DNA of 64,000 nt from Streptomyces sp. NRRL B-24085 (lineage in GTDB: Bacteria > Actinomycetota > Actinomycetes > Streptomycetales > Streptomycetaceae): assembly GCF_001282115.1 (NCBI RefSeq), contig NZ_LJBR01000097.1, positions 1-64,000 on the forward strand, given 5' to 3'. Position 1 is the first letter of the stretch; the number at the start of each line of letters is the position of its first letter. Below, in pieces: positions 1 through 64,000 of the stretch. Made by a program: the position numbers and the translations under genes. The notes beneath the pieces were generated by a model. It worked only from the letters and a program-made list of their open reading frames with translations. It ran no database searches and was not told the origin of the DNA.

Positions 1-47
1 CCCGGCTCCTGCCCCCTCGCACCGCCCCTCACAAGGACGTGAAACCC

Positions 48-1118
48 ATGCGCAAGACCGCCCGGTACACCTCCCTGGCCGCCGCCGGCCTGCTCGCCCT
101 CTCCTCGCTCACCGCCTGCGCCAACGACGCCGCCAGCACGGCGTCCACCGGCTCCGGTAGCAAGGGTGACGGCAAGGGCACCAAGGTCAAGATCATGGTC
201 GGTGGCCTCGACAAGGTCATCTACCTGCCCGCGATGCTGACCCAGCGGCTCGGCTACTTCGACGCCGAAGGACTCGACGTGGAGCTGCTGAGCGAGCCCG
301 CCGGCGTCCAGGCCGAGACCGCGCTCGTCTCCGGCCAGGTCCAGGGAGCCGTCGGCTTCTACGACCACACCCTCGACCTGCAGGTGAAGGGCAAGGACGT
401 GGAGTCGGTCGTGCAGTTCTCGCACGCGCCCGGCGAGGTGGAGATCGTCTCGAACAAGGCCGCGGGCGACATCACCTCACCGAAGGACTTCAAGGGCAGG
501 AAGCTCGGCGTCACGGGCCTCGGCTCCTCGACCGACTTCCTCACCAAGTACCTCGCCGTCAAGAACGGCGTGAAGGTCAGCGACTTCACCCCGGTCGCCG
601 TCGGCGCGGGACCGACCTTCATCTCGGCGCTCCAGCAGGGCTCCATCGACGGCGGCATGACGACCGACCCGACCGTCGCGACGATCCTGGACAAGAAGGC
701 CGGCAAGATCCTCCTGGACATGCGGACGCCCCAGGGCTCGGACGAGGCGCTCGGCGGACCGTATCCCTCGTCAAGCCTGTACATGCAGACGGACTGGGTC
801 AACGGTCACAAGGACACCGTCCAGAAGTTGGCCAATGCATTCGTCAAGACGCTCAAGTGGATGTCCACCCACAGCGCCACCCAGATCGCCGACAAGATGC
901 CCGCCGACTACTCGCAGGGCAACAAGCTGCTGTACGCGGTGGCCATCAAGAACACGCTGCCGATGTTCACCAAGGACGGCGTGATGCCCGAGAACGGTCC
1001 CGAGACCGTCGAGAAGGTCCTCAAGGCGTTCAACCCCAACATCCAGAACGCCGACGTCGACCTCGACAAGACGTACACCACCGAGTTCGTCGAGAAGGCA
1101 GCGCAGAACGCGGGCTGA
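48..1118 (+). CDS. ABC transporter substrate-binding lipoprotein, NitT/TauT (NMT1/THI5-like) type
   Basis: A 356-residue binding protein of the NMT1/THI5-like or SsuA/TauA/NrtA fold, expected to be anchored outside the membrane and to deliver a small organic substrate (sulfonate, nitrate, or pyrimidine precursor) to an ABC importer. The N-terminus is a lipoprotein signal: basic residues, a hydrophobic run, then the lipobox LTAC with Cys24 as the lipidation site, followed by a Ser/Thr/Gly linker. I chose ATG 48 over GTG 39 because the AAGGA at 33-37 is well spaced only for ATG 48. Internal motifs such as GGLDKVIYLP and GLGSSTDF fit the family. Permease and ATPase genes are not in the window and may lie to the left. 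It converges on a CitB-type regulator gene with only 6 bp between stops. The substrate cannot be read from the sequence. Confidence 0.88.
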   Translation: MRKTARYTSLAAAGLLALSSLTACANDAASTASTGSGSKGDGKGTKVKIMVGGLDKVIYLPAMLTQRLGYFDAEGLDVELLSEPAGVQAETALVSGQVQGAVGFYDHTLDLQVKGKDVESVVQFSHAPGEVEIVSNKAAGDITSPKDFKGRKLGVTGLGSSTDFLTKYLAVKNGVKVSDFTPVAVGAGPTFISALQQGSIDGGMTTDPTVATILDKKAGKILLDMRTPQGSDEALGGPYPSSSLYMQTDWVNGHKDTVQKLANAFVKTLKWMSTHSATQIADKMPADYSQGNKLLYAVAIKNTLPMFTKDGVMPENGPETVEKVLKAFNPNIQNADVDLDKTYTTEFVEKAAQNAG

Positions 1119-1124
1119 GCCTCC

Positions 1125-1808
1125 TCACGCGCGGGTCGCCCACACGTAACGGTGTTCCGGGCGGCCCGCGTCGCCGTACTTGAGGGTGAGCCTGGCCCGC
1201 CCCGTGCGCTCCAGGAGCTTCAGATAGCGCTGGGCGGTCTGCCGGCTCACCCCGGTCCGCTCGGCGATCTCCTGCGCCGACAGCGGCCCTTCGGCGTTCA
1301 TGAGAGACCTGCGGACGAGTTCCACCGTGGTCGGGGAGTGCCCCTTGGGCAGATCCGGCTCCGCGGGCGAGGAGAGCGCACCGAAGATGCGGTCGACCTC
1401 CGCCTGTTCGGCCTCCCCGCCGCCGTCCAGGGTGCGCCGCAGCTCGGCGTACGCCTCCAGCCTGGCCCTCAGACCGGCGAAGGCGAACGGTTTCACCAGG
1501 TACTGCAGCGCCCCGTGGCGCATCGCCGCCTGCACGGTCGTCACGTCCCGCGCCGCCGTCACCATGATCACGTCGGTCTGGTGGCCCCGCCGGCGCATCT
1601 CCTGGACGACTTCCAGACCCGTCTCGTCGGGCAGGTAGTGGTCCATGAGGACCAGGTCGACATGGGGGAGGCTCTCCATCTGGCGCAGCGCTTCCGCGGC
1701 GCTGTGCGCCTCGCCCGCCACGTGGAAGCCGGGCACCTTCTCGACATAGGCGGCGTTGACGCGCGCCACGCGGGTGTCGTCGTCCACGACCAGGACCTCG
1801 ATCATCAC
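1125..1808 (-). CDS. CitB/DcuR-family response regulator
   Basis: Cytoplasmic response regulator of 227 residues. The receiver domain (about 1-120) has the acidic pocket VVDDD near residue 8-11, phospho-acceptor Asp56 in LVLMD, and the conserved Lys in YLVKPFAF. The C-terminal part (about 165-215) carries a winged helix-turn-helix, LSAQEIAERTGVSRQTAQRY, as in CitB/DcuR proteins that control dicarboxylate or citrate uptake. The gene begins inside the stop of the sensor kinase gene (GTGA, 4-bp overlap), so the two are translationally coupled partners. GTG 1808 or ATG 1805 can be the start; they differ by one Met. The regulated genes are unknown; the convergent binding-protein gene is a neighbour but not in the same transcript. 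Confidence 0.92.
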   Translation of the reverse strand: MMIEVLVVDDDTRVARVNAAYVEKVPGFHVAGEAHSAAEALRQMESLPHVDLVLMDHYLPDETGLEVVQEMRRRGHQTDVIMVTAARDVTTVQAAMRHGALQYLVKPFAFAGLRARLEAYAELRRTLDGGGEAEQAEVDRIFGALSSPAEPDLPKGHSPTTVELVRRSLMNAEGPLSAQEIAERTGVSRQTAQRYLKLLERTGRARLTLKYGDAGRPEHRYVWATRA

Positions 1809-3478
1809 GACTCCTCCTCGGTGGCGGCCCGCCCGGTGGGCGGGGCGGTGAGCGCCGGCTGCGGCTCGGCCAGCGCGTCGGGCAGCACGACGGTGAACTC
1901 CGCGCCTCCGCCGCCGGCCTCACCGACGGTCGCGCTGCCCCCCTGACGTTCGGCGAGCTTGCGCACGAGGGAGAGCCCGAGCCCGCGCCCCCGGTGCGCG
2001 GGCGGTTCCTTGGTCGACCAGCCCTCGGTGAAGACCAGTTCGCGCTGTTCCACCGGGATGCCGGGCCCGGTGTCCCGCACCCTGAGGACCGCGGTACGGC
2101 CCTCTGTGCGCAACTCGACCTCCACGCGTGCGTGCGGTGTGCCGGCGACGGCGTCCAGGGCGTTGTCCACGAGGTTGCCGACGATCGTGACCAGGCCGCT
2201 CGGATCGACCAGCCGGTCCGGCAGCCGGGTCCCGTCCGAGACCCACAGGGCGACCCCGCGCTCGGCGGCGACGGTCGCCTTGCCCACCAGCAACGCGGCG
2301 AGCAGCGGGTCCTCGATCTTCTCGGTGACCTGCTCCGCGGTGGCCCGGTGGTCACCGACGACCTCCCCGACGAACTCCACGGCGTCGTCGTACATCTCCA
2401 GCTCCAGCAGCCCCAGGAGCGTGTGCATCCGGTTGGCGTGCTCGTGGTCCTGGGCGCGCAGGGCGTCGATGAGGCCGTGGGTCGAGTCGAGCTCCCGGCC
2501 GAGCTGCTCCAGCTCGGTGCGGTCGCGCAGGGTGGCCACGGCTCCGCCGTCGTCGGTGGGCATGCGGTTGGCGACGAGCACCCGCTGGCCCCGCACGGTG
2601 ACCAGATCGGTGCCCGTCACACGTCCGGCCAGGACGTCGGCCGTACGGCCGACCCCGAGCGCCTCGTCGGGGGAGCGCCCGACGGCCTCGTCGCCGATGC
2701 CCAGCAGACGTCCGGCCTCGTCGTTGAGCAGGCGGATGCGTCCGGCCCGGTCCAGCGCGACGACACCCTCCCGGATGCCGTGCAGCATGGCCTCGCGCTC
2801 GGCGAGCAGAGCCGAGATGTCGGAGAAGGCCAGGTCACGAGTCTGCCGCTGGACTCTCCTGGAGATCAGCCAGGCGGCCAGCGCGCCGACGGCGAGGGCC
2901 CCGCCCGCGTAGGCGAACAGCCCAGGGATCGCGTGGATCAGCCGGGCGCGCACGCTGTCGTAGGCGATGCCGACGGAGACCGCCCCGACGATCTTGTGTC
3001 CGCTGTCGTACAGGGGCACCTTGCCGCGGGCGGTACGGCCCAGGGTGCCGCTGTCGATCTGCATGATCTCCTTGCCGGCCAGGGCCTGGCCGGGGTCCGT
3101 GGAGACGATCCTGCCCACCTCGCTGCGGGTGGGGTGCGACCAGCGGACGCCCCGCCAGTCCATCACCACGACGTACTCGGCCCCGGTCGCCCTGCGGATC
3201 CTCTCGGCCTCCCGCTGGACGGGGCCCTCGGGCAGCGGGGGTGTGTCCTTGACCTGCTCGGCGATCTGCGACTCGGCGGCGGTGGTCTGGGCGATGGCCA
3301 GCGCGCGGCGCATCGCCTGGTCGTCGAGCTGGTTGCTCAGCGGTGCGAGGAACAGACCGGTCGCGAGCACCGCCACTCCCGCGGCGATCGCCAGCTGCAT
3401 CAGAAGCACCTGCGAGAACACCCGGCGGGGCAGTCCGAGGCGCAGGCGGCGGGCGGGGGGAGTGCGGCTCATACCCAT
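1805..3478 (-). CDS. CitA/DcuS-family sensor histidine kinase
   Basis: Membrane sensor kinase of 557 residues, partner of the downstream regulator. A first membrane helix near residues 22-44 and a second near 185-210 flank an extracytoplasmic sensor domain of the PASC/sCache type. A cytoplasmic PAS domain follows (about 225-320). The dimerisation/phospho-acceptor segment is the SpoB-like form used by CitA, with QDHEHANRMH; His345 is the expected acceptor. The ATPase domain has the N box NLVDNALDAV, the DTGPGIP G1 box and GRGLGLSLV. Translation probably starts at ATG 3478 (MGMSRTPP); longer readings upstream overlap a different frame with no sequence support. Family members sense C4-dicarboxylates or citrate; the ligand here is not evident. 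Confidence 0.9.
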   Translation of the reverse strand: MGMSRTPPARRLRLGLPRRVFSQVLLMQLAIAAGVAVLATGLFLAPLSNQLDDQAMRRALAIAQTTAAESQIAEQVKDTPPLPEGPVQREAERIRRATGAEYVVVMDWRGVRWSHPTRSEVGRIVSTDPGQALAGKEIMQIDSGTLGRTARGKVPLYDSGHKIVGAVSVGIAYDSVRARLIHAIPGLFAYAGGALAVGALAAWLISRRVQRQTRDLAFSDISALLAEREAMLHGIREGVVALDRAGRIRLLNDEAGRLLGIGDEAVGRSPDEALGVGRTADVLAGRVTGTDLVTVRGQRVLVANRMPTDDGGAVATLRDRTELEQLGRELDSTHGLIDALRAQDHEHANRMHTLLGLLELEMYDDAVEFVGEVVGDHRATAEQVTEKIEDPLLAALLVGKATVAAERGVALWVSDGTRLPDRLVDPSGLVTIVGNLVDNALDAVAGTPHARVEVELRTEGRTAVLRVRDTGPGIPVEQRELVFTEGWSTKEPPAHRGRGLGLSLVRKLAERQGGSATVGEAGGGGAEFTVVLPDALAEPQPALTAPPTGRAATEEES

Positions 3479-3597
3479 GACGGTACGGGGAGGCGCCGTA
3501 TCCGCCGTAGGGGGTGTGGCATGGATCTCTTGATCAACACGTTGACGGGCCGGATGTGCCGGAGAGGTGCTGTGGACGCACCCGCGCGAGGGGACGG

Positions 3598-4542
3598 TCA
3601 GCTCGCCAGGGCCGTCGAGGTGCTCAGCTCGCGCACCGCCACCACGTCCATCCGCGCGGGCGAGCCGAGCACCGACGCCCCACAGCTTTCCGGACGGGGC
3701 GGCAGAGAGGCGGTCTGCGCCACGAGGACGCGCCAGTGGCGGCCGTCGACGTGGGCGACGGTCACCTCCCAGTGCGGGGCAGCGCCGTCCGTGCGTACGA
3801 CGGTCAGGGCCTCGGCCGCGTATTCGCCCACCGTCGTGCGGACGGCCAGCTCGGCCGCCTGGCCGGGGCGCTCCCAGGCGGAGTTGCCGCGACACCCCTC
3901 GACCACGATCCGGCCCTCCTGGGCGCTGTGGAGGACTTGCTTGACGGCATGGGCCTCGGCGCGGCCGTAGGCGTAGCCGTACGGCAGGACCAGCACCGTC
4001 GGGGAGAACCGGTGACCACCCAGATGGGTGACCTCCCAAGCGCCCTCGACGCCCGAGGCGGCCAGTTCCGCGGCGAGCGGACGACCGAGGAGCGCGCAAC
4101 AGCGGTCCCGCTTGCCGTTGGTGCAGACGAGCGCGAGCGGATCGCCGGTGTGCGGACGTCCGCCGAGCGCCGCGTCGAAGCTGCCGTGGTCGCCCCTGCC
4201 GAGCGCGGCGAGATCCAGGTCGAGCAGGTCTCCCGGATCGCGGGTCGTCGCACTGCGCAGCCACACGTTTCCGGGGGCGGTGTGCGCGGCGTACACCTGC
4301 CGGGTGGTGGGCGTCCCACTGTCGGCGTGCCGTCCGGGGCGGCGGATGAGCGCGACACGCACGCCCGTGTCCTTCGCCGCGGCCTCCAGGGCGCGGCCCA
4401 GTGCGGGGTCCAGGTGGCTCGAAGTGAGCGCCTTGGCCCCCCAGGGGCCGGGCTGCTCGAGCAGCAGCCAGGTCCGCGCGGTGGCCGCGGTTCCGGAAAC
4501 GGGCTCGTCGAGGTCGTGCGAGACCGTTGAGCAGGTACTCAC
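3598..4542 (-). CDS. Sucrase/ferredoxin-like (Suc_Fer-like) family protein
   Basis: A 314-residue cytoplasmic protein that matches the sucrase/ferredoxin-like family, a thioredoxin-fold [2Fe-2S] group related to yeast Apd1/Aim32. The expected metal-binding signature is seen as LVCTNGKRDRCC (near residue 140), followed by the conserved HLGGHRFSPT that in related proteins supplies histidine ligands. An early WLLLEQPGPWG motif is also typical of the family. The gene stands alone between the sensor kinase and a citrate synthase homologue. Its substrate and physiological partner are unknown; the family name sucrase is historical and should not be read as evidence for sugar hydrolysis. Confidence 0.82.
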   Translation of the reverse strand: MSTCSTVSHDLDEPVSGTAATARTWLLLEQPGPWGAKALTSSHLDPALGRALEAAAKDTGVRVALIRRPGRHADSGTPTTRQVYAAHTAPGNVWLRSATTRDPGDLLDLDLAALGRGDHGSFDAALGGRPHTGDPLALVCTNGKRDRCCALLGRPLAAELAASGVEGAWEVTHLGGHRFSPTVLVLPYGYAYGRAEAHAVKQVLHSAQEGRIVVEGCRGNSAWERPGQAAELAVRTTVGEYAAEALTVVRTDGAAPHWEVTVAHVDGRHWRVLVAQTASLPPRPESCGASVLGSPARMDVVAVRELSTSTALAS

Positions 4543-4593
4543 AGAGGTGAGCCTAACCTGACTTGGCGCGCGGCGACTTCCGGCCGGGCCGTT

Positions 4594-5856
4594 TCAGTGC
4601 TCCGGCAGTGGCTGCGGTGGCTTCGGGCCCACATAAGTGCCGCTCGGACGCATGCGCAGCGGACGTTCGCCGTACTCCTCCAGCGCGTGGGCGATCCAGC
4701 CCGCCGTCCGGGCGACGGCGAAGACCGTCTCGCCGGCCGTGGCGGGCATCCCGGAGGAGGCGGTGAACACGGCGAGGGCCAGGTCCACGTTGGCGTGCAG
4801 GGGGGCGTGGCGGGCTGCGGTGGCCACGATGTCGCGGGCCGCGAGGAGGGCGGGCTCGGCCCGGGGGATCTCCTCCAGGAGAGCGAACAGGGCACGCGCG
4901 CGTGGGTCCTCGCCCGGATAGAGCCGGTGACCGAGGCCGGGGATGCGGCGGCCGGCCCGCAGTTCCTCCGCGATCACAGGGGCCGCGTCGCCGAGCTCGA
5001 GCACGTCGAGCAGCAGTTTGTGGGCGAGCCCGCTGGCCGCGCCGTGCAAGGGGCCCTCCAGGACGCCGAGTCCGGCGGACACGGCCGCGTACGCGTGCGC
5101 GCGAGCCGACGCGGCGACGCGGACCGCGAGCGTCGAGGCGGCGAGGTCGTGGTCGACGAGAAGTCCGAGTGCGGTGTCCAGGACCCGCAGGGAGGCCTCA
5201 TCGGGCTTGCGTCCGCTGAGTCGCGACCACAATCGGGGGGCCAGCCGGCCGTCGTCGCGGCGGTGGTCGTGCAGTACGGGTGGCAGGGCGGCGACAAGGG
5301 TGGGGATGAGGGTCCGCGCGGTGCCGAGCACGGCCTCCTCGGACAGGTCGAAACGCAGCGGGTCGGCCGCCGCGGCGGCGATGGCGGCGACCCGCAACCG
5401 GTCGGTGGGCCCGGTGTGTTCGGGCAGCGCGTCCACCGCGCGACGTGCCGTGTCGACCGTGGCCTCAGGTGCGGTGAAGGTGACCCCGGGCTGCATGCGG
5501 CCGGTCCACAGCCACTCGGCGATCTCTTCGTAGGAGTGGCGTGCGGCGAGTTCGGTCGCGTCGACGCCCCTGAAGTAGTAGCGGTCCCGGTCGATGAACG
5601 TGATGCGGGTCCGTACGGAGAGATCGCCGCCGGAGCCCGGACTCCCGCTGCCCTCCCGGCGGTTGCGCCGGGCGAGGGTCTCCACCTCCTTGGCGTCGAA
5701 GGTGCTGCCCCGGCCGCCAGGGACGCGCCGGCTGCTGAGCTGGCCGCGGCTCACATAGGCGTAGACGGTCTCGGGTTTCACCCCGAGCAGTTCGGCGGCT
5801 TCCTTGGTGCTGAGCCGGTGGTCGGCGGGGCCCGGGAGCGGGTCTTGATCGCGCAT
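4594..5856 (-). CDS. Citrate synthase homologue with N-terminal helix-turn-helix DNA-binding domain
   Basis: A 420-residue fusion. Residues about 14-65 form an excisionase/MerR-like helix-turn-helix (STKEAAELLGVKPETVYAYV, then SRGQLSSRRVPGGRGSTF), and the rest is a citrate synthase fold. Catalytic elements are visible: a first His in GPLHGAASG, a second in PGLGHRLYPGEDPRAR, and the Asp in HANVDLAL. The reaction expected is condensation of oxaloacetate with acetyl-CoA or propionyl-CoA. The fusion with a DNA-binding helix is a known actinobacterial architecture but its role is poorly described; it suggests a metabolic enzyme that also binds DNA. It is transcribed divergently from a second citrate synthase gene, and an A+T-rich palindromic region lies between them. 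The start is ATG 5856, 14 residues before the helix-turn-helix. Confidence 0.88.
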   Translation of the reverse strand: MRDQDPLPGPADHRLSTKEAAELLGVKPETVYAYVSRGQLSSRRVPGGRGSTFDAKEVETLARRNRREGSGSPGSGGDLSVRTRITFIDRDRYYFRGVDATELAARHSYEEIAEWLWTGRMQPGVTFTAPEATVDTARRAVDALPEHTGPTDRLRVAAIAAAAADPLRFDLSEEAVLGTARTLIPTLVAALPPVLHDHRRDDGRLAPRLWSRLSGRKPDEASLRVLDTALGLLVDHDLAASTLAVRVAASARAHAYAAVSAGLGVLEGPLHGAASGLAHKLLLDVLELGDAAPVIAEELRAGRRIPGLGHRLYPGEDPRARALFALLEEIPRAEPALLAARDIVATAARHAPLHANVDLALAVFTASSGMPATAGETVFAVARTAGWIAHALEEYGERPLRMRPSGTYVGPKPPQPLPEH

Positions 5857-5895
5857 AAGAGGTCACCGTATCCGCAGCCGGAGGGGTTGATGGGC

Positions 5896-5931
5896 GATAT
5901 TGAGTGCACATTGATTTAATCAATATTGACA
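5896..5931. promoter_or_regulatory. A+T-rich palindromic operator candidate between divergent citrate synthase genes
   Basis: In a very G+C-rich genome this short stretch is strikingly A+T rich and symmetric. It contains ATATTGA (5897-5903), TTGATTTAATCAA (5911-5923, arms TTGAT/ATCAA) and the perfect 10-bp palindrome TCAATATTGA (5920-5929). The last overlaps a consensus -35 hexamer TTGACA (5926-5931) that points toward the citrate synthase gene at 5979; an acceptable -10 (GACAGT, 5950-5955) follows at 18 nt. A protein bound here would block that promoter. The HTH-citrate synthase encoded on the other side is the obvious candidate binder, but this is inference. Confidence 0.5.
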
Positions 5932-5978
5932 GGAAATGAGTCAACCATGGACAGTCGAATCAAGTCCAGGGAGGAATC

Positions 5979-7142
5979 ATGTCGGTCAACAGGTCCGCAA
6001 CCACACTCGTCGAGGTACCGCGGGGACTCGCCGGCGTCCTCGTCACCGACACCGAGGTCGGGGACGTGCGGGGGCGCGAGGGGTTCTATCACTACCGCCA
6101 GTACTCGGCCGTCGAGCTCGCGCAGACCCGTGGCTTCGAGGACGTCTGGCATCTCCTGGTCCACGGTGAACTGCCGGACGCCGGACAGGCCGCGGCGTTC
6201 CGGGCCGCGACCGCGCGGCTGCGGCGGCTCCCGGAGGAGGTCCGCGCCGCTCTGCCGGCCATCGCGGCGGCGAGCCGGAGGTCGGGGCCGCTGGCCGGCA
6301 TGCGCACCGCGTTGTCGCTCCTCGGGTCGGCGAAGGGATTCCGGCCGGTGTACGACATCGACCCCGAGGAGCGGCGCCGGGACACGCTCGTGGCGGCCGC
6401 CGCGGTGCCGACGCTGCTCACCGCGCTCCACCGGCTGGGCAAGGGACTCGAGCCGGTGGAGCCGCGGGCGGATCTCTCGTACGCGTCGAACTACCTCTAC
6501 ATGTTGACGGGTTCGGAGCCGGATCCCCTGCGGGCCCGGGCGGTCGAGCAGTACTTGATCTCAACCATTGATCACGGCTTCAATGCATCAACCTTTACGG
6601 CACGGGTCATCGCGTCGACGGGCGCGGATGTGGTGGCGTGCCTCGTGGGGGCCGTAGGGGCCTTGTCCGGGCCGCTGCACGGGGGTGCGCCGAGTCGGGC
6701 TCTGGACACCCTGGACGCGATCGGCACGCCCGACCGGATAGACCCCTGGATCCGTGAGCGGGTGCTCGCCGGTGAACGGATCATGGGCTTCGGTCACGCG
6801 ATCTACCGCACGGAGGATCCGCGTTCCCGGATGCTCCGGGAGGTCGCCCAGCGGTTCGGCGGGCCCCGGGTGGACTTCGCCGTCGAGGTGGAACGCCAGG
6901 TGGAGGCGATCCTGGCCGAGCTGAAGCCGGGGCGGGAACTCCACACCAACGTCGAGTTCTACGCGGGCGTGGTCATGGAGCTGTGCGGGCTGCCACGGGA
7001 GATGTTCACGCCCACGTTCGCGGCGGCGCGGGTGGTGGGCTGGAGCGCCAACATCCTCGAACAGGCGGCGGACTCGAAGATCATCCGTCCGATGGCGCGG
7101 TATGTGGGGGCGGAGGCGCCGGTGGCGGTGCCGGTGAGGTGA
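5979..7142 (+). CDS. Citrate synthase / 2-methylcitrate synthase family protein
   Basis: A 387-residue citrate synthase-fold enzyme without the DNA-binding extension of its divergent neighbour. The two catalytic histidines are present (SGPLHGGAPSR and GFGHAIYRTEDPRS). At the place of the usual catalytic Asp (NVDF) the sequence reads TNVEFYAG, so residue 326 is Glu. ATG 5979 has GGAGGA just upstream. It should condense oxaloacetate with acetyl-CoA or propionyl-CoA. Codons 192-207, around IDHGFNASTF, use A/T-rich triplets (TCA, ATT, AAT, GCA, TTT) unlike the rest of the gene, and this patch holds several TTGA/TCAA half-sites like those in the intergenic operator candidate. The gene probably answers to the HTH-citrate synthase divergent from it. 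Confidence 0.88.
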   Translation: MSVNRSATTLVEVPRGLAGVLVTDTEVGDVRGREGFYHYRQYSAVELAQTRGFEDVWHLLVHGELPDAGQAAAFRAATARLRRLPEEVRAALPAIAAASRRSGPLAGMRTALSLLGSAKGFRPVYDIDPEERRRDTLVAAAAVPTLLTALHRLGKGLEPVEPRADLSYASNYLYMLTGSEPDPLRARAVEQYLISTIDHGFNASTFTARVIASTGADVVACLVGAVGALSGPLHGGAPSRALDTLDAIGTPDRIDPWIRERVLAGERIMGFGHAIYRTEDPRSRMLREVAQRFGGPRVDFAVEVERQVEAILAELKPGRELHTNVEFYAGVVMELCGLPREMFTPTFAAARVVGWSANILEQAADSKIIRPMARYVGAEAPVAVPVR

Positions 7143-7152
7143 CGAGACCTTG

Positions 7153-7857
7153 TCAGGCGGGGGGCCGAGGCGGCGGGTCGGGCTGTTGCGCGGCCCGAAT
7201 CGCGCTCTCGAAGATCCTGAACAACCGCCCTTCGTCAGTGTCGGGCGGCAGGACCTCCTTCGCGCCATGGGAAGCCGCCCAATACCGATTGAAGGCAGGG
7301 CTCTGCACCAGGGTTCCCGCTCGTGCGACCAACTCGGCTTCGGTGATGCCGCCCCACTTGTAGACCAACAGGTAATGACTGAAGGTCAGGTTGGCGAAGA
7401 GGTTCTGCCGGAGGACCTGTGGGGACGCACCCGGAAAGTCGTTCCAGACCTCGGCCAGCGCGGGATCGTCCATCGCCATCTGAGTGAGCTGGACATGGAG
7501 GGCCCGTAAGTCGGCTTCGGCGCTCCGGTGCAACTCGTTGCGGGAAGAGACGAGTTCCTCGCGCTGCATGGCGAGTTCGTGACGCTGCATCCGCAGCTCT
7601 CGCTGTTGGAGCAGAAGCGTGGCCACGAGCAGGAGCAGTGCCAGACCAGAGAAGACTGCGCTGGCCCCGCCGAAGTATTCCCCGAGTGAGCTGCGCTCCA
7701 GTGCCGTGTGCCTGTCTCCGTTGGCTTCCTCGACACCTCGGACGAGCCAGCCGCTGACCACCACTGAGGCGGCACCGACGGCACCAGTGACAGCGACTGC
7801 TACGGAACCCCACGCGGATGCGACAAGAGCCGAACGCCATATGCGGTGCGCCGCCAT
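7153..7857 (-). CDS. DUF6082 family membrane protein (copy A)
   Basis: A 234-residue protein of the Streptomyces DUF6082 type. Two hydrophobic segments (about residues 10-38 and 62-84) are followed by a charged, Gln/Arg-rich probable coiled coil and then the conserved C-terminal domain with NLFANLTFSHYLLVYKWG and FNRYWAASHG. A second member at 8841-9401 shares the same motifs (YLFANALYTNLLLSYRLGN, VREYWHATRG) with low overall identity. The function is unknown. It closes a four-gene minus-strand block in which two DUF6082 genes flank two related small genes. Its stop lies 10 bp from the end of the convergent citrate synthase gene. Confidence 0.78.
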   Translation of the reverse strand: MAAHRIWRSALVASAWGSVAVAVTGAVGAASVVVSGWLVRGVEEANGDRHTALERSSLGEYFGGASAVFSGLALLLLVATLLLQQRELRMQRHELAMQREELVSSRNELHRSAEADLRALHVQLTQMAMDDPALAEVWNDFPGASPQVLRQNLFANLTFSHYLLVYKWGGITEAELVARAGTLVQSPAFNRYWAASHGAKEVLPPDTDEGRLFRIFESAIRAAQQPDPPPRPPA

Positions 7858-7977
7858 CCGTGCCTCCCCCGAGAGCCTGCGACATCCTTCCCGCGACTCA
7901 GAACGGAGAAACGGCGTCGCCGGGGCCTATGTGGGGCGGATACCCGCACCGGACTTTCCGGTGCGGGCTACTCCCGG

Positions 7978-8265
7978 TCAGATGTCGGGAATGAATGCCT
8001 TGGCGCAGGCGAGTGTCTCGCGGTCCACGACCACGACAATCTCGGAAGTGGCCAGCGTCCGCATCCCCGGGTAGTCCTTCCGGATCTCCGCAGTCCGCTC
8101 TGAGCCGATCACCACGAATCGACCGTCACGGAGTTCGAAGACGTCTGGACAGGTGGCGCCGCAGGTGCTGCCCCTCGACTGAGGGGGGAGACCGATGCGT
8201 CGCTTTATGTGGAGGCGTGAGGCGGACAGCCGGCAGGCGGCTTTCCGGCCCAGATGGATGGTCAT
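7978..8265 (-). CDS. Small conserved protein A (paralogue of the protein at 8383-8622)
   Basis: A 95-residue soluble protein of unknown function. From residue about 22 it matches the neighbouring small protein: RRIGLPPQSRG, then CPDVFELRDGRFVVIG, and a C-terminal EIVVVVDRETLACAKAFIP. ATG 8265 is preceded by AAGGA at good spacing, which supports the 20-residue N-terminal extension that the paralogue lacks. Similar small proteins (CPDIFEL...DFAVIG...) are known to me as recurrent hypothetical proteins in Streptomyces, often next to regulators or DUF genes. It lies 121 bp upstream of DUF6082 copy A on the same strand. Confidence 0.68.
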   Translation of the reverse strand: MTIHLGRKAACRLSASRLHIKRRIGLPPQSRGSTCGATCPDVFELRDGRFVVIGSERTAEIRKDYPGMRTLATSEIVVVVDRETLACAKAFIPDI

Positions 8266-8382
8266 CCTGATCCTTCGGGGTTTGACACGGTGAGGGGGAA
8301 TCCGGTTCGGGGCGTCGGGTGGCCGGTCTGGGACGGACCGTCCGTGAAACGCGGCGTCGGTGACGAAGGGAGCCCCGGCTCC

Positions 8383-8622
8383 TCATGCCTCCGGGATGTC
8401 GCCCTTGGCCCTGATGAGCGTGTCCCGGGTGATGACGACGATTCGCTCGTAGTCCGCTCGCGACGCGTCGGCGGGGAGTTCGCCGTCGAGTTGTTCCGTG
8501 ACGTCCTTGCCGATCACGGCGAAGCTTCCGTCGGCCAATTCGAAGATGTCAGGGCAGTTGCCCCCGCCCTGGCTCCCCCGAGCGCTGGGGGGTACACCGA
8601 TCCGACGGATGATCTGACTCAC
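8383..8622 (-). CDS. Small conserved protein B (CPDIFEL...FAVIG type)
   Basis: A 79-residue soluble protein, paralogous to the one at 7978-8265. Motifs are RRIGVPPSARG, CPDIFELADGSFAVIG, and RIVVITRDTLIRAKGDIPEA. I start it at GTG 8622 because GAGGAA lies about 8 nt before it and because the family motif begins immediately; a longer reading to 8706 adds unrelated sequence. It follows DUF6082 copy B (8841-9401) on the same strand after 218 bp, and precedes small protein A. No signal peptide or membrane segment. Function unknown. Confidence 0.7.
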   Translation of the reverse strand: MSQIIRRIGVPPSARGSQGGGNCPDIFELADGSFAVIGKDVTEQLDGELPADASRADYERIVVITRDTLIRAKGDIPEA

Positions 8623-8840
8623 TGTTGATTCCTCTGGTCTCACGTCTGAAGAGCTTGCGCACAACGACTGCGGGGTGGAGGCGGCCCTGTGGGGTGCGTT
8701 CGCCAACCGGCGGCGTGAGCGACGACTTGTGGAGTCGCTCTACGCGATCGAGCGTGAGTCAACCCCAGCGACGTCTGGGACAACTGGGGACTTCATCCGT
8801 TCGTTATGGCCCGAGGGTGTGATTCCCGAGAGTCGATCCC

Positions 8841-9401
8841 TCAGCCGCCTGGTGAGTCTCCAACAACCCACCATTCGTCCCCGTCGGCTTCATCCAGTTG
8901 CCGAAGCAACTCGTCAACCATCCGGCCGAGCTCGGCCTCGTCCGACCCCTCGGGCAGGGTTGCCCGCTGCCCACGAGTAGCGTGCCAGTACTCCCTGACG
9001 ACGGGATTCTGTATGAGACCGCGGATGAACCCGAAGAATTCGTCACGGCTGATGTTGCCCAGGCGGTAGGAGAGCAGCAGGTTCGTGTACAGCGCGTTGG
9101 CGAAGAGGTATTGGCGGCGTTTCTGCGGTGCCGCCGGCACTTCGAAGATGTCCAGGACCTCGGCCAGCTCAGGGCTGTCGATGGCCTTGCTCAGCAGTTC
9201 CCAGTGCAGGCGCTGTTGGCTGGCCAGGTTGGCGTGGCGCTGACCATCCGCGACCCGCTCTTCCAGGTGGTCGAGGCGCAGGTGCAGTGTGTGGAGCGCG
9301 CGCTGTTGTGCGGTCAGAGCGACGAGCGCTCCTGTCACCAGGCCGAGACCGGCTGCCAGAGGAGCGACGAACCCTCGTACTCCACGCTTCTGTGTGGCCA
9401 T
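8841..9401 (-). CDS. DUF6082 family membrane protein (copy B)
   Basis: A 186-residue protein. One hydrophobic segment near the N-terminus (about residues 10-30, PLAAGLGLVTGALVALTA) is followed by a probable coiled coil (LHTLHLRLDHLEERV) and the DUF6082 domain with LLSKAIDSPELAEVLDIFEV and YLFANALYTNLLLSYRLGN. It is shorter at the N-terminus than copy A. It is the first gene of the four-gene minus-strand block. Function unknown; the shared pattern is a membrane anchor, a coil and a cytosolic helical domain. Confidence 0.75.
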   Translation of the reverse strand: MATQKRGVRGFVAPLAAGLGLVTGALVALTAQQRALHTLHLRLDHLEERVADGQRHANLASQQRLHWELLSKAIDSPELAEVLDIFEVPAAPQKRRQYLFANALYTNLLLSYRLGNISRDEFFGFIRGLIQNPVVREYWHATRGQRATLPEGSDEAELGRMVDELLRQLDEADGDEWWVVGDSPGG

Positions 9402-9722
9402 GTCATCCCCGATCCAAACGGCCGTCCGCCGGTCGTCGGGGTGCGGGTCGACTGATGGGGACCGGCGAGCGGTGGGCGGCGCTTGCCGTCTCCCAGGGTG
9501 CCGAGCGGCTCTGATCGGCGGGGGAGGCGGAGAGGAGGCGCACGGAGGGAAGTGAGGGTCGCACGAACCGGCGCCTTCCCCAACGTCTGCCCCGCAAGTG
9601 CTGCTAACAATCGTTCACTTCGAGGGGATTGTTCCGGCTCGTATCCTGGTCCGGCATTCCCCCCACGGACGTGCGCCGGGACCGCGATCCGGTGCACGCA
9701 GCAGCGCGAAAGAGGTCGTACG
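9402..9722. other. Intergenic region between the DUF6082 block and the CobW gene
   Basis: About 320 bp between divergent genes. It must hold the promoter of the DUF6082 block and that of the CobW-like gene. The part near 9600-9650 is relatively A+T rich (AACAATCGTT at 9607-9616) and is the likeliest control region. I looked for a Zur-type palindrome because the downstream protein is a metal chaperone and did not find a convincing one. No small gene seen. Confidence 0.4.
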
Positions 9723-10825
9723 TTGAGTCAGCCGAGCGGGAGCCCCCGGCAGATCCCGGTCGTCGTGCTCGCCGGATTCCTGGGTTCCGGCAAGACCACG
9801 CTCCTCAATCATCTCCTCCACCGCAGCGGCGGCAGCCGGATCGGAGCCGTCGTCAACGACTTCGGTGCCATCGAGATCGACGCCATGGCCGTCGCCGGCG
9901 CGCTCGGCGACTCCACCGTCTCCCTCGGCAACGGCTGCCTGTGCTGCGCCGTCGACGTCAGCGAACTCGACGGATACCTCGCCAGGCTCGCCCACCCCGA
10001 CACCGGCATCGACGTCATCGTCATCGAGGCCAGCGGGCTCGCCGAGCCGCAGGAACTCGTCCGCATGGTGCTCGCCAGCGAGGAGCCCGACATCGTCTAC
10101 GGCGGTCTCGTCGAGGTCGTCGACGCCGCCGAGTTCGACGACACCCGCGCCAGGCACCCCGAGCTCGACCGCCACCTCGGTCTCGCCGACCTCGTCGTGG
10201 TCAACAAGCTCGACCGGACGGCTCCCGAGAACGCCGAGCGCGTTCTCGCGGTCGTCCGGTCCCTCGTCGACCGCGCCGCCGTCGTCCCGGCCACCTACGG
10301 CCGTGTCGACCCCGAGTTCCTCTTCGACTGCCGGCCCAGCGAGGAACGCGTCGGACAGCTCTCCTTCGACGACCTGCACGACCACGAGGACCGCGACCAC
10401 GACGGTCACGCCCACGCGGGGCACCTGCACTCCGCCTACGACAGCCTGTCCTTCACCGCGGAAACGCCCCTCGACCCGCGTCGGCTCATGGGCTTCCTCG
10501 ACAGCCGGCCCGAAGGGCTCTACCGGATCAAGGGGTACGTCGACTTCGGGCCGTACGACGTCCGCAACCGCTACGCCGTACACGCCGTAGGGCGGTTTCT
10601 GCGGTTCTACCCGGAACCCTGGCCGCCCGGCGACACCCGTCTCACCCAGCTCGTCCTCATCGGCTCCGGCATCGACACGTCCGCCCTCGGCAAGGAGCTG
10701 GAGGCGTGCAAGGGGACACAGCAGGACGCCCCGCACACCGACGAGGCCGGCATGTGGGGCGTTCTGCGTTACGTGCAGGGCACCGAGGAGGAACCCGGGG
10801 AAGAGGGGGCAGCGGGGGAACCGGC

Positions 10826-10829
<4 letters not shown>
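9723..10829 (+). CDS. CobW/COG0523-family GTP-dependent metal chaperone
   Basis: A 368-residue GTPase of the CobW/YjiA/ZNG group, which uses GTP hydrolysis to load a metal (often zinc or cobalt) on a client enzyme. The P-loop GFLGSGKTT is at residues 16-24, the metal-binding CLCC motif near residue 74, and the NKLD guanine motif near 160. A His/Asp-rich stretch (HDHEDRDHDGHAHAGHLH, about residue 218-235) fits a metal-sensing or metal-loading loop. The C-terminal CobW domain follows. I start at TTG 9723: AAGAGG lies 7 nt upstream and the family motif begins soon after. Its stop TAG and that of the convergent parC gene share the palindrome CTAG. Confidence 0.9.
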
Positions 10830-13279
<2,450 letters not shown>

Positions 13280-13612
13280 CGCTGCCGGCTCCTCTTTTCT
13301 GGTCGCTCGCCTACGGGTCGCTCACGTCGGCCCTTTGGCTCACTCTTGCTGAAGCGTGAACGGGATCTGACGCGGACCATTGTGGACCGCGGCACTGACA
13401 GTCCGGGCAGGGCCCGGCGGTGCCGCCCGGGCCCGGGGGCCGCGCAGCGCCTCCCTCACGGTTGCCCGCAGGCTACGCGATCCGCTGTGGGCGTACGCGC
13501 CCCGGGAACTTCACCGAGGGTCGGCACGCTTGCATACAGTGGCAGGACCGGCAGGAAAACAGCTCCACAAACCGCGGTTTCCACGACCGCGACGGCGATC
13601 GAAGGGACGTAC
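13280..13612. other. Divergent control region between parC and the M16 peptidase operon
   Basis: 333 bp with no credible gene. A strong G+C-rich imperfect hairpin is present at 13410-13434 (GGGCCCGGCGG / CCGCCCGGGCCC). A possible promoter for the peptidase operon is TTCACC (13510-13515) with TACAGT (13535-13540), spacing 19, weak at -35. The half near 13280-13380 probably holds the parC promoter. Confidence 0.35.
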
Positions 13613-15013
13613 ATGCCCATGGGTCACACGGCCACAGACCAGGCAGGCACCGGGGGCCTGACAGCGACCGAGCACCGCCTGGCCAACGGGCTGCGCGTGG
13701 TGCTCTCCGAGGACCACCTGACCCCGGTCGCGGCGGTGTGCCTCTGGTACGACGTCGGCTCGCGCCACGAGGTCAAGGGGCGTACCGGCCTGGCTCACCT
13801 TTTCGAGCACTTGATGTTCCAGGGCTCGAAGCAGGTGCACGGCAACGGTCACTTCGAACTCGTCCAGGGCGCGGGCGGCTCGCTGAACGGCACCACCAGC
13901 TTCGAGCGCACCAACTACTTCGAGACCATGCCGACCCACCAGCTCGAACTCGCGCTGTGGCTGGAGGCCGACCGCATGGGCTCGCTGCTGGCCGCCCTCG
14001 ACGAGGAGTCGATGGAGAACCAGCGCGACGTCGTCAAGAACGAGCGCAGGCAGCGCTACGACAACGTCCCCTACGGCACCGCGTTCGAGAAGCTGACCGC
14101 GCTCGCCTACCCGGAGGGCCACCCCTACCACCACACCCCGATCGGTTCCATGGCCGATCTGGACGCGGCCACCCTGGAGGACGCGCGCGCGTTCTTCCGC
14201 ACCTACTACGCGCCCAACAACGCCGTCCTGTCGGTCGTCGGCGACATCGACCCCGAGCAGACGCTCGCGTGGGTCGAGAAGTACTTCGGCTCCATCCCCT
14301 CGCACGACGGCAAGCCCGCGCCCCGCGACGGCTCGCTGCCCGAGATCATCGGCGAGCAGTTGCGCGAGGTCGTCGAGGAGGAGGTCCCCGCGCGCGCGTT
14401 GATGGCCGCCTACCGGCTGCCCCACGACGGCACCCGCGAGGCGGACGCGGCCGACCTCGCCCTCACCGTCCTCGGCGGCGGTGAGTCCTCCCGCCTCTAC
14501 AACCGGCTCGTACGGCGTGACCGCACGGCCGTCGCGGCCGGCTTCGGACTGCTGCGCCTGGCCGGTGCGCCCTCCCTGGGCTGGCTCGACGTGAAGACCT
14601 CCGGCGACGTCGAGGTGCCGGTCATCGAGGCCGCCATCGACGAGGAGCTCGCGCGGTTCGCCGCGGAGGGGCCCACGGCCGAGGAAATGGAGCGCGCCCA
14701 GGCCCAGTTGGAGCGCGAGTGGCTGGACCGGCTCGGCACCGTCGCGGGCCGCGCCGACGAACTGTGCCGCTACGCCGTCCTGTTCGGCGACCCGCAGCTC
14801 GCCCTGACCGCCGTGCAGCGCGTCCTGGACGTGAGCGCCGAGGAGGTCCAGGCGGTCGCCAAGGCCAGGCTGCGCCCCGACAACCGCGCGGTGCTGGTCT
14901 ACGAGCCGCTCACCCCGGCCGAGATCGCCGACAGCGCCGAGGACGCCGCCGAGGACCCCGAGGCCGCGGCAACCGTAGAAGCCAGCGACGACAACGAGGA
15001 GGCGGCCAAGTGA
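13613..15013 (+). CDS. M16 family zinc metallopeptidase (catalytic subunit)
   Basis: A 466-residue insulinase/processing-peptidase-like zinc protease. The inverted zinc motif HLFEH is at residues 62-66, and a downstream Glu lies in the SMENQRDVVKNERRQRYDN segment, as in active M16B enzymes. An R/Y-type C-terminal domain follows. ATG 13613 has GAAGG 7 nt upstream; the next ATG (13619) is less well placed. The protein has no signal peptide and is expected in the cytoplasm. The C-terminus is an acidic tail. The stop overlaps the start of a second M16 gene by 4 bp, so the two are made together and probably form a heterodimer in which the partner lacks the zinc site. Confidence 0.92.
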   Translation: MPMGHTATDQAGTGGLTATEHRLANGLRVVLSEDHLTPVAAVCLWYDVGSRHEVKGRTGLAHLFEHLMFQGSKQVHGNGHFELVQGAGGSLNGTTSFERTNYFETMPTHQLELALWLEADRMGSLLAALDEESMENQRDVVKNERRQRYDNVPYGTAFEKLTALAYPEGHPYHHTPIGSMADLDAATLEDARAFFRTYYAPNNAVLSVVGDIDPEQTLAWVEKYFGSIPSHDGKPAPRDGSLPEIIGEQLREVVEEEVPARALMAAYRLPHDGTREADAADLALTVLGGGESSRLYNRLVRRDRTAVAAGFGLLRLAGAPSLGWLDVKTSGDVEVPVIEAAIDEELARFAAEGPTAEEMERAQAQLEREWLDRLGTVAGRADELCRYAVLFGDPQLALTAVQRVLDVSAEEVQAVAKARLRPDNRAVLVYEPLTPAEIADSAEDAAEDPEAAATVEASDDNEEAAK

Positions 15014-16398
15014 GCGAGCTCGCCGCGATGGAGTTCCACCCGCAGCCGCAGGCGGGCGAGCCCAAGGTGTGGGCCTTCCCCGCCCCCGAGCGCGGGACGC
15101 TCGACAACGGCCTGACCCTGCTGCGCTGCCACCGCCCCGGCCAGCAGGTCGTCGCCGTGGAGGTGCTCCTGGACGCACCCCTGGACGCCGAACCGGCAGG
15201 ACTGGACGGCGTCGCCACAATCATGGCGCGCGCCTTCTCCGAGGGCACCGACAAGCACTCGGCCGAAGAGTTCGCCGCCGAGCTGGAGCGCTGCGGAGCC
15301 ACCCTCGACGCGCACGCCGACCACCCGGGCGTCCGCCTCAGCCTCGAAGTGCCGGCCTCCCGCCTCGCCAAGGCGCTCGGTCTGCTGGCCGACGCGCTCA
15401 GGGCGCCCGCGTTCGCGGACGGCGAGGTCGAGCGGCTCGTCCGCAACCGCCTCGACGAGATCCCGCACGAGCTGGCCAACCCGTCCCGCCGCGCCGCCAA
15501 GGAGCTCTCCAAGGAGCTGTTCCCGGCGGACTCGCGCATGTCGCGCCCGCGCCAGGGCACCGAGGAGACCGTCGAGAACATCGACTCCGCGGCCGTACGC
15601 GCCTTCTACGAGAAGCACGTGCGGCCCGCCACCGCGACCGCCGTGGTCGTCGGCGACCTCACCGGCATCGACCTGGACGCGCTGCTCGCCGACACGCTCG
15701 GTGCCTGGACCGGTTCCCCGGCCCAGCCGCGCCCGGTGCCGCCGGTGACCGCCGACGACACCGGCCGGGTGGTCATCGTGGACCGCCCCGGAGCCGTCCA
15801 GACCCAGCTCCTGATCGGCCGTATCGGCGCCGACCGGCACGCACGAGTGTGGCCCGCGCAGGTGCTCGGCACGTACTGCCTCGGCGGCACCCTCACCTCC
15901 CGCCTGGACCGCGTCCTGCGCGAGGAGAAGGGCTACACCTACGGCGTACGGTCGTTCGGCCAGGTCCTCAGGTCCGCGCCGGACGGCTCGGGCGCCGCGA
16001 TGCTCGCCATCAGCGGCTCCGTCGACACCCCGAACACCGGTCCCGCGCTGGACGACCTGTGGAAGGTGCTGCGCACGCTCGCCGAGGGCGGCCTCACCGA
16101 CGCCGAGCGCGACGTCGCCGTGCAGAACCTCGTCGGTGTGGCGCCGCTCAAGTACGAGACGGCAGCGGCCGTCGCGAGCACGCTGGCCGACCAGGTCGAG
16201 CAGCACCTGCCCGACGACTACCAGGCGACCCTGTACCAGCAGCTCGCCGCGACCGGCACCGTGGAGGCCACCGCGGCCGTCGTGAACGCCTTCCCGGTGG
16301 ACCGGCTGGTGACGGTCCTGGTCGGCGACGCGGCGGCCATCAAGGAGCCCGTCGAGGCCCTCGGTATCGGCGAGGTCAAGGTCGTCAGCGCCGAGTAG
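15010..16398 (+). CDS. M16 family peptidase-like protein (non-catalytic partner)
   Basis: A 462-residue M16-fold protein. At the place where HxxEH should occur the sequence reads MARAFSEGTDKHSAEEFA, so the zinc site is missing. The C-terminal substrate-binding elements are kept (LREEKGYTYGVRS). Known bacterial and mitochondrial M16B proteases are dimers of one catalytic and one inactive chain, and this gene fits the inactive chain. GTG 15010 overlaps the upstream stop (GTGA). A perfect hairpin terminator follows 25 bp after the stop. Substrates are unknown; family members degrade peptides or process precursors. Confidence 0.9.
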   Translation: MSELAAMEFHPQPQAGEPKVWAFPAPERGTLDNGLTLLRCHRPGQQVVAVEVLLDAPLDAEPAGLDGVATIMARAFSEGTDKHSAEEFAAELERCGATLDAHADHPGVRLSLEVPASRLAKALGLLADALRAPAFADGEVERLVRNRLDEIPHELANPSRRAAKELSKELFPADSRMSRPRQGTEETVENIDSAAVRAFYEKHVRPATATAVVVGDLTGIDLDALLADTLGAWTGSPAQPRPVPPVTADDTGRVVIVDRPGAVQTQLLIGRIGADRHARVWPAQVLGTYCLGGTLTSRLDRVLREEKGYTYGVRSFGQVLRSAPDGSGAAMLAISGSVDTPNTGPALDDLWKVLRTLAEGGLTDAERDVAVQNLVGVAPLKYETAAAVASTLADQVEQHLPDDYQATLYQQLAATGTVEATAAVVNAFPVDRLVTVLVGDAAAIKEPVEALGIGEVKVVSAE

Positions 16399-16422
16399 TC
16401 GGGCAACGGCACGCGCGTGGAG

Positions 16423-16457
16423 GGGCCCTGGTGACGACCGCGTCACCAGGGCCCTTT
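16423..16457 (+). terminator. Rho-independent-like terminator after the M16 pair
   Basis: Perfect 14-bp stem GGGCCCTGGTGACG (16423-16436) and its complement (16441-16454) with a 4-nt loop ACCG, followed by TTTG. The stem is strong even without a long T run, as is normal in streptomycetes. Confidence 0.85.
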
Positions 16458-16603
16458 GATGTCCGAATTGGGTGGGAGGTTGCCTGTCTGCCCTGTGGGA
16501 TGCGCTACAAACACCCTGATCCGTTTGGGTCTTGAAAGCCGCCCCGCTTAGCGTCTTCCGGGCTGTCCGTCAGGCACTGCGCCGCGCCCGCGGCACCGGA
16601 CAG

Positions 16604-16746
16604 TCATCGCCGAGTCCCCGTACGGCGCGAGCCAGGGGAGCCGGGGACCCACACCACGTCCCTGGGGTGAATCGGACGCCCGCGCAACCGCGAGGGGGTC
16701 CGTAGGAGACCTTCCTGCTCCGAACCCGTCAGCTAACCCGGTAGGC
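16604..16746 (+). ncRNA. c-di-AMP riboswitch (ydaO/yuaA leader)
   Basis: The leader of the M23 peptidase gene carries the conserved blocks of the ydaO/yuaA riboswitch: CGCCGAGTCCCCGTACGGCG near the 5' end, CCAGGGGAGCCGGGGACCCA, the GGGGTGAATCGG block (16664-16675), the CGCAACCGCGAG element, then CCTTCCTGCTCCGAACCCGT and CAGCTAACCCGGTAGGCG at the 3' end. This class binds c-di-AMP and in actinobacteria sits before wall-hydrolase and Rpf genes, where ligand is expected to turn expression off. In this window it lies between a terminator and the start at 16775, with no other gene. Recognition is from memory of the consensus; a covariance model would settle the boundaries. Confidence 0.9.
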
Positions 16747-16774
16747 GAGAAGGAAGGAAAGGACCAGCCACCAC

Positions 16775-17527
16775 ATGGCGTTCACCTGCGCCACCGGGAA
16801 GCACCGCCGTCCCAGCCGCATGAAGCGCACCACCGCCCGCGCCGCGGGCGTCGCCGCCCTCGCCACCACCGGCGTCATCGGCACCATCGCCGCCCCGGCG
16901 CTCGCCGCCGAGAACTCCGTCGAGCAGACCGGCCTCATGCCCGTCGTCTCCGTCGGCGACTCCCTCGCCGCCCAGCTCGACGCCCAGGCCGAGGCCCAGG
17001 CGCAGGCCGCCGCGCAGAAGAAGGCGGCGGCGGAGGCCAAGCGCAAGGCCGAGGCGCGCGCCAAGGAGATCCGCGAGGCCAAGGAGCGCGCCGCCCGCGA
17101 GGCCGAGCGCAAGCGCCTCAACGCCTTCGTCGCCCCGATCTCCGGCTCCTACGTCTCCACCGGCTACAAGAGCGGCGGCTCCATCTGGTCCTCCGGCAGC
17201 CACACCGGTGTCGACTTCCACGCCGCCAGCGGCACCTCCGTGCACGCGGTCGGCCGCGGCACCGTCGTCGAGGCCGGGTGGGGCGGGTCGTACGGAAACA
17301 ACGTCGTGATCAGGATGGCCGACGGCACGTACACCCAGTACGGTCACCTGTCGTCCATCGGCGTCTCGGTCGGCCAGTCCGTCACCCCCGGCCAGCAGAT
17401 CGGCCTCTCCGGTGCGACCGGCAACGTCACCGGCCCGCACCTGCACTTCGAGGCGCGCACCAGCCCCGAGTACGGCTCGGACATCGACCCCGTCGCCTAC
17501 CTGCGCTCGCACGGCGTCAACGTCTGA
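16775..17527 (+). CDS. Secreted M23 (LytM-type) peptidoglycan endopeptidase
   Basis: A 250-residue exported cell-wall hydrolase. A long basic Tat/Sec-type signal region ends in PALAAEN (cleavage near residue 44-45). Residues about 65-115 are an Ala/Glu/Lys/Arg-rich coiled coil, and 119-245 form the LytM domain with zinc ligands His143 and Asp147 (SHTGVDFH) and His224 in PHLHFE. The enzyme should cut peptide cross-links outside the membrane. The c-di-AMP leader just upstream implies that the messenger, which tracks turgor, controls wall opening. ATG 16775 lies downstream of GGAAAGGA; a second in-frame Met at residue 16 is possible. A 12-bp stem terminator follows. Confidence 0.93.
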   Translation: MAFTCATGKHRRPSRMKRTTARAAGVAALATTGVIGTIAAPALAAENSVEQTGLMPVVSVGDSLAAQLDAQAEAQAQAAAQKKAAAEAKRKAEARAKEIREAKERAAREAERKRLNAFVAPISGSYVSTGYKSGGSIWSSGSHTGVDFHAASGTSVHAVGRGTVVEAGWGGSYGNNVVIRMADGTYTQYGHLSSIGVSVGQSVTPGQQIGLSGATGNVTGPHLHFEARTSPEYGSDIDPVAYLRSHGVNV

Positions 17528-17549
17528 CGATCGCCCCGCGACCTCCGCG

Positions 17550-17576
17550 AAACCCCGGCTCCCGGAGCCGGGGTTT
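17550..17576 (+). terminator. Terminator after the M23 peptidase gene
   Basis: Stem AAACCCCGGCTC (17550-17561) and GAGCCGGGGTTT (17565-17576) with a 3-nt loop. It begins 22 bp after the stop codon and ends in TTT. Confidence 0.8.
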
Positions 17577-17714
17577 CGTCGTTTCCGGCACCCCGTTGTC
17601 CAAAAAATATCCCTGGATTCCGGTCCGCCGTCGGAAATTCCCGCTCATTGCAATAGAGTCACTGAACACACGTCAATCGGCGACGTTTCGCGGGGATTAA
17701 GACGGAGGTCGGAC

Positions 17715-18410
17715 ATGCGTATTCCGGCGCACTCGGTATGCACGGCGATCCGGGACGACATCGTCGCCGGTGTCCACGCGCGCGGGAGCCGGCTCACCGA
17801 GGAACTGCTCGCCCGCCGCTACGGCGTCTCACGGGTCCCCGTCCGTGAGGCCCTGCGCACCCTGGAGGCCGAGGGCTTCGTGGTGACACGGCGGCACGCG
17901 GGCGCGTGCGTCGCCGAACCCACCGAGCAGGAGGGCGCCGACCTCCTGGAGATGCGCATGCTCCTCGAACCGCTGGGCGCCTCCCGGGCCGCCCAGCGGC
18001 GCACCGAGGCCCATCTGAAGGTGCTGCGCGGCCTGGTCAGGCTGGGCCAGGAGCGGGCCAGGCGGGGCAACAGCGACGATCTGCGCTCCTTGGGGGGCTG
18101 GTTCCACGAGACGCTCGCGCAGGCCACCGGCAGCCCGGCGCTGACCTCGCTGCTGACCCAGTTGCGGCACAAGATCGCCTGGATGTACGTCGTGGACGCG
18201 CCGGCCGACCCCGTGGAGTCCTGGGCGGAGCACGGCGCGATCGTGGACGCGGTGGCCCGCGGGGACGGCGAACGGGCGCGTGCGATCACGGCACTGCACA
18301 CCGAGCGCTCGGGCGCGGCGCACCGGCTGCGGTTCGCCTCCGGGCAGGACCGCGCGGACCGTGTGAGGAGTTCGCAACATCCCGTAAACGTGACGGGTGT
18401 GCGGCATTAA
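17715..18410 (+). CDS. GntR family (FadR/FCD subgroup) transcriptional regulator
   Basis: A 231-residue DNA-binding regulator. The winged helix-turn-helix is at about 8-75 (SRLTEELLARRYGVSRVPV, REALRTLEAEGFVVTRRHAG), followed by the all-helical FCD effector domain (ADLLEMRMLLEPLGASRAAQ ... FHETLAQATGSPALTSLL ... EHGAIVDAVARGDGERA). FCD regulators usually bind small organic acids and sometimes a metal. ATG 17715 has GGAGG 6 nt upstream. It lies convergent with ptsH, 126 bp apart. The targets are not evident; the upstream A+T-rich segment (17590-17660) probably carries its promoter. Confidence 0.9.
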   Translation: MRIPAHSVCTAIRDDIVAGVHARGSRLTEELLARRYGVSRVPVREALRTLEAEGFVVTRRHAGACVAEPTEQEGADLLEMRMLLEPLGASRAAQRRTEAHLKVLRGLVRLGQERARRGNSDDLRSLGGWFHETLAQATGSPALTSLLTQLRHKIAWMYVVDAPADPVESWAEHGAIVDAVARGDGERARAITALHTERSGAAHRLRFASGQDRADRVRSSQHPVNVTGVRH

Positions 18411-18482
18411 CACGGACGCCGTATACAAAGAGGGAGTAATTCGCGGGGGCTATTTCCGCTGCCCGCAAAAGGATAAAGCGAA

Positions 18483-18510
18483 GGGCCCGCCCGATAATTC
18501 GGACGAGCCC
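18483..18510 (-). terminator. Imperfect hairpin terminator for ptsH
   Basis: GGGCCCGCCCGA (18483-18494) pairs with TCGGACGAGCCC (18499-18510) across TAAT, with internal mismatches. On the minus strand it lies 26 bp after the ptsH stop and is followed by TTCGCTTT. Confidence 0.55.
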
Positions 18511-18536
18511 CTGCCTGCTTTTCAGGACACCCGTGC

Positions 18537-18818
18537 TCAGACGGTCTCGGGAAGTTCCTCGAGCCCCTCGGCGACCAGCTTCGCGAGCCGGTCGAGAGCC
18601 GCGTCCGCGCCCTCGGCGTCGGAGGCGAGGACGACCTCCTCGCCGCCCTGGGCGCCCAGGCCGAGCACGGCCAGCATGGAGGCCGCGTTGACGGGGTTGC
18701 CGTCGGCCTTGGCGATCGTCACCGGGATACCTGCGGCCGTGGCGGCCCGGACGAAGATGGAAGCGGGGCGGGCGTGGAGGCCCTCGGCCCAGCCGACGTT
18801 GACGCGGCGCTCAGCCAT
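18537..18818 (-). CDS. ptsH: HPr, phosphocarrier protein of the sugar phosphotransferase system
   Basis: A 93-residue HPr. His15 in GLHARPAS receives the phosphate from enzyme I (phosphoenolpyruvate-derived) and passes it to sugar-specific EIIA domains in the cytoplasm. Ser47 in NAASMLAV matches the regulatory serine of Gram-positive HPr, although streptomycetes are not known for the classical HPr kinase route. Length is typical. ATG 18818 follows AAGGGCAGCATCAC. It stands as a single gene; enzyme I and the EII genes are elsewhere. Confidence 0.95.
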   Translation of the reverse strand: MAERRVNVGWAEGLHARPASIFVRAATAAGIPVTIAKADGNPVNAASMLAVLGLGAQGGEEVVLASDAEGADAALDRLAKLVAEGLEELPETV

Positions 18819-19003
18819 GTGATGCTGCCCTTCGGTGTTCAGGGTTGTCTAGACCAGTTTCCCACACGTGAAGCGTCTCCCGGGAGGGCCTGGAGTCCTC
18901 CCGGCGGTGAGACGTCGGACCGCGGCCTCGGCCCGACTTCCGTCCTTGTGCGTTCTCGCGCGTTCTCCACAGACTGCCTCGCGCCGTTGTCGTACGCGAG
19001 CCG

Positions 19004-19009
19004 TACTCT
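19004..19009 (+). promoter_or_regulatory. -10-like hexamer placed for a leaderless transcript
   Basis: TACTCT followed by 7 nt and then the ATG at 19017. No ribosome-binding site is present between them. A -35 is not clear. Confidence 0.5.
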
Positions 19010-19016
19010 GGGGCCC

Positions 19017-21854
19017 ATGCAGAGCGCGTCGGACCGGCACGAGTACCCCGCCCACTGGGAGGCCGACGTGGTGCTGCGCGACGGCGGCACCGCGCGCATC
19101 AGGCCCATCACCGTCGACGACGCCGATCGCCTGGTCAGCTTCTACGAGCAGGTCTCGGACGAGTCGAAGTACTACCGCTTCTTCGCGCCCTACCCACGCC
19201 TGTCCGCCAAGGACGTCCACCGCTTCACGCACCACGACTTTGTGGACCGGGTGGGACTCGCCGCCACGATCGGCGGCGAGTTCATCGCCACCGTACGCTA
19301 CGACCGCATCGGCGCCGACGGCATGCCCGCGTCCGCCCCCGCCGACGAGGCCGAGGTCGCCTTCCTCGTGCAGGACGCCCACCAGGGGCGCGGGGTGGCC
19401 TCCGCCCTCCTCGAACACATCGGGGCCGTCGCCCGCGAGCGCGGCATCCGGCGCTTCGCCGCCGAGGTGCTGCCCGCCAACGTCAAGATGATCAAGGTGT
19501 TCACCGACGCCGGGTACACCCAGAAGCGCAGCTTCGAGGACGGCGTCGTCCGCCTGGAGTTCGACCTGGAGCCCACCGACCGCTCGCTCGCCGTGCAGTA
19601 CGCGCGCGAACAGCGTGCCGAGTCGCGGTCCGTGCAGCGCCTGCTCACCCCCGGCTCCGTCGCCGTCATAGGCGTCGGACGCGCCCCCGGCGGCGTGGGC
19701 CGCAGCGTGCTCGGCAACATCCGGGACTACGGCTTCACCGGCCGCCTGTACGCCGTGAACAAGGCCTTCCCCGAGGAGACGAAGGAGGTCGACGGCATCC
19801 CCGCGCACCGCTCGGTGCGGGACGTCGACGGCCCCGTCGACCTCGCGGTCGTCGCCGTCCCCGCCGAGCAGGTCCCCGAGGTCGTCGCCGACTGCGGGGC
19901 CCACGGCGTGCAGGGACTCGTCGTGCTCTCGGCCGGGTACGCCGAGAGCGGCCCCGAAGGACGCGAGCGCCAGCGTGAACTCGTACGGCACGCACGCGCG
20001 TACGGCATGCGGATCATCGGCCCGAACGCCTTCGGCGTCATCAACACCTCGCCCGGCGTCCGGCTCAACGCCTCACTGGCCCCCGAGACCCCCCGCCCCG
20101 GCCGGATCGGCCTGTTCGCCCAGTCCGGCGCCATCGGCATCGCCCTGCTCTCCCGGCTGCACCGGCGCGGCGGCGGCGTCACCGGCGTGACCGGCGTCTC
20201 CACCTTCGTCTCCGCCGGCAACCGCGCGGACGTCTCCGGCAACGACGTCCTCCAGTACTGGTACGACGACCCCGACACCGACGTCGTCCTCATGTACCTG
20301 GAGTCCATCGGCAACCCCCGCAAGTTCACCCGCCTCGCCCGGCGTACGGCGGCGGCGAAGCCCCTGGTCGTCGTGCAGGGCTCGGGCACCGCCCCGCAGG
20401 GCCACGCCGTCCGCGCCACGCGCCTGCCGCACGCCACCGTGTCCGCGCTGCTCCGCCAGGCCGGGGTGATCCGCGTGGACACCATCACCGAACTCGTGGA
20501 CACCGGCCTCCTGCTGGCCCGCCAGCCGCTGCCCACCGGACCCAGGGTGGCCATCCTCGGCAACTCCGAGTCGCTCGGCCTGCTCACCTACGACGCCTGC
20601 GTGGCCGAGGGGCTGACGCCCTCACCCCCGCTGGACCTGACCACCGCCGCCGCGCCGGAGGACTTCCACGCGGCCCTCGCGCGCGCCCTGGCCGACGACG
20701 CGTACGACGCGGTGATCGTGACGGCCATCCCCGCGGTCGGCGGGGGATCCGCCGGCGACGCCGCCCTCGCCGAGGCGCTCAGGTCCGCCGCGGAACAGGT
20801 CCCCGGCAAGCCGGTCCTCGTGGTCCACGTCGAGCTCGGCGGCCTCGCGGAGGCCCTGTCGGCCGCGACCAGCACCGCGCCCCAGGCCGCCGCCGGACCG
20901 CCGAAGATCCGTGCCGACCACCCGTTCCGCGCCCTGGACCGGCTGCGCGCCGGCCAGGCCCCCGCGGAACCGCCCGCCGCCGGGAACAGCGACCGCCTCA
21001 TCCCCGCCTACCCCGCCGCCGAGCGCGCGGTGCGGGCACTGGCCGACGTCGTGCAGTACGCCCGGTGGCGCCGGGAGGCCGCCGAGCCCGGCAAGGTGCC
21101 CGAGTACGAGAACATCGACGAGAAGGGCGCAGCAGCCCTGATCGACGGCCTGCTCACCCGCGGCCAGGGACTCACCCTCGGCACCGAGGAGACCTGCGAG
21201 CTGCTCGCCAGATACGGCATCCAGGTCCACCGCGCGCTGCCCGCCGCGAGTCCCGACGCCGCCGTCGGCGCCGCGGCCGCCCTGGGTTACCCGGTCGCCC
21301 TCAAGGCCACCGCCCCGCACCTGCGCCACCGCGCCGACCTCGGCGGCGTCCGCCTCGACCTCGCGGACGAGGAGCAGCTGCGGCGGGCGTACGCCGAGCT
21401 GACCGAGCTCTTCGGCACGCCCGACGAACTGCGGCCCGTGGTGCAGGGGATGGCTCCGCGCGGGGTGGACACCGTGATCCGGGCCGTCATCGACCCCGCC
21501 GCCGGCGCCGTGCTCTCCTTCGGGCTGGCCGGGGCCGCCTCGCAGTTGCTCGACGACACCGCGCACCGGCTGATTCCGGTCACCGACCGGGAGGCCACGA
21601 GCCTGGTCCGCTCCATCCGGACGGCTCCGCTGCTCTTCGGCTGGCGTGGTTCCACCCCGGTCGACACACCCGCGCTGGAGGAGCTCCTGCTGCGGGTGTC
21701 CCGGCTGGTCGACGACCGCCCCGAGGTCGTCGCGGTCACCCTGGAGCCGGTCGTGGTCGCCCCGCGCGGCCTGAGCGTCCTCGGCGCGTCCGTACGGCTC
21801 GCGCCGCCGCCCGCCCGCGACGACCTCGGCCCGCGGACGCTCCCCGCGTACTGA
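19017..21854 (+). CDS. GNAT acetyltransferase fused to NDP-forming acyl-CoA synthetase
   Basis: A 945-residue bifunctional protein. Residues about 15-180 are a GNAT domain (acetyl-CoA loop QDAHQGRGVASALLEH). Then come a CoA-binding Rossmann domain (PGSVAVIGVGRAPGGVGRSV, about residue 205), the succinyl-CoA-ligase-like domains with IGLFAQSGAIGIALL, and a C-terminal ATP-grasp domain (about 720-945). The His expected to be phosphorylated in this class lies in a degenerate motif (RLPHATVSALLRQAGVIRV instead of SHTGA). Relatives include protein lysine acetyltransferases (Pat) that silence acyl-CoA synthetases, and acetate-CoA ligases. The synthetase half may serve as a sensor. It starts at ATG 19017, probably leaderless. 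Confidence 0.88.
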   Translation: MQSASDRHEYPAHWEADVVLRDGGTARIRPITVDDADRLVSFYEQVSDESKYYRFFAPYPRLSAKDVHRFTHHDFVDRVGLAATIGGEFIATVRYDRIGADGMPASAPADEAEVAFLVQDAHQGRGVASALLEHIGAVARERGIRRFAAEVLPANVKMIKVFTDAGYTQKRSFEDGVVRLEFDLEPTDRSLAVQYAREQRAESRSVQRLLTPGSVAVIGVGRAPGGVGRSVLGNIRDYGFTGRLYAVNKAFPEETKEVDGIPAHRSVRDVDGPVDLAVVAVPAEQVPEVVADCGAHGVQGLVVLSAGYAESGPEGRERQRELVRHARAYGMRIIGPNAFGVINTSPGVRLNASLAPETPRPGRIGLFAQSGAIGIALLSRLHRRGGGVTGVTGVSTFVSAGNRADVSGNDVLQYWYDDPDTDVVLMYLESIGNPRKFTRLARRTAAAKPLVVVQGSGTAPQGHAVRATRLPHATVSALLRQAGVIRVDTITELVDTGLLLARQPLPTGPRVAILGNSESLGLLTYDACVAEGLTPSPPLDLTTAAAPEDFHAALARALADDAYDAVIVTAIPAVGGGSAGDAALAEALRSAAEQVPGKPVLVVHVELGGLAEALSAATSTAPQAAAGPPKIRADHPFRALDRLRAGQAPAEPPAAGNSDRLIPAYPAAERAVRALADVVQYARWRREAAEPGKVPEYENIDEKGAAALIDGLLTRGQGLTLGTEETCELLARYGIQVHRALPAASPDAAVGAAAALGYPVALKATAPHLRHRADLGGVRLDLADEEQLRRAYAELTELFGTPDELRPVVQGMAPRGVDTVIRAVIDPAAGAVLSFGLAGAASQLLDDTAHRLIPVTDREATSLVRSIRTAPLLFGWRGSTPVDTPALEELLLRVSRLVDDRPEVVAVTLEPVVVAPRGLSVLGASVRLAPPPARDDLGPRTLPAY

Positions 21855-21892
21855 GCGGGGGCGATCGGTGCCTCGCAGTCAGCGCGCCCCCG

Positions 21893-21898
21893 TAGGAT
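21893..21898 (+). promoter_or_regulatory. -10 hexamer of a probable leaderless promoter
   Basis: TAGGAT, a classic streptomycete -10, ends 7 nt before ATG 21906. The -35 region is not well conserved. Confidence 0.55.
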
Positions 21899-21905
21899 GG
21901 ACGTC

Positions 21906-22493
21906 ATGGCCAAGACCAGTACGACGACCCAGGGGCTGCGTGCGGCGATCGAACGCAGCGGCTACTACCCGGCCCTCGTGGCCGAGGCGGTGGAGGCCGC
22001 CGTGGGCGGCGAGCCCATCCGGTCGTACCTGGTCCACCAGGAGACGACGTTCGACCAGAACGAGGTGCGGCGGCACGTGACCGTGCTCGTCCTCACCGGC
22101 AACCGCTTCATCGTGAGCCACACCGACGAGCAGAACGCGGACACCACGTCCCCGACGCCGTACGCCACCACCTCCACGGAGTCCGTGAAGCTCGGCCGGA
22201 TCTCGTCGGTCGTGGTCAGCCGGGTCGTCGCCAACCCGGAGCAGTACCAGCCCGGCACCCTGCCCCGCGAGGTCGTGCTGACCATCGGCTGGGGCGCGGT
22301 CTCCCGCATCGACCTGGAGCCCGCCGCCTGCGGCGACCCCAACTGCGAGGCGGACCACGGCTACACCGGAAGCTCCACGGCCGACGACCTCAGCCTGCGG
22401 GTCAGCGAGGCGGGGGACGGCCCGGACACCGTGCGCCAGGCGCTCGCCTTCGCCCAGGCCATCTCCGAGGCGACCGCGGACGTCACCCGCTGA
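21906..22493 (+). CDS. DUF5998 family protein
   Basis: A 195-residue soluble actinobacterial protein of unknown function. It has an N-terminal helical segment (AIERSGYYPALVAEAVEAAV), a central beta-rich part with VRRHVTVLVLTGNRFIVSHTDE, a Cys pair in ACGDPNCEADHG that may bind a metal, and a C-terminal helix. I prefer ATG 21906 to ATG 21897 because the TAGGAT hexamer overlaps the earlier codon. Its stop overlaps the start of the downstream phosphodiesterase by 1 bp (TGATG), so they are probably coupled. Confidence 0.8.
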   Translation: MAKTSTTTQGLRAAIERSGYYPALVAEAVEAAVGGEPIRSYLVHQETTFDQNEVRRHVTVLVLTGNRFIVSHTDEQNADTTSPTPYATTSTESVKLGRISSVVVSRVVANPEQYQPGTLPREVVLTIGWGAVSRIDLEPAACGDPNCEADHGYTGSSTADDLSLRVSEAGDGPDTVRQALAFAQAISEATADVTR

Positions 22494-23686
22494 TGGTGCA
22501 GCACGCCTGGGACCACCCCGAACCCCTCGCCCTCGACACCGCGCCCGTCCCCGAGTACGGCACCGGCTCCCTCGCCGACCTGCTGCCCACGCTCGCCGCC
22601 GGCATGGCCGTACCGGGCACCACCGCCGCGATCCGCGAGCTCACCCCCGCCGACCGGAACTGCGTATTCCTGATCGACGGCCTCGGCTGGGAGCAGCTCA
22701 GGGCGCACCCGGACGAGGCGCCCTTCATGACGTCCCTGCTGGCCAGCTCGCGCGGCGGCACCGGCCGTCCGCTGACCACCGGCTACCCGGCGACCACCGC
22801 GACCTCCCTCGCCTCGGTCGGTACCGGCCGGCCGCCCGGCGCCCACGGCCTGCCGGGCTACACCGTGCGCAACCCGGACACCGGCGAGCTGATGAACCAG
22901 CTCCGCTGGCAGCCGTGGACCAAGCCGCAGGCCTGGCAGCCGTACCCCACCGTCTTCCAACTCGCCGACCAGGCCGGGGTGCACGCCGCCCAGGTCTCCT
23001 CGCCGACCTTCCAGAACACCCCGCTGACCAAGGTCGCGCTCAGCGGAGGAACGTTCCACGGACGGCTGTCCGGCGAGGAGCGCATGGACCTGGCGGCCGC
23101 GGAACTCGCCTGCGGTGACCGCTCGTTGGTCTACACGTACTACTCGGAGGTCGACGGCGCCGGCCACCGCTTCGGCGTCGACTCCGACACCTGGCGCGGC
23201 CAGCTCATGTACGTCGACCGCCTGGTGCAGCGCCTCGCCGAGCAACTGCCGCCCCGCAGCGCGCTGTACGTCACGGCCGACCACGGCATGGTCGACATCC
23301 CCTTCGACGAGCAGCACCGCATCGACTTCGACGAGGACTGGGAACTGCGCGCCGGGGTCGCCCTGCTGGGCGGCGAGGGCCGGGCCCGCCACGTCTACGC
23401 CGTGCCCGGTGCCGCGGGCGACGTGCTGACCTGCTGGCGCGAGGTCCTAGGCGAGCAGTTCTGGGTCGCCTCCCGGGACGAGGCCATCGCGGCGGGCTGG
23501 TTCGGGCCGCCGGACCACGTCGACGAGCGGGTGTACGACCGGATCGGCGACGTGGTCGCCGCCGCCCGCGACGACGTCCTCCTCATCGCCTCCGAGCGGG
23601 AACCGAAGGAGTCGGCGATGGTCGGCAACCACGGTTCGATGACCCCCGCCGAGCAACTGGTACCGCTGCTCGAAGTACGCTCCTGA
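22493..23686 (+). CDS. Type I phosphodiesterase / nucleotide pyrophosphatase family protein
   Basis: A 397-residue member of the alkaline-phosphatase-like superfamily (PF01663). The metal ligands and nucleophile are visible: FLIDGLGWEQL (first Asp), Thr in GYPATTATSLASVGTG, YYSEVDGAGHRFG (Asp/His) and TADHGMVDI. It should hydrolyse a phosphodiester or pyrophosphate bond in nucleotides or other small molecules, using two zinc ions. There is no signal peptide, so it probably acts in the cytoplasm. It follows the DUF5998 gene with a 1-bp overlap and precedes thymidine kinase by 52 bp, a nucleotide-metabolism setting. GTG 22496 is an alternative start. Confidence 0.88.
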   Translation: MVQHAWDHPEPLALDTAPVPEYGTGSLADLLPTLAAGMAVPGTTAAIRELTPADRNCVFLIDGLGWEQLRAHPDEAPFMTSLLASSRGGTGRPLTTGYPATTATSLASVGTGRPPGAHGLPGYTVRNPDTGELMNQLRWQPWTKPQAWQPYPTVFQLADQAGVHAAQVSSPTFQNTPLTKVALSGGTFHGRLSGEERMDLAAAELACGDRSLVYTYYSEVDGAGHRFGVDSDTWRGQLMYVDRLVQRLAEQLPPRSALYVTADHGMVDIPFDEQHRIDFDEDWELRAGVALLGGEGRARHVYAVPGAAGDVLTCWREVLGEQFWVASRDEAIAAGWFGPPDHVDERVYDRIGDVVAAARDDVLLIASEREPKESAMVGNHGSMTPAEQLVPLLEVRS

Positions 23687-23738
23687 GGCCGACCCGGCCG
23701 CCCCGCCCCGCACAGAACCGAAAGGTGCTCGACCACCC

Positions 23739-24398
23739 ATGCCCGAGCTGGTGTTCTTCTCCGGAACCATGGACTGCGGGAAGTCCACGCTGGCTCTCCA
23801 GATCGAGCACAACCGTTCGGCGCGCGGCCTGACCGGCATGATCTTCACCCGGGACGACCGGGCCGGCGAGGGCAAGCTGTCCTCGCGGCTCGGCCTGGTC
23901 ACCGACGCGGTCGAGGTCGAGGACGGCCAGGACCTGTACGCCTACCTCGTCGACCACCTCTCCCGCGGCGGCCGCGCGGACTACGTGATCGCGGACGAGG
24001 CGCAGTTCCTGGTGCCGGAGCAGATCGACCAGCTCGCCCGGATCGTGGACGACCTGGACCTCGACGTCTACGCCTTCGGCATCACCACGGACTTCCGTTC
24101 CAAGCTGTTCCCCGGCTCCCAGCGCCTGGTGGAACTGGCCGACCGGGTGGAGGTCCTCCAGGTCGAGGCGCTGTGCTGGTGCGGGGCCCGGGCCACGCAC
24201 AACGCCCGTACGGTGAACGGTGAGATGGTCGTCGAGGGTGCCCAGGTGGTCGTCGGCGACGTCAACCAGGCCGACGACATCGGCTACGAGGTCCTGTGCC
24301 GCCGGCACCACCGCCGCCGTATGACCGCCGGCACCGCACGCGCGGCCGCGCTCTCCCCGGACGTGCTGCCGGTCCCGTCGGCCGGGACGGGCTTCTGA
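23739..24398 (+). CDS. tdk: Thymidine kinase
   Basis: A 219-residue type II thymidine kinase that phosphorylates thymidine with ATP in the salvage pathway. P-loop GTMDCGKSTL at residues 9-18, the catalytic DEAQF near residue 88, and the zinc-binding cysteines CWCG with a later CRRHH. The lasso-loop region is recognisable (VNGEMVVEGAQVVVGD). AAAGG stands before ATG 23739. Probably in one transcript with the preceding phosphodiesterase gene. Confidence 0.94.
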   Translation: MPELVFFSGTMDCGKSTLALQIEHNRSARGLTGMIFTRDDRAGEGKLSSRLGLVTDAVEVEDGQDLYAYLVDHLSRGGRADYVIADEAQFLVPEQIDQLARIVDDLDLDVYAFGITTDFRSKLFPGSQRLVELADRVEVLQVEALCWCGARATHNARTVNGEMVVEGAQVVVGDVNQADDIGYEVLCRRHHRRRMTAGTARAAALSPDVLPVPSAGTGF

Positions 24399-24401
24399 CC
24401 C

Positions 24402-24418
24402 GAGGCCGTCAGGGCCTC
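24402..24418. terminator. Short hairpin between convergent tdk and VOC genes
   Basis: GAGGCC (24402-24407) and GGCCTC (24413-24418) with a 5-nt loop. It touches the stop codon of the VOC gene and could serve both strands. Confidence 0.45.
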
Positions 24419-25208
24419 AGCGCGGGTTCTCGATCAGCGAGAAACGCGCCCCCTCCGGATCCGCCACCGTGGCCACCCTGCCGTGCGGGCTGTCGTGCGG
24501 CGGGCGCAGCACATGACCGCCCAGCTCGACGAGGAGACGCGTGGCGGCGGTCGCGTCGGCCACCTCGAAGTACGTCATCCAGTGCGGCCCCCGGTCGCGG
24601 GGAAGGGCGTGGCCGACGCCGTGCAGACCGGCCACGGGGCGACCGCCGCTGTGGAGGGTGACGTAGTCGAAGTCGGCGGACACCACCGGCTCCCCCTCGC
24701 AGCCGAACACCGTCTCGTAGAACTTCATGACGCTCACCGTCTCGAAGGTGAGCAGCTCGTGCCACGCCGGTGTGCCCGGCACCCCGGCGACGGACGTGCC
24801 CAGGTGGGCCGCCGCCTGCCACACCCCGAAGACGGCACCGGACGGATCGGAGCCGATCACGAGCCGTCCGGCGTCCCCGGCGTCCAGCGGGCCCACGCCC
24901 ACCGTGCCACCGCACAGCCGCACCGACTCGGCCGTCAGGTCGATGTCGTCGGAGGCGAAGTAGGGCGTCCAGGCGATCGGGAGCTGGCGGTCGGGCGGCA
25001 GTTGGCCGATCCCGGCGACCTCCTGGCCGCCCAGCAGGGCCCGGACGTACGGCCCGAGCTGCTGCGGCCCCGGCACAAACTCCCAGCCGAACAGCGATCC
25101 GTAGAACTCCTGGGTCGCGGCCATGCCGTGCACCATCAGACTCACCCAGCAGGGCGTACCGGGCGTGTGCCGAGCGGGCGGGGCGGCCGACCCCCTTGCC
25201 TCGGTCAT
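24417..25208 (-). CDS. VOC (glyoxalase/dioxygenase fold) family protein, two domains
   Basis: A 263-residue protein with two vicinal-oxygen-chelate repeats. The first starts at PCWVSLMVHGMAATQEFYGS and ends in PSGAVFGVWQA; the second starts at PAWHELLTFETVSVMKFYET and ends in PEGARFSLIE. This layout is typical of streptomycete hydroxylase-like or resistance-like VOC proteins. The metal ligands are only partly preserved, so catalysis is uncertain. ATG 25208 is preceded by GAGGAGAG; GTG 25214 is possible. Function not assigned. Confidence 0.82.
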   Translation of the reverse strand: MTEARGSAAPPARHTPGTPCWVSLMVHGMAATQEFYGSLFGWEFVPGPQQLGPYVRALLGGQEVAGIGQLPPDRQLPIAWTPYFASDDIDLTAESVRLCGGTVGVGPLDAGDAGRLVIGSDPSGAVFGVWQAAAHLGTSVAGVPGTPAWHELLTFETVSVMKFYETVFGCEGEPVVSADFDYVTLHSGGRPVAGLHGVGHALPRDRGPHWMTYFEVADATAATRLLVELGGHVLRPPHDSPHGRVATVADPEGARFSLIENPR

Positions 25209-25485
25209 CGTCACTCTCTCCTCGGCCCCTCGCGGTGGCCGTGTCGTGTCCGTGGTCCGGACCTCCGTGCCGATGCTCGCACCACCCGCGGTCCCGCGCG
25301 CTCCGGGCGCGCCGGGCGGCCTCCCGTGTCGGGGTGCCGGTCGCACGGCTGTCTGACCATTGCCGCGCGAGGCCGACGGATGTCGATCGGCGGTACAGCA
25401 TGTGCCCGTTCCCGTACGCATGGTGACCGGGCCTGTCCGGCGGAGCAGAGTAGCCGGACCTGGACGACGCGGCCACCCCGTGCGC

Positions 25486-25491
25486 GAGGAT
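25486..25491 (+). promoter_or_regulatory. -10-like hexamer before the sulfurtransferase gene
   Basis: GAGGAT, 7 nt before ATG 25499 and with no ribosome-binding site between, as for the other leaderless candidates in this window. Confidence 0.4.
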
Positions 25492-25498
25492 GGTGGCC

Positions 25499-26356
25499 AT
25501 GAACGCCATCATCTCCGCATCCGAACTCGCGAGCGACCTCGCGGGCCCCCACCCGCCCGTCCTGCTCGACGTCCGCTGGCAGTTGAGCGTGGCCAAGGCG
25601 GCCGGCGAACCGCCCTTCGACGGCCGGGCCGAGTACGCGGCCGGGCACATCCCGGGCGCCGCATACGTCGACCTGGACCGGGAGTTGGCCGGGCCGGCCG
25701 GCGGCGGTGGGCGGCATCCGCTGCCCGACCTCGCGGAGTTCGGCGCCGCGATGCGAAGGGCGGGTGTCTCCTCGAACAAGCCGGTGGTCGTGTACGACGG
25801 CGGACAGGGCTGGGCGGCCGCCCGCGCGTGGTGGCTGCTGCGCTGGACGGGTCACCCGGACGTGCGAGTCCTCGACGGCGGGTTGCCGTCCTGGCAGGGG
25901 CCGCTCCAGTCCTCGGTGCCGGGTCCCGCCCTCGCCGAGGGCGACTTCGTGCCGGTGCCCGCGGCGGCCGGCCTGCTCGATGCCGACGCGGCCGCGGCGC
26001 TGGCCCGCTCGGGAGTGCTGCTGGACGCGCGCGCGGGGGAGCGGTACCGCGGCGAGGTGGAGCCGATCGACCGCGTCGGCGGCCACATCCCGGGCGCCCG
26101 GTCCGCTCCCACCACGGACAACGTCGGCCCGGACGGCCGCTTCCTGCCCGCGGAGGAACTGAACGCCCGCTTCAAGGCGCTCGGCGCCACCGACGGCACC
26201 GAGGTCGGCGTCTACTGCGGTTCCGGGGTCTCCGGCGCCCACGAGGTCCTGGCCCTGGCGGTCGCGGGCATCCCGGCTGCGCTGTACGTCGGTTCGTGGT
26301 CGGAGTGGTCCTCGGACCCGGATCGGCCGGTCGCGGTGGGCCCCGATCCCCAGTAG
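25499..26356 (+). CDS. Sulfurtransferase (rhodanese / 3-mercaptopyruvate type)
   Basis: A 285-residue two-domain rhodanese. The first domain (LLDVRWQL ... GHIPGAAYVDLDRELAG) is inactive as usual; the second holds the active Cys240 in VYCGSGVSG, a six-residue loop that favours mercaptopyruvate sulfurtransferase over thiosulfate sulfurtransferase. It moves sulfane sulfur from thiosulfate or mercaptopyruvate to an acceptor in the cytoplasm. I start at ATG 25499 because a -10-like hexamer sits where the longer reading begins (ATG 25490). A strong hairpin follows, shared with the convergent sepH gene. Confidence 0.9.
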   Translation: MNAIISASELASDLAGPHPPVLLDVRWQLSVAKAAGEPPFDGRAEYAAGHIPGAAYVDLDRELAGPAGGGGRHPLPDLAEFGAAMRRAGVSSNKPVVVYDGGQGWAAARAWWLLRWTGHPDVRVLDGGLPSWQGPLQSSVPGPALAEGDFVPVPAAAGLLDADAAAALARSGVLLDARAGERYRGEVEPIDRVGGHIPGARSAPTTDNVGPDGRFLPAEELNARFKALGATDGTEVGVYCGSGVSGAHEVLALAVAGIPAALYVGSWSEWSSDPDRPVAVGPDPQ

Positions 26357-26369
26357 GCGGACAGCGGAA

Positions 26370-26396
26370 GGGCCCGCCTCGGTAAGAGGCGGGCCC
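26370..26396. terminator. Bidirectional terminator between the sulfurtransferase gene and sepH
   Basis: Stem GGGCCCGCCTC (26370-26380) and GAGGCGGGCCC (26386-26396), perfect 11 bp, loop GGTAA. It lies between convergent stops at 26356 and 26415. Confidence 0.8.
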
Positions 26397-26414
26397 TCAC
26401 AGCCGTAGGACCGG

Positions 26415-27449
26415 CTACTCCTGCTTCTTGCGGCGGGTGCCGAACACGATCTCGTCCCAGCTCGGGACCGCCGCTCTGCGGCCCGGGCGGACACCGTCGG
26501 CCTCGGCCTGACGGTCGGTCGCGCCGATGAGGCGGTCGCGGTGGCTGGCCACCGAACGCGGCATGAGGACGTCCGCGTAGGCGGAACCGGCCGAGGCCGC
26601 GGGAGCCGGCGGCTCCTCCACCTCGGGCTCCTCCTCCAGGGCGGGCGGTTCCTCGATGCTCGCCGTCTCGGCGGGCCGCTCCGGTACGACCATGTCGCCC
26701 CGGAAGCTCGGCACCGCCTCCAACAGGCTGGTCAGCGAGTCCCGTTCACCGACGACCTCCTCGGCCGGCTCGGCCGGGGGCAGGCTCGGCCGGTCGAGGG
26801 CGCGGTCCAGCGGACGGTCGCGCGGCAGCCGCGCGATACGCGGCACGAACGGGAAGCTGGGCTCCGGCGCGCCGAGGTCCTCGGACTCACCGATCAGCGA
26901 GCGGGCCTCCTCGTCGACGGCCTGGACGAGCCGCCGGGGCGGGTCGTAGGTCCAGCTCGCCGAGTGCGGTTCACCCGCGACGCAGTAGACCAGCAGGACC
27001 TCCCAGGTGCCGTCGTCACGACGCCACGAGTCCCACTGGACGGTGTCCTTCTCGGCGCCGCGCAGCAACAGCCGCTCCTGCACGGCCTCGCCGAGCTGCG
27101 GTCCGGCGTTCTCGCCGGGCCGGCGGACCGGGGTCTTGCGGGCCCGTTCGGCCATGAAGGCGCGCTCGGCGAGCACGGGGCCCTCGAAACGCCGTACACG
27201 GTCGACGGGGATGCCTGCGAGCTGGGCTACCTCTTCCGCGGTGGCACCGGCGCGTATACGCGCCTGGATGTCGCGGGGACGGAGATGGCTTTCGACCTCG
27301 ATCTCGATCTGACCGAGGCGCGGACGGTCGCCGCGCACCGCTGCGCGCAGCCGCTCGTCGATCGGAAGCGTGTACTCCGTTGAGTCGGCAGCCTTCAGCA
27401 CCAGCCGTGTGCCGTCATTGGAGACGGCCACGACACGCAGTTCGGGCAT
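26415..27449 (-). CDS. sepH: Septation protein SepH (DUF3071)
   Basis: A 344-residue cytoplasmic cell-division protein. The conserved N-terminal DUF3071 region (about 1-165) includes MPELRVVAVSNDGTRLVL and a helix-turn-helix (ATAEEVAQLAGIPVDRVRRF). A Pro/Glu-rich disordered linker (220-310) is followed by a short conserved C-terminus (AVPSWDEIVFGTRRKKQE). In Streptomyces SepH stimulates FtsZ assembly during sporulation septation, the N-terminal part contacting FtsZ. ATG 27449 follows GGGAGGTCCCC. It is monocistronic, with 430 bp upstream before the next gene. Confidence 0.93.
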   Translation of the reverse strand: MPELRVVAVSNDGTRLVLKAADSTEYTLPIDERLRAAVRGDRPRLGQIEIEVESHLRPRDIQARIRAGATAEEVAQLAGIPVDRVRRFEGPVLAERAFMAERARKTPVRRPGENAGPQLGEAVQERLLLRGAEKDTVQWDSWRRDDGTWEVLLVYCVAGEPHSASWTYDPPRRLVQAVDEEARSLIGESEDLGAPEPSFPFVPRIARLPRDRPLDRALDRPSLPPAEPAEEVVGERDSLTSLLEAVPSFRGDMVVPERPAETASIEEPPALEEEPEVEEPPAPAASAGSAYADVLMPRSVASHRDRLIGATDRQAEADGVRPGRRAAVPSWDEIVFGTRRKKQE

Positions 27450-27880
27450 GGGGACCTCCCGGGTGGTGCCTGCCGACGTCACGTGCGTCGCTGCTTCCGC
27501 TAGTCGAGTGTGGCCTGCCCGGGTGCAGCCTGCCACAACCTTGCCGAGTTGCCCGGCGTGTCGGGCACGGGCCCTGGATCGCCGTTATGGCACGGTTACC
27601 TATTCGCAACGCTAAGTGACCAACTCCGTCACCCTGTGCAACTAGCCCCCTCCCGGCCGCCCTTGAAGGCCACGGACGCCCTGGCGGGAGACCGGACCCA
27701 GGGCTCGCAACAGTACTCCATTTGGGCCACGTGCGTGGATTGGCGCGCCACTCAACTTCGTTCAAGAAACGCTGCCCGGCCCTTCGTTGAGCGGATTCCG
27801 CGATCTTGAACGTGGTGTAGTTCACGGAATCACCAGAAACGGAACTATTGGCTTAGGACTTATGTCCGGCCACCGTCCGC
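27450..27880. other. Upstream region of sepH
   Basis: 431 bp without a gene, A+T richer than average. It contains the inverted repeat CGTTCAAGA (27759-27767) / TCTTGAACG (27804-27812), 9-bp arms 36 nt apart. The sepH promoter should be within the first 150 bp on the minus strand. The downstream end (27820-27880) lies just after the stop of the lactone oxidase gene and shows no clear hairpin. Confidence 0.4.
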
Positions 27881-29200
27881 TTATGCCCCCAACACCCTGC
27901 GCACATAGTCGTTCTGGAACCGCCGGTCGGGATCGAGCCGGTCCCGGAGCGCGGTGAACTCGCCGAAGCGAGGGTAGACACCGGCGAAGTACTCGGCGTC
28001 GCGCGTGTGCACCTTGCCCCAGTGCGGGCGCCCCTCGTGCGCCGTGAAGATCCGCTCAGCGGCCGTGAAGTACGCCTGGTACGGCGTCCCCTTGACCATG
28101 TGGACGGCGATGTACGCGCTGTCGCGGCCCGACGCGGTGGACAGCGTGATGTCGTCGGCGGGCGCGGTGCGCACCTCGACCGGGAAGCTGACCCGCAGCC
28201 CGGAGCGGTCGACCACCGTCTTCAGTTCGCGCAGTGTCTCGACCACGGCCTCGCGCGGCACGGCGTACTCCATCTCCACGAAACGCACCCGGCGCGGCGA
28301 TGTGAAGACCTTGTACGGGATGTCGGTGTACGTCCGCGCCGACAGCGCCTTGCTGGAGATCCGCGCGATCGAGGGGATCGTGCCCGGTGCCGCGCGGCCG
28401 ACCCACTGGGCCACCTGGAAGACGCCGTTGGAGAGGAACTCGTCCTCGAACCAGCCCTGGAGCTGCGGCACCGGCTTCTCCGGGCCCGCGCTGCGGTTGT
28501 TGCGCTTGGTGTTGGTGGAACCGGTGTGCGGGAACCAGTAGAACTCGAAGTGTTCGTTCTCGGCCCAGAGTTCGTCGAACGTGCTGGTGACCTTGTCGAA
28601 GCTCATGGGCTCCTCACGCGCCGTGAGCAGGAAGAGCGGCTCGACGGCGAACGTGATCGCGGTGACGATGCCGAGGGCGCCCAGGCCGATCCGGGCGGCC
28701 GCGAAGACCTCGGGGTTCTCCTTCTCGGAGCAGGAGAGCACCGAGCCGTCGGCGGTGACCAGCTCCAGGCCCCTGATCTGGGCGGCTATCGAACCCGAGT
28801 CGCGGCCCGTGCCGTGGGTCCCGGTGCTGGTGGCTCCCGAGACCGTCTGCTCCATGATGTCGCCCATGTTGGTGAGCGACAGGCCCTCGCGCGCGAGAGC
28901 CACGTTGAGCCTCTTGAGCGGGGTACCGGCCTCCACCGTGACCGTCATGGCGTCCCGGTCGATGTTGCGGATGCCGGTCAACAGTTGAGGGCGGATCAAC
29001 ACGCCGTCGGTCGCGGCGATCGACGTGAAGGAGTGCCCGGTGCCGACCGCCTTCACCCGGAGGCCGTCCTCGGCGGCCTTCCGCACGGCAGCGGCCAGCT
29101 CGTCGACCGAGGCGGGCGTGACCTCCCGCGCGGGACGCGCGGTGACATTGCCGCCCCAGTTACGCCACGTGCCGTTCTTCGCGCTCGCTGCCGTGCTCAA
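27881..29200 (-). CDS. D-arabinono-1,4-lactone oxidase family FAD oxidoreductase
   Basis: A 439-residue VAO-fold flavoprotein. The FAD-binding region has PASVDELAAAVRKAAEDGLR and GTGHSFTSIAATDG, where the His is the covalent flavin site in related enzymes, then the pyrophosphate loop GATSTGTHGTG. The substrate domain ends with the family signature HWGKVH near the C-terminus. It should oxidise a sugar-lactone or polyol with oxygen, giving hydrogen peroxide; alditol oxidase of S. coelicolor is a relative. I choose TTG 29200, which has GGGGAGG 5 nt upstream. The gene starts 41 bp inside the 3' end of the MFS gene, so the two are cotranscribed. Confidence 0.88.
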   Translation of the reverse strand: MSTAASAKNGTWRNWGGNVTARPAREVTPASVDELAAAVRKAAEDGLRVKAVGTGHSFTSIAATDGVLIRPQLLTGIRNIDRDAMTVTVEAGTPLKRLNVALAREGLSLTNMGDIMEQTVSGATSTGTHGTGRDSGSIAAQIRGLELVTADGSVLSCSEKENPEVFAAARIGLGALGIVTAITFAVEPLFLLTAREEPMSFDKVTSTFDELWAENEHFEFYWFPHTGSTNTKRNNRSAGPEKPVPQLQGWFEDEFLSNGVFQVAQWVGRAAPGTIPSIARISSKALSARTYTDIPYKVFTSPRRVRFVEMEYAVPREAVVETLRELKTVVDRSGLRVSFPVEVRTAPADDITLSTASGRDSAYIAVHMVKGTPYQAYFTAAERIFTAHEGRPHWGKVHTRDAEYFAGVYPRFGEFTALRDRLDPDRRFQNDYVRRVLGA

Positions 29201-30398
29201 CGCTGCCTCCCCGACGTGGAGCCGGCCTCTTGAGCCGGCGGTACCCCAGGAAACCGACCGCGACCGCGACGGCCCCGGACACCGCCGGAACCCCGTACCC
29301 GGCACGTGCCCCGGCCGCGTCGATCACCCAGCCGGCCACGGAGGAGCCGAGCGCGACCCCGACCGCGAGCCCGGTACTGATCCAGGTCATGCCCTCGGTC
29401 AGTTGCGCGCGTGGTACGTGCTGCTCGATCAGGGACATCGTCGTGATCATCGTGGGAGCGATGGACAGGCCCGCAACGAACAGCGCCACGGCCAGAAACG
29501 GCAAGTTCCCGACCAGTAGGAGGGGGATCATACTCACGGCCATCGCGCATATGCCCAGCAGCCAGCGAGGTTCGGGACGTCCCGCGAAGTGCAGCAGCCC
29601 GAACACGAGGCCCGCCACGCACGACCCCGCGGCGTAGAGGGCGAGCACGACGCTCGCGGCCGCCTTGTGGCCCTGCTCGTCGGCGAAGGCCACGGTGACC
29701 ACGTCCACCGCCCCGAAGATGGCCCCGGTCGCCACGAAGGTGGCCACGAGGACCTGGAGGCCCGGCGAGCGCAGGGCCGTACGGCCGCCGTCGTGCTCGC
29801 GCGGGTGCGGGGCCGGCTCGGTGGCCCGCTGCGCGGTCAGCCAGAACACGCCCACCGCGAGGAAGCAGGCGGCGAGCAGCGGACCCGCCTCCGGGAACCA
29901 GGCCGTGGACAGCCCGATGGAGATGATCGGCCCGAAGATGAAGCAGACCTCGTCGACCACCGACTCGAAGGAGTACGCGGTGTGCAGCTGCGGGGTGCCC
30001 CGGTACAGGGCCGCCCACCGCGCGCGGATCATCGCGCCGAGGCTCGGCACCGAGCCGATGCCCACGGCGCACACGAACAGCACCCAGTCCGGCCAGCCGA
30101 AGTGCGCGGCCAGCAGCATCCCGGCGGACGCCACCAGCGCCACGAGCGTCGCCGGACGCAGTACCCGCCGCTGGCCGTGCAGGTCCACCAGCCGGGAGAC
30201 CTGCGGGCCGATCGCCGCGGCGGCCAGCGCGATGGTCGCCGACAGCGAGCCCGCGAGCCCGTACCGGCCGGTGAGCTGGGAGATCATCGTGACCACGCCG
30301 ATGCCCATCATCGACAGCGGCATCCGGCCGACGAAGCCCGCGGCGGCGAAGCCCTTGGAGCCGGGGGCGGCGAACAGAGCGCGGTAGGGGCTGGGCAC
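29160..30398 (-). CDS. MFS family exporter
   Basis: A 412-residue major facilitator with 12 predicted membrane segments, beginning at about residue 17. Motif A is degenerate (VSRLVDLHGQRRVLRP in the loop 2-3). The overall form fits small-molecule or drug exporters of actinobacteria. The C-terminus is a charged cytosolic tail. GTG 30398 has CGGAGA 6 nt upstream. It overlaps the lactone oxidase gene by 41 bp and is divergent from ferrochelatase. Substrate unknown. Confidence 0.85.
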   Translation of the reverse strand: MPSPYRALFAAPGSKGFAAAGFVGRMPLSMMGIGVVTMISQLTGRYGLAGSLSATIALAAAAIGPQVSRLVDLHGQRRVLRPATLVALVASAGMLLAAHFGWPDWVLFVCAVGIGSVPSLGAMIRARWAALYRGTPQLHTAYSFESVVDEVCFIFGPIISIGLSTAWFPEAGPLLAACFLAVGVFWLTAQRATEPAPHPREHDGGRTALRSPGLQVLVATFVATGAIFGAVDVVTVAFADEQGHKAAASVVLALYAAGSCVAGLVFGLLHFAGRPEPRWLLGICAMAVSMIPLLLVGNLPFLAVALFVAGLSIAPTMITTMSLIEQHVPRAQLTEGMTWISTGLAVGVALGSSVAGWVIDAAGARAGYGVPAVSGAVAVAVGFLGYRRLKRPAPRRGGSVEHGSEREERHVA

Positions 30399-30552
30399 AG
30401 GGGTCTCCGGTCGGCCGACGAGCAGCGGCTCGTGCAGGTAAGGCGCGAATGCGCCTCATACAGCTTACGGGTGAGGGGCGCCGACGCACCCGCCCGGGCG
30501 CCCGGAACCCGGCCGGCCACCCCGCCGTTTCGTGGCTGTCAGTACCGGATGA

Positions 30553-30558
30553 CAGGAT
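30553..30558 (+). promoter_or_regulatory. -10-like hexamer before the ferrochelatase gene
   Basis: CAGGAT, 6 nt before ATG 30565; no ribosome-binding site. Weaker than the TANNNT examples. Confidence 0.35.
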
Positions 30559-30564
30559 CGACCC

Positions 30565-31692
30565 ATGCGAGACGCGCTCGACGCCACCCCCTACGACGCC
30601 CTGCTCCTGCTCTCGTTCGGAGGCCCCGAGGGCCCGGACGACGTGGTCCCGTTCCTGGAGAACGTGACGCGCGGGCGCGGCATCCCCAAGGAACGCCTGA
30701 AGGAGGTCGGGCAGCACTACTTCCTGTTCGGCGGGGTCAGCCCCATCAACGACCAGAACCGCGCCCTGCTGGATGCCCTGCGCAAGGACTTCGCGGACCA
30801 CGGCCTGGACCTGCCGGTCTACTGGGGCAACCGCAACTGGGCGCCCTACCTCACCGCCACCCTGCGCGAGATGGTCGCCGACGGCCGCCGCCGCATCCTG
30901 GTCCTGGCCACCAGCGCGTACGCCTCCTACTCGGGCTGCCGCCAGTACCGCGAGAACCTCGCCGACTCACTGGCCGCCCTGGAGGCCGAGGGCCTGGAGC
31001 TGCCGAGGATCGACAAGCTGCGGCACTACTTCAACCACCCCGGCTTCGTGGAGCCCATGATCGACGGGGTCGTCCAGTCCCTCGCCGAGCTCCCCGAGGA
31101 GGTGCGTGACGGTGCCCACATCGCCTTCTCGACCCACTCGATCCCGAACGCGTCCGCGGACACCTCGGGGCCGGTCGAGGGCCACGGCGAGGGCGGCGCG
31201 TACGTCGCGGAGCACCTGGAGGTCGCCCGGCTGATCGCGGACGCCGTCCGTGAGCGCACCGGCGTCGACCACCCCTGGCAGCTCGTCTACCAGTCACGGT
31301 CCGGTGCCCCGCACATCCCGTGGCTGGAGCCCGACATCTGCGACCACCTGGAGGAGCGCCACGCGTCCGGCGTCCCGGCCGTGGTGATCGCGCCCATCGG
31401 CTTCGTGTCCGACCACATGGAGGTCCTCTACGACCTCGACACCGAGGCCAAGGCCAAGGCCGAGGAGCTCGGCCTGCCGATGCGCCGCTCGGCGACCGTC
31501 GGGGACGACCCGCGCTTCGCCGCCGCCGTCCGCGACCTGGTCCTGGAGCGGGCCGCGGTCGAGCGGGGACAGCAGGTCACGCCCTGCGCCCTCGGCGCGC
31601 TCGGGGCCTCCCACAACGTCTGCCCGGCCGGCTGCTGCCCGGCCCGCGCCGCCAAGCCCGCCGCCGCGGGCGCCGACAGCCCGTACGCGTGA
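30565..31692 (+). CDS. hemH: Coproporphyrin/protoporphyrin ferrochelatase
   Basis: A 375-residue ferrochelatase that inserts Fe2+ into a porphyrin; in actinobacteria the substrate is coproporphyrin III (CpfC) and the product is coproheme. Conserved motifs are [15 protein letters not shown], the metal His in FSTHSIPN, and [17 protein letters not shown] with the catalytic Glu. Cysteines at 125, 341, 353 and 357/358 follow the pattern reported for [2Fe-2S]-cluster ligands in actinobacterial ferrochelatases. It is followed, 8 bp later, by an inositol monophosphatase gene. Confidence 0.93.
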
Positions 31693-31700
31693 GGAGCCCC

Positions 31701-32516
31701 GTGACCGACCCCCTGCACGCGGAACTGCTGCGACTCGCCCGGGAGGCCGCCGGTCGCGCCGGCGCCCTGCTGCGCGACGGCCGCCCGGCCGACCTCGAGG
31801 TCGCCAGGACCAAGTCCAGTCCCATCGACGTGGTGACCGAGATGGACATCGCGGCCGAGAAGCTGATCACGAACCTGATCTCCGAGCACCGCCCGGACGA
31901 CGGCTTCCTCGGCGAGGAGGGCGCCTCCACCGAGGGCACCAGCGGCGTCCGCTGGGTCATCGACCCCCTCGACGGCACGGTCAACTACCTGTACGGACTG
32001 CCGACTTGGTCCGTCTCCATCGCCGCCGAGCAGGACGGTGAGACGGTCGTCGGGGTCGTCGCGGCGCCGATGCGCGGCGAGACCTACCACGCGGTCCGCG
32101 GCGAGGGCGCCTGGGCCACGGGCGCGTGGGAGGGCGAGCGCCGGCTGGCCTGCCGCCCGGCGCCGCCCCTGGAGCAGGCCCTGGTGTCGACGGGCTTCAA
32201 CTACGTCACCGAGGTCCGCGCCCACCAGGCCGAGGTGGCCAGGAAGCTGATCCCCCTGCTGCGCGACATCCGCCGCGGCGGCTCGGCGGCCATCGACCTC
32301 TGCGACCTGGCCGCGGGCCGCCTGGACGGCTACTACGAGCGGGGCCTGAACGCCTGGGACTACGGGGCGGGCGACCTCATCGCCCGGGAAGCGGGCGTGC
32401 TGACCGGTGGCCGCCCCGGAGAGCGCCCCAACCCGGCCCTGACCGTCGCCGGTACCCCGGGAGTCTTCGAGCCCCTCCAGCAGCTCCTGGAGGACTTCGG
32501 CGCCTGGCACGACTGA
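31701..32516 (+). CDS. Inositol monophosphatase family protein
   Basis: A 271-residue Mg2+-dependent phosphatase of the IMPase/FBPase fold. Metal-binding motifs are EEGAS, WVIDPLDGTVNYLYG and the C-terminal WDYGAGDLIAREAG. Likely substrates are myo-inositol-1-phosphate or similar sugar phosphates, histidinol phosphate being another option in this family. GTG 31701 has GAGGAG 8 nt upstream; an upstream GTG overlapping the ferrochelatase stop lacks one. Probably cotranscribed with hemH. A perfect hairpin follows. Confidence 0.9.
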   Translation: MTDPLHAELLRLAREAAGRAGALLRDGRPADLEVARTKSSPIDVVTEMDIAAEKLITNLISEHRPDDGFLGEEGASTEGTSGVRWVIDPLDGTVNYLYGLPTWSVSIAAEQDGETVVGVVAAPMRGETYHAVRGEGAWATGAWEGERRLACRPAPPLEQALVSTGFNYVTEVRAHQAEVARKLIPLLRDIRRGGSAAIDLCDLAAGRLDGYYERGLNAWDYGAGDLIAREAGVLTGGRPGERPNPALTVAGTPGVFEPLQQLLEDFGAWHD

Positions 32517-32566
32517 CGGGCCGACTCCGGGCGAACACGAGGTGAACGGACCCGTGCGCCCACGCG

Positions 32567-32601
32567 GCGGGCCCCCGGCGCTGGATTCGCCGGGGGCCCG
32601 C
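32567..32601 (+). terminator. Terminator after the inositol monophosphatase gene
   Basis: Perfect 14-bp stem GCGGGCCCCCGGCG (32567-32580) and complement (32588-32601), loop CTGGATT. It could also stop transcription from the small minus-strand gene at 32643-32807. Confidence 0.8.
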
Positions 32602-32642
32602 TGTCGTGCGTGAAGCTGTCGTGCCGTGAAGCCGATCAGACG

Positions 32643-32807
32643 CTAGGCGCCGACCTCCACACCGTGCTCGGCGGCGAGGCGGCGCAGGTCGTCGAGCTCG
32701 CCCTGTTCCACCTCGACGAGGAAGTCGTCGCCCTCGTCACGAGCCCGCGTCAGGTCGGTCTCGGTCGCCCTTATGCGCTGCAGAAGTCCTGCGGTGAATG
32801 CGTCCAT
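32643..32807 (-). CDS. Small acidic helical protein (54 residues)
   Basis: An ORF of 54 residues that reads MDAFTAGLLQRIRATETDL, then a charged helix with RARDEGDDFLVEVEQGELDD and ends LAAEHGVEVGA. It is strongly acidic, without Cys or membrane segment, and looks like one amphipathic helix pair. Support: ATG 32807 preceded by a purine-rich GGGGGCGCAGG, sensible codon use (third positions mostly G/C), and a good terminator 40 bp downstream. It lies between the ferrochelatase pair and cutR. I do not recognise a family. It could be a small regulatory or scaffold protein; a non-coding reading cannot be excluded. Confidence 0.62.
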   Translation of the reverse strand: MDAFTAGLLQRIRATETDLTRARDEGDDFLVEVEQGELDDLRRLAAEHGVEVGA

Positions 32808-33219
32808 CCTGCGCCCCCTCGTCCTGGGTCGTGGGTCGGTGGCACGGGGGTGTGCCGTCGGGAGGGGCGATCACGTCTCTTTGCAGGTGCCCAGCGCTGC
32901 CCAGGCCGGGCGGCGACGGTGCCGGACACCACGCCCGCTCTGCGGAAGCGGATCGCACAATGCCGCATGGTGGTACGGCACATGCATAGCGTGATCGCGG
33001 GGTGTAAAGCCGTCCTCCCCCCGCTCGTTTCGACGGAAACCTCAACCGCGCGAGAAAATCCCGCATTCCCGTTCCCGCACCTGTCTTTCAGTCGCCCCTC
33101 ACCCGTCTTACAGCCGACTTATGGCCGAAAAGGGCAGGATGGAGGCAACACTCACCCGGATCCCTGCCCGCGCGTGCCCGGAGCGCGCTACGCGGGTGGA
33201 CACAGGAAGGACAAGCGAC
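32808..33219. other. Upstream region of cutR and of the 54-residue gene
   Basis: 412 bp between divergent genes, no other gene seen. The direct repeat GTCTTTCAG (33083-33091) and GTCTTACAG (33105-33113) lies 107-137 bp upstream of cutR. Confidence 0.45.
33083..33113 (+). promoter_or_regulatory. Direct repeat GTCTTWCAG, 22 bp apart, upstream of cutR
   Basis: Two 9-bp units differing at one base, with start-to-start distance 22 bp, i.e. two helical turns. OmpR-family regulators such as CutR bind direct repeats, so this is a candidate autoregulatory site. No published CutR site was used to find it. Confidence 0.35.
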
Positions 33220-33873
33220 GTGCGCGTACTCGTCGTCGAGGACGAGCAACTGCTCGCCGATGCGGTGGCCACCGGACTGCGCCGGGAGGCCATGGCCGTC
33301 GACGTCGTGTACGACGGTGCGGCCGCCCTGGAACGCATCGGCGTCAACGACTACGACGTGGTCGTCCTCGACCGCGACCTCCCCCTGGTCCACGGCGACG
33401 ACGTCTGCCGCAAGATCGTCGAACTCGGCATGCCCACACGCGTGCTGATGCTCACGGCCTCCGGTGACGTCAGCGACCGCGTCGAAGGGCTCGAGATCGG
33501 TGCCGACGACTATCTGCCCAAGCCGTTCGCGTTCAGCGAGCTGACGGCACGCGTGCGTGCCCTCGGCCGGCGCACCAGCGTGCCGCTGCCGCCGGTCCTG
33601 GAGCGCGCCGGGATCAAGCTCGACCCCAACCGCCGCGAGGTGTTCCGCGACGGCAAGGAGGTCCAGCTGGCGCCCAAGGAGTTCGCCGTCCTGGAGGTGC
33701 TGATGCGCTCCGAGGGCGCCGTCGTCTCCGCCGAGCAGCTCCTGGAGAAGGCCTGGGACGAGAACACCGACCCCTTCACCAACGTCGTGCGGGTGACCGT
33801 CATGACGCTGCGCCGCAAGCTGGGCGAACCCGCGGTGATCGTCACCGTCCCCGGCTCGGGCTACCGGATCTGA
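33220..33873 (+). CDS. cutR: Response regulator CutR
   Basis: A 217-residue OmpR-family regulator. Receiver domain with phospho-acceptor Asp51 (VVLDRDLPL) and YLPKPFAF; C-terminal winged helix with QLAPKEFAVLEVLM and NVVRVTVMTLRRKLG. Length and sequence agree with CutR of S. lividans/S. coelicolor, which with CutS was first linked to copper or antibiotic control and later to the secretion stress response. GTG 33220 has GGAAGG about 10 nt upstream; a longer reading to 33121 is unsupported. cutS follows after 5 bp. Confidence 0.93.
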   Translation: MRVLVVEDEQLLADAVATGLRREAMAVDVVYDGAAALERIGVNDYDVVVLDRDLPLVHGDDVCRKIVELGMPTRVLMLTASGDVSDRVEGLEIGADDYLPKPFAFSELTARVRALGRRTSVPLPPVLERAGIKLDPNRREVFRDGKEVQLAPKEFAVLEVLMRSEGAVVSAEQLLEKAWDENTDPFTNVVRVTVMTLRRKLGEPAVIVTVPGSGYRI

Positions 33874-33878
33874 TACCC

Positions 33879-35117
33879 GTGGCCTCCACTCCCGCGCCTC
33901 CCCAGGCGCCCCCGAAGCCCACCTGGGACCCCAGGAGGCCGGCCCCGCCGCTGCCCTGGTTGCGCCCGACCATCCGCATAAGGCTCACGCTGCTGTACGG
34001 CGGCATGTTCCTGATCGCGGGCATCCTGCTGCTGTCGATCATCTACCTGGTGGCCGCGCAGGCGCTGAATGTCGGCAGCAAGCTGCCCTTCGAGATCACC
34101 ACGGGCAGTGTCACCAGTGACATCTGCAGCAACCTGCCCTCGAGCGGTACCTCCGAGGTCATGAACAGGGCCATCAACGCCTGCGTCAACGACCAGCGCC
34201 AGCACGCCCTCGACGACCTCCTCAGCCGCTCGCTGCTGGCCCTGCTCGGCCTCGCGATCATCGCCTTCGCGTTCGGCTACGCCATGGCGGGACGTGTCCT
34301 GTCCCCGCTCGGGCGGATCCTGCGCACCGCGCGCGCGGTGGCCGGCTCGGACCTCTCCCGCCGTATCGAGCTGGACGGCCCGGACGACGAGCTCAAGGAG
34401 CTGGCCGACACCTTCGACGACATGCTGGAGCGCCTGGAGCGGGCCTTCACGGCCCAGCAGCGCTTCGTCGGCAACGCCTCGCACGAGCTGCGGACACCGC
34501 TCGCGATCAACCGCACGCTCCTGGAGGTGCACCTGTCCGATCCGGGCGCCCCGGTGGAGCTCCAGCAGCTCGGCAAGACCCTGCTGGCCACCAACGAGCG
34601 CAGTGAGCAGCTCGTGGAGGGCCTGCTGCTGCTCGCGCGCAGCGACAACCAGATCGTCGAGCGCAAGCCCGTGGACCTCGCCGAGGTGGCCGGGCAGGCG
34701 GTCGACCAGGTGCACGGCGAGGCGGCGGCCAAGGGCGTGGCGATCCGCGGCGAGCAGAAGACGGCGGTCGTCCAGGGCAACGGCGTCCTGCTGGAGCGCA
34801 TCGCCCTGAACCTGGTGCAGAACGCCGTGCGCTACAACGTCCCCGAGGACGGCTGGGTCGAGGTGACCACGGAGGTCCAGCACGGCCAGGCCGTGCTCAC
34901 GGTGACCAACACCGGCCCCGTCGTGCCGGCGTACGAGGTCGACAACCTCTTCGAGCCCTTCAAGCGGCTGCGCGGCGCCGACCGCACCGGCAGCGACAAG
35001 GGCGTCGGCCTCGGACTGTCCATCGTGCGGTCCGTGGCGCGGGCGCACGGCGGGCACATCACCGCCCAGCCGCGCGAAGGGGGTGGGCTCGTGATGCGAG
35101 TCACCCTTCCGGTCTGA
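33879..35117 (+). CDS. cutS: Sensor histidine kinase CutS
   Basis: A 412-residue membrane kinase. A Pro-rich cytosolic N-terminus is followed by the first membrane helix (about 37-60), a short extracytoplasmic loop (61-118) and the second helix (about 119-140), then HAMP, HisKA with His202 in NASHELRTPL, and the ATPase domain (NLVQNAVRYN, GVGLGLSIV). The loop has exactly two cysteines, Cys83 and Cys102, in DICSNLP and NACVND; a conserved Cys pair in CutS has been proposed to sense extracellular redox or disulfide state. GTG 33879 lies 5 bp after the cutR stop, in one operon. Confidence 0.92.
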   Translation: MASTPAPPQAPPKPTWDPRRPAPPLPWLRPTIRIRLTLLYGGMFLIAGILLLSIIYLVAAQALNVGSKLPFEITTGSVTSDICSNLPSSGTSEVMNRAINACVNDQRQHALDDLLSRSLLALLGLAIIAFAFGYAMAGRVLSPLGRILRTARAVAGSDLSRRIELDGPDDELKELADTFDDMLERLERAFTAQQRFVGNASHELRTPLAINRTLLEVHLSDPGAPVELQQLGKTLLATNERSEQLVEGLLLLARSDNQIVERKPVDLAEVAGQAVDQVHGEAAAKGVAIRGEQKTAVVQGNGVLLERIALNLVQNAVRYNVPEDGWVEVTTEVQHGQAVLTVTNTGPVVPAYEVDNLFEPFKRLRGADRTGSDKGVGLGLSIVRSVARAHGGHITAQPREGGGLVMRVTLPV

Positions 35118-35522
35118 GATCATGGCCCCCGCACCGCGACCGACATACAGGGATGTTCGCTTTGCGCGGAATTTTCTGGGCACTTGGAGGACTGCCCCCT
35201 GTGTGATCGATCACAAGGGAGAATTTCCAGCCATCCACTCTCCGTGATCATGCACCCTGTCGGAAAGCCGGGAAAATCCGGGTTTTCAGGGGTCCTGATC
35301 ACGGGAAGTACACGGTGAGACGCCTTTGAAGTGCGGGATTCGGACCGTGTACGGTCCCGATCGCCATCCAACCCGATCACTCAAGAGGAGTCCGGTTGGG
35401 TGTCGATTGAGTAACAGACCTTGATGTGAGGCAAAATCTCCGCCTCGGGTCGGGCACAAGTCCGGCCTCTCACGCGTTACGTGCGCTGGAGACACCGCAG
35501 ACACCCAGAGGGGGAGAGCGAC
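35118..35522. promoter_or_regulatory. Upstream region of the DUF4193 gene with repeated GTGATC/GATCAC palindromes
   Basis: 405 bp without a gene. It holds the perfect 14-bp palindrome TGTGATCGATCACA (35202-35215), an inverted pair CCGTGATCA (35242-35250) / TGATCACGG (35296-35304), and another GATCAC at 35375-35380. The region is A+T richer than the surroundings. The DUF4193 start has GGGGGAGAG upstream. The clustering suggests a regulator with a GTGATC half-site. Confidence 0.45.
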
Positions 35523-35819
35523 ATGGCAACGGATTACGACACCCCACGCAAGACCGACGACGACGTCGACTCGGACAGCCTTGAAGAGCTCAAGGCGCGT
35601 AGGAACGACAAGTCGACCTCCGCAGTGGACGTCGACGAGTTCGAGGCCGCCGAAGGCCTGGAACTGCCCGGAGCGGACCTCTCGAACGAAGAGCTGGCCG
35701 TCCGGGTGCTGCCCAAGCAGCAGGACGAGTTCACCTGCATGAGCTGCTTCCTGGTGCACCACCGCAGCCAGCTGGCCCGCGAGAAGAACGGCCAGCCGAT
35801 CTGCCGCGACTGCGACTGA
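35523..35819 (+). CDS. DUF4193 family zinc-ribbon protein
   Basis: A 98-residue acidic actinobacterial protein. The N-terminal half is rich in Asp/Glu and probably disordered; the C-terminal third has two CxxC knuckles, CMSC and CRDC, expected to bind zinc. The HHRSQLAREKNGQPIC context is typical for DUF4193, a family conserved in actinobacteria whose function is unknown. ATG 35523 has GGGGGAGAG. Expression is likely strong, given the good ribosome-binding site and long control region. Confidence 0.88.
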   Translation: MATDYDTPRKTDDDVDSDSLEELKARRNDKSTSAVDVDEFEAAEGLELPGADLSNEELAVRVLPKQQDEFTCMSCFLVHHRSQLAREKNGQPICRDCD

Positions 35820-35832
35820 GGGCGGGTCGGGC

Positions 35833-36729
35833 ATGACTGGCTCGACCCCTCCCTGGAAGCGCCGCTCTCTCCGCAGGGGAGCGGACCAGGGGCCGTCCGG
35901 CGGCCCCCACCGCGCGCGTGACGACGAGCGGGGCTCCGCCGATCCGGGAGCCTCGCTCGAACCGGTCGCCGACCGGGCTGACCTCCCGGCGACGACCGGA
36001 TCGACCAGGTCGCCCGCGCCCGTCGCCAGGCGACGGGTGGCGGCGATCCGGGACAGGGCCCGGGAAGGGGCCCGCAAGGGCGGCAGCCGGGCCAGGGCGG
36101 GCCTGGCGTACCTCGCCGACCGGATCATCGAGAACGCCCCGCGTATCCCCGTACGCGACCTCGCGACCCTCCGGCGTCAGTTCCCCGGTCTGGGGCCCGA
36201 GGAGCTCGCGGACAAGCTCGTCACGGGCGCCGCGAGCGCCACGGCGACGGTCGGAGCGGGGGTCGGCGCCGCGGCGATGCTCCCCGTGCCGCCCGCGATG
36301 CCGACGGAACTGGCCGCCGAGATCACCGGCGTGGCCGCCATCGAGCTGAAGCTGATCGCCGAACTCCACGAGGTCTACGGCGTACGGCCGCCCGGCAACC
36401 TCAAGGAGCGCAGCACCGCGTACCTGAACTCCTGGTCGGGCGAGCGCGGGATCGACGTGAAGAAGCCGGCGACGGTGAGCGGCGCCCTCAACAGCCAGAT
36501 GAAGCAGCAGTTGCGGCAGCAGATCATGAAGCGGATGATCCGCGACCTGCCCAACCTCATGCCGTTCCTGGTCGGCGCGGCCGTGGGGGCGGTCATGAAC
36601 CGCCGGGACACCAGAAAGCTCGCCGGGCGGATCCGCAAGGACCTGCGCAAGGTCCAGGTGCCCTGGAGCGACCTGCCGCCGCTGCCGGCCCTGGAGGTCC
36701 CGAAGAACCCGCTGGAGCTGGAGAAGTAA
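35833..36729 (+). CDS. Conserved actinobacterial protein of unknown function (298 residues)
   Basis: A 298-residue protein. The first about 80 residues are Arg/Ser/Asp/Pro-rich and probably disordered. Residues about 95-250 form a helical domain with a small-residue hydrophobic segment (ASATATVGAGVGAAAMLPVP), EITGVAAIELKLIAELHEVY, and MPFLVGAAVGAVMNRRDTRK near the end, so it may touch or span the membrane. The C-terminus is a Pro/Leu-rich tail. It starts 14 bp after the DUF4193 stop and is probably cotranscribed. I do not recognise a defined family. Confidence 0.75.
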   Translation: MTGSTPPWKRRSLRRGADQGPSGGPHRARDDERGSADPGASLEPVADRADLPATTGSTRSPAPVARRRVAAIRDRAREGARKGGSRARAGLAYLADRIIENAPRIPVRDLATLRRQFPGLGPEELADKLVTGAASATATVGAGVGAAAMLPVPPAMPTELAAEITGVAAIELKLIAELHEVYGVRPPGNLKERSTAYLNSWSGERGIDVKKPATVSGALNSQMKQQLRQQIMKRMIRDLPNLMPFLVGAAVGAVMNRRDTRKLAGRIRKDLRKVQVPWSDLPPLPALEVPKNPLELEK

Positions 36730-36792
36730 GACTTCCGTGAGAACTCGGGGCCCCACCGTCCCCGAGGTCGGGTGAAGCCGTGCACGAACGTT

Positions 36793-37257
36793 CTAGGCGG
36801 CGGCCGTGCGAGCCGTCCTCAGCGCCTCGGCCAGCCGCTCCGGCTCGCGCGTCGACAGGTACAGGTAGGGCGTCGGGTCGTCCGGGTCGGTGACCTCCAC
36901 CTTCAGCGCCCTCGGGATGTAGGCCCGCAGCAGCAGGAAGGCGCGGGTGTCGGCCTTGTAGGTCCGCCAGGCGCGCGCCTCCTCCGGGTCGAGGATCTCC
37001 GCCTCGCCCAGCGCCGACACCGGGATCTTCGCCTCGCCCGCGATCAGCGAGTCACCCACGACGCGGATGCGCAGCGAGCCGTAGGAACTGGCGACGACCG
37101 CCGCCGCGGCGGTGCCGCCGACCAGGCCGCCGAGCAGCGGAAGCGTCCCGAAGGGGAGCAGGATCAACGCGAAGGAGACCCCGACCAGGAAGGAGATCAG
37201 CCACCAGGAGCGGGGGGCGGTGAGGCGTTCGTCGTACGGGACGGCGGAGGGCTGCAT
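36793..37257 (-). CDS. DUF3093 family membrane protein
   Basis: A 154-residue protein with two adjacent membrane helices near the N-terminus (about 18-38 and 40-60) and a soluble C-terminal domain with DEEARAWRTYKADTRAFLLL and TPYLYLSTREPERLAEAL. This matches DUF3093, an actinobacterial family commonly placed next to dut. The gene is divergent from the thioesterase-dut operon, with 58 bp between starts. Function unknown. Confidence 0.85.
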   Translation of the reverse strand: MQPSAVPYDERLTAPRSWWLISFLVGVSFALILLPFGTLPLLGGLVGGTAAAAVVASSYGSLRIRVVGDSLIAGEAKIPVSALGEAEILDPEEARAWRTYKADTRAFLLLRAYIPRALKVEVTDPDDPTPYLYLSTREPERLAEALRTARTAAA

Positions 37258-37301
37258 GGAACCAAGCTTGGCACGGTGTCCTGATACCTCCGACGCGCGG
37301 G

Positions 37302-37307
37302 TAAGGT
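37302..37307 (+). promoter_or_regulatory. -10 hexamer of a probable leaderless promoter
   Basis: TAAGGT, 8 nt before GTG 37316, no ribosome-binding site. Confidence 0.5.
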
Positions 37308-37315
37308 CTGCGCCT

Positions 37316-37900
37316 GTGAGTGGTACTTCCCCGGCTCTCCAGCCTCCCGCCGACGCGTCGCGACCTGTGCGACACCCGGAAGCCCCCGCGCCCGGTGAGC
37401 TGCTCGGTGCGCACTACGGCCAGTGTTTCGGCTGTGGCGGCGAGCAGTCGCACGGGCTGCACCTGGAGGCGCGGGCCGGCGAGGGGGTCTCGGTCACCGC
37501 CGAGTTCACCGTGCGCCCCGCCCATCAGGGTGCTCCCGGCCTCGCGCACGGCGGTGTGCTCGCCACCGCCCTCGACGAGACCTTGGGCTCGCTCAACTGG
37601 CTGCTGCGCACGATCGCCGTGACCGGACGCCTGGAGACCGACTTCGTACGGCCGGTGCCGGTCGGCACGGTGCTGTACCTGGAGGCCGAGGTGACCGCGG
37701 TGGCCGGGCGGAAGATCTACTCGACCGCGACCGGCCGGATCGGCGGTCCCGAGGGGCCCGTGGCGGTCCGTGCCGACGCCCTGTTCGTCGAGGTCAAGGT
37801 CGACCACTTCATCGACAACGGCCGCCCGGAGGAGATCCGGGCCGCCATGGACGACCCGGACCAGGTCCGGCGTGCCCGTGCCTTCGAGGTGAACCCGTGA
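37316..37900 (+). CDS. PaaI-type hotdog thioesterase
   Basis: A 194-residue hotdog-fold protein. The conserved stretch HQGAPGLAHGGVLATALDET contains the His-Gly-Gly and acidic residues of PaaI-like acyl-CoA thioesterases, and CFGCGGEQSHGLHL upstream is typical of the subgroup. It should hydrolyse an acyl- or aryl-CoA in the cytoplasm. Its stop overlaps the dut start by 4 bp (GTGA), which implies translational coupling. GTG 37316 appears leaderless. Confidence 0.88.
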   Translation: MSGTSPALQPPADASRPVRHPEAPAPGELLGAHYGQCFGCGGEQSHGLHLEARAGEGVSVTAEFTVRPAHQGAPGLAHGGVLATALDETLGSLNWLLRTIAVTGRLETDFVRPVPVGTVLYLEAEVTAVAGRKIYSTATGRIGGPEGPVAVRADALFVEVKVDHFIDNGRPEEIRAAMDDPDQVRRARAFEVNP

Positions 37901-38448
37901 GCCGTGATCCCCTGAACGTGCTGATCCGGCGCGTCGACCCCGACGTACCGCTTCCGTCGTACGCGCACCCCGGTGACGCGGGGGCCGATCTGCGGACCAC
38001 CGAGAGCCGTGAACTCAAGCCCGGCGAGCGGGCCGTGCTGCCCACGGGGGTGTCTGTGGCGCTGCCGGAGGGGTACGCGGCCTTCGTGCACCCACGATCC
38101 GGTCTCGCCGCCCGCTGCGGTGTCGCTCTCGTGAATGCCCCGGGGACGGTTGATGCCGGGTACCGTGGGGAGATCAAGGTGATCGTGGTGAATCTCGACC
38201 CGCACGAGTCGGTGCGGTTCGAGCGTTTCGACCGGATCGCCCAACTCGTCGTCCAGCAGGTCGAGAGGGTCCGCTTCCAGGAGGTGGCGGAGCTTCCCGA
38301 GTCGGCGCGGGCCGAGGGGGGCTTCGGGTCCACCGGCGGTCACGCCGCCGTGGGCGACGGGGGCGATACAGGCGATGCGGCCGCCGCGGGCGGTCATACG
38401 GGTGGGAATCGATACGCTTCGGTCGTATCCGACCGGGAAGGACAGTGA
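37897..38448 (+). CDS. dut: dUTP diphosphatase
   Basis: A 183-residue trimeric dUTPase that cleaves dUTP to dUMP and pyrophosphate, keeping uracil out of DNA. The five motifs are present: AHPGDAGADL, HPRSGLA (motif 2), NAPGTVDAGYRGEI with catalytic Asp, FDRIAQLVVQ, and GGFGSTGG. After motif 5 the chain runs on for about 34 residues of Gly/Ala/Asp/His low complexity, beyond the usual length of about 150. GTG 37897 is coupled to the upstream gene; DUF3710 follows immediately. Confidence 0.94.
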   Translation: MSRDPLNVLIRRVDPDVPLPSYAHPGDAGADLRTTESRELKPGERAVLPTGVSVALPEGYAAFVHPRSGLAARCGVALVNAPGTVDAGYRGEIKVIVVNLDPHESVRFERFDRIAQLVVQQVERVRFQEVAELPESARAEGGFGSTGGHAAVGDGGDTGDAAAAGGHTGGNRYASVVSDREGQ

Positions 38449-38449
38449 C

Positions 38450-39208
38450 GTGTTCGGACGTCGCAAGAAGAAGGGTGCCGCCGAGGACGCGGCCGGCGAG
38501 GCCGAGCAGGTCGTCGACAGCGTCGACACTGAGGCGGACGACGTGGAGCGCGAGCGCGTGCGGCTGGAGCCGGAGCCGCGGCCCGACGGGCCCTGGGACA
38601 GCAGCGAGGTGCGCGACCCCGCCGAGGGCCGGGTGGACCTGGGCGGTCTCTTCGTGCCCGGCGTGGACGGCATGGAGCTGCGGGTCGAGGTCGCGGGCGA
38701 CGCTATCGTCGCGGCCACCGTCGTGCTGCGCGACAGCGCCATCCAGCTCCAGGCTTTCGCCGCGCCCAAGCGCGAGGGCATCTGGGGCGAGGTGCGCGAG
38801 GAGATCGGCTCCGGCATCACCCAGCAGGGCGGCATCGTCGACGAGGTCGAGGGTCCGCTGGGCTGGGAGCTGCGTGCCCAGGTGCCGGTGCAGCTGCCGG
38901 ACGGCACAGGCGGCTTCCAGGTCGTGCGGTTCGTGGGTGTGGACGGCCCGCGCTGGTTCCTGCGCGGTGTGATCTCGGGTCAGGGCGCGGTGCAGCCGCA
39001 GGCGGCCGGGCTCCTGGAGCAGATCTTCCGGGACACGGTCGTGGTCCGAGGCGAGGGCCCGATGGCGCCCCGCGACCCGATCGTCCTCAAGCTGCCGAAC
39101 GACGCCCAGATGGTCCCCGAGGGCGTCCAGCAGCAGGAAGAGGGCTCCCGCTTCTCCGGCGGCATGGGCCAGCTCCAGCGTGGCCCTGAGATCACCGAGG
39201 TCCGCTAG
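38450..39208 (+). CDS. DUF3710 family protein
   Basis: A 252-residue soluble actinobacterial protein. A short basic start (VFGRRKKKGAAED) leads to an acidic linker and the conserved DUF3710 domain (VDLGGLFVPGVDGMELRVEV ... FAAPKREGIWGEVREEI ... VRFVGVDGPRWFLRGV). GTG 38450 has GGAAGG 8-9 nt upstream and begins 2 nt after the dut stop. The gene commonly follows dut in actinobacteria, but its function is unknown. A stem-loop ends the operon. Confidence 0.87.
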   Translation: MFGRRKKKGAAEDAAGEAEQVVDSVDTEADDVERERVRLEPEPRPDGPWDSSEVRDPAEGRVDLGGLFVPGVDGMELRVEVAGDAIVAATVVLRDSAIQLQAFAAPKREGIWGEVREEIGSGITQQGGIVDEVEGPLGWELRAQVPVQLPDGTGGFQVVRFVGVDGPRWFLRGVISGQGAVQPQAAGLLEQIFRDTVVVRGEGPMAPRDPIVLKLPNDAQMVPEGVQQQEEGSRFSGGMGQLQRGPEITEVR

Positions 39209-39222
39209 GCGTACGACATCGA

Positions 39223-39252
39223 GGGCCGTACCCCGTCACGGGGTGCGGCCCT
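39223..39252 (+). terminator. Terminator after the thioesterase-dut-DUF3710 operon
   Basis: GGGCCGTACCCCG (39223-39235) and CGGGGTGCGGCCC (39239-39251), near-perfect 13-bp stem with loop TCA, followed by TTCC. Confidence 0.75.
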
Positions 39253-39287
39253 TCCGCATGCACGGGGGCGTTTTCGTGCGCGGGGCC

Positions 39288-39359
39288 TTGACGCGGGATT
39301 GGTCTGTACCTACCTTCTCGGCTCAACGCGTCTGTTCATAAAGGCGCTTCGCGTTCATA
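39288..39359 (+). promoter_or_regulatory. Promoter and direct-repeat operator candidate for the alginate lyase gene
   Basis: TTGACG (39288-39293) and TACCTT (39311-39316) with an ideal 17-nt spacer form one of the best sigma-70-like promoters of the window. Downstream, the heptamer GTTCATA occurs twice (39334-39340 and 39353-39359), 19 bp apart, inside the transcribed leader. A repressor bound there would block elongation or initiation. Confidence 0.6.
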
Positions 39360-39384
39360 TACGAGAACGGAAGGCCCCCCACGT

Positions 39385-40551
39385 ATGCGCAGAACCGCTC
39401 TCCTGGCCGCCGTCGCGGCCCTCGCCGCCGGTGCTCTCGCCGTGCCCGCCGACGCGGCGCCCGCCACCTTCGCCCACCCCGGAGTCACCGTCTCCCAGGG
39501 GCAGTTGGACTTCGCCCGCAGCAAGGTCAACGCGGGTGCCCAGCCCTGGAAGGGCGCCTTCGACGCCATGCTGGCGAGCAAGTACGCCGACCTGAACCGC
39601 ACGCCCAAGCCGCGCGCGGTCGTCGAGTGCGGCTCGTACTCGAACCCCAACTACGGCTGCACCGACGAGCGCGAGGACGCGATCGCCGCCTACACCGACG
39701 CGCTCGCCTGGTACATCACCCGCGACGAGCGGTACGCCAAGAAGTCCATCCAGCTCATGGACGCCTGGTCAGCCGTGATCACGGACCACACCAACAGCAA
39801 CGCGCCCCTCCAGACCGGCTGGGCGGGCTCCTCCTGGCCCAGGGCCGCCGAGATCATCAAGTACACGTACAGCGGGGGCTGGGCCAACTCCGGACGCTTC
39901 GCGACCATGCTCCGGAACGTCTACCTGCCCGAGGTCATCAACGGCTCGAACTCCAACGGCAACTGGGAGCTGTCGATGATGGAGGCGGCCGTCGGCATCT
40001 CCGTCTTCCTGGAGGACAGGACGTCGTACGACAAGGCCATGGCGAAGTTCCGCACCCGTACCGCGGCCTACGTGTACCTCGCCTCCGACGGCGAGCTGCC
40101 GAAGACCGTGCCGAGCCAGAACCTCAACACCCGGGACAAGATCGTGGGTTACTGGCAGGGGCAGTCCACCTTCGTCACCGGGCTCACCCAGGAGACCTGC
40201 CGGGACTTCACGCACACCGGGTACGGCATCTCCGCGATCTCGCACGTCGCCGAGACGAGCCGGATCCAGGGGGAGGACCTGTACGGCACCGACGTGGGCG
40301 AGCGGCTGCGGCAGGCGCTGGGGTTCCAGTCCAAGTACGAACTGGGGACGGCCGTGCCGAGCTGGCTGTGCGGCGGGTCGCTGAAGCTGGGGCTCGGGCC
40401 GGTCACCGAGGTCGGGTACAACGCGCTGCACAACAGGCTCGGCGTGGCCATGACCAACACCCAGACGCTGACCGAGCGGAACCGGCCGGCGGGCAGCAAC
40501 AACCTCTTCGTGGCCTGGGAGACCCTCACGCACGGGGACAACCCGAGCTGA
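39385..40551 (+). CDS. Secreted alginate-lyase-family polysaccharide lyase
   Basis: A 388-residue exported protein. The signal peptide (RRTALLAAVAALAAGALAVP) probably ends at ADAAPA near residue 24. The mature chain has the all-helical alginate_lyase fold: AYTDALAWYITRDERYAKK, NWELSMMEAAVGISVFLED (Asn/His-bearing active-site region), DFTHTGYGISAISHVAET (catalytic His and Tyr candidates). It should cleave alginate or a related uronate polymer by beta-elimination outside the cell. A good promoter and a short direct repeat precede it, suggesting substrate-responsive control. Other uptake genes are not adjacent. Confidence 0.85.
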   Translation: MRRTALLAAVAALAAGALAVPADAAPATFAHPGVTVSQGQLDFARSKVNAGAQPWKGAFDAMLASKYADLNRTPKPRAVVECGSYSNPNYGCTDEREDAIAAYTDALAWYITRDERYAKKSIQLMDAWSAVITDHTNSNAPLQTGWAGSSWPRAAEIIKYTYSGGWANSGRFATMLRNVYLPEVINGSNSNGNWELSMMEAAVGISVFLEDRTSYDKAMAKFRTRTAAYVYLASDGELPKTVPSQNLNTRDKIVGYWQGQSTFVTGLTQETCRDFTHTGYGISAISHVAETSRIQGEDLYGTDVGERLRQALGFQSKYELGTAVPSWLCGGSLKLGLGPVTEVGYNALHNRLGVAMTNTQTLTERNRPAGSNNLFVAWETLTHGDNPS

Positions 40552-40563
40552 AGCTGTTGAAGG

Positions 40564-40598
40564 CCGGGCGCCGGACGGTGATACTGGCGCCCGGTTTC
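40564..40598 (+). terminator. Terminator after the alginate lyase gene
   Basis: CCGGGCGCC (40564-40572) and GGCGCCCGG (40586-40594), 9-bp stem with 13-nt loop, then TTTC. Confidence 0.65.
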
Positions 40599-40637
40599 GC
40601 GGGTCCGCGGGTCTCGCGGTTTCATGGGGGAGGACGC

Positions 40638-41330
40638 ATGACTCAGGTGGTCACCGAGACCATGGTGCGGGTCGAGGACATCCACAGGTCGTTCGGTGAA
40701 GGGGCCGCGGCGGTGCACGCGCTGCGCGGGGTCTCCTTCGAGGTGCCGCGCGGTGAACTCGTCGCCCTCAAGGGGCGTTCGGGCTCCGGGAAGACCACGC
40801 TCCTCAACATCGTCGGCGGGCTCGACCGGCCCGACCGGGGACGGGTCGAGCTCGACGGGGTCGACATCGCGGGGCTGGACGAGGACGGGCTGCTGGCCCT
40901 GCGCCGGGACCGTATCGGCTTCGTGTTCCAGTCCTTCGGGCTCATCCCGATCCTCACCGCGGCCGAGAACGTGGGCGTGCCGATGCGGCTGCGCCGGATG
41001 GACGCACGCGCGCGTGAGGAGCGCGTCGAGCTGCTGCTGGCCCTGGTCGGACTCGCGGACCACGCCGAGCAGCGGCCCGGCGAGCTCTCCGGGGGCCAGC
41101 AGCAGCGGGTCGCCATCGCCCGAGCGCTGGCCAACAACCCCGCCCTCCTCGTCGCCGACGAGCCGACCGGCCAACTGGACGCGGAGACGGGCCACGCGGT
41201 CATGGAGCTGCTGAGGGCCGTCGTACACAGCGAGAACGTCACGGCGCTGGTCGCCACGCACGACGCGACCCTGCTGGACCTGGCGGACCGGGTCCTGGAG
41301 TTGGGGGACGGGGAGATCGTGGGGGCGTGA
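40638..41330 (+). CDS. ABC transporter ATP-binding protein (LolD/MacB type), no permease nearby
   Basis: A 230-residue ATPase of the FtsE/LolD/MacB group. Walker A GRSGSGKTTL (about residue 48), Q-loop FVFQSFGLIP, signature [15 protein letters not shown], Walker B LLVADEPTG and the H-loop THD. ATG 40638 follows GGGGGAGGACGC. Normally such a gene is followed by an FtsX-like permease gene. None is present; instead about 1.2 kb of non-coding degenerate repeat follows. The partner must be encoded elsewhere, or the locus has lost it. Confidence 0.9.
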   Translation: MTQVVTETMVRVEDIHRSFGEGAAAVHALRGVSFEVPRGELVALKGRSGSGKTTLLNIVGGLDRPDRGRVELDGVDIAGLDEDGLLALRRDRIGFVFQSFGLIPILTAAENVGVPMRLRRMDARAREERVELLLALVGLADHAEQRPGELSGGQQQRVAIARALANNPALLVADEPTGQLDAETGHAVMELLRAVVHSENVTALVATHDATLLDLADRVLELGDGEIVGA

Positions 41331-42515
41331 GACGCCTTGCCCGAGGGGCCGGCTTCTGTGGGCGCGAGGGTGGCGGTTGCGGGCCGGGAGGGCTGCGGAG
41401 CGGTTCCGGTGCGTGGGGGGCCGCTTACCGGGTACGGGTTGCCGCCTGGCTGTGGGCGCCGGTCGTGGCCGTGGCGCCGGGGACGGGGCGCCCGGCGGGA
41501 CGTGTAGGGAACCGGGGGCTGTCGGTCCTCGCTTCGCGTCCTACGGTCCGACTGGACTGCGGAAGGTGCTCCGGTGCGTTCGGGGCGGCGGGCCGCCGCA
41601 TGGCTGCGGCAGCGGTGCTCGCCGACCGTGGCCGTGGGGCCGGGGGGCGCGACTTTTTCCGGACGGGACATCGAGGCTGGCCAGCAGCCGTCACGGGCCG
41701 TCTCGCGACGCGCGAGGCGGGGGGCTTCCCGAGGGTGGGGAAGCGAGTCGCGGCCCGGGGTTCCGTCATGCGAGTGGGGCCGTGGAGCCCGTCGCAGGGA
41801 CGCCGCCGCGGGGCTCAAGACGCCGGAATCTTGCTAAGACCTCGCGGCGCCCTCACGAGGGCGGGTGGGGCTGTTCGAGTCCGTTGTAGGGGTGCTGCCG
41901 CAGGACTCAAGGCCCCGGGCGCCCCCGCCGAGGCTGCGCGGTGCCCTCACGCCAGCGGGGAGGGCTGTCGAGCCCGTTGCCAGGCGGCGGCGTCGCCATG
42001 AGCCCCGAACCGCCCAGGGTCTGTCACGAGATCCCCGTCGTGTCCCACGAGAACGGGCGGGCTGTGCAGCCTGTTGCTGGGCGGCCGACGTCACCTCAGG
42101 CTGGTGCGCCTGGCGCCTTGCCGAGGCCCCGGCGGCCGCACGGCAATGGGCGGGACAGTCGAGCCCGTTGCCGGGCTGGGGACGCCATGGGCGGCGAGGG
42201 CCTGGCGTCTCCCCGAGATCCCCGTCGTACCTCCATGAGGGCGCAGGGCTGTCGAGCCCTTCGCCGGGGGGCAGCGTCGCCATGGGCCCGACGTGTCCAG
42301 CGGCTCCTTGTGGGCTCCGTCGTGCCCTCACGGCGGAAGGACAGGCTGCTGCCTTCACTGGCGCTTGATGCGTCCGGTGCCCCGAGATCCCCGCCGCCCC
42401 CCCGTCAGGGTTACGTCAAAGACCGCTCGTGGAGTCCCTTCCGGAGGCCCCCGTGGTGTCGGCGGTCGTAAGGTCGTCGCTGGGCAGGTGGTGGTGACCG
42501 GAAGACGATGGGGAC
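41331..42515. repeat. Gene-free region with a degenerate tandem repeat of about 94 bp
   Basis: No frame here looks coding. Between about 41776 and 42340 a unit recurs at near-constant spacing: the anchor GGGCTGTCGAGCCC or a close variant begins at 41868, 41962, 42059, 42152 and 42246 (steps 94, 97, 93, 94), with a more diverged copy at 41776. Other parts of the unit repeat in phase: GCCCTCACG at 41849 and 41943, and CGAGATCCCCG at 42027, 42214 and 42383. Each unit has small hairpins (GGGCT/AGCCC; GCCCTC/GAGGGC). Weaker traces may extend left to about 41440. The unit is not linked to insertion-sequence genes. Confidence 0.75.
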
Positions 42516-45059
42516 ATGGGACGCGGCAGGCTTCGGATCTTTCTCGGTGCGGCGCCGGGCGTCGGGAAGACGTACGCGATGCTGGCCGAGGCGCACCGCA
42601 GGAGCGAGCGGGGCACCGACTGTGTCGTGGGCTTCGTGGAGCATCACGGGCGGCCGCGGACCGAGGCGATGCTGCACGGGCTGGAGCAGGTGACGCGCCG
42701 GGAGGCCGGTGTCGTCACCGAGATGGACGTGGACGCCGTCCTGCGCCGCGCCCCCGCCGTGGCCCTGGTGGACGAACTCGCCCACACCAACACCCCCGGC
42801 TCGCGCAACGCCAAGCGCTGGCAGGACGTGGAGGAACTGCTCGCGGCCGGGATCGACGTGGTCTCGACGGTGAACATCCAGGACCTGGAGTCGCTCGGTG
42901 ACGTGGTCGAGTCGATCACCGGGGTGCGGCAGCGCGAGACCGTGCCCGACGAGGTCGTACGGCGGGCCGACCAGATCGAGCTTGTCGACATGTCGCCCCA
43001 GGCGCTCAGAAGGCGGATGGCGCACGGCAACATCCACCAGCCCGACAAGGTCGACGCGGCCCTCTCCAACTACTTCCGGCCCGGCAACCTCACCGCCCTG
43101 CGGGAGCTCGCGCTGCTGTGGGTGGCCGACCGGGTCGACGAGTACCTCAAGCAGTACCGCAGTGAGCACCAGGTCTCGACGATCTGGGGGTCCAGGGAGC
43201 GGATCGTCGTCGGGCTGACCGGCGGCCCGGAGGGCCGGACGCTGATCAGGCGGGCCGCGCGCCTCGCCGAGAAGGGGGCCGGCGGCGAGGTGCTCGCCGT
43301 CTACATAGCCCGCAGCGACGGCCTGACCTCCGCCTCGCCCAAGGAACTCACCGTGCAGAGGACCCTCGTCGAGGATCTTGGCGGAACCTTTCACCATGTG
43401 GTCGGCGACGACATACCGGCCGCGTTGCTCGACTTCGCGCGCGGTGTCAACGCCACCCAGATCGTCCTCGGCTCCTCCCGCCGCAAGACCTGGCAGTACG
43501 TCTTCGGACCCGGCGTGGGCGCGACCGTGGCCCGCGAGTCCGGACCCGACCTGGATGTGCACATCGTCACCCACGAGGAGGTCGCCAAGGGGCGCGGACT
43601 GCCCGTCGCCCGCGGCGCGCGGCTGGGGCGGACCCGGATCCTGTGGGGCTGGCTGGTGGGACTGGCCGGCCCGGTGCTCCTGACGGCACTCCTCACCACC
43701 GTCGACCTCGGCCTCGCCAACGACATGCTGCTGTTCCTGGCGGTCGTGGTCGCCGCGGCCTTGCTCGGCGGCCTCTTCCCCGCGCTCGCCTCGGCGGCGG
43801 CCGGCTCGCTGCTGCTGAACTACTTCTACGCACCGCCCCTGCACCGCTGGACCATCGCCGACCCGAAGAACATCGTCGCCATCGTGATCTTCGTGGGCGT
43901 CGGCATCTCGGTCGCCTCCGTCGTCGACCTGGCCGCCAGGCGGACCCATCAGGCCGCCCGGCTGCGCGCCGAGGCGGAGATCCTGTCCTTCCTCGCCGGC
44001 AACGTGCTGCGCGGCGAGACCGGCCTGGAGGAGCTCCTGGAGCGGGTGCGCGAGACCTTCGGCATGGAGTCGGCGGCCCTGCTGGAACGGGCGGGCGGAG
44101 CCGAGCCGTGGACCTGCGCCGGCCGTGCGGGACTCGGGCCGCCCGTGGAGCGGCCGGAGGACGCCGACGTCGACATGCCGGTGGGGGACCACATGGCGCT
44201 TGCGCTCACTGGCCGGGTGCTGCCCGCCGAGGACCGCCGGGTGCTCGCCGCCTTCGCCGCCCAGGCCGCCGTCGTCCTGGACCGCAGCAGGCTCCAGGAG
44301 GAGGCCGACCGGGCCCGCACCCTGGCCGAGGGCAACCGCATCCGTACGGCGCTCCTGGCGGCCGTCTCGCACGACCTGCGGACCCCGCTCGCCGGGATCA
44401 AGGCGGCCGTCTCCTCGCTCAGGTCCGACGACGTGGCGTGGTCGGAAGAGGACCGGGCGGAGCTCCTGGAGGGCATCGAGGAGGGCGCCGACCGGCTGGA
44501 CCACCTGGTGGGCAACCTGCTCGACATGTCCCGCCTCCAGACCGGCACGGTCACCGCGATCATCCGGGAGATCGACCTCGACGAGGTGGTGCCGATGGCG
44601 CTCGGCGGGGTGCCCGACGGCAGCGTGGACCTGGACGTCCCGGAGACCCTGCCGATGGTCGCCGTCGACCCGGGACTGCTGGAGCGGTCGGTGGCCAACC
44701 TGGTCGAGAACGCCGTCAAGTACAGCCCGCCCGGCGCCCCCGTCCGGGTCTCCGCCAGTGCCATCGCCGACCGCGTCGAGGTACGGGTCGTCGACCGCGG
44801 CCCCGGCGTCCCCGACGAGGCCAAGGAGCGCATCTTCGCGCCCTTCCAGCGCTACGGCGACGCCCCGCGCGGCGCCGGTGTCGGACTCGGGCTCGCCGTG
44901 GCCCGGGGTTTCGCGGAGGCCATGAACGGCACCCTCAACGCGGAGGACACGCCCGGGGGCGGCCTCACCATGGTGCTGACGCTCCGAGCGGCACACACGC
45001 GTGCGGAGCTCCCCGCCGACCCCGCCGCAGCGGCAGAACCCGAGAGGCAGGCCACATGA
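42516..45059 (+). CDS. kdpD: KdpD-type sensor histidine kinase
   Basis: An 847-residue sensor for potassium limitation or osmotic stress. The N-terminal KdpD domain has Walker A GAAPGVGKT (11-19) and DELAHTNTPGSRNAKRW; then a Usp-like domain (about 222-360; GSSRRKTWQYVFG), four membrane helices (about 375-475), a GAF domain (about 495-610), HisKA with His619 (SHDLRTPL) and the ATPase domain (NLVENAVKYS, GVGLGLAVA). In other Gram-positives the Usp domain binds c-di-AMP. It overlaps kdpE by 4 bp. The kdpFABC transporter genes are not in the window. The start is ATG 42516; the upstream 1.2 kb is repeat DNA. Confidence 0.93.
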   Translation: MGRGRLRIFLGAAPGVGKTYAMLAEAHRRSERGTDCVVGFVEHHGRPRTEAMLHGLEQVTRREAGVVTEMDVDAVLRRAPAVALVDELAHTNTPGSRNAKRWQDVEELLAAGIDVVSTVNIQDLESLGDVVESITGVRQRETVPDEVVRRADQIELVDMSPQALRRRMAHGNIHQPDKVDAALSNYFRPGNLTALRELALLWVADRVDEYLKQYRSEHQVSTIWGSRERIVVGLTGGPEGRTLIRRAARLAEKGAGGEVLAVYIARSDGLTSASPKELTVQRTLVEDLGGTFHHVVGDDIPAALLDFARGVNATQIVLGSSRRKTWQYVFGPGVGATVARESGPDLDVHIVTHEEVAKGRGLPVARGARLGRTRILWGWLVGLAGPVLLTALLTTVDLGLANDMLLFLAVVVAAALLGGLFPALASAAAGSLLLNYFYAPPLHRWTIADPKNIVAIVIFVGVGISVASVVDLAARRTHQAARLRAEAEILSFLAGNVLRGETGLEELLERVRETFGMESAALLERAGGAEPWTCAGRAGLGPPVERPEDADVDMPVGDHMALALTGRVLPAEDRRVLAAFAAQAAVVLDRSRLQEEADRARTLAEGNRIRTALLAAVSHDLRTPLAGIKAAVSSLRSDDVAWSEEDRAELLEGIEEGADRLDHLVGNLLDMSRLQTGTVTAIIREIDLDEVVPMALGGVPDGSVDLDVPETLPMVAVDPGLLERSVANLVENAVKYSPPGAPVRVSASAIADRVEVRVVDRGPGVPDEAKERIFAPFQRYGDAPRGAGVGLGLAVARGFAEAMNGTLNAEDTPGGGLTMVLTLRAAHTRAELPADPAAAAEPERQAT

Positions 45060-45739
45060 CCAGGGTGTTGGTCGTCGACGACGAGCCGCAGATCGTGCGC
45101 GCCCTCGTGATCAACCTCAAGGCGCGCGAGTACGAGGTCGACGCGGCGCACGACGGCGCCACCGCACTCGAGCTCGCCGCCTCCCGCCACCCCGACGTGG
45201 TCGTCCTCGACCTCGGCCTGCCCGACATGGACGGCGTCGAGGTGATCAGGGAGCTGCGCGGCTGGACCAGGGTGCCGATCCTCGTGCTGTCCGCCCGTCA
45301 CTCCTCCGACGAGAAGGTCGAGGCGCTGGACGCGGGCGCCGACGACTACGTCACCAAGCCCTTCGGCATCGACGAGCTGCTCGCCCGGCTGCGGGCCGCC
45401 GTGCGGCGCGCCGAGCCCGCGGGAGGCGACGAGGAGGACGTCCTGGTGGAGACCGGCGAGTTCACCGTCGACCTGGCCGCGAAGAAGGTCCGCAGGCACG
45501 ACAGGGACGTTCGTCTCACCCCCACCGAGTGGCACCTGCTGGAGGTGCTGGTCCGCAACAGCGGCCGGCTCGTCGGCCAGCGGCAGCTCCTCCAGGAGGT
45601 CTGGGGGCCGTCGTACGGGACGGAGACGAACTACCTGCGGGTCTACATGGCCCAGCTCCGGCGGAAGCTGGAGGCGGACCCCTCGCATCCCAAGCACTTC
45701 GTCACGGAACCGGGCCGGGGATACCGGTTCGAACGCTAG
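45056..45739 (+). CDS. kdpE: KdpE-type response regulator
   Basis: A 227-residue OmpR-family regulator paired with KdpD. Phospho-acceptor Asp52 (VVVLDLGLPDMDG), YVTKPFGIDEL, and a C-terminal winged helix with RLTPTEWHLLEVLVRNSGR and TNYLRVYMAQLRRKLE. ATG 45056 overlaps the kdpD stop (ATGA). It would activate kdpFABC or other K+ genes; the TrkA/KimA-like genes 1-5 kb downstream are possible targets. Confidence 0.93.
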   Translation: MTRVLVVDDEPQIVRALVINLKAREYEVDAAHDGATALELAASRHPDVVVLDLGLPDMDGVEVIRELRGWTRVPILVLSARHSSDEKVEALDAGADDYVTKPFGIDELLARLRAAVRRAEPAGGDEEDVLVETGEFTVDLAAKKVRRHDRDVRLTPTEWHLLEVLVRNSGRLVGQRQLLQEVWGPSYGTETNYLRVYMAQLRRKLEADPSHPKHFVTEPGRGYRFER

Positions 45740-45772
45740 TGCTGCGGGTACAACGCTGTCGGCGCACCCCGG

Positions 45773-45778
45773 TACGCT
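45773..45778 (+). promoter_or_regulatory. -10 hexamer of a probable leaderless promoter
   Basis: TACGCT, 7 nt before ATG 45786; no ribosome-binding site. Confidence 0.5.
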
Positions 45779-45785
45779 TTCGGAT

Positions 45786-46184
45786 ATGAGTGCTGTTCCC
45801 CGTTCCGAGAAGCCGGTGGGCCGGTTCCGGCGCATGCTCGACCGGCTGTCCTCGTCGCAGGAGGACCTGGAGTCCGAGGAGCTGCGGGAGGACACCGCGA
45901 CCGCAGGCTGCACCCGGATCGGTGACTGCCACGACCGTCAGATCGTGACCGTTACTGGTACCTTGCGCACGGTCACCCTGCGTCCGCGTGCGGGCGTCCC
46001 GGCCCTGGAGGCCGAGCTGTTCGACGGCTCCGCCGCCCTCGACGTGGTGTGGCTCGGCCGGCGCTCCATCGTCGGGATAGAACCGGGGCGCAAGCTGATC
46101 GCCTCCGGGCGGATCTCGATGAGCCGGGGCCGCCGGGTGCTGTTCAATCCCAAATACGAACTCCGACCCCTCGGACGGGAGTAG
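45786..46184 (+). CDS. OB-fold nucleic-acid-binding domain protein
   Basis: A 132-residue protein with a single OB fold in the last 90 residues (RQIVTVTGTLRTVTLRPRAG ... ALEAELFDGSAALDVVWLGR ... LIASGRISMSRGRRVLFNPK). The N-terminal 40 residues are charged and helical. Members of this family are found next to DUF3159 and TrkA genes in actinobacteria. It may bind single-stranded nucleic acid; no catalytic residues are evident. The DUF3159 gene starts 3 nt after its stop. Confidence 0.83.
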   Translation: MSAVPRSEKPVGRFRRMLDRLSSSQEDLESEELREDTATAGCTRIGDCHDRQIVTVTGTLRTVTLRPRAGVPALEAELFDGSAALDVVWLGRRSIVGIEPGRKLIASGRISMSRGRRVLFNPKYELRPLGRE

Positions 46185-46187
46185 CCG

Positions 46188-46952
46188 GTGACGTCTCTCG
46201 ACAAGCCGACCGAAGACACTCAGGCCGACGACGCACGGGCGGTGACCGAGGCCGCCCTGTTCGAGGCGTTCGGCGGCGTCCGGGGCATGGTCGAGACGGT
46301 ACTGCCGGGCCTGCTCTTCGTCACGATCTTCACGATCAACAAGGACCTGCACCTGTCGGCGATCGCCGCGCTCGCGGTGTCGCTGCTGCTGGTCGTGGTC
46401 CGCCTGGTCATGCGGGACACCGTCAAGCACGCCTTCAGCGGGGTCTTCGGCGTCGCCTTCGGTGTCGTCTTCGCGATGATGACGGGCAACGCCAAGAACT
46501 TCTACCTGCCCGGCATGCTCTACACCCTGGGCCTGGGCCTTGCGTACGTCGTCACCACGCTCGCGGGCGTGCCGCTGATGGGGCTCATCCTCGGCCCGGT
46601 CTTCAAGGAGAACCTCTCCTGGCGGACCCGCAACCCCGGCCGCAAGAAGGCGTACGCCAAGGCCAGTTACGCCTGGGGCGGCATCCTGCTCGCCAAGTGC
46701 GCGATCCTCTTCCCGCTGTACTGGTGGGCCGACACCGCGCAGCTCGGCTGGGTCCTGGTCGCCCTGAAGATCCCGCCGTTCCTGCTGGCCGTATGGCTGA
46801 CCTGGGTCTTCCTCGCCAAGGCGCCCGCTCCGATCGACGTGTTCGCGGAGATGGAGGCCGAGGAGAAGGCCGAAGAGGAGCGCAGGGCGGCGCAGGCCGC
46901 GGAGCACGGGGACACCGAGGCCGCGGGCGGACGGCACCGGCGCGAGGCCTAG
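46188..46952 (+). CDS. DUF3159 family membrane protein
   Basis: A 254-residue integral membrane protein with about six membrane helices between residues 30 and 215 and a charged, Glu/Arg-rich cytosolic tail. Motifs such as FGGVRGMVETVLPGLLFVTI and GNAKNFYLPGMLYTLGLGL are typical of DUF3159. Function unknown; the constant partnership with potassium genes (OB-fold upstream, TrkA-like downstream) suggests a role in ion transport or its control. GTG 46188 directly follows the OB-fold gene. Confidence 0.86.
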   Translation: MTSLDKPTEDTQADDARAVTEAALFEAFGGVRGMVETVLPGLLFVTIFTINKDLHLSAIAALAVSLLLVVVRLVMRDTVKHAFSGVFGVAFGVVFAMMTGNAKNFYLPGMLYTLGLGLAYVVTTLAGVPLMGLILGPVFKENLSWRTRNPGRKKAYAKASYAWGGILLAKCAILFPLYWWADTAQLGWVLVALKIPPFLLAVWLTWVFLAKAPAPIDVFAEMEAEEKAEEERRAAQAAEHGDTEAAGGRHRREA

Positions 46953-46971
46953 ACCGCTCCACGACGACCGG

Positions 46972-47646
46972 CTAGGAGGCTTCCTCCCGGCGTACCGACA
47001 GCAGGTCCTCGAGCTGTTCCTCGCGGGCCTGGGCGGCCACGAAGAGGAGCTCGTCGCCCGCCTCCAGGGAGTCCTCCTGGGACGGGGTGAGGACCCGGGT
47101 GCCGCGGATGATGGTGACCAGGGAGGTGTCCTCGGGCCACTCCACGTCGCCCACCGTGGTGCCGGCCAGCGCCGACTCCTCGGGCAGGGTCAGCTCCACG
47201 AGGTTCGCGTCGCCGTGGCTGAAGCGGAGCAGGCGGACCAGGTCGCCGACGCTGACCGCCTCCTCGACCAGGGCGGACATCAGGCGCGGGGTGGAGACGG
47301 CGACGTCCACGCCCCAGGACTCGTTGAACAGCCACTCGTTCTTCGGGTTGTTCACCCGGGCGACGACCCGCGGGACGCCGTACTCCGTCTTCGCCAGCAG
47401 GGAGACGACCAGGTTGACCTTGTCGTCGCCGGTCGCGGCGATCACGACGTTGCAGCGCTGGAGCGCGGCCTCGTCCAGGGAGGTGATCTCGCAGGCGTCG
47501 GCGAGCAGCCACTCCGCCTGCGGGACGCGCTCGACCGAGATGGCGGTCGGCGCCTTGTCGACGAGAAGGACCTCGTGGCCGTTCTCCAGCAGTTCGCCCG
47601 CGATCGAGCGGCCGACCGCACCGGCACCGGCAATGGCGACCCTCAT
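46972..47646 (-). CDS. TrkA-type RCK potassium-uptake regulatory protein (second of pair)
   Basis: A 224-residue cytosolic gating subunit. RCK_N Rossmann domain with GAGAVGRSIAGELLENGHEV (residues 6-25) and acidic Asp in LLVDKAP; RCK_C domain from about 140 (LVELTLPEESALAGTTVGDV). Proteins of this type bind NAD(H)/ATP and, through RCK_C, sometimes c-di-AMP, and open Trk/Ktr channels. It begins 1 bp before the end of the upstream TrkA-like gene (ATGA). The channel subunit (TrkH/KtrB) is not in the window. Confidence 0.92.
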   Translation of the reverse strand: MRVAIAGAGAVGRSIAGELLENGHEVLLVDKAPTAISVERVPQAEWLLADACEITSLDEAALQRCNVVIAATGDDKVNLVVSLLAKTEYGVPRVVARVNNPKNEWLFNESWGVDVAVSTPRLMSALVEEAVSVGDLVRLLRFSHGDANLVELTLPEESALAGTTVGDVEWPEDTSLVTIIRGTRVLTPSQEDSLEAGDELLFVAAQAREEQLEDLLSVRREEAS

Positions 47647-48317
47647 CAGTGACCGCCCTCCTCTTCGGGACCCTTGGCGAAGGACGCCTCGACCTTGTCG
47701 ACCTCGTCGGTGCGCATCATCACGTGCACCAGGTCACCCTCCTGCAGCACCGTCTGCGAGGTGGGCAGGATCGCCTCGCCGAGGCGGGTCAGGAACGCCA
47801 CCCGGACGCCCGTCTCCTCCTGCATCCTGCTGATCTTGTGGCCGACCCAGGCGGACGAGGCGTGCACCTCGGCCAACTGGACGCCACCGGTGGGATCGCG
47901 CCACAACGGCTCCGCCCCCGAGGGCAGCAGCCGGCGCAGCATCTGGTCCGCCGTCCAGCGGACCGTGGCCACCGTCGGGATGCCGAGGCGCTGGTAGACC
48001 TCGGCACGCCGGGGGTCGTAGATGCGGGCCGCGACGTTCTCGATGCCGAACATCTCGCGGGCCACACGCGCGGCGATGATGTTGGAGTTGTCGCCGCTGG
48101 AGACCGCGGCGAAGGCGCCGGCCTCCTCGATGCCCGCCTCACGCAGGGTGTCCTGGTCGAAGCCGACTCCGGTGACACGACGACCGCCGAAACCGGAGCC
48201 CAGTCGTCGGAAGGCGGTGGGGTCCTGGTCGATCACGGCGACCGTGTGCCCCTGTTGCTCCAGGGTCTGGGCGAGAGCGGAACCCACTCTCCCGCAGCCC
48301 ATGATGACGATGTGCAC
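47646..48317 (-). CDS. TrkA-type RCK potassium-uptake regulatory protein (first of pair)
   Basis: A 223-residue paralogue with RCK_N (GCGRVGSALAQTLEQQGHTV, Asp in VIDQDP) and RCK_C (VQLAEVHASSAWVGHKISRM). GTG 48317 has GGAAGG 6 nt upstream. It is the CeoB-like partner of the following CeoC-like protein. A 31-residue membrane peptide gene lies 125 bp upstream on the same strand, and a KimA-like transporter gene diverges from it. Confidence 0.92.
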   Translation of the reverse strand: MHIVIMGCGRVGSALAQTLEQQGHTVAVIDQDPTAFRRLGSGFGGRRVTGVGFDQDTLREAGIEEAGAFAAVSSGDNSNIIAARVAREMFGIENVAARIYDPRRAEVYQRLGIPTVATVRWTADQMLRRLLPSGAEPLWRDPTGGVQLAEVHASSAWVGHKISRMQEETGVRVAFLTRLGEAILPTSQTVLQEGDLVHVMMRTDEVDKVEASFAKGPEEEGGH

Positions 48318-48442
48318 GACCGTCCTTCCGGTGTCAATAGTTACTGCTCAGCCACATCAGGGTCTCAGACCGACGCCCAAGCTACACACGCGCGGTAGGA
48401 CGACGGCACCCCTGTGCACGGTTGCCCGTGACTTCGTTCCGA

Positions 48443-48538
48443 TCACCGGCGGCTGATGCTGCGGACGCTCGCGAGAGTCAGGAATCCGAGGCCGACGAGG
48501 GTGGCTGCGGCGCCGATCAGCTCTGCGGTCGTGTGCAC
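48443..48538 (-). CDS. 31-residue single-span membrane peptide
   Basis: A 31-residue peptide (VHTTAELIGAAATLVGLGF, then LTLASVRSISRR). It has one hydrophobic helix of about 19 residues and a basic C-terminus, as expected of a single-span small membrane protein with the C-terminus inside. GTG 48538 has GGAGG 5 nt upstream. I recall very similar short ORFs in other streptomycetes, but could not check. It resembles KdpF in size. Its place upstream of two TrkA-type genes and divergent from a potassium transporter makes a role as a small subunit or modulator of K+ transport plausible. Confidence 0.65.
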   Translation of the reverse strand: MHTTAELIGAAATLVGLGFLTLASVRSISRR

Positions 48539-48685
48539 GGAACCTCCGGAGGCGGTAAGGGGGCGGGGTCTTGTCATATAGGCATGCGCATCCGGTGCCC
48601 CACGGAATCCGTAGCCGGGCGGCCGCCGATTTCACCCGGAGAGCAGATGCGGGGTGCCGGGTGGTTGCCCGCCCGTTCGAACGCT

Positions 48686-48691
48686 TACGCT
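48686..48691 (+). promoter_or_regulatory. -10 hexamer of a probable leaderless promoter
   Basis: TACGCT, 8 nt before GTG 48700. A TTGCCC lies 15 nt further upstream, a poor -35 spacing. Confidence 0.5.
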
Positions 48692-48699
48692 TCTCTGTT

Positions 48700-50745
48700 G
48701 TGTCCAAACTGACCGACGTGCCCAAACGGATCCTGATCGGGCGCGCACTGCGCAGTGATCGGCTCGGGGAAACGCTCCTGCCGAAGCGCATCGCCCTTCC
48801 CGTGTTCGCCTCCGACCCGCTGTCCTCCGTGGCGTACGCGCCCGGTGAGGTGCTGCTGGTCCTGTCCATCGCGGGCGTGTCGGCGTACCACTTCAGCCCC
48901 TGGATCGCCGTCGCGGTCGTCGTGCTGATGTTCACGGTGGTCGCCTCCTACCGGCAGAACGTGCACGCGTACCCGAGCGGCGGCGGCGACTACGAGGTGG
49001 CCAACACCAACCTCGGTCCCAAGGCCGGGCTCACGGTCGCCAGCGCCCTGCTCGTGGACTACGTCCTCACGGTCGCCGTCTCCATCGCCTCCGGCATCGA
49101 GAACCTCGGCTCGGCGATCCCCTTCGTGGTCGAGCACAAGGTGTTCTGCGCGATCGGCGTGATCGTCCTGCTGACCCTGATGAACCTGCGCGGGGTCAAG
49201 GAGTCCGGCTCGCTCTTCGCGATCCCGACCTACGTCTTCGTCGCGGGCGTCTTCGTCATGATCGCGTGGGGTTCGTTCCGCGGCCTGGTGCTCGACGACA
49301 CCATGCGGGCGCCGACGGCGGACTACCACATCAAGGCCGAACACCAGGGTCTGGCCGGTTTCGCCCTGGTCTTCCTGATGCTGCGGGCGTTCTCCTCCGG
49401 CTGTGCCGCGCTCACCGGCGTCGAGGCGATCTCCAACGGCGTGCCCGCCTTCCGCAAGCCCAAGTCGAAGAACGCGGCGACCACGCTCGCGGCGATGGGC
49501 CTGCTGGCGGTCACCATGTTCTGCGGGATCATCGCGCTGGCCATGGCCACCAAGGTCCGCATGGCCGAGAACCCGGCCGTCGACCTGATCCACAACGGCG
49601 TCGCCGTCGGCTCCGACTACGTCCAGAACCCGGTGATCTCCCAGGTCGCCGAGGCCGTCTTCGGCAAGGGCAGCTTCCTGTTCATCGTGCTCGCCGCGGC
49701 CACCGCGCTGGTGCTGTTCCTCGCCGCGAACACCGCGTACAACGGCTTCCCGCTGCTGGGCTCGATCCTCGCCCAGGACCGCTACCTCCCGCGCCAGCTC
49801 CACACCCGCGGCGACCGCCTCGCCTTCTCCAACGGCATCGTGCTGCTGGCGGGCGCGGCCGGACTCCTGGTGTGGATCTACGGCGCCGACTCGACCCGGC
49901 TGATCCAGCTCTACATCGTCGGCGTGTTCGTGTCGTTCACGCTCAGCCAGACCGGCATGGTCCGGCACTGGAACCGCCACCTGGCCACCGAGAAGGACGC
50001 CGCCAAGCGCAGCCACATGATCCGCTCCCGCGCGATCAACGCCTTCGGCGCCTTCTTCACCGGACTCGTCCTGGTCGTCGTGCTGGTCACCAAGTTCACC
50101 CACGGCGCCTGGGTGGCCCTGCTCGGCATGTGCATCTTCTACGCGACGATGACGGCGATCCGGAAGCACTACGACCGGGTGGCCGAGGAGATCGCGGCGC
50201 CCGAGGGCCCGAGCGACGACAGCCTGCGGCCGTCCCGCGTCCACTCCGTCGTCCTGATCTCCAAGATCCACCGCCCGGCGCTGCGGGCACTGGCGTACGC
50301 CAAGCTGATGCGCTCGGACTCCCTGGAGGCCCTGAGCGTCAACGTGGACCCGGCCGAGACCAAGGCGCTGCGCGCCGAGTGGGAGCGGCGCGGGATCGAC
50401 GTACCGCTGAAGGTGCTGGACTCGCCGTACCGCGAGATCACCCGGCCGATCATCGAGTACGTGAAGGGGCTGCGGAAGGAGTCGCCGCGGGACGCGGTGG
50501 CCGTGATCATCCCCGAGTACGTGGTCGGCCACTGGTACGAGCACCTGCTGCACAACCAGAGCGCGCTCCGGCTCAAGGGCCGTCTGCTGTTCACGCCGGG
50601 GGTCATGGTGACCTCGGTGCCGTACCAGCTCCAGTCCTCGGAGGCGGCGAAGCTCCGGGCCAAGCGGCGGCAGGAGTGGAACGCGCCGGGTGCGGTGCGC
50701 CGTGGTCCGGCCGAGCGGGCGAAGGAGCCGTCGGCGCCGAAGTAG
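48700..50745 (+). CDS. KimA-like APC superfamily potassium/amino-acid transporter
   Basis: A 681-residue protein with about 12 membrane helices (residues 30-470) and a long cytosolic C-terminal domain (about 490-680) that resembles the KimA tail. Motifs FASDPLSSVAYAPGEVLLVL, YPSGGGDYEVANTNLG and ALTGVEAISNGVPAFRKPK are characteristic of the KimA branch of APC transporters, which import K+ with protons in Bacillus and are inhibited by c-di-AMP. Older annotations call them amino-acid permeases. GTG 48700 is chosen for the -10 at 48686; the longer reading is not supported. It is divergent from the TrkA pair. Confidence 0.88.
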   Translation: MSKLTDVPKRILIGRALRSDRLGETLLPKRIALPVFASDPLSSVAYAPGEVLLVLSIAGVSAYHFSPWIAVAVVVLMFTVVASYRQNVHAYPSGGGDYEVANTNLGPKAGLTVASALLVDYVLTVAVSIASGIENLGSAIPFVVEHKVFCAIGVIVLLTLMNLRGVKESGSLFAIPTYVFVAGVFVMIAWGSFRGLVLDDTMRAPTADYHIKAEHQGLAGFALVFLMLRAFSSGCAALTGVEAISNGVPAFRKPKSKNAATTLAAMGLLAVTMFCGIIALAMATKVRMAENPAVDLIHNGVAVGSDYVQNPVISQVAEAVFGKGSFLFIVLAAATALVLFLAANTAYNGFPLLGSILAQDRYLPRQLHTRGDRLAFSNGIVLLAGAAGLLVWIYGADSTRLIQLYIVGVFVSFTLSQTGMVRHWNRHLATEKDAAKRSHMIRSRAINAFGAFFTGLVLVVVLVTKFTHGAWVALLGMCIFYATMTAIRKHYDRVAEEIAAPEGPSDDSLRPSRVHSVVLISKIHRPALRALAYAKLMRSDSLEALSVNVDPAETKALRAEWERRGIDVPLKVLDSPYREITRPIIEYVKGLRKESPRDAVAVIIPEYVVGHWYEHLLHNQSALRLKGRLLFTPGVMVTSVPYQLQSSEAAKLRAKRRQEWNAPGAVRRGPAERAKEPSAPK

Positions 50746-50814
50746 ACTGGTGGGCTGTTGTCCTGGCGGGTCGTCGTCCCGCCTCTTCCCTTGACGTTGT
50801 GGAGTCACCCCGCC

Positions 50815-52143
50815 ATGCAGGCAGAACCGAAGAAATCGCTGGTGGGGCTGGAGTTCGAGGTCGAGGTCGGCCCCGTCGCCCACGGCGGGCACTGCATCGC
50901 CCGCACGGACGACGGCCAGGTGCTGTTCGTCCGGCACACGCTGCCCGGCGAGCGGGTCGTGGCCCGGGTCACCGAGGGCGAGGAGGGCGCGCGGTTCCTG
51001 CGCGCGGACGCGGTGACGGTCCTGGAGGCGTCCAAGGACCGCATCGAGGCGCCCTGCCCCTACGCCGGGCCCGGCCGCTGCGGCGGCTGCGACTGGCAGC
51101 ACGCGAAGCCGGGGGCCCAGCGGCGTCTCAAGGGCGAGGTCGTCGCCGAGCAGCTCAAGCGGCTCGCCGGTCTCACGCCCGAGGAGGCCGGCTGGGACGG
51201 CACGGTGATGCCGGCCGAGGGCGACAAGCTGCCGGCCGGCGAGGTGCCCGCCTGGCGCACCCGCGTGCAGTACGCGGTGGACGCCGACGGCAACGCCGGT
51301 CTGCGCCGCCACCGTTCGCACGAGGTCGAGCCGATCGAGCACTGCATGATCGCCGCGCCGGGCGTCAGCGAACTCGGCATCGAGGAGCGCGACTGGTCCG
51401 GGATGGCGTCCGTGGAGGCGATCGCGGCCACCGGCTCCCAGGACCGCATGGTCATCCTGGAGCCCCGCCCCGGCGCCCGCCTTCCCCTGGTCGAACTCGA
51501 CAAGCCCGTCTCCGTGATGCGGGTCGAGGAGAAGGACGGCGGCATCCACCGCGTCCACGGCCGTGCGTTCGTGCGCGAGCGCGCCGACGGCCGCACCCAC
51601 CGGGTGGGCAGCGGCGGCTTCTGGCAGGTCCACCCGCAGGCCGCCGACACCCTGGTCAAGGCGGTCATGCAGGGTCTGCTGCCGCGCAAGGGCGAGATGG
51701 CGCTCGACTTGTACTGCGGTGTCGGACTGTTCGCGGGGGCGCTGGCCGACCGTCTCGGCGACAAGGGCGCCGTCCTCGGCATCGAGTCCGGCAAGCGCGC
51801 GGTCGAGGACGCCCGGCACAACCTCGCCGCCTTCGACCGGGTCCGCATCGAGCAGGGCAAGGTCGAGAGCGTTCTGCCGCGCACCGGCATCACCGAGGTC
51901 GACCTCATCGTGCTCGACCCGCCGCGCGCGGGGGCGGGCCGCAAGACCGTGCAGCACCTGTCGTCCCTGGGCGCCCGGCGCATCGCGTACGTCGCCTGCG
52001 ACCCGGCGGCGCTGGCGCGGGACCTGGGGTACTTCCGGGACGGGGGGTACCGGGTGCGGACGCTTCGGGTGTTCGACCTCTTCCCGATGACGCATCACAT
52101 GGAGTGCGTGGCGATCCTGGAGCCCGCCGCGAAGGGGATCTGA
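50815..52143 (+). CDS. Class I SAM-dependent RNA uracil-C5 methyltransferase (TrmA/RlmD family)
   Basis: A 442-residue enzyme. An N-terminal TRAM domain (LEFEVEVGPVAHGGHCIART) precedes a Cys-rich [4Fe-4S]-like cluster region (APCPYAGPGRCGGCDWQ). The C-terminal methyltransferase has SAM motif LDLYCGVGLFAGALAD, PRAGAGRKT, and the catalytic Cys in YVACDPAALARDL. It methylates C5 of uridine in tRNA or 23S rRNA; the exact site cannot be read. A hairpin terminator follows. The probable promoter is in the 70 bp before ATG 50815. Confidence 0.92.
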   Translation: MQAEPKKSLVGLEFEVEVGPVAHGGHCIARTDDGQVLFVRHTLPGERVVARVTEGEEGARFLRADAVTVLEASKDRIEAPCPYAGPGRCGGCDWQHAKPGAQRRLKGEVVAEQLKRLAGLTPEEAGWDGTVMPAEGDKLPAGEVPAWRTRVQYAVDADGNAGLRRHRSHEVEPIEHCMIAAPGVSELGIEERDWSGMASVEAIAATGSQDRMVILEPRPGARLPLVELDKPVSVMRVEEKDGGIHRVHGRAFVRERADGRTHRVGSGGFWQVHPQAADTLVKAVMQGLLPRKGEMALDLYCGVGLFAGALADRLGDKGAVLGIESGKRAVEDARHNLAAFDRVRIEQGKVESVLPRTGITEVDLIVLDPPRAGAGRKTVQHLSSLGARRIAYVACDPAALARDLGYFRDGGYRVRTLRVFDLFPMTHHMECVAILEPAAKGI

Positions 52144-52160
52144 CCCATCGGCAACGGATC

Positions 52161-52200
52161 GCGGAAGACCCCGGCTCATGAGACGGCCGGGGTCTTCCGC
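52161..52200. terminator. Bidirectional terminator between the methyltransferase and FtsX-permease genes
   Basis: GCGGAAGACCCCGGC (52161-52175) and GCCGGGGTCTTCCGC (52186-52200): perfect 15-bp stem with a 10-nt loop, between convergent stops. Confidence 0.85.
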
Positions 52201-52222
52201 TGTGCGAAGCCGCCGGCTCGGC

Positions 52223-55057
52223 TCAGTCGGCGGCGAGCAGGTGGGCGGGGGCGATCCGGGACAGCCCCCGGATCGGCACCGTCAGAGCCGCCACCACCAG
52301 GGCGGTCGCCGCGAGCGTGGCCAGCAGCGCGGCGCCGGCGACCGGGAACAGGTGTCCGTGCAGCACGCCCCGGCCGAGGGTCAGGACCCCGGCCAGACCG
52401 ATCACGGCACCTGACAGGCCGCCCAGCAGAGCCAGCCCGATTCCCTCGTAGAGGGTCAGCTTCGCCAGCTCGCGGTTGGTCCAGCCGGTCGCCCGCAGCA
52501 CCGCGAGATCGGCGGCCCGTTCGCGCTGCGAGATGACCAGGACGTCGATGGCGCCGGCGGCGCCCAGCAGCAGGGAGAGGGCGACGCTGAGGTAGTCGGC
52601 CTCGCGCGCCTGCGCCACCACGGCACTGCCGAGCAGCGACCCGGCCACCTCGCCCCGGAAGGCCAGCGTCAGGGCGAGCAGCACCGTGAAGGCGGCCACT
52701 CCCAGCGCCAGCCCCGCCGCGCCCAGCAGTGTGCGGCCCCGCACCCGCAGCAGGTTGAGCATGGCCAGTCCGGCCACCGAACGCACCGGGTGCGGGCGGC
52801 GGGCCGCCGTCACCGGGGGCCGGACGGCTTCCATCGGTCCCAGCCGGGTGGCGAGCCAGGCGGGGATCAGCCCCGCCGCCGTGGCCAGGAGAAGCGCCAC
52901 CGGGAGCACGAGGAGCGACTTGGCGCCGGCTTCGGGCTGGCCGAGCACCCGGCCCAGCACGTACGCGAGCACCGTGCCCACGGCCCCGGCGGCGAGGCCG
53001 ATCAGCGCCAGTTCGGCGAGGACCAGGCGGAGCACTTCGCCACGACTCCAGCCGAGGCAGCGCAGCGTGCCGATCTCGGTGCGACGCGAGCGCACCGAGG
53101 CCAGCGCGGCCTGGCCGAGGAAGAGCGCGCACACGACGAGGACCAGCACGAAGAGCACCGCGCTCTTGGTGTCCACCGCCCGGAGGATGCGCAGTGCCAC
53201 GCCCTTGGCGACCCAACGCTCCGTCACCTGTGCCGAGTCGGCCAGTGCCACCGTCTGCGGTGCGGGCGAGCTGCCGACGGTGACGTCGACCTGGAGCCGG
53301 GGGTAGGTGGCCCGTATCTTTCCGGCCACCGCGTTCACCCGCGCCCGGGAGGCGGTGTCGACGCCGGTCACTCCGGCCACCCGGATCCTGATCGCGCTGA
53401 CCGGCGCCTTGTCCTGGAGGCTCGGGACCCGACGGCTCCTGGTGAGCGCGGTGATGGAGTCCATCGTCGTCAGCATGGTGGGCGGCGGGCTGACGTAGCC
53501 GCCCAGGTTGCGGTCGGGCTGCAACGGCTTGCCGTGCAGCTTCGCCCGGGTCGCGCTGTCCGCACCGGTGACCTGCGGGATCTGGTAGGTCTCCAGCGGG
53601 GTGTCGGACAGGGGTGAGAAGCCGGGCAGTCTGCCGGTGTCGTAGCGGCCGACCAGGCGGACGAAGGGATTGGGCAGGCGTCCGGAGTCTACGCCGTCGC
53701 ACCTTCCCAGGCCGATGCAGTCCGTGGCGGCGTGACTGGTCACCTTCCGGTACTGGGTGCCCTGGTGGTTCTCCTCGGGGACGTTGGGGAACGGCTGCTG
53801 GTTCGAGTTGGTGATCCACAGGCTGGGCTTCTGCGGGGGCTGCGGCTGCGCGGCGAGGTCGCCGTCGGGGGTCCGGCGGTAGGTGACCGGGCCGACCGTC
53901 CAGTAGCTGCCGGTGTCGAACGAGTCCTCGGTCAGTGCCTTCCGGTAGCCCTTGCTCAGATCGACGCGGGTCGTGCCCACCGGGGTGCCGTGCAGGTTCC
54001 GGACGAAGCGGCCGGCTGCCGGGTTGCCCAGTTTCGAGGGCAGCTCGGCCGGGTCGCCGACGTCGAGCCGCTCGACCGTGGCGTCGAGCGTGCCGGTGGT
54101 CAGCGGGGCGTCGCTGAGCAGCGCGGGGATGTAGGTGTCGTGCCGGCCGTGGACGCTCTTGGCGCCCGACACCGTCCACGGCTTGTCCTGCTCGGTGAGC
54201 ATCCGGCCCGAGGCGATGGTGCCGCCGAGGCCCACCAGCCGGTCCTCGGCCGCCGGGTCGATGGCGGACAGCAGTACGGGGTAACTGACCGGAACGTCGA
54301 TCGTGGCCTTGTCCCGGCCGGACTGGCAGTTCATCCGCGAACTCAGGTCCGGGTCGAAGGGTGACTTGTCCCTGAGGTCCTCGGCGATGATGTTCGGCTT
54401 CAACGGCAGATCGAGGTTGAACTCGGTCTGCTCGGTCTTGTCCCAGTTGAAGTAGTAGCAGACGTCGTACTTCCCCTTGATCCGGTACCGCTGGGTGCTC
54501 TTTTCGGCCGCACCCGTCTCCAGGGTGTCGGACTCGAAGAGGCCGTCCGACTCCGACGCCGACGTCAGGGGGGAGCGGGTGAGGTAGACGTACTCGTCCG
54601 AGGTGCGGTAGCTGCCCAGTCCGGAGGTGAGCGTGGGGCGGATGCGCAGGATCTGCCGGGACGCCTTCCCGTCCAGGAAGCGGGACACGTCCACCGTGAC
54701 GGTGCTCGCCACCATGAGATAGCCGATGTTGGCGACCGGGGCGGCCACGTCGATCCCGGCCATGCCGCGGATGCGCCGGTACTGGTCGACGGTGATGCCG
54801 CCGAACGTGCCGGACAGGAAGTTCGGCGTGACCAGACCGCTCCGCCGCTCCACGTCCGTCTGCGAGTCGGGCGGGCGTACCAGGACGTCGTACGCGGAGC
54901 GTGAGTTCTTCCGTACCGTGCCCACGGTGGTCGCCTGGCTCGTGCTCACCGTCGCGGTCAGCAGGGTGAAACTGGTCGCCGCCACCAGGATTCCGGCGGC
55001 CAGGGCCAGTGCGCGCCCGCGCCGCCGCCGCAGCTGGTCGAGGATCATCGTCATCAC
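52223..55057 (-). CDS. FtsX-like ABC exporter permease with a large extracytoplasmic domain
   Basis: A 944-residue permease. One helix near the N-terminus (about 13-38) precedes an extracytoplasmic region of roughly 590 residues with four cysteines (in DVCYYF, MNCQSG and DCIGLGRCDG, possibly two disulfides). Then follow two FtsX-type permease modules: three helices (about 640-750; LVLVVCALFLGQAALASVRS) and another group (about 800-940). It pairs with the ATPase encoded 4 bp upstream (GTGA overlap). Two-module permeases of this kind often export antimicrobials or act as sensors. The PadR regulator on the other side probably controls the pair. GTG 55057 or ATG 55054 can start. Confidence 0.87.
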   Translation of the reverse strand: MMTMILDQLRRRRGRALALAAGILVAATSFTLLTATVSTSQATTVGTVRKNSRSAYDVLVRPPDSQTDVERRSGLVTPNFLSGTFGGITVDQYRRIRGMAGIDVAAPVANIGYLMVASTVTVDVSRFLDGKASRQILRIRPTLTSGLGSYRTSDEYVYLTRSPLTSASESDGLFESDTLETGAAEKSTQRYRIKGKYDVCYYFNWDKTEQTEFNLDLPLKPNIIAEDLRDKSPFDPDLSSRMNCQSGRDKATIDVPVSYPVLLSAIDPAAEDRLVGLGGTIASGRMLTEQDKPWTVSGAKSVHGRHDTYIPALLSDAPLTTGTLDATVERLDVGDPAELPSKLGNPAAGRFVRNLHGTPVGTTRVDLSKGYRKALTEDSFDTGSYWTVGPVTYRRTPDGDLAAQPQPPQKPSLWITNSNQQPFPNVPEENHQGTQYRKVTSHAATDCIGLGRCDGVDSGRLPNPFVRLVGRYDTGRLPGFSPLSDTPLETYQIPQVTGADSATRAKLHGKPLQPDRNLGGYVSPPPTMLTTMDSITALTRSRRVPSLQDKAPVSAIRIRVAGVTGVDTASRARVNAVAGKIRATYPRLQVDVTVGSSPAPQTVALADSAQVTERWVAKGVALRILRAVDTKSAVLFVLVLVVCALFLGQAALASVRSRRTEIGTLRCLGWSRGEVLRLVLAELALIGLAAGAVGTVLAYVLGRVLGQPEAGAKSLLVLPVALLLATAAGLIPAWLATRLGPMEAVRPPVTAARRPHPVRSVAGLAMLNLLRVRGRTLLGAAGLALGVAAFTVLLALTLAFRGEVAGSLLGSAVVAQAREADYLSVALSLLLGAAGAIDVLVISQRERAADLAVLRATGWTNRELAKLTLYEGIGLALLGGLSGAVIGLAGVLTLGRGVLHGHLFPVAGAALLATLAATALVVAALTVPIRGLSRIAPAHLLAAD

Positions 55058-55758
55058 GGGCGCAGGCCCCCCAGCCGGTGCAGCACGTCGCCGGACGGCG
55101 TGATCCGCTGGTCCGAGGTGATCCTGCCGTCCTGCAACCGCACGACCCGGTCGCCGCCCGCGGCGACCTCGGCGTCGTGGGTGGCGATCAGCATCGTCAT
55201 CCCGTAGCGCTCGCGCAGCGACATCAGCAGGTCGATGATCTCCCGCCCGATCACGCTGTCCAGGTTGCCCGTGGGCTCGTCGGCCAGTAACAGTCCCGGC
55301 CGGTTGATCAACGCCCGTGCCACGGCGACGCGTTGCTGCTGGCCGCCCGACAACTGCGAGGGGAGGGCGTCGGCCCGCCGGTTCAGGCCCACAGCCTCCA
55401 GCAGCTCCATGCCGCGCGCACGCCGGTCGAAGTCCACTCTGCGCGGCAGGACGGGGGCGAGCACATTGTCCAGCGCGGTCAGCGCGGGCAGCAGGTGGAA
55501 GCGCTGGAAGACGAAGCCGACACGCCGCCGGTGACGGTCCAGGTCCCGGGGTTTCAGTCGGGTGCCGTCGATCTCGACGTGTCCCTCGTCGGGCTGGTCC
55601 ATGCCGCCCGTCACATGCAGGACGGTGGACTTGCCGGCGCCGGACGGCCCGGTCAGCATCACCACCTCGCCGGCGGCGACCTCCAGGTCGATCCCGTCCA
55701 GGGCGGTCAGGCCGGGATACCGGCGGCTCACCCCGCGCAACGCCACGCTCACAGCCAT
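55054..55758 (-). CDS. ABC transporter ATP-binding protein (MacB/LolD type)
   Basis: A 234-residue ATPase. Walker [11 protein letters not shown] (about residue 37), Q-loop [10 protein letters not shown], signature [15 protein letters not shown], Walker [11 protein letters not shown]-loop THD. It energises the permease encoded downstream. ATG 55758 starts the recognised domain ([16 protein letters not shown]); a longer reading to 55812 runs over the operator and is rejected. It is divergent from the PadR gene with 91 bp between, in which the operator lies. Confidence 0.92.
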
Positions 55759-55795
55759 GTATGCAGCCTCGCCCTCATCACGCCGTACATCCCCG

Positions 55796-55834
55796 CCCCT
55801 GCATTGCGACAATGCAGGGGTATGTTGTCACAAT
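55796..55834. promoter_or_regulatory. PadR operator candidates (two palindromes)
   Basis: CCCCTGCATTG (55796-55806) and its inverted copy (55810-55820) form a perfect 11-bp inverted repeat around CGA. A second, shorter palindrome TTGTCACAA is at 55825-55833. Both contain TTG/CAA arms; they lie between the ABC exporter genes and padR, the normal place for a PadR repressor site. Confidence 0.75.
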
Positions 55835-55849
55835 GTAGAAGGGACGTGT

Positions 55850-56455
55850 ATGCCGCTCCATCACGCCGTGCTCGCGCTGCTGACCCGGCGACCGAATCAC
55901 GGATACGAACTCAAGGCCCGGTTCGAGGAGGCCGTCGGCCCGCAGTGGGGCGGCCTGAACATCGGTCACCTCTACCAGATCCTCGAACGGCTGGTCCGTG
56001 ACGGCTATGTCTCGCGCTCGCAGGTCACGCAGACCGACCGGCCCGACAAGAACCTCTACACGCTCACCGAAGCGGGCGAGGCCGAGCTGCGCTCGTGGGC
56101 GACCACCCCCTGGGTGCGCGTCGGCGGCTTCCGCGACGAGCTGTTCCTGAAGCTCCTCGGCGCTGTCGCGCTGGGCCCCCAGGCCCTGGCCGCACTGATC
56201 GAGTCGCAGCGGCAGACGTACCTGTCCGAGCTCGCGGGCCTTTCGCGGCAGCGCCGCGCCCACGCCGACGAGCCGCTGGTCGCCGTCCTGATCGACGCCG
56301 CCATCGCGCACACCAAGGCCGACCTCGGACTGCTGGACAGCGCCGCGCAGCATCTGGGCCCGCTCGCCACGGCACAGAGCGCGCAGGCGCCCGAGCGCTC
56401 AGCCTCAGGGGCACGGGATGACGCCGACGAGGCTCCGAGGGGCAGGGCGGGATGA
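55850..56455 (+). CDS. PadR family transcriptional repressor
   Basis: A 201-residue regulator. The PadR winged helix (about 1-85) reads MPLHHAVLALLTRRPNHGYE and GHLYQILERLVRDGYV. The C-terminal dimerisation helices follow (ALIESQRQTYLSELAGLSRQ). ATG 55850 has AGAAGGGACG. It probably represses its own gene and the divergent ABC exporter until a ligand arrives, as is usual for PadR-ABC pairs. A charged tail of about 20 residues ends the protein. Confidence 0.91.
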   Translation: MPLHHAVLALLTRRPNHGYELKARFEEAVGPQWGGLNIGHLYQILERLVRDGYVSRSQVTQTDRPDKNLYTLTEAGEAELRSWATTPWVRVGGFRDELFLKLLGAVALGPQALAALIESQRQTYLSELAGLSRQRRAHADEPLVAVLIDAAIAHTKADLGLLDSAAQHLGPLATAQSAQAPERSASGARDDADEAPRGRAG

Positions 56456-56525
56456 GAGGGGGCCGTGCGATCGCCGGGAGGGGCGCTCGGTCAGGAACGA
56501 GCAGGGAGGGGCGCTCGGTACCGGC

Positions 56526-57377
56526 TCATTCCCCCTGACCGGGCTTCGCCAGCTCCGCGTTGAACTGGGCGCCGACCAGAAGGGCCAGGTTGGACAGCCA
56601 CAGCCAGACCAGGAAGACCACGACGCCCGCCAGCGAGCCGTACAGCCGGCTGTACGTGCCGACGTGCGAGGTGTACAGGGCGAACCCGACCGAGACGGCC
56701 AGCAGGAGGGCCACCGCCAGGGTGCCGCCCGGCGCCGTCCGGCCGACGGGGCGGGAGCACGCCGGGCCCGAGCGGTACAGGACCAGGACCAGGGCCACGG
56801 CGACCGCGGCGATGACCGGCCACCGCAGTGTGTCCCAGCCGGCCTGGAGACCGGTGCCCAGGTGCAGCGCACTGCCCAGACGCCGGACGAGGCTGCCGCT
56901 GATCAGCAGCGCGAGGGTCGAGGTCAGGAGCAGGGCGAGCAGCACCAGGGCGGTGGCGAGGATGCGCGGAGCGGTACGCCAGACCGGCCGGTCCGCGTCG
57001 ACGCGGTGCATGGCGTAGAGCGCCCGGCGGAAGACGCTCAGATAGCTGCATCCCGACCACAGGGCACCCGTCCCACCGACGAAGATCAACGTCCATGCCG
57101 TCGACGACTGCCCCGCCATCTGCCGCAGGGTGCTGCGCAGCAGGGCACGGGACGCGCTCGGCGTGGCCTGCACCACGCGGTCGATGACCTCCGGCTCGGC
57201 GGTGGGCACGGCCAGACCGAGGATCGAGAGAATCACCAGCAGGGAGGGGAACAGGGCCAGCACCGCGTAGTAGGTGAGCGCCGCGGCCCAGTCCGTGACG
57301 TCGTCGTTCCAGACCGACACCGGCGTCCGGCGCAGCGCCGCCCGCCATCGCGCCGTGCGGCCGTCCGCGTCATCCAT
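56526..57377 (-). CDS. YihY/BrkB-like integral membrane protein
   Basis: A 283-residue BrkB-family membrane protein with six predicted helices. Conserved motifs DWAAALTYYAVLALFPSLLV (first helix) and the WLWLSNLALLVGAQFNAELA motif at the end are diagnostic. The family is sometimes called ribonuclease BN in error; its function is unclear. ATG 57377 has AGAAGG 8 nt upstream. It is followed by no operon partner on the same strand within 70 bp of padR. Confidence 0.88.
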   Translation of the reverse strand: MDDADGRTARWRAALRRTPVSVWNDDVTDWAAALTYYAVLALFPSLLVILSILGLAVPTAEPEVIDRVVQATPSASRALLRSTLRQMAGQSSTAWTLIFVGGTGALWSGCSYLSVFRRALYAMHRVDADRPVWRTAPRILATALVLLALLLTSTLALLISGSLVRRLGSALHLGTGLQAGWDTLRWPVIAAVAVALVLVLYRSGPACSRPVGRTAPGGTLAVALLLAVSVGFALYTSHVGTYSRLYGSLAGVVVFLVWLWLSNLALLVGAQFNAELAKPGQGE

Positions 57378-57457
57378 GGCGAGACCTTCTTGTGGGTACG
57401 GGCTCGTGGGTACGGGCTGTGGTTACGGGCTTGTTGTTACGAGGCGATCTGGTCGTT

Positions 57458-58666
57458 TCACAGGAAGCGTCGGATCGGTCCGACCGCGGCCTCCCCGACG
57501 CGTTGCAGCACGGCCCGCCGTCTCCACCGGTGCAGGTCGATGTCCACACTGCGTTCGAGATCCTTCTCGTAGTCCCGGTCGAGGGCGGCGGTGAACTCCT
57601 CGTCCAGCACGGCGAGCATCACCTCTTCGTCGTGGTCCATGGAGCGCCGGTTGAAGTTGGTGGATCCGATGAGGGAGGCCACCGAGTCCACGGTGATGAT
57701 CTTGGCGTGCATCATGGTCGGCTGGTACTGACGTATGTGCACGCCTGCCCGGAGCAGACGCGTGTAGTGGTGCTGACCGGCCAATTGACAGGCGCGCTGG
57801 TCGGTGTGGGGACCGGGCAGCAGGATCTCGACCCGCACCCCGCGACGCGCGGTCTCGCACAGCAGGTCGATGAAGTAGTCGTCCGGGGCGAAGTAGGCGG
57901 TGGCCAGCCGGAACCGTTCCTCGGCGGAGCTGAGCATGATCCGGATGAGGGTCTGCATGTCCTGCCAGCCGATGCTCGCGGAGCCGCGGACGACCTGTAC
58001 CACCGACGAGCCGGCCTGCCGGTGTTCCGTGAAGCGGTCACGGGCGTCGAAGAGCTCGTCGTGGCACTCGGCCCAGTTCTGCGCGAACGCGGCCGCGATG
58101 CCGTCGACGGCCGGACCGCGCACCTGGACATGGGTGTCCCGCCACTCGGCGGGGTTGCGCGCGTCGCCGCACCACTCCTCCGCGATGCCGACGCCGCCGG
58201 TGAAGGCGGTGTCCTCGTCGACGACGAGGGCCTTGCGATGGCAGCGGTGGTTCTGCTTGAACGGCGACAGCCACGCCGGCTTGCGGAACCATGCCACCTG
58301 CACGCCCGCGGCGCTCATGAGGTCCAGCAACCGCCCCTCGATCGACTTGGCGCCGAAGCCGTCGAGCAGCAGTCGTACCCGCACCCCCGCACGGGCGCGT
58401 TCGGCCAGCGCGTCGGCGAAGTCGTGGGCGATCTGCCCCCGCCAGTACACGAACGTCATCATGTCGATGGTGTGCCGGGCCGAACGGATCGCTCCGAGCA
58501 TCGCGGGGAAGATCTGATCGCCGTTGCGCAGCGGCACCAGGTCGTTGCCCTCGGTCGCGGCCACGCCGATCAGCCGCTCCAGACGGCGGCGCAGCCGCTG
58601 CTTGCGCGCCGCGAGGTCGGGGGTGGTGTCCTGTGCGAGCAGTGCGGGTCTGCCACCGAGTGTCAC
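57458..58666 (-). CDS. Phospholipase D family protein (cardiolipin synthase-like)
   Basis: A 402-residue enzyme with two HKD motifs: HRKALVVDEDTAFTGG (first) and MHAKIITVDSVASLIGSTN (second). It could condense phosphatidylglycerol units to cardiolipin or act on another phosphodiester. The N-terminal membrane helices of classical cardiolipin synthases are absent, so membrane contact would be peripheral. GTG 58666 is preceded by CGGAGA. It is the gene just upstream of the BrkB-like gene on the same strand, 80 bp away. Confidence 0.9.
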   Translation of the reverse strand: MTLGGRPALLAQDTTPDLAARKQRLRRRLERLIGVAATEGNDLVPLRNGDQIFPAMLGAIRSARHTIDMMTFVYWRGQIAHDFADALAERARAGVRVRLLLDGFGAKSIEGRLLDLMSAAGVQVAWFRKPAWLSPFKQNHRCHRKALVVDEDTAFTGGVGIAEEWCGDARNPAEWRDTHVQVRGPAVDGIAAAFAQNWAECHDELFDARDRFTEHRQAGSSVVQVVRGSASIGWQDMQTLIRIMLSSAEERFRLATAYFAPDDYFIDLLCETARRGVRVEILLPGPHTDQRACQLAGQHHYTRLLRAGVHIRQYQPTMMHAKIITVDSVASLIGSTNFNRRSMDHDEEVMLAVLDEEFTAALDRDYEKDLERSVDIDLHRWRRRAVLQRVGEAAVGPIRRFL

Positions 58667-58861
58667 GCCGGGTCTCCGAAAGGTCGCGAAGCGGGAACGT
58701 CACGGGCCGGCGAACCGGCCCGAACAACCGCCTTCCCGGTCGGCGCCGCGGCACACGATTACCCCGGTCACGGGTTCCTGCGGCACGATGGCGCTGACAT
58801 CCCGCCCGAGAGCGTGGCCCCTCTGGAGCCCTCGACCACCTGACCCCCGGAAGGCCGCCGC

Positions 58862-60037
58862 ATGAGGATCTCGCAACGCGCCCAGTCCGTCGCGCCGTTC
58901 TACGCCATGGAGTTCGGCAAGCACGCCGCGGCGCTGGAGGCCGAGGGGCGGCACGTCGTCAAACTCAGCCTGGGGGAGCCGGACTTCGGGGCCCCGCCCG
59001 CCGTGATCGAGGCGATGCGGGACGCCGTGGGCAGCAGGCCCATGAGCTACACCGGGGCGCTCGGGCTGCCCGAACTGCGCCTTGCCATAGCGCGGTTCTA
59101 CGGTGAGCGGCACGGCGTCGACGTCGATCCGGGCCGGGTCGTCGTGACCGCCGGGGCGTCGGCCGCGCTGGTGCTGGGCGCCGCCGCCCTGGTCGAGCCC
59201 GGCGACGAGGTGCTCATCGCCGACCCCTCCTACCCCTGCAACCGGCAGATCGCCGAGAGCTTCGGGGCGCGGGTCACGCTCGTGCCCACCAGCGCCGGGT
59301 CGCGCTACCAGCTGGACGCGGCGTCCGTGCGGTCGCACTGGACGGACCGCACCCGCGGGATCATGGTCGCCAGCCCCTCCAACCCGACCGGCACCTCGGT
59401 GCCGGCCGCCGAGCTGGCCGCGATCAGCGAGCTCGCCAGGGAGCGGGACGCCTGGCGGATCGTCGACGAGATCTACCTCGACCTCGGCGACCACGACGAG
59501 CACGGACGGCCGCCGCGCAGTGTGCTGTCGTACGACCCGGACGCCGTGGTCATCAACAGCTTCTCGAAGTACTTCGGGATGACCGGCTGGCGGCTGGGCT
59601 GGTGCGTGGTGCCCGAGGCGCTGGTGCCCGCGCTGGAGCGGCTCGCCCAGAACTACATGATCTGCGCCTCCACCCCCGCCCAGCACGCCGCGCTCGCCTG
59701 CTTCACGCCCGAGTCGCTCGCCGTGTGCGAGGAGCGGCGGGCCGAGTTCGGGCGGCGGCGGGCCCTCGTCCTCGACGGGCTCGCACAGATCGGGCTGCCG
59801 GTGCCCGTGCCGCCCGACGGGGCGTTCTACGTCTACTTCGACGTCAGCGGCACCGGACTCACCTCGTGGGAGTTCTGCGGGCGGGCGCTCCAGGAGGCGC
59901 AGGTCGCGCTCACGCCCGGGCGGGACTTCGGGGTGGGCACCGCCGACACGCATGTCCGGCTGTCCTACGCGGCCTCGGCCGGGGAACTGCGCGAGGGGAT
60001 CGCGCGGCTCGGGAAGTTCGTCGCCGCGCTCGTCTAG
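58862..60037 (+). CDS. PLP-dependent aminotransferase (class I/II)
   Basis: A 391-residue fold-type I aminotransferase. Signature motifs are SLGEPDFGAPPAVIE, NPTGTSVP (Asn contact), VDEIYLDLG with the Asp that holds the pyridine nitrogen, and NSFSKYFGMTGWRLGW with the Schiff-base Lys. The substrate is not evident; aspartate and branched or aromatic amino acids are all possible. ATG 58862 has GGAAGG 7 nt upstream. A strong hairpin follows, facing katG. Confidence 0.92.
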   Translation: MRISQRAQSVAPFYAMEFGKHAAALEAEGRHVVKLSLGEPDFGAPPAVIEAMRDAVGSRPMSYTGALGLPELRLAIARFYGERHGVDVDPGRVVVTAGASAALVLGAAALVEPGDEVLIADPSYPCNRQIAESFGARVTLVPTSAGSRYQLDAASVRSHWTDRTRGIMVASPSNPTGTSVPAAELAAISELARERDAWRIVDEIYLDLGDHDEHGRPPRSVLSYDPDAVVINSFSKYFGMTGWRLGWCVVPEALVPALERLAQNYMICASTPAQHAALACFTPESLAVCEERRAEFGRRRALVLDGLAQIGLPVPVPPDGAFYVYFDVSGTGLTSWEFCGRALQEAQVALTPGRDFGVGTADTHVRLSYAASAGELREGIARLGKFVAALV

Positions 60038-60043
60038 ACACGG

Positions 60044-60077
60044 CACAGGGGCCGGTCCGCCGAGACCGGCCCCTGTG
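60044..60077. terminator. Bidirectional terminator between the aminotransferase gene and katG
   Basis: CACAGGGGCCGGTC (60044-60057) and complement (60064-60077), perfect 14-bp stem, loop CGCCGA, between convergent stops. Confidence 0.85.
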
Positions 60078-60089
60078 TCATGCGGATGC

Positions 60090-62330
<2,241 letters not shown>

Positions 62331-62777
62331 TCACGGTGCTGAAGTAAGCCCTTGGGCGGAACAGGCGGGGCACAGGCCCCAGTAGATGACCTCGGCCTCG
62401 TCGATCGAGAAGCCGCGGTCGTCGGAAGCTGTCAGGCAGGGCGCGTGACCGACGGCACAGTCGACGTCGACGACGGCCCCGCACGACCGGCAGACCAGGT
62501 GATGGTGGTTGTCCCCGACCCGTCCCTCGAACCGTGCCGGGCTGCCGGGCGGCTCGAGGCGGCGCACGAGGCCGGCCGCGGTGAGCGAGTGCAGGGCCTC
62601 GTACACGGCCTGGAGGGATATGTGGCCGAGACGGTCGCGCACTCCCGTGGCGATCGCGTCGGCCGCGAGGTGGTCACCGGCCCGGACGGTCTCGAGCAGT
62701 GCGACGCGCGCGGCCGTCACCCGCAGGCCGGCACCGCGCAGCTCAGCGGCGGTGTTCGGAGGCTGGGGGGCGGTCAT
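62331..62777 (-). CDS. furA: Fur-family repressor of katG
   Basis: A 148-residue Fur-family regulator. DNA-binding helix LQAVYEALHSLTAAGLVRRL; metal and structural ligands in HHHLVCRSCGAVVDVDC and a C-terminal CPAC. The family member next to katG in actinobacteria (FurA/CpeR) represses katG and itself and responds to peroxide or metal. ATG 62777 is chosen; a TTG 9 bp upstream is possible. A perfect palindrome lies 42 bp upstream of its start. It is the first gene of the furA-katG operon. Confidence 0.92.
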   Translation of the reverse strand: MTAPQPPNTAAELRGAGLRVTAARVALLETVRAGDHLAADAIATGVRDRLGHISLQAVYEALHSLTAAGLVRRLEPPGSPARFEGRVGDNHHHLVCRSCGAVVDVDCAVGHAPCLTASDDRGFSIDEAEVIYWGLCPACSAQGLTSAP

Positions 62778-62806
62778 GGGGAACAACCTACCCTCACAAA
62801 CACGAA

Positions 62807-62831
62807 TGGTTCAAGAAATGGAACCGTTCCA
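62807..62831. promoter_or_regulatory. FurA operator candidate
   Basis: TGGAACCGTTCCA (62819-62831) is a perfect 13-bp palindrome with central C, and TGGTTCAA (62807-62814) is a related half-site just before it. The location, directly upstream of the furA start, fits autorepression. Confidence 0.6.
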
Positions 62832-62910
62832 AGTCTGTGGCGCGTCGGATCCGGCCAGGCCCGGCGCGCGGAGGCGCTCACAACAGTGCCCGGTCAGCTG
62901 TGCGGGCGGT

Positions 62911-62926
62911 GTAACCCCTGGTGAAC
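62911..62926 (+). promoter_or_regulatory. GlnR-like box upstream of the nitrate-reductase-like gene
   Basis: GTAAC-CCCTGG-TGAAC: a near match to the actinobacterial GlnR pattern GTnAC-n6-GAAAC, with the b-site half changed to TGAAC. It lies about 80-95 bp upstream of the probable start. GlnR controls nas genes in streptomycetes, so the position is sensible, but a single imperfect box is weak evidence. Confidence 0.35.
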
Positions 62927-63004
62927 GGCTCGGGAGACATCTGTGTAATGGGCATTTCGTACGGTCGGTGGAGATCGAATCGGCTGAGCTCAGGAGGCGT
63001 GCCC

Positions 63005-64000
63005 GTGGTGCGGACGGTCTGCTCGTACTGCGGGGTGGGCTGCGGCCTGGTCCTCGACATCGGGAGGGGCCCGGACGGACGGCGTACGGTCCTGAAGGCG
63101 TCCGGCGACAAGGAGCACCCCGCCAACTTCGGCAGGCTCTGCACCAAGGGCGCCACCACCGCCGACCTGCTCGCGGCGCCGGGACGGCTGGCCACGGCCC
63201 TGGTGCGCCCCGAGCGCGGCGCGGAGGCCGCTCCCGCCCCGGTGGCCGAGGCGATCAGCCGTACGGCCCGGCGGCTGCGGGAGATCGTCGACGAGCACGG
63301 CCCCGACGCGGTCGCCCTCTACGTGTCCGGGCAGATGAGCCTGGAGGCGCAGTACCTGGCGAACAAGCTCGCCAAGGGGTTCCTGCGCACCAACCGGATC
63401 GAGTCCAACTCCCGGCTGTGCATGGCGAGCGCCGGCACCGGCTACAAGCTCTCGCTCGGTGCGGACGGCCCGCCCGGCTCGTACCAGGACTTCGACCAGG
63501 CCGACCTGTTCCTCGTCATCGGCTCCAACACGGCCGACTGCCACCCCATCCTGTTCCTGCGGATGATGGAGCGCGTGAAGTCGGCGGGCGCCAAGGTGAT
63601 CGTCGTCGACCCGCGGCGCACCGCCACGGCCGCGAAGGCGGACCTGTTCCTCCAGATCGAGCCGGGCACCGACCTCGCGCTGCTCAACGGCCTGCTGCAC
63701 CTGCTGCACGCGAACGGCGACACCGACCCGGACTTCATCGCCGCCCACACCGAGGGCTGGGAGGCGATGCCGGAGTTCCTCGCCGACTACACGCCCGCCG
63801 CGGTGGCCGGGATCACGGGCCTCGCCGAGGAGGCCATCCGGGAGGCGGCCCGGCTGATCGGGGCGGCCGGCGAGTGGATGAGCCTGTGGACCATGGGGCT
63901 CAACCAGTCCACCCACGGCACCTGGAACACCAACGCCCTGGTCAACCTCCACCTCGCCACCGGTGCCGTCTGCCGCCCCGGCAGCGGCCCGTTCTCCCTC
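63005..64000 (+). CDS. Molybdopterin oxidoreductase, assimilatory nitrate-reductase-like, partial (cut by window edge)
   Basis: The first 332 residues of a large Mo-bis-MGD enzyme; the stop is beyond the window. The N-terminal [4Fe-4S] ligands are in CSYCGVGC and later LCTKG. The Mo ligand Cys appears in SNSRLCMAS, and the FLVIGSNTADCHPILFLRM stretch matches NasA/NarB-type catalytic subunits (Cys ligand, not selenocysteine, makes formate dehydrogenase less likely). It should reduce nitrate to nitrite in the cytoplasm. The AGGAGG at 62992-62997 best fits GTG 63005 rather than GTG 62999. The gene is divergent from furA. Confidence 0.85.
   Translation, partial: MVRTVCSYCGVGCGLVLDIGRGPDGRRTVLKASGDKEHPANFGRLCTKGATTADLLAAPGRLATALVRPERGAEAAPAPVAEAISRTARRLREIVDEHGPDAVALYVSGQMSLEAQYLANKLAKGFLRTNRIESNSRLCMASAGTGYKLSLGADGPPGSYQDFDQADLFLVIGSNTADCHPILFLRMMERVKSAGAKVIVVDPRRTATAAKADLFLQIEPGTDLALLNGLLHLLHANGDTDPDFIAAHTEGWEAMPEFLADYTPAAVAGITGLAEEAIREAARLIGAAGEWMSLWTMGLNQSTHGTWNTNALVNLHLATGAVCRPGSGPFSL

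Follow-up and report, generated by a model that had tools for sequence, protein, structure and literature searches.

DUF6082 proteins and the small proteins encoded beside them form a matched pair in Streptomyces, whose genes are kept together, inserted or missing together, and exchanged whole between strains as a cassette. Inheritance and exchange as a matched pair suggest that the two proteins work jointly in an undescribed signalling- or defence-like switch. The window, a stretch of 64,000 nucleotides from Streptomyces sp. NRRL B-24085, carries two DUF6082 genes and two small genes. The favored reading, with a probability of roughly one half, is that these are two cassettes side by side, in which the small protein is a constant regulator that binds and restrains DUF6082, and the output is either DUF6082 or a STAND ATPase. 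Two families of unknown function thus become a defined and testable system with natural partner pairs, both matched and mismatched. An operon of overlapping genes connects DUF6082 to STAND-type loci, and the empty version of the site offers a clean comparison.

Four genes and two probable cassettes at the window site

All four open reading frames lie where the preliminary description placed them, on the minus strand:

8841 to 9401, minus strand: DUF6082-A, 186 amino acids, with a candidate membrane span at about residues 11-29, a coiled coil and a C-terminal helical domain
8623 to 8840, minus strand: gap of 218 nt before small-A, with a leader that carries a GGAA-type ribosome site
8383 to 8622, minus strand: small-A, 79 amino acids, GTG start, with CPD(I/V)FEL and ADYERIVV blocks of the invariant type
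7978 to 8265, minus strand: small-B, 95 amino acids, the diverged partner of cassette B
7153 to 7857, minus strand: DUF6082-B, 234 amino acids, with two candidate membrane spans that start at residues 21 and 65, a coiled coil and a helical domain

An alternative upstream TTG start of small-A is possible at 8706. By ORF coordinates the intergenic gaps are 218, 117 and 120 nt, and genes 117-218 nt apart are not obviously one operon. The flanking genes, named by sequence recognition, are presumably a citrate synthase-like gene (citA2, 5979 to 7142, plus strand), a CobW-type GTPase gene (9714 to 10829, plus strand, start approximate) and a gyrase/topoisomerase IV A-type gene (parC, 10826 to 13279, minus strand).

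Both large proteins are members of Pfam PF19560 (DUF6082), with scores of 179.9 bits for A and 137 bits for B against a curated cut-off of 26.7, which bears out the family assignment made earlier. The proposed kinship between the A and B copies also holds in both families: DUF6082-A and DUF6082-B share 36% identity over 159 amino acids (E 2e-22), and small-A and small-B share 47% over 76 amino acids (E 4e-24). Neither small protein matches Pfam or NCBIfam above a curated cut-off, or any PADLOC entry. The DUF6082-A and small-A genes are under purifying selection, with median dN/dS values of 0.23 (154 pairs) and 0.10 (151 pairs), respectively. The genome that holds the window encodes three DUF6082 proteins and three small proteins in three pairs, the third of which lies on another contig. 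PF19560 has no stated function, and its pairing with a small protein is absent from the literature found; a search with paywalled papers and preprints outside its scope retrieved no paper naming DUF6082 or DUF6879, and nothing useful on such cassettes or on DUF4760.

The DUF6082-A model, of good confidence (pLDDT 84.3), is all-helical, with a long helix at residues 15-75 that includes the candidate membrane span and coiled coil, followed by a bundle that extends to residue 175. The small-A model, of low confidence (pLDDT 65.5), has predicted elements E4-8, E26-29, E34-37, E61-64 and H66-75, which makes four short beta strands followed by a C-terminal helix; a conserved Cys falls at strand 2. 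Foldseek searches of the PDB returned no match with E below 1 (best values 1.2 for DUF6082-A and 2.0 for small-A), and those of viral models none below 0.3; the best VIA-align Z score, 6.1, lies in the range of unrelated helical bundles. At the sequence level, the PDB holds no relatives at a convincing E value for the small protein, DUF6082, DUF6879 or one DUF397 protein, and PHROGs gives only weak N-terminal matches for DUF6082-B (best E 1.7e-5, unknown function).

The earlier proposal of a membrane anchor with a coiled coil is partly right: in the window a simple hydropathy test gives one candidate span in A and two in B, but some relatives have none. A 19-residue hydropathy test, applicable to 60 of 62 loci, detects a span in 24 of 27 class-2, 15 of 27 class-3, none of five class-1 and none of one class-4 DUF6082-A proteins; the 11 oxidoreductase-site-type proteins all lack one. 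Because these 11 and the class-1 proteins are mostly still paired with a small gene, the anchor is dispensable for pairing, and it is the helical domain that is conserved.

The preliminary description also saw a duplicated unit with inverted gene order. The mirrored order DUF6082, small, small, DUF6082 is real, but no segment has been inverted, since all four genes point in the same direction. A recent duplication with inversion does not fit this single shared strand, nor does it fit the DUF6082 tree, where DUF6082-B belongs to a lineage separate from that of DUF6082-A. The B clade (the window, L008, L108 and L109) falls outside a group with 100/99 support that unites the A proteins with those of a second fixed site, which adjoins 2-oxoacid:ferredoxin oxidoreductase genes and an HxlR gene; DUF6082-A thus joins the oxidoreductase-site proteins before it joins DUF6082-B, which disfavors a recent A-to-B duplication. 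Forcing A and B of the window site together costs 24.1 log-likelihood units, with a p-AU of 0.033 that is optimistic because the group was chosen in the light of a previous tree. B is therefore probably not a recent copy of A. Small-B sits, inside or beside the A group in both small-protein trees, on a very long branch, too long to place. Since A and B are not sisters in the DUF6082 tree and surplus small genes are frequent here, the window looks like two cassettes gathered at one place, the second ordered small then DUF6082.

Joint presence and absence of the two genes

The two families are neighbors far beyond chance and at several unrelated chromosomal sites, in line with the adjacency predicted for Streptomyces genomes. 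A survey of 121 such genomes, with pairing defined as a distance within 2.5 kb, yields 87 DUF6082 matches from 52 genomes and 75 small-protein matches from 45. Fifty of the 75 small matches lie within 2.5 kb of a DUF6082 gene, where simple arithmetic gives a chance expectation of about 0.03, so the pairing is not chance. These 50 pairs comprise 39 in tandem with the small gene downstream, six in tandem with it upstream, and five convergent. Pairing depends on match strength, with 42 of 44 small matches of at least 89 bits being paired and eight of 31 weaker ones. Counted from DUF6082, 51 of 87 genes have a small gene nearby; the remaining 36, mostly of other subfamilies elsewhere, have none, and the DUF6082 family therefore does not need the small gene. 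An even sample of 296 genomes across the phylum contains DUF6082 in seven and A-type small proteins in five, all in the genus Streptomyces, and the five fall within the seven; the small-protein profile behind this count is biased towards the A type.

At the window site, the genes behave as an accessory insertion between core genes, as had been suggested. All 80 loci retrieved through the small protein carry at least one of the four flanking core genes compared (cobW, citA2, parC and citA1), and 61 carry them on both sides. Searches that start from the flanks find citA2 (E 1e-150) in 75 of the 121 genomes and cobW (E 1e-120) in 106; the two occur on the same contig and strand in 66 genomes and at most 12 kb apart in 64. 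Forty-two of these 64 sites are empty of both genes, with a gap of 15-406 nt, and 21 carry both within 1.4-2.7 kb. The remaining site holds only a DUF6082 remnant (24 bits), and none of the 64 has a small gene alone or an intact unpaired DUF6082 gene (Fisher 5e-16 for joint presence and absence). The pair is thus nearly all-or-none between cobW and citrate synthase.

Several loci show variants of this content. L108 has the full four-gene version at the same site, L109 has DUF-A, small-A and DUF-B, L018 has DUF-A, two small genes and, for DUF-B, an open frame of just 137 amino acids, and L110 has DUF-A, small-A and a degenerate second small gene. A second small gene without a second DUF6082 gene occurs in ten loci (L015, L016, L020, L022, L024, L027, L032, L065, L068 and L110), and in L068 and L110 the extra gene is a degenerate copy. 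L008, outside the 64-site sample, has small-A, small-B and DUF-B, with no DUF-A in the stretch retrieved; this is an exception of sorts to the all-or-none pattern, as small-A stands without DUF-A, beside pair B.

The pair is also stable to changes in orientation. The small gene is turned to face DUF6082 in eight of the 80 loci retrieved through the small protein, and the class-1 locus L115 and class-2 locus L058 are both turned, which means that reorientation occurred more than once at the site; convergent pairs are also present in L116, L117 and L118, from other lineages. In the other 72 loci, which include L008 with B as its measured DUF6082, the genes are in tandem, with a median gap of 212.5 nt and gaps below 300 nt in 62. 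Since pairing survives the turned small gene, joint transcription would not be required. In turned loci, the leader of about 60 nt before the small gene resembles, by eye, that of unturned loci, which makes a separate promoter for this gene probable.

Exchange of the pair between strains

Comparison of the pair with its core-gene neighbors shows that it is exchanged as a matched unit. One hundred loci were examined (the 80 retrieved through the small protein and 20 more), of which 61 were kept because DUF6082-A, small-A and the four core genes reached the required coverage, and 39 were dropped. Across the 61, the correlation of protein distances within the pair is 0.80, against only 0.03-0.27 between the pair and cobW, citA2, parC and citA1. 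After control for these four core genes, a partial correlation of 0.79 remains (permutation p 0.001). Among the core genes the values rise to 0.69 at most; citA2 scores low against every other gene by distance correlation and reaches 0.38-0.51 with the other core genes by rank. Rank correlation gives 0.68 within the pair versus 0.05-0.19 with core genes.

The same pattern holds within classes 2 and 3 of DUF6082-A, whose classes comprise 28, 27, 6 and 1 loci with the window counted. Within-class rank correlation of the pair is 0.84 in class 2 and 0.58 in class 3; in class 1 (six loci) it is 0.63, a value not above that with core genes. Individual comparisons illustrate the exchange. L050 and L019 agree at 94.1% in core DNA, 97.8% in ParC and 97.0% in CitA2, but only at 51% in DUF6082-A and 79% in small-A, whereas L121 and L064, at 91.5% in core DNA, have DUF6082-A and small-A proteins that are 98.5% and 100% identical.

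Trees and neighbor predictions lead to the same result. On a quick core-gene tree, the DUF6082 class changes 18 times, between a minimum of 3 and a shuffled mean of 25.5, so some vertical signal is left. On the small-protein tree, it changes four times, and the fourth change is L018, where the best-scoring small protein is not the one beside DUF-A, whose direct neighbor does belong to the matching class. The nearest neighbor of the adjacent small protein predicts the DUF6082 class in 58 of 59 dereplicated loci, the miss being the single-member class, while core genes succeed in 35-42 of 59. Over 1020 pairs, DUF6082-A and small-A have median synonymous divergences of 0.83 and 0.94, compared with 0.31-0.58 in the core genes. 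The weight of this evidence is limited, in that recombining conserved flanks would carry along together any two genes lying between them.

Possible function and related STAND loci

Relatives of the small gene that stand apart from DUF6082 link it to another type of locus. Twenty of the 25 small matches without a DUF6082 gene nearby were inspected: a DUF6879 gene lies downstream on the same strand in 16, usually a few to about 120 nt from the match, and an NB-ARC/TPR protein is encoded in the 6-kb stretch of 17. A Kitasatospora plasmid has a small gene that overlaps the gene for a 1014-amino-acid DUF6879-NB-ARC-TPR fusion. Two operons join both arrangements. In L112, the small gene (4673-4966), DUF6879 (4959-5666) and DUF6082 (5656-6309) overlap by 8 and 11 nt, and in L113, the small gene ends at 4793, followed by DUF6879 (4786-5466) and DUF6082 (5463-6143), with overlaps of 8 and 4 nt; Pfam confirms the DUF6879 gene of L112 (95.7 bits), and tblastn that of L113; DUF6879 also gives a weak PAS_4 match. 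DUF6082 thus sits where other loci have the STAND ATPase, and the small gene is the constant element.

Signalling and conflict proteins of the STAND type in actinobacteria are among the closest known systems, since relatives of the small gene are encoded beside, or overlapping, DUF6879 and NB-ARC/TPR genes. Unlike those loci, the window site has no NB-ARC/TPR gene between its flanking genes, and in L112 and L113 DUF6082 takes that position. No DUF6879 match was obtained in the window's own genome, in a search run without a positive control. PADLOC-DB 2.0.0 contains no match for the four window proteins or for the small protein, DUF6879 and DUF6082 of L112, and the NB-ARC/TPR relatives match only a TPR model and a weak Cas3-type model.

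Under the favored reading, each cassette would encode a DUF6082 protein made of helices only and a small partner of the beta/alpha type, the latter binding the helical domain of its cognate DUF6082 in the cytoplasm and setting its activity. Most likely, the small protein would restrain DUF6082, in an antitoxin-like or inhibitor-like manner, until a signal releases it, and the freed DUF6082, usually at the membrane, would then act on the cell or relay the signal. The small protein may be the constant part of a wider modular set: at other loci its gene comes first in operons that also encode DUF6879 and an NB-ARC/TPR ATPase, and DUF6082 can take the place of that ATPase. Restraint is preferred over activation because in ten loci a surplus small gene is retained with no second DUF6082, and because the cobW-citA2 site never holds an intact unpaired DUF6082. 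A strict antitoxin role is awkward to reconcile with L181, where a DUF6082 of the oxidoreductase-site type lacks a small gene, and with L109, which has two DUF6082 genes and one small gene; the unpaired DUF6082 genes of other subfamilies also speak against restraint. The small protein may be an activator or a purely regulatory partner of DUF6082. If the lock-and-output arrangement is correct, filamentous actinobacteria would have a regulated effector module that can use either a membrane helical protein or a STAND ATPase interchangeably. A more specific version, a modular Streptomyces conflict or self-recognition system exchanged as a cognate pair at fixed core-gene sites, with the small protein as lock, DUF6879 as optional sensor and a STAND ATPase or the mostly membrane-tethered helical domain of DUF6082 as output, is tentative and less likely than not; if true, a mismatched lock and output would be harmful, and the two-gene form would be a polymorphic allelic cassette.

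A classical type II toxin-antitoxin module, with DUF6082 as toxin and the small protein as antitoxin, would account for two small adjacent genes that are nearly all-or-none at the site, exchanged as matched partners and accompanied by extra small genes kept alone, with mobile relatives on plasmids and a virus-type contig. Such modules likewise form two-gene cassettes that stay together. This identification is unlikely: genes at the window site are spaced or convergent rather than overlapping, DUF6082 without a small gene is common in other subfamilies, fold searches with DUF6082-A found no known toxin fold or catalytic signature, and PADLOC matches neither DUF6082, the small protein nor DUF6879. 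Developmental or metabolic regulation is also improbable as the main role. Here, the small protein would be a BldB/DUF397-like regulator and DUF6082 its tether, together tuning growth, carbon flow or differentiation. Both fixed sites adjoin central carbon genes (citrate synthase and 2-oxoacid:ferredoxin oxidoreductase), and the predicted strand order of small-A, with its Cys at strand 2 (pLDDT 65.5 model), resembles DUF397 as described, with four strands, a terminal helix and CxE in strand 2 (PMC7159879). BldB-family proteins are also partner-associated, as the small gene is here; they hetero-oligomerize, and their genes sit beside partner genes (PMC10294661). The DUF397/BldB proteins of Streptomyces, which have XRE partners of the WhiJ type, are likewise small actinobacterial proteins with many paralogues, encoded beside a partner gene. 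The partner here is instead DUF6082, or DUF6879 with a STAND protein, and the interval between the window's flanking genes is free of XRE genes. The sequence link itself failed: the small proteins have no Pfam DUF397 (PF04149) match, and the hhalign probability for homology to DUF397/BldB dropped from 22% with seven sequences to 1.1% with 51 DUF397 domain rows, a comparison whose score was exceeded by at least 10 of 150 column-shuffled controls. A core developmental regulator is further disfavored by the absence of the pair from 42 of 64 sites and by frequent class exchange.

It is very unlikely that two unrelated accessory genes merely hitchhike between core genes with no joint function. Recombination between the conserved flanks could by itself yield matched exchange, as it would likewise move any two neighbors between them as a block. 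Against this explanation, the same families occur together at unrelated sites (parC-cobW-citA, HxlR-oxidoreductase and others), in both orientations and in overlapping operons, and at the cobW-citrate synthase site the small gene never stands alone, with DUF6082 doing so only as one remnant.

Second chromosomal site of the pair

The DUF6082/small-protein gene pair also occupies a second fixed chromosomal site in the window's own genome:

L007 (contig C10), 8804-9865: DUF6082/small pair at the second fixed site

This site is flanked by an HxlR gene on one side and 2-oxoacid:ferredoxin oxidoreductase genes on the other, and relatives with the pair at this site are L170, L172, L173, L177, and L178. 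Genes of central carbon metabolism adjoin the pair at both fixed sites.

Rearranged versions of the cobW-citA site

Several loci carry altered forms of the first site, which holds the window's cassettes A and B. In L008, other genes (1-4900) replace the whole DUF6082-A/cobW/parC side, yet small-A and pair B persist. Insertions of about 2.9 kb in L059 (2072-4998) and 1.1 kb in L111 (5131-6226) separate DUF6082-A from small-A. In L089 (533-1869), a small gene adjoins cobW-like and parC-like fragments; the locus may represent another copy of the site that has been disrupted. In two loci the second small gene is a relic, probably frameshifted:

L068, 5404-5643: degenerate second small gene
L110, 4042-4281: degenerate second small gene

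Relatives outside the pair

Small-protein relatives also appear on mobile-type DNA:

L140, 3960-4220: diverged small protein, IMG/VR contig (virus-type or integrative-element)
L231, 3001-3267: unannotated relative, Streptomyces plasmid NZ_CP109590.1

No DUF6082 gene was seen near the L140 protein; in L231, a tyrosine recombinase gene lies about 2 kb from the relative. DUF6082 also has a version roughly 150-160 aa long (L185, L186, L190, L191, L193, and L194), which occurs near a DUF6624 gene, a family assignment checked in L185 only, with no small gene seen nearby. In L190-L192, a gene for a 680-aa-type protein, which resembles a lantibiotic dehydratase, lies near this version.

DUF6879, the family that follows the small gene in 16 of 20 unpaired loci inspected, may be a sensor domain, as hinted by its weak, below-cut-off match to PAS_4 in L112 (4962-5630; 20.1 bits against a cut-off of 23.1).
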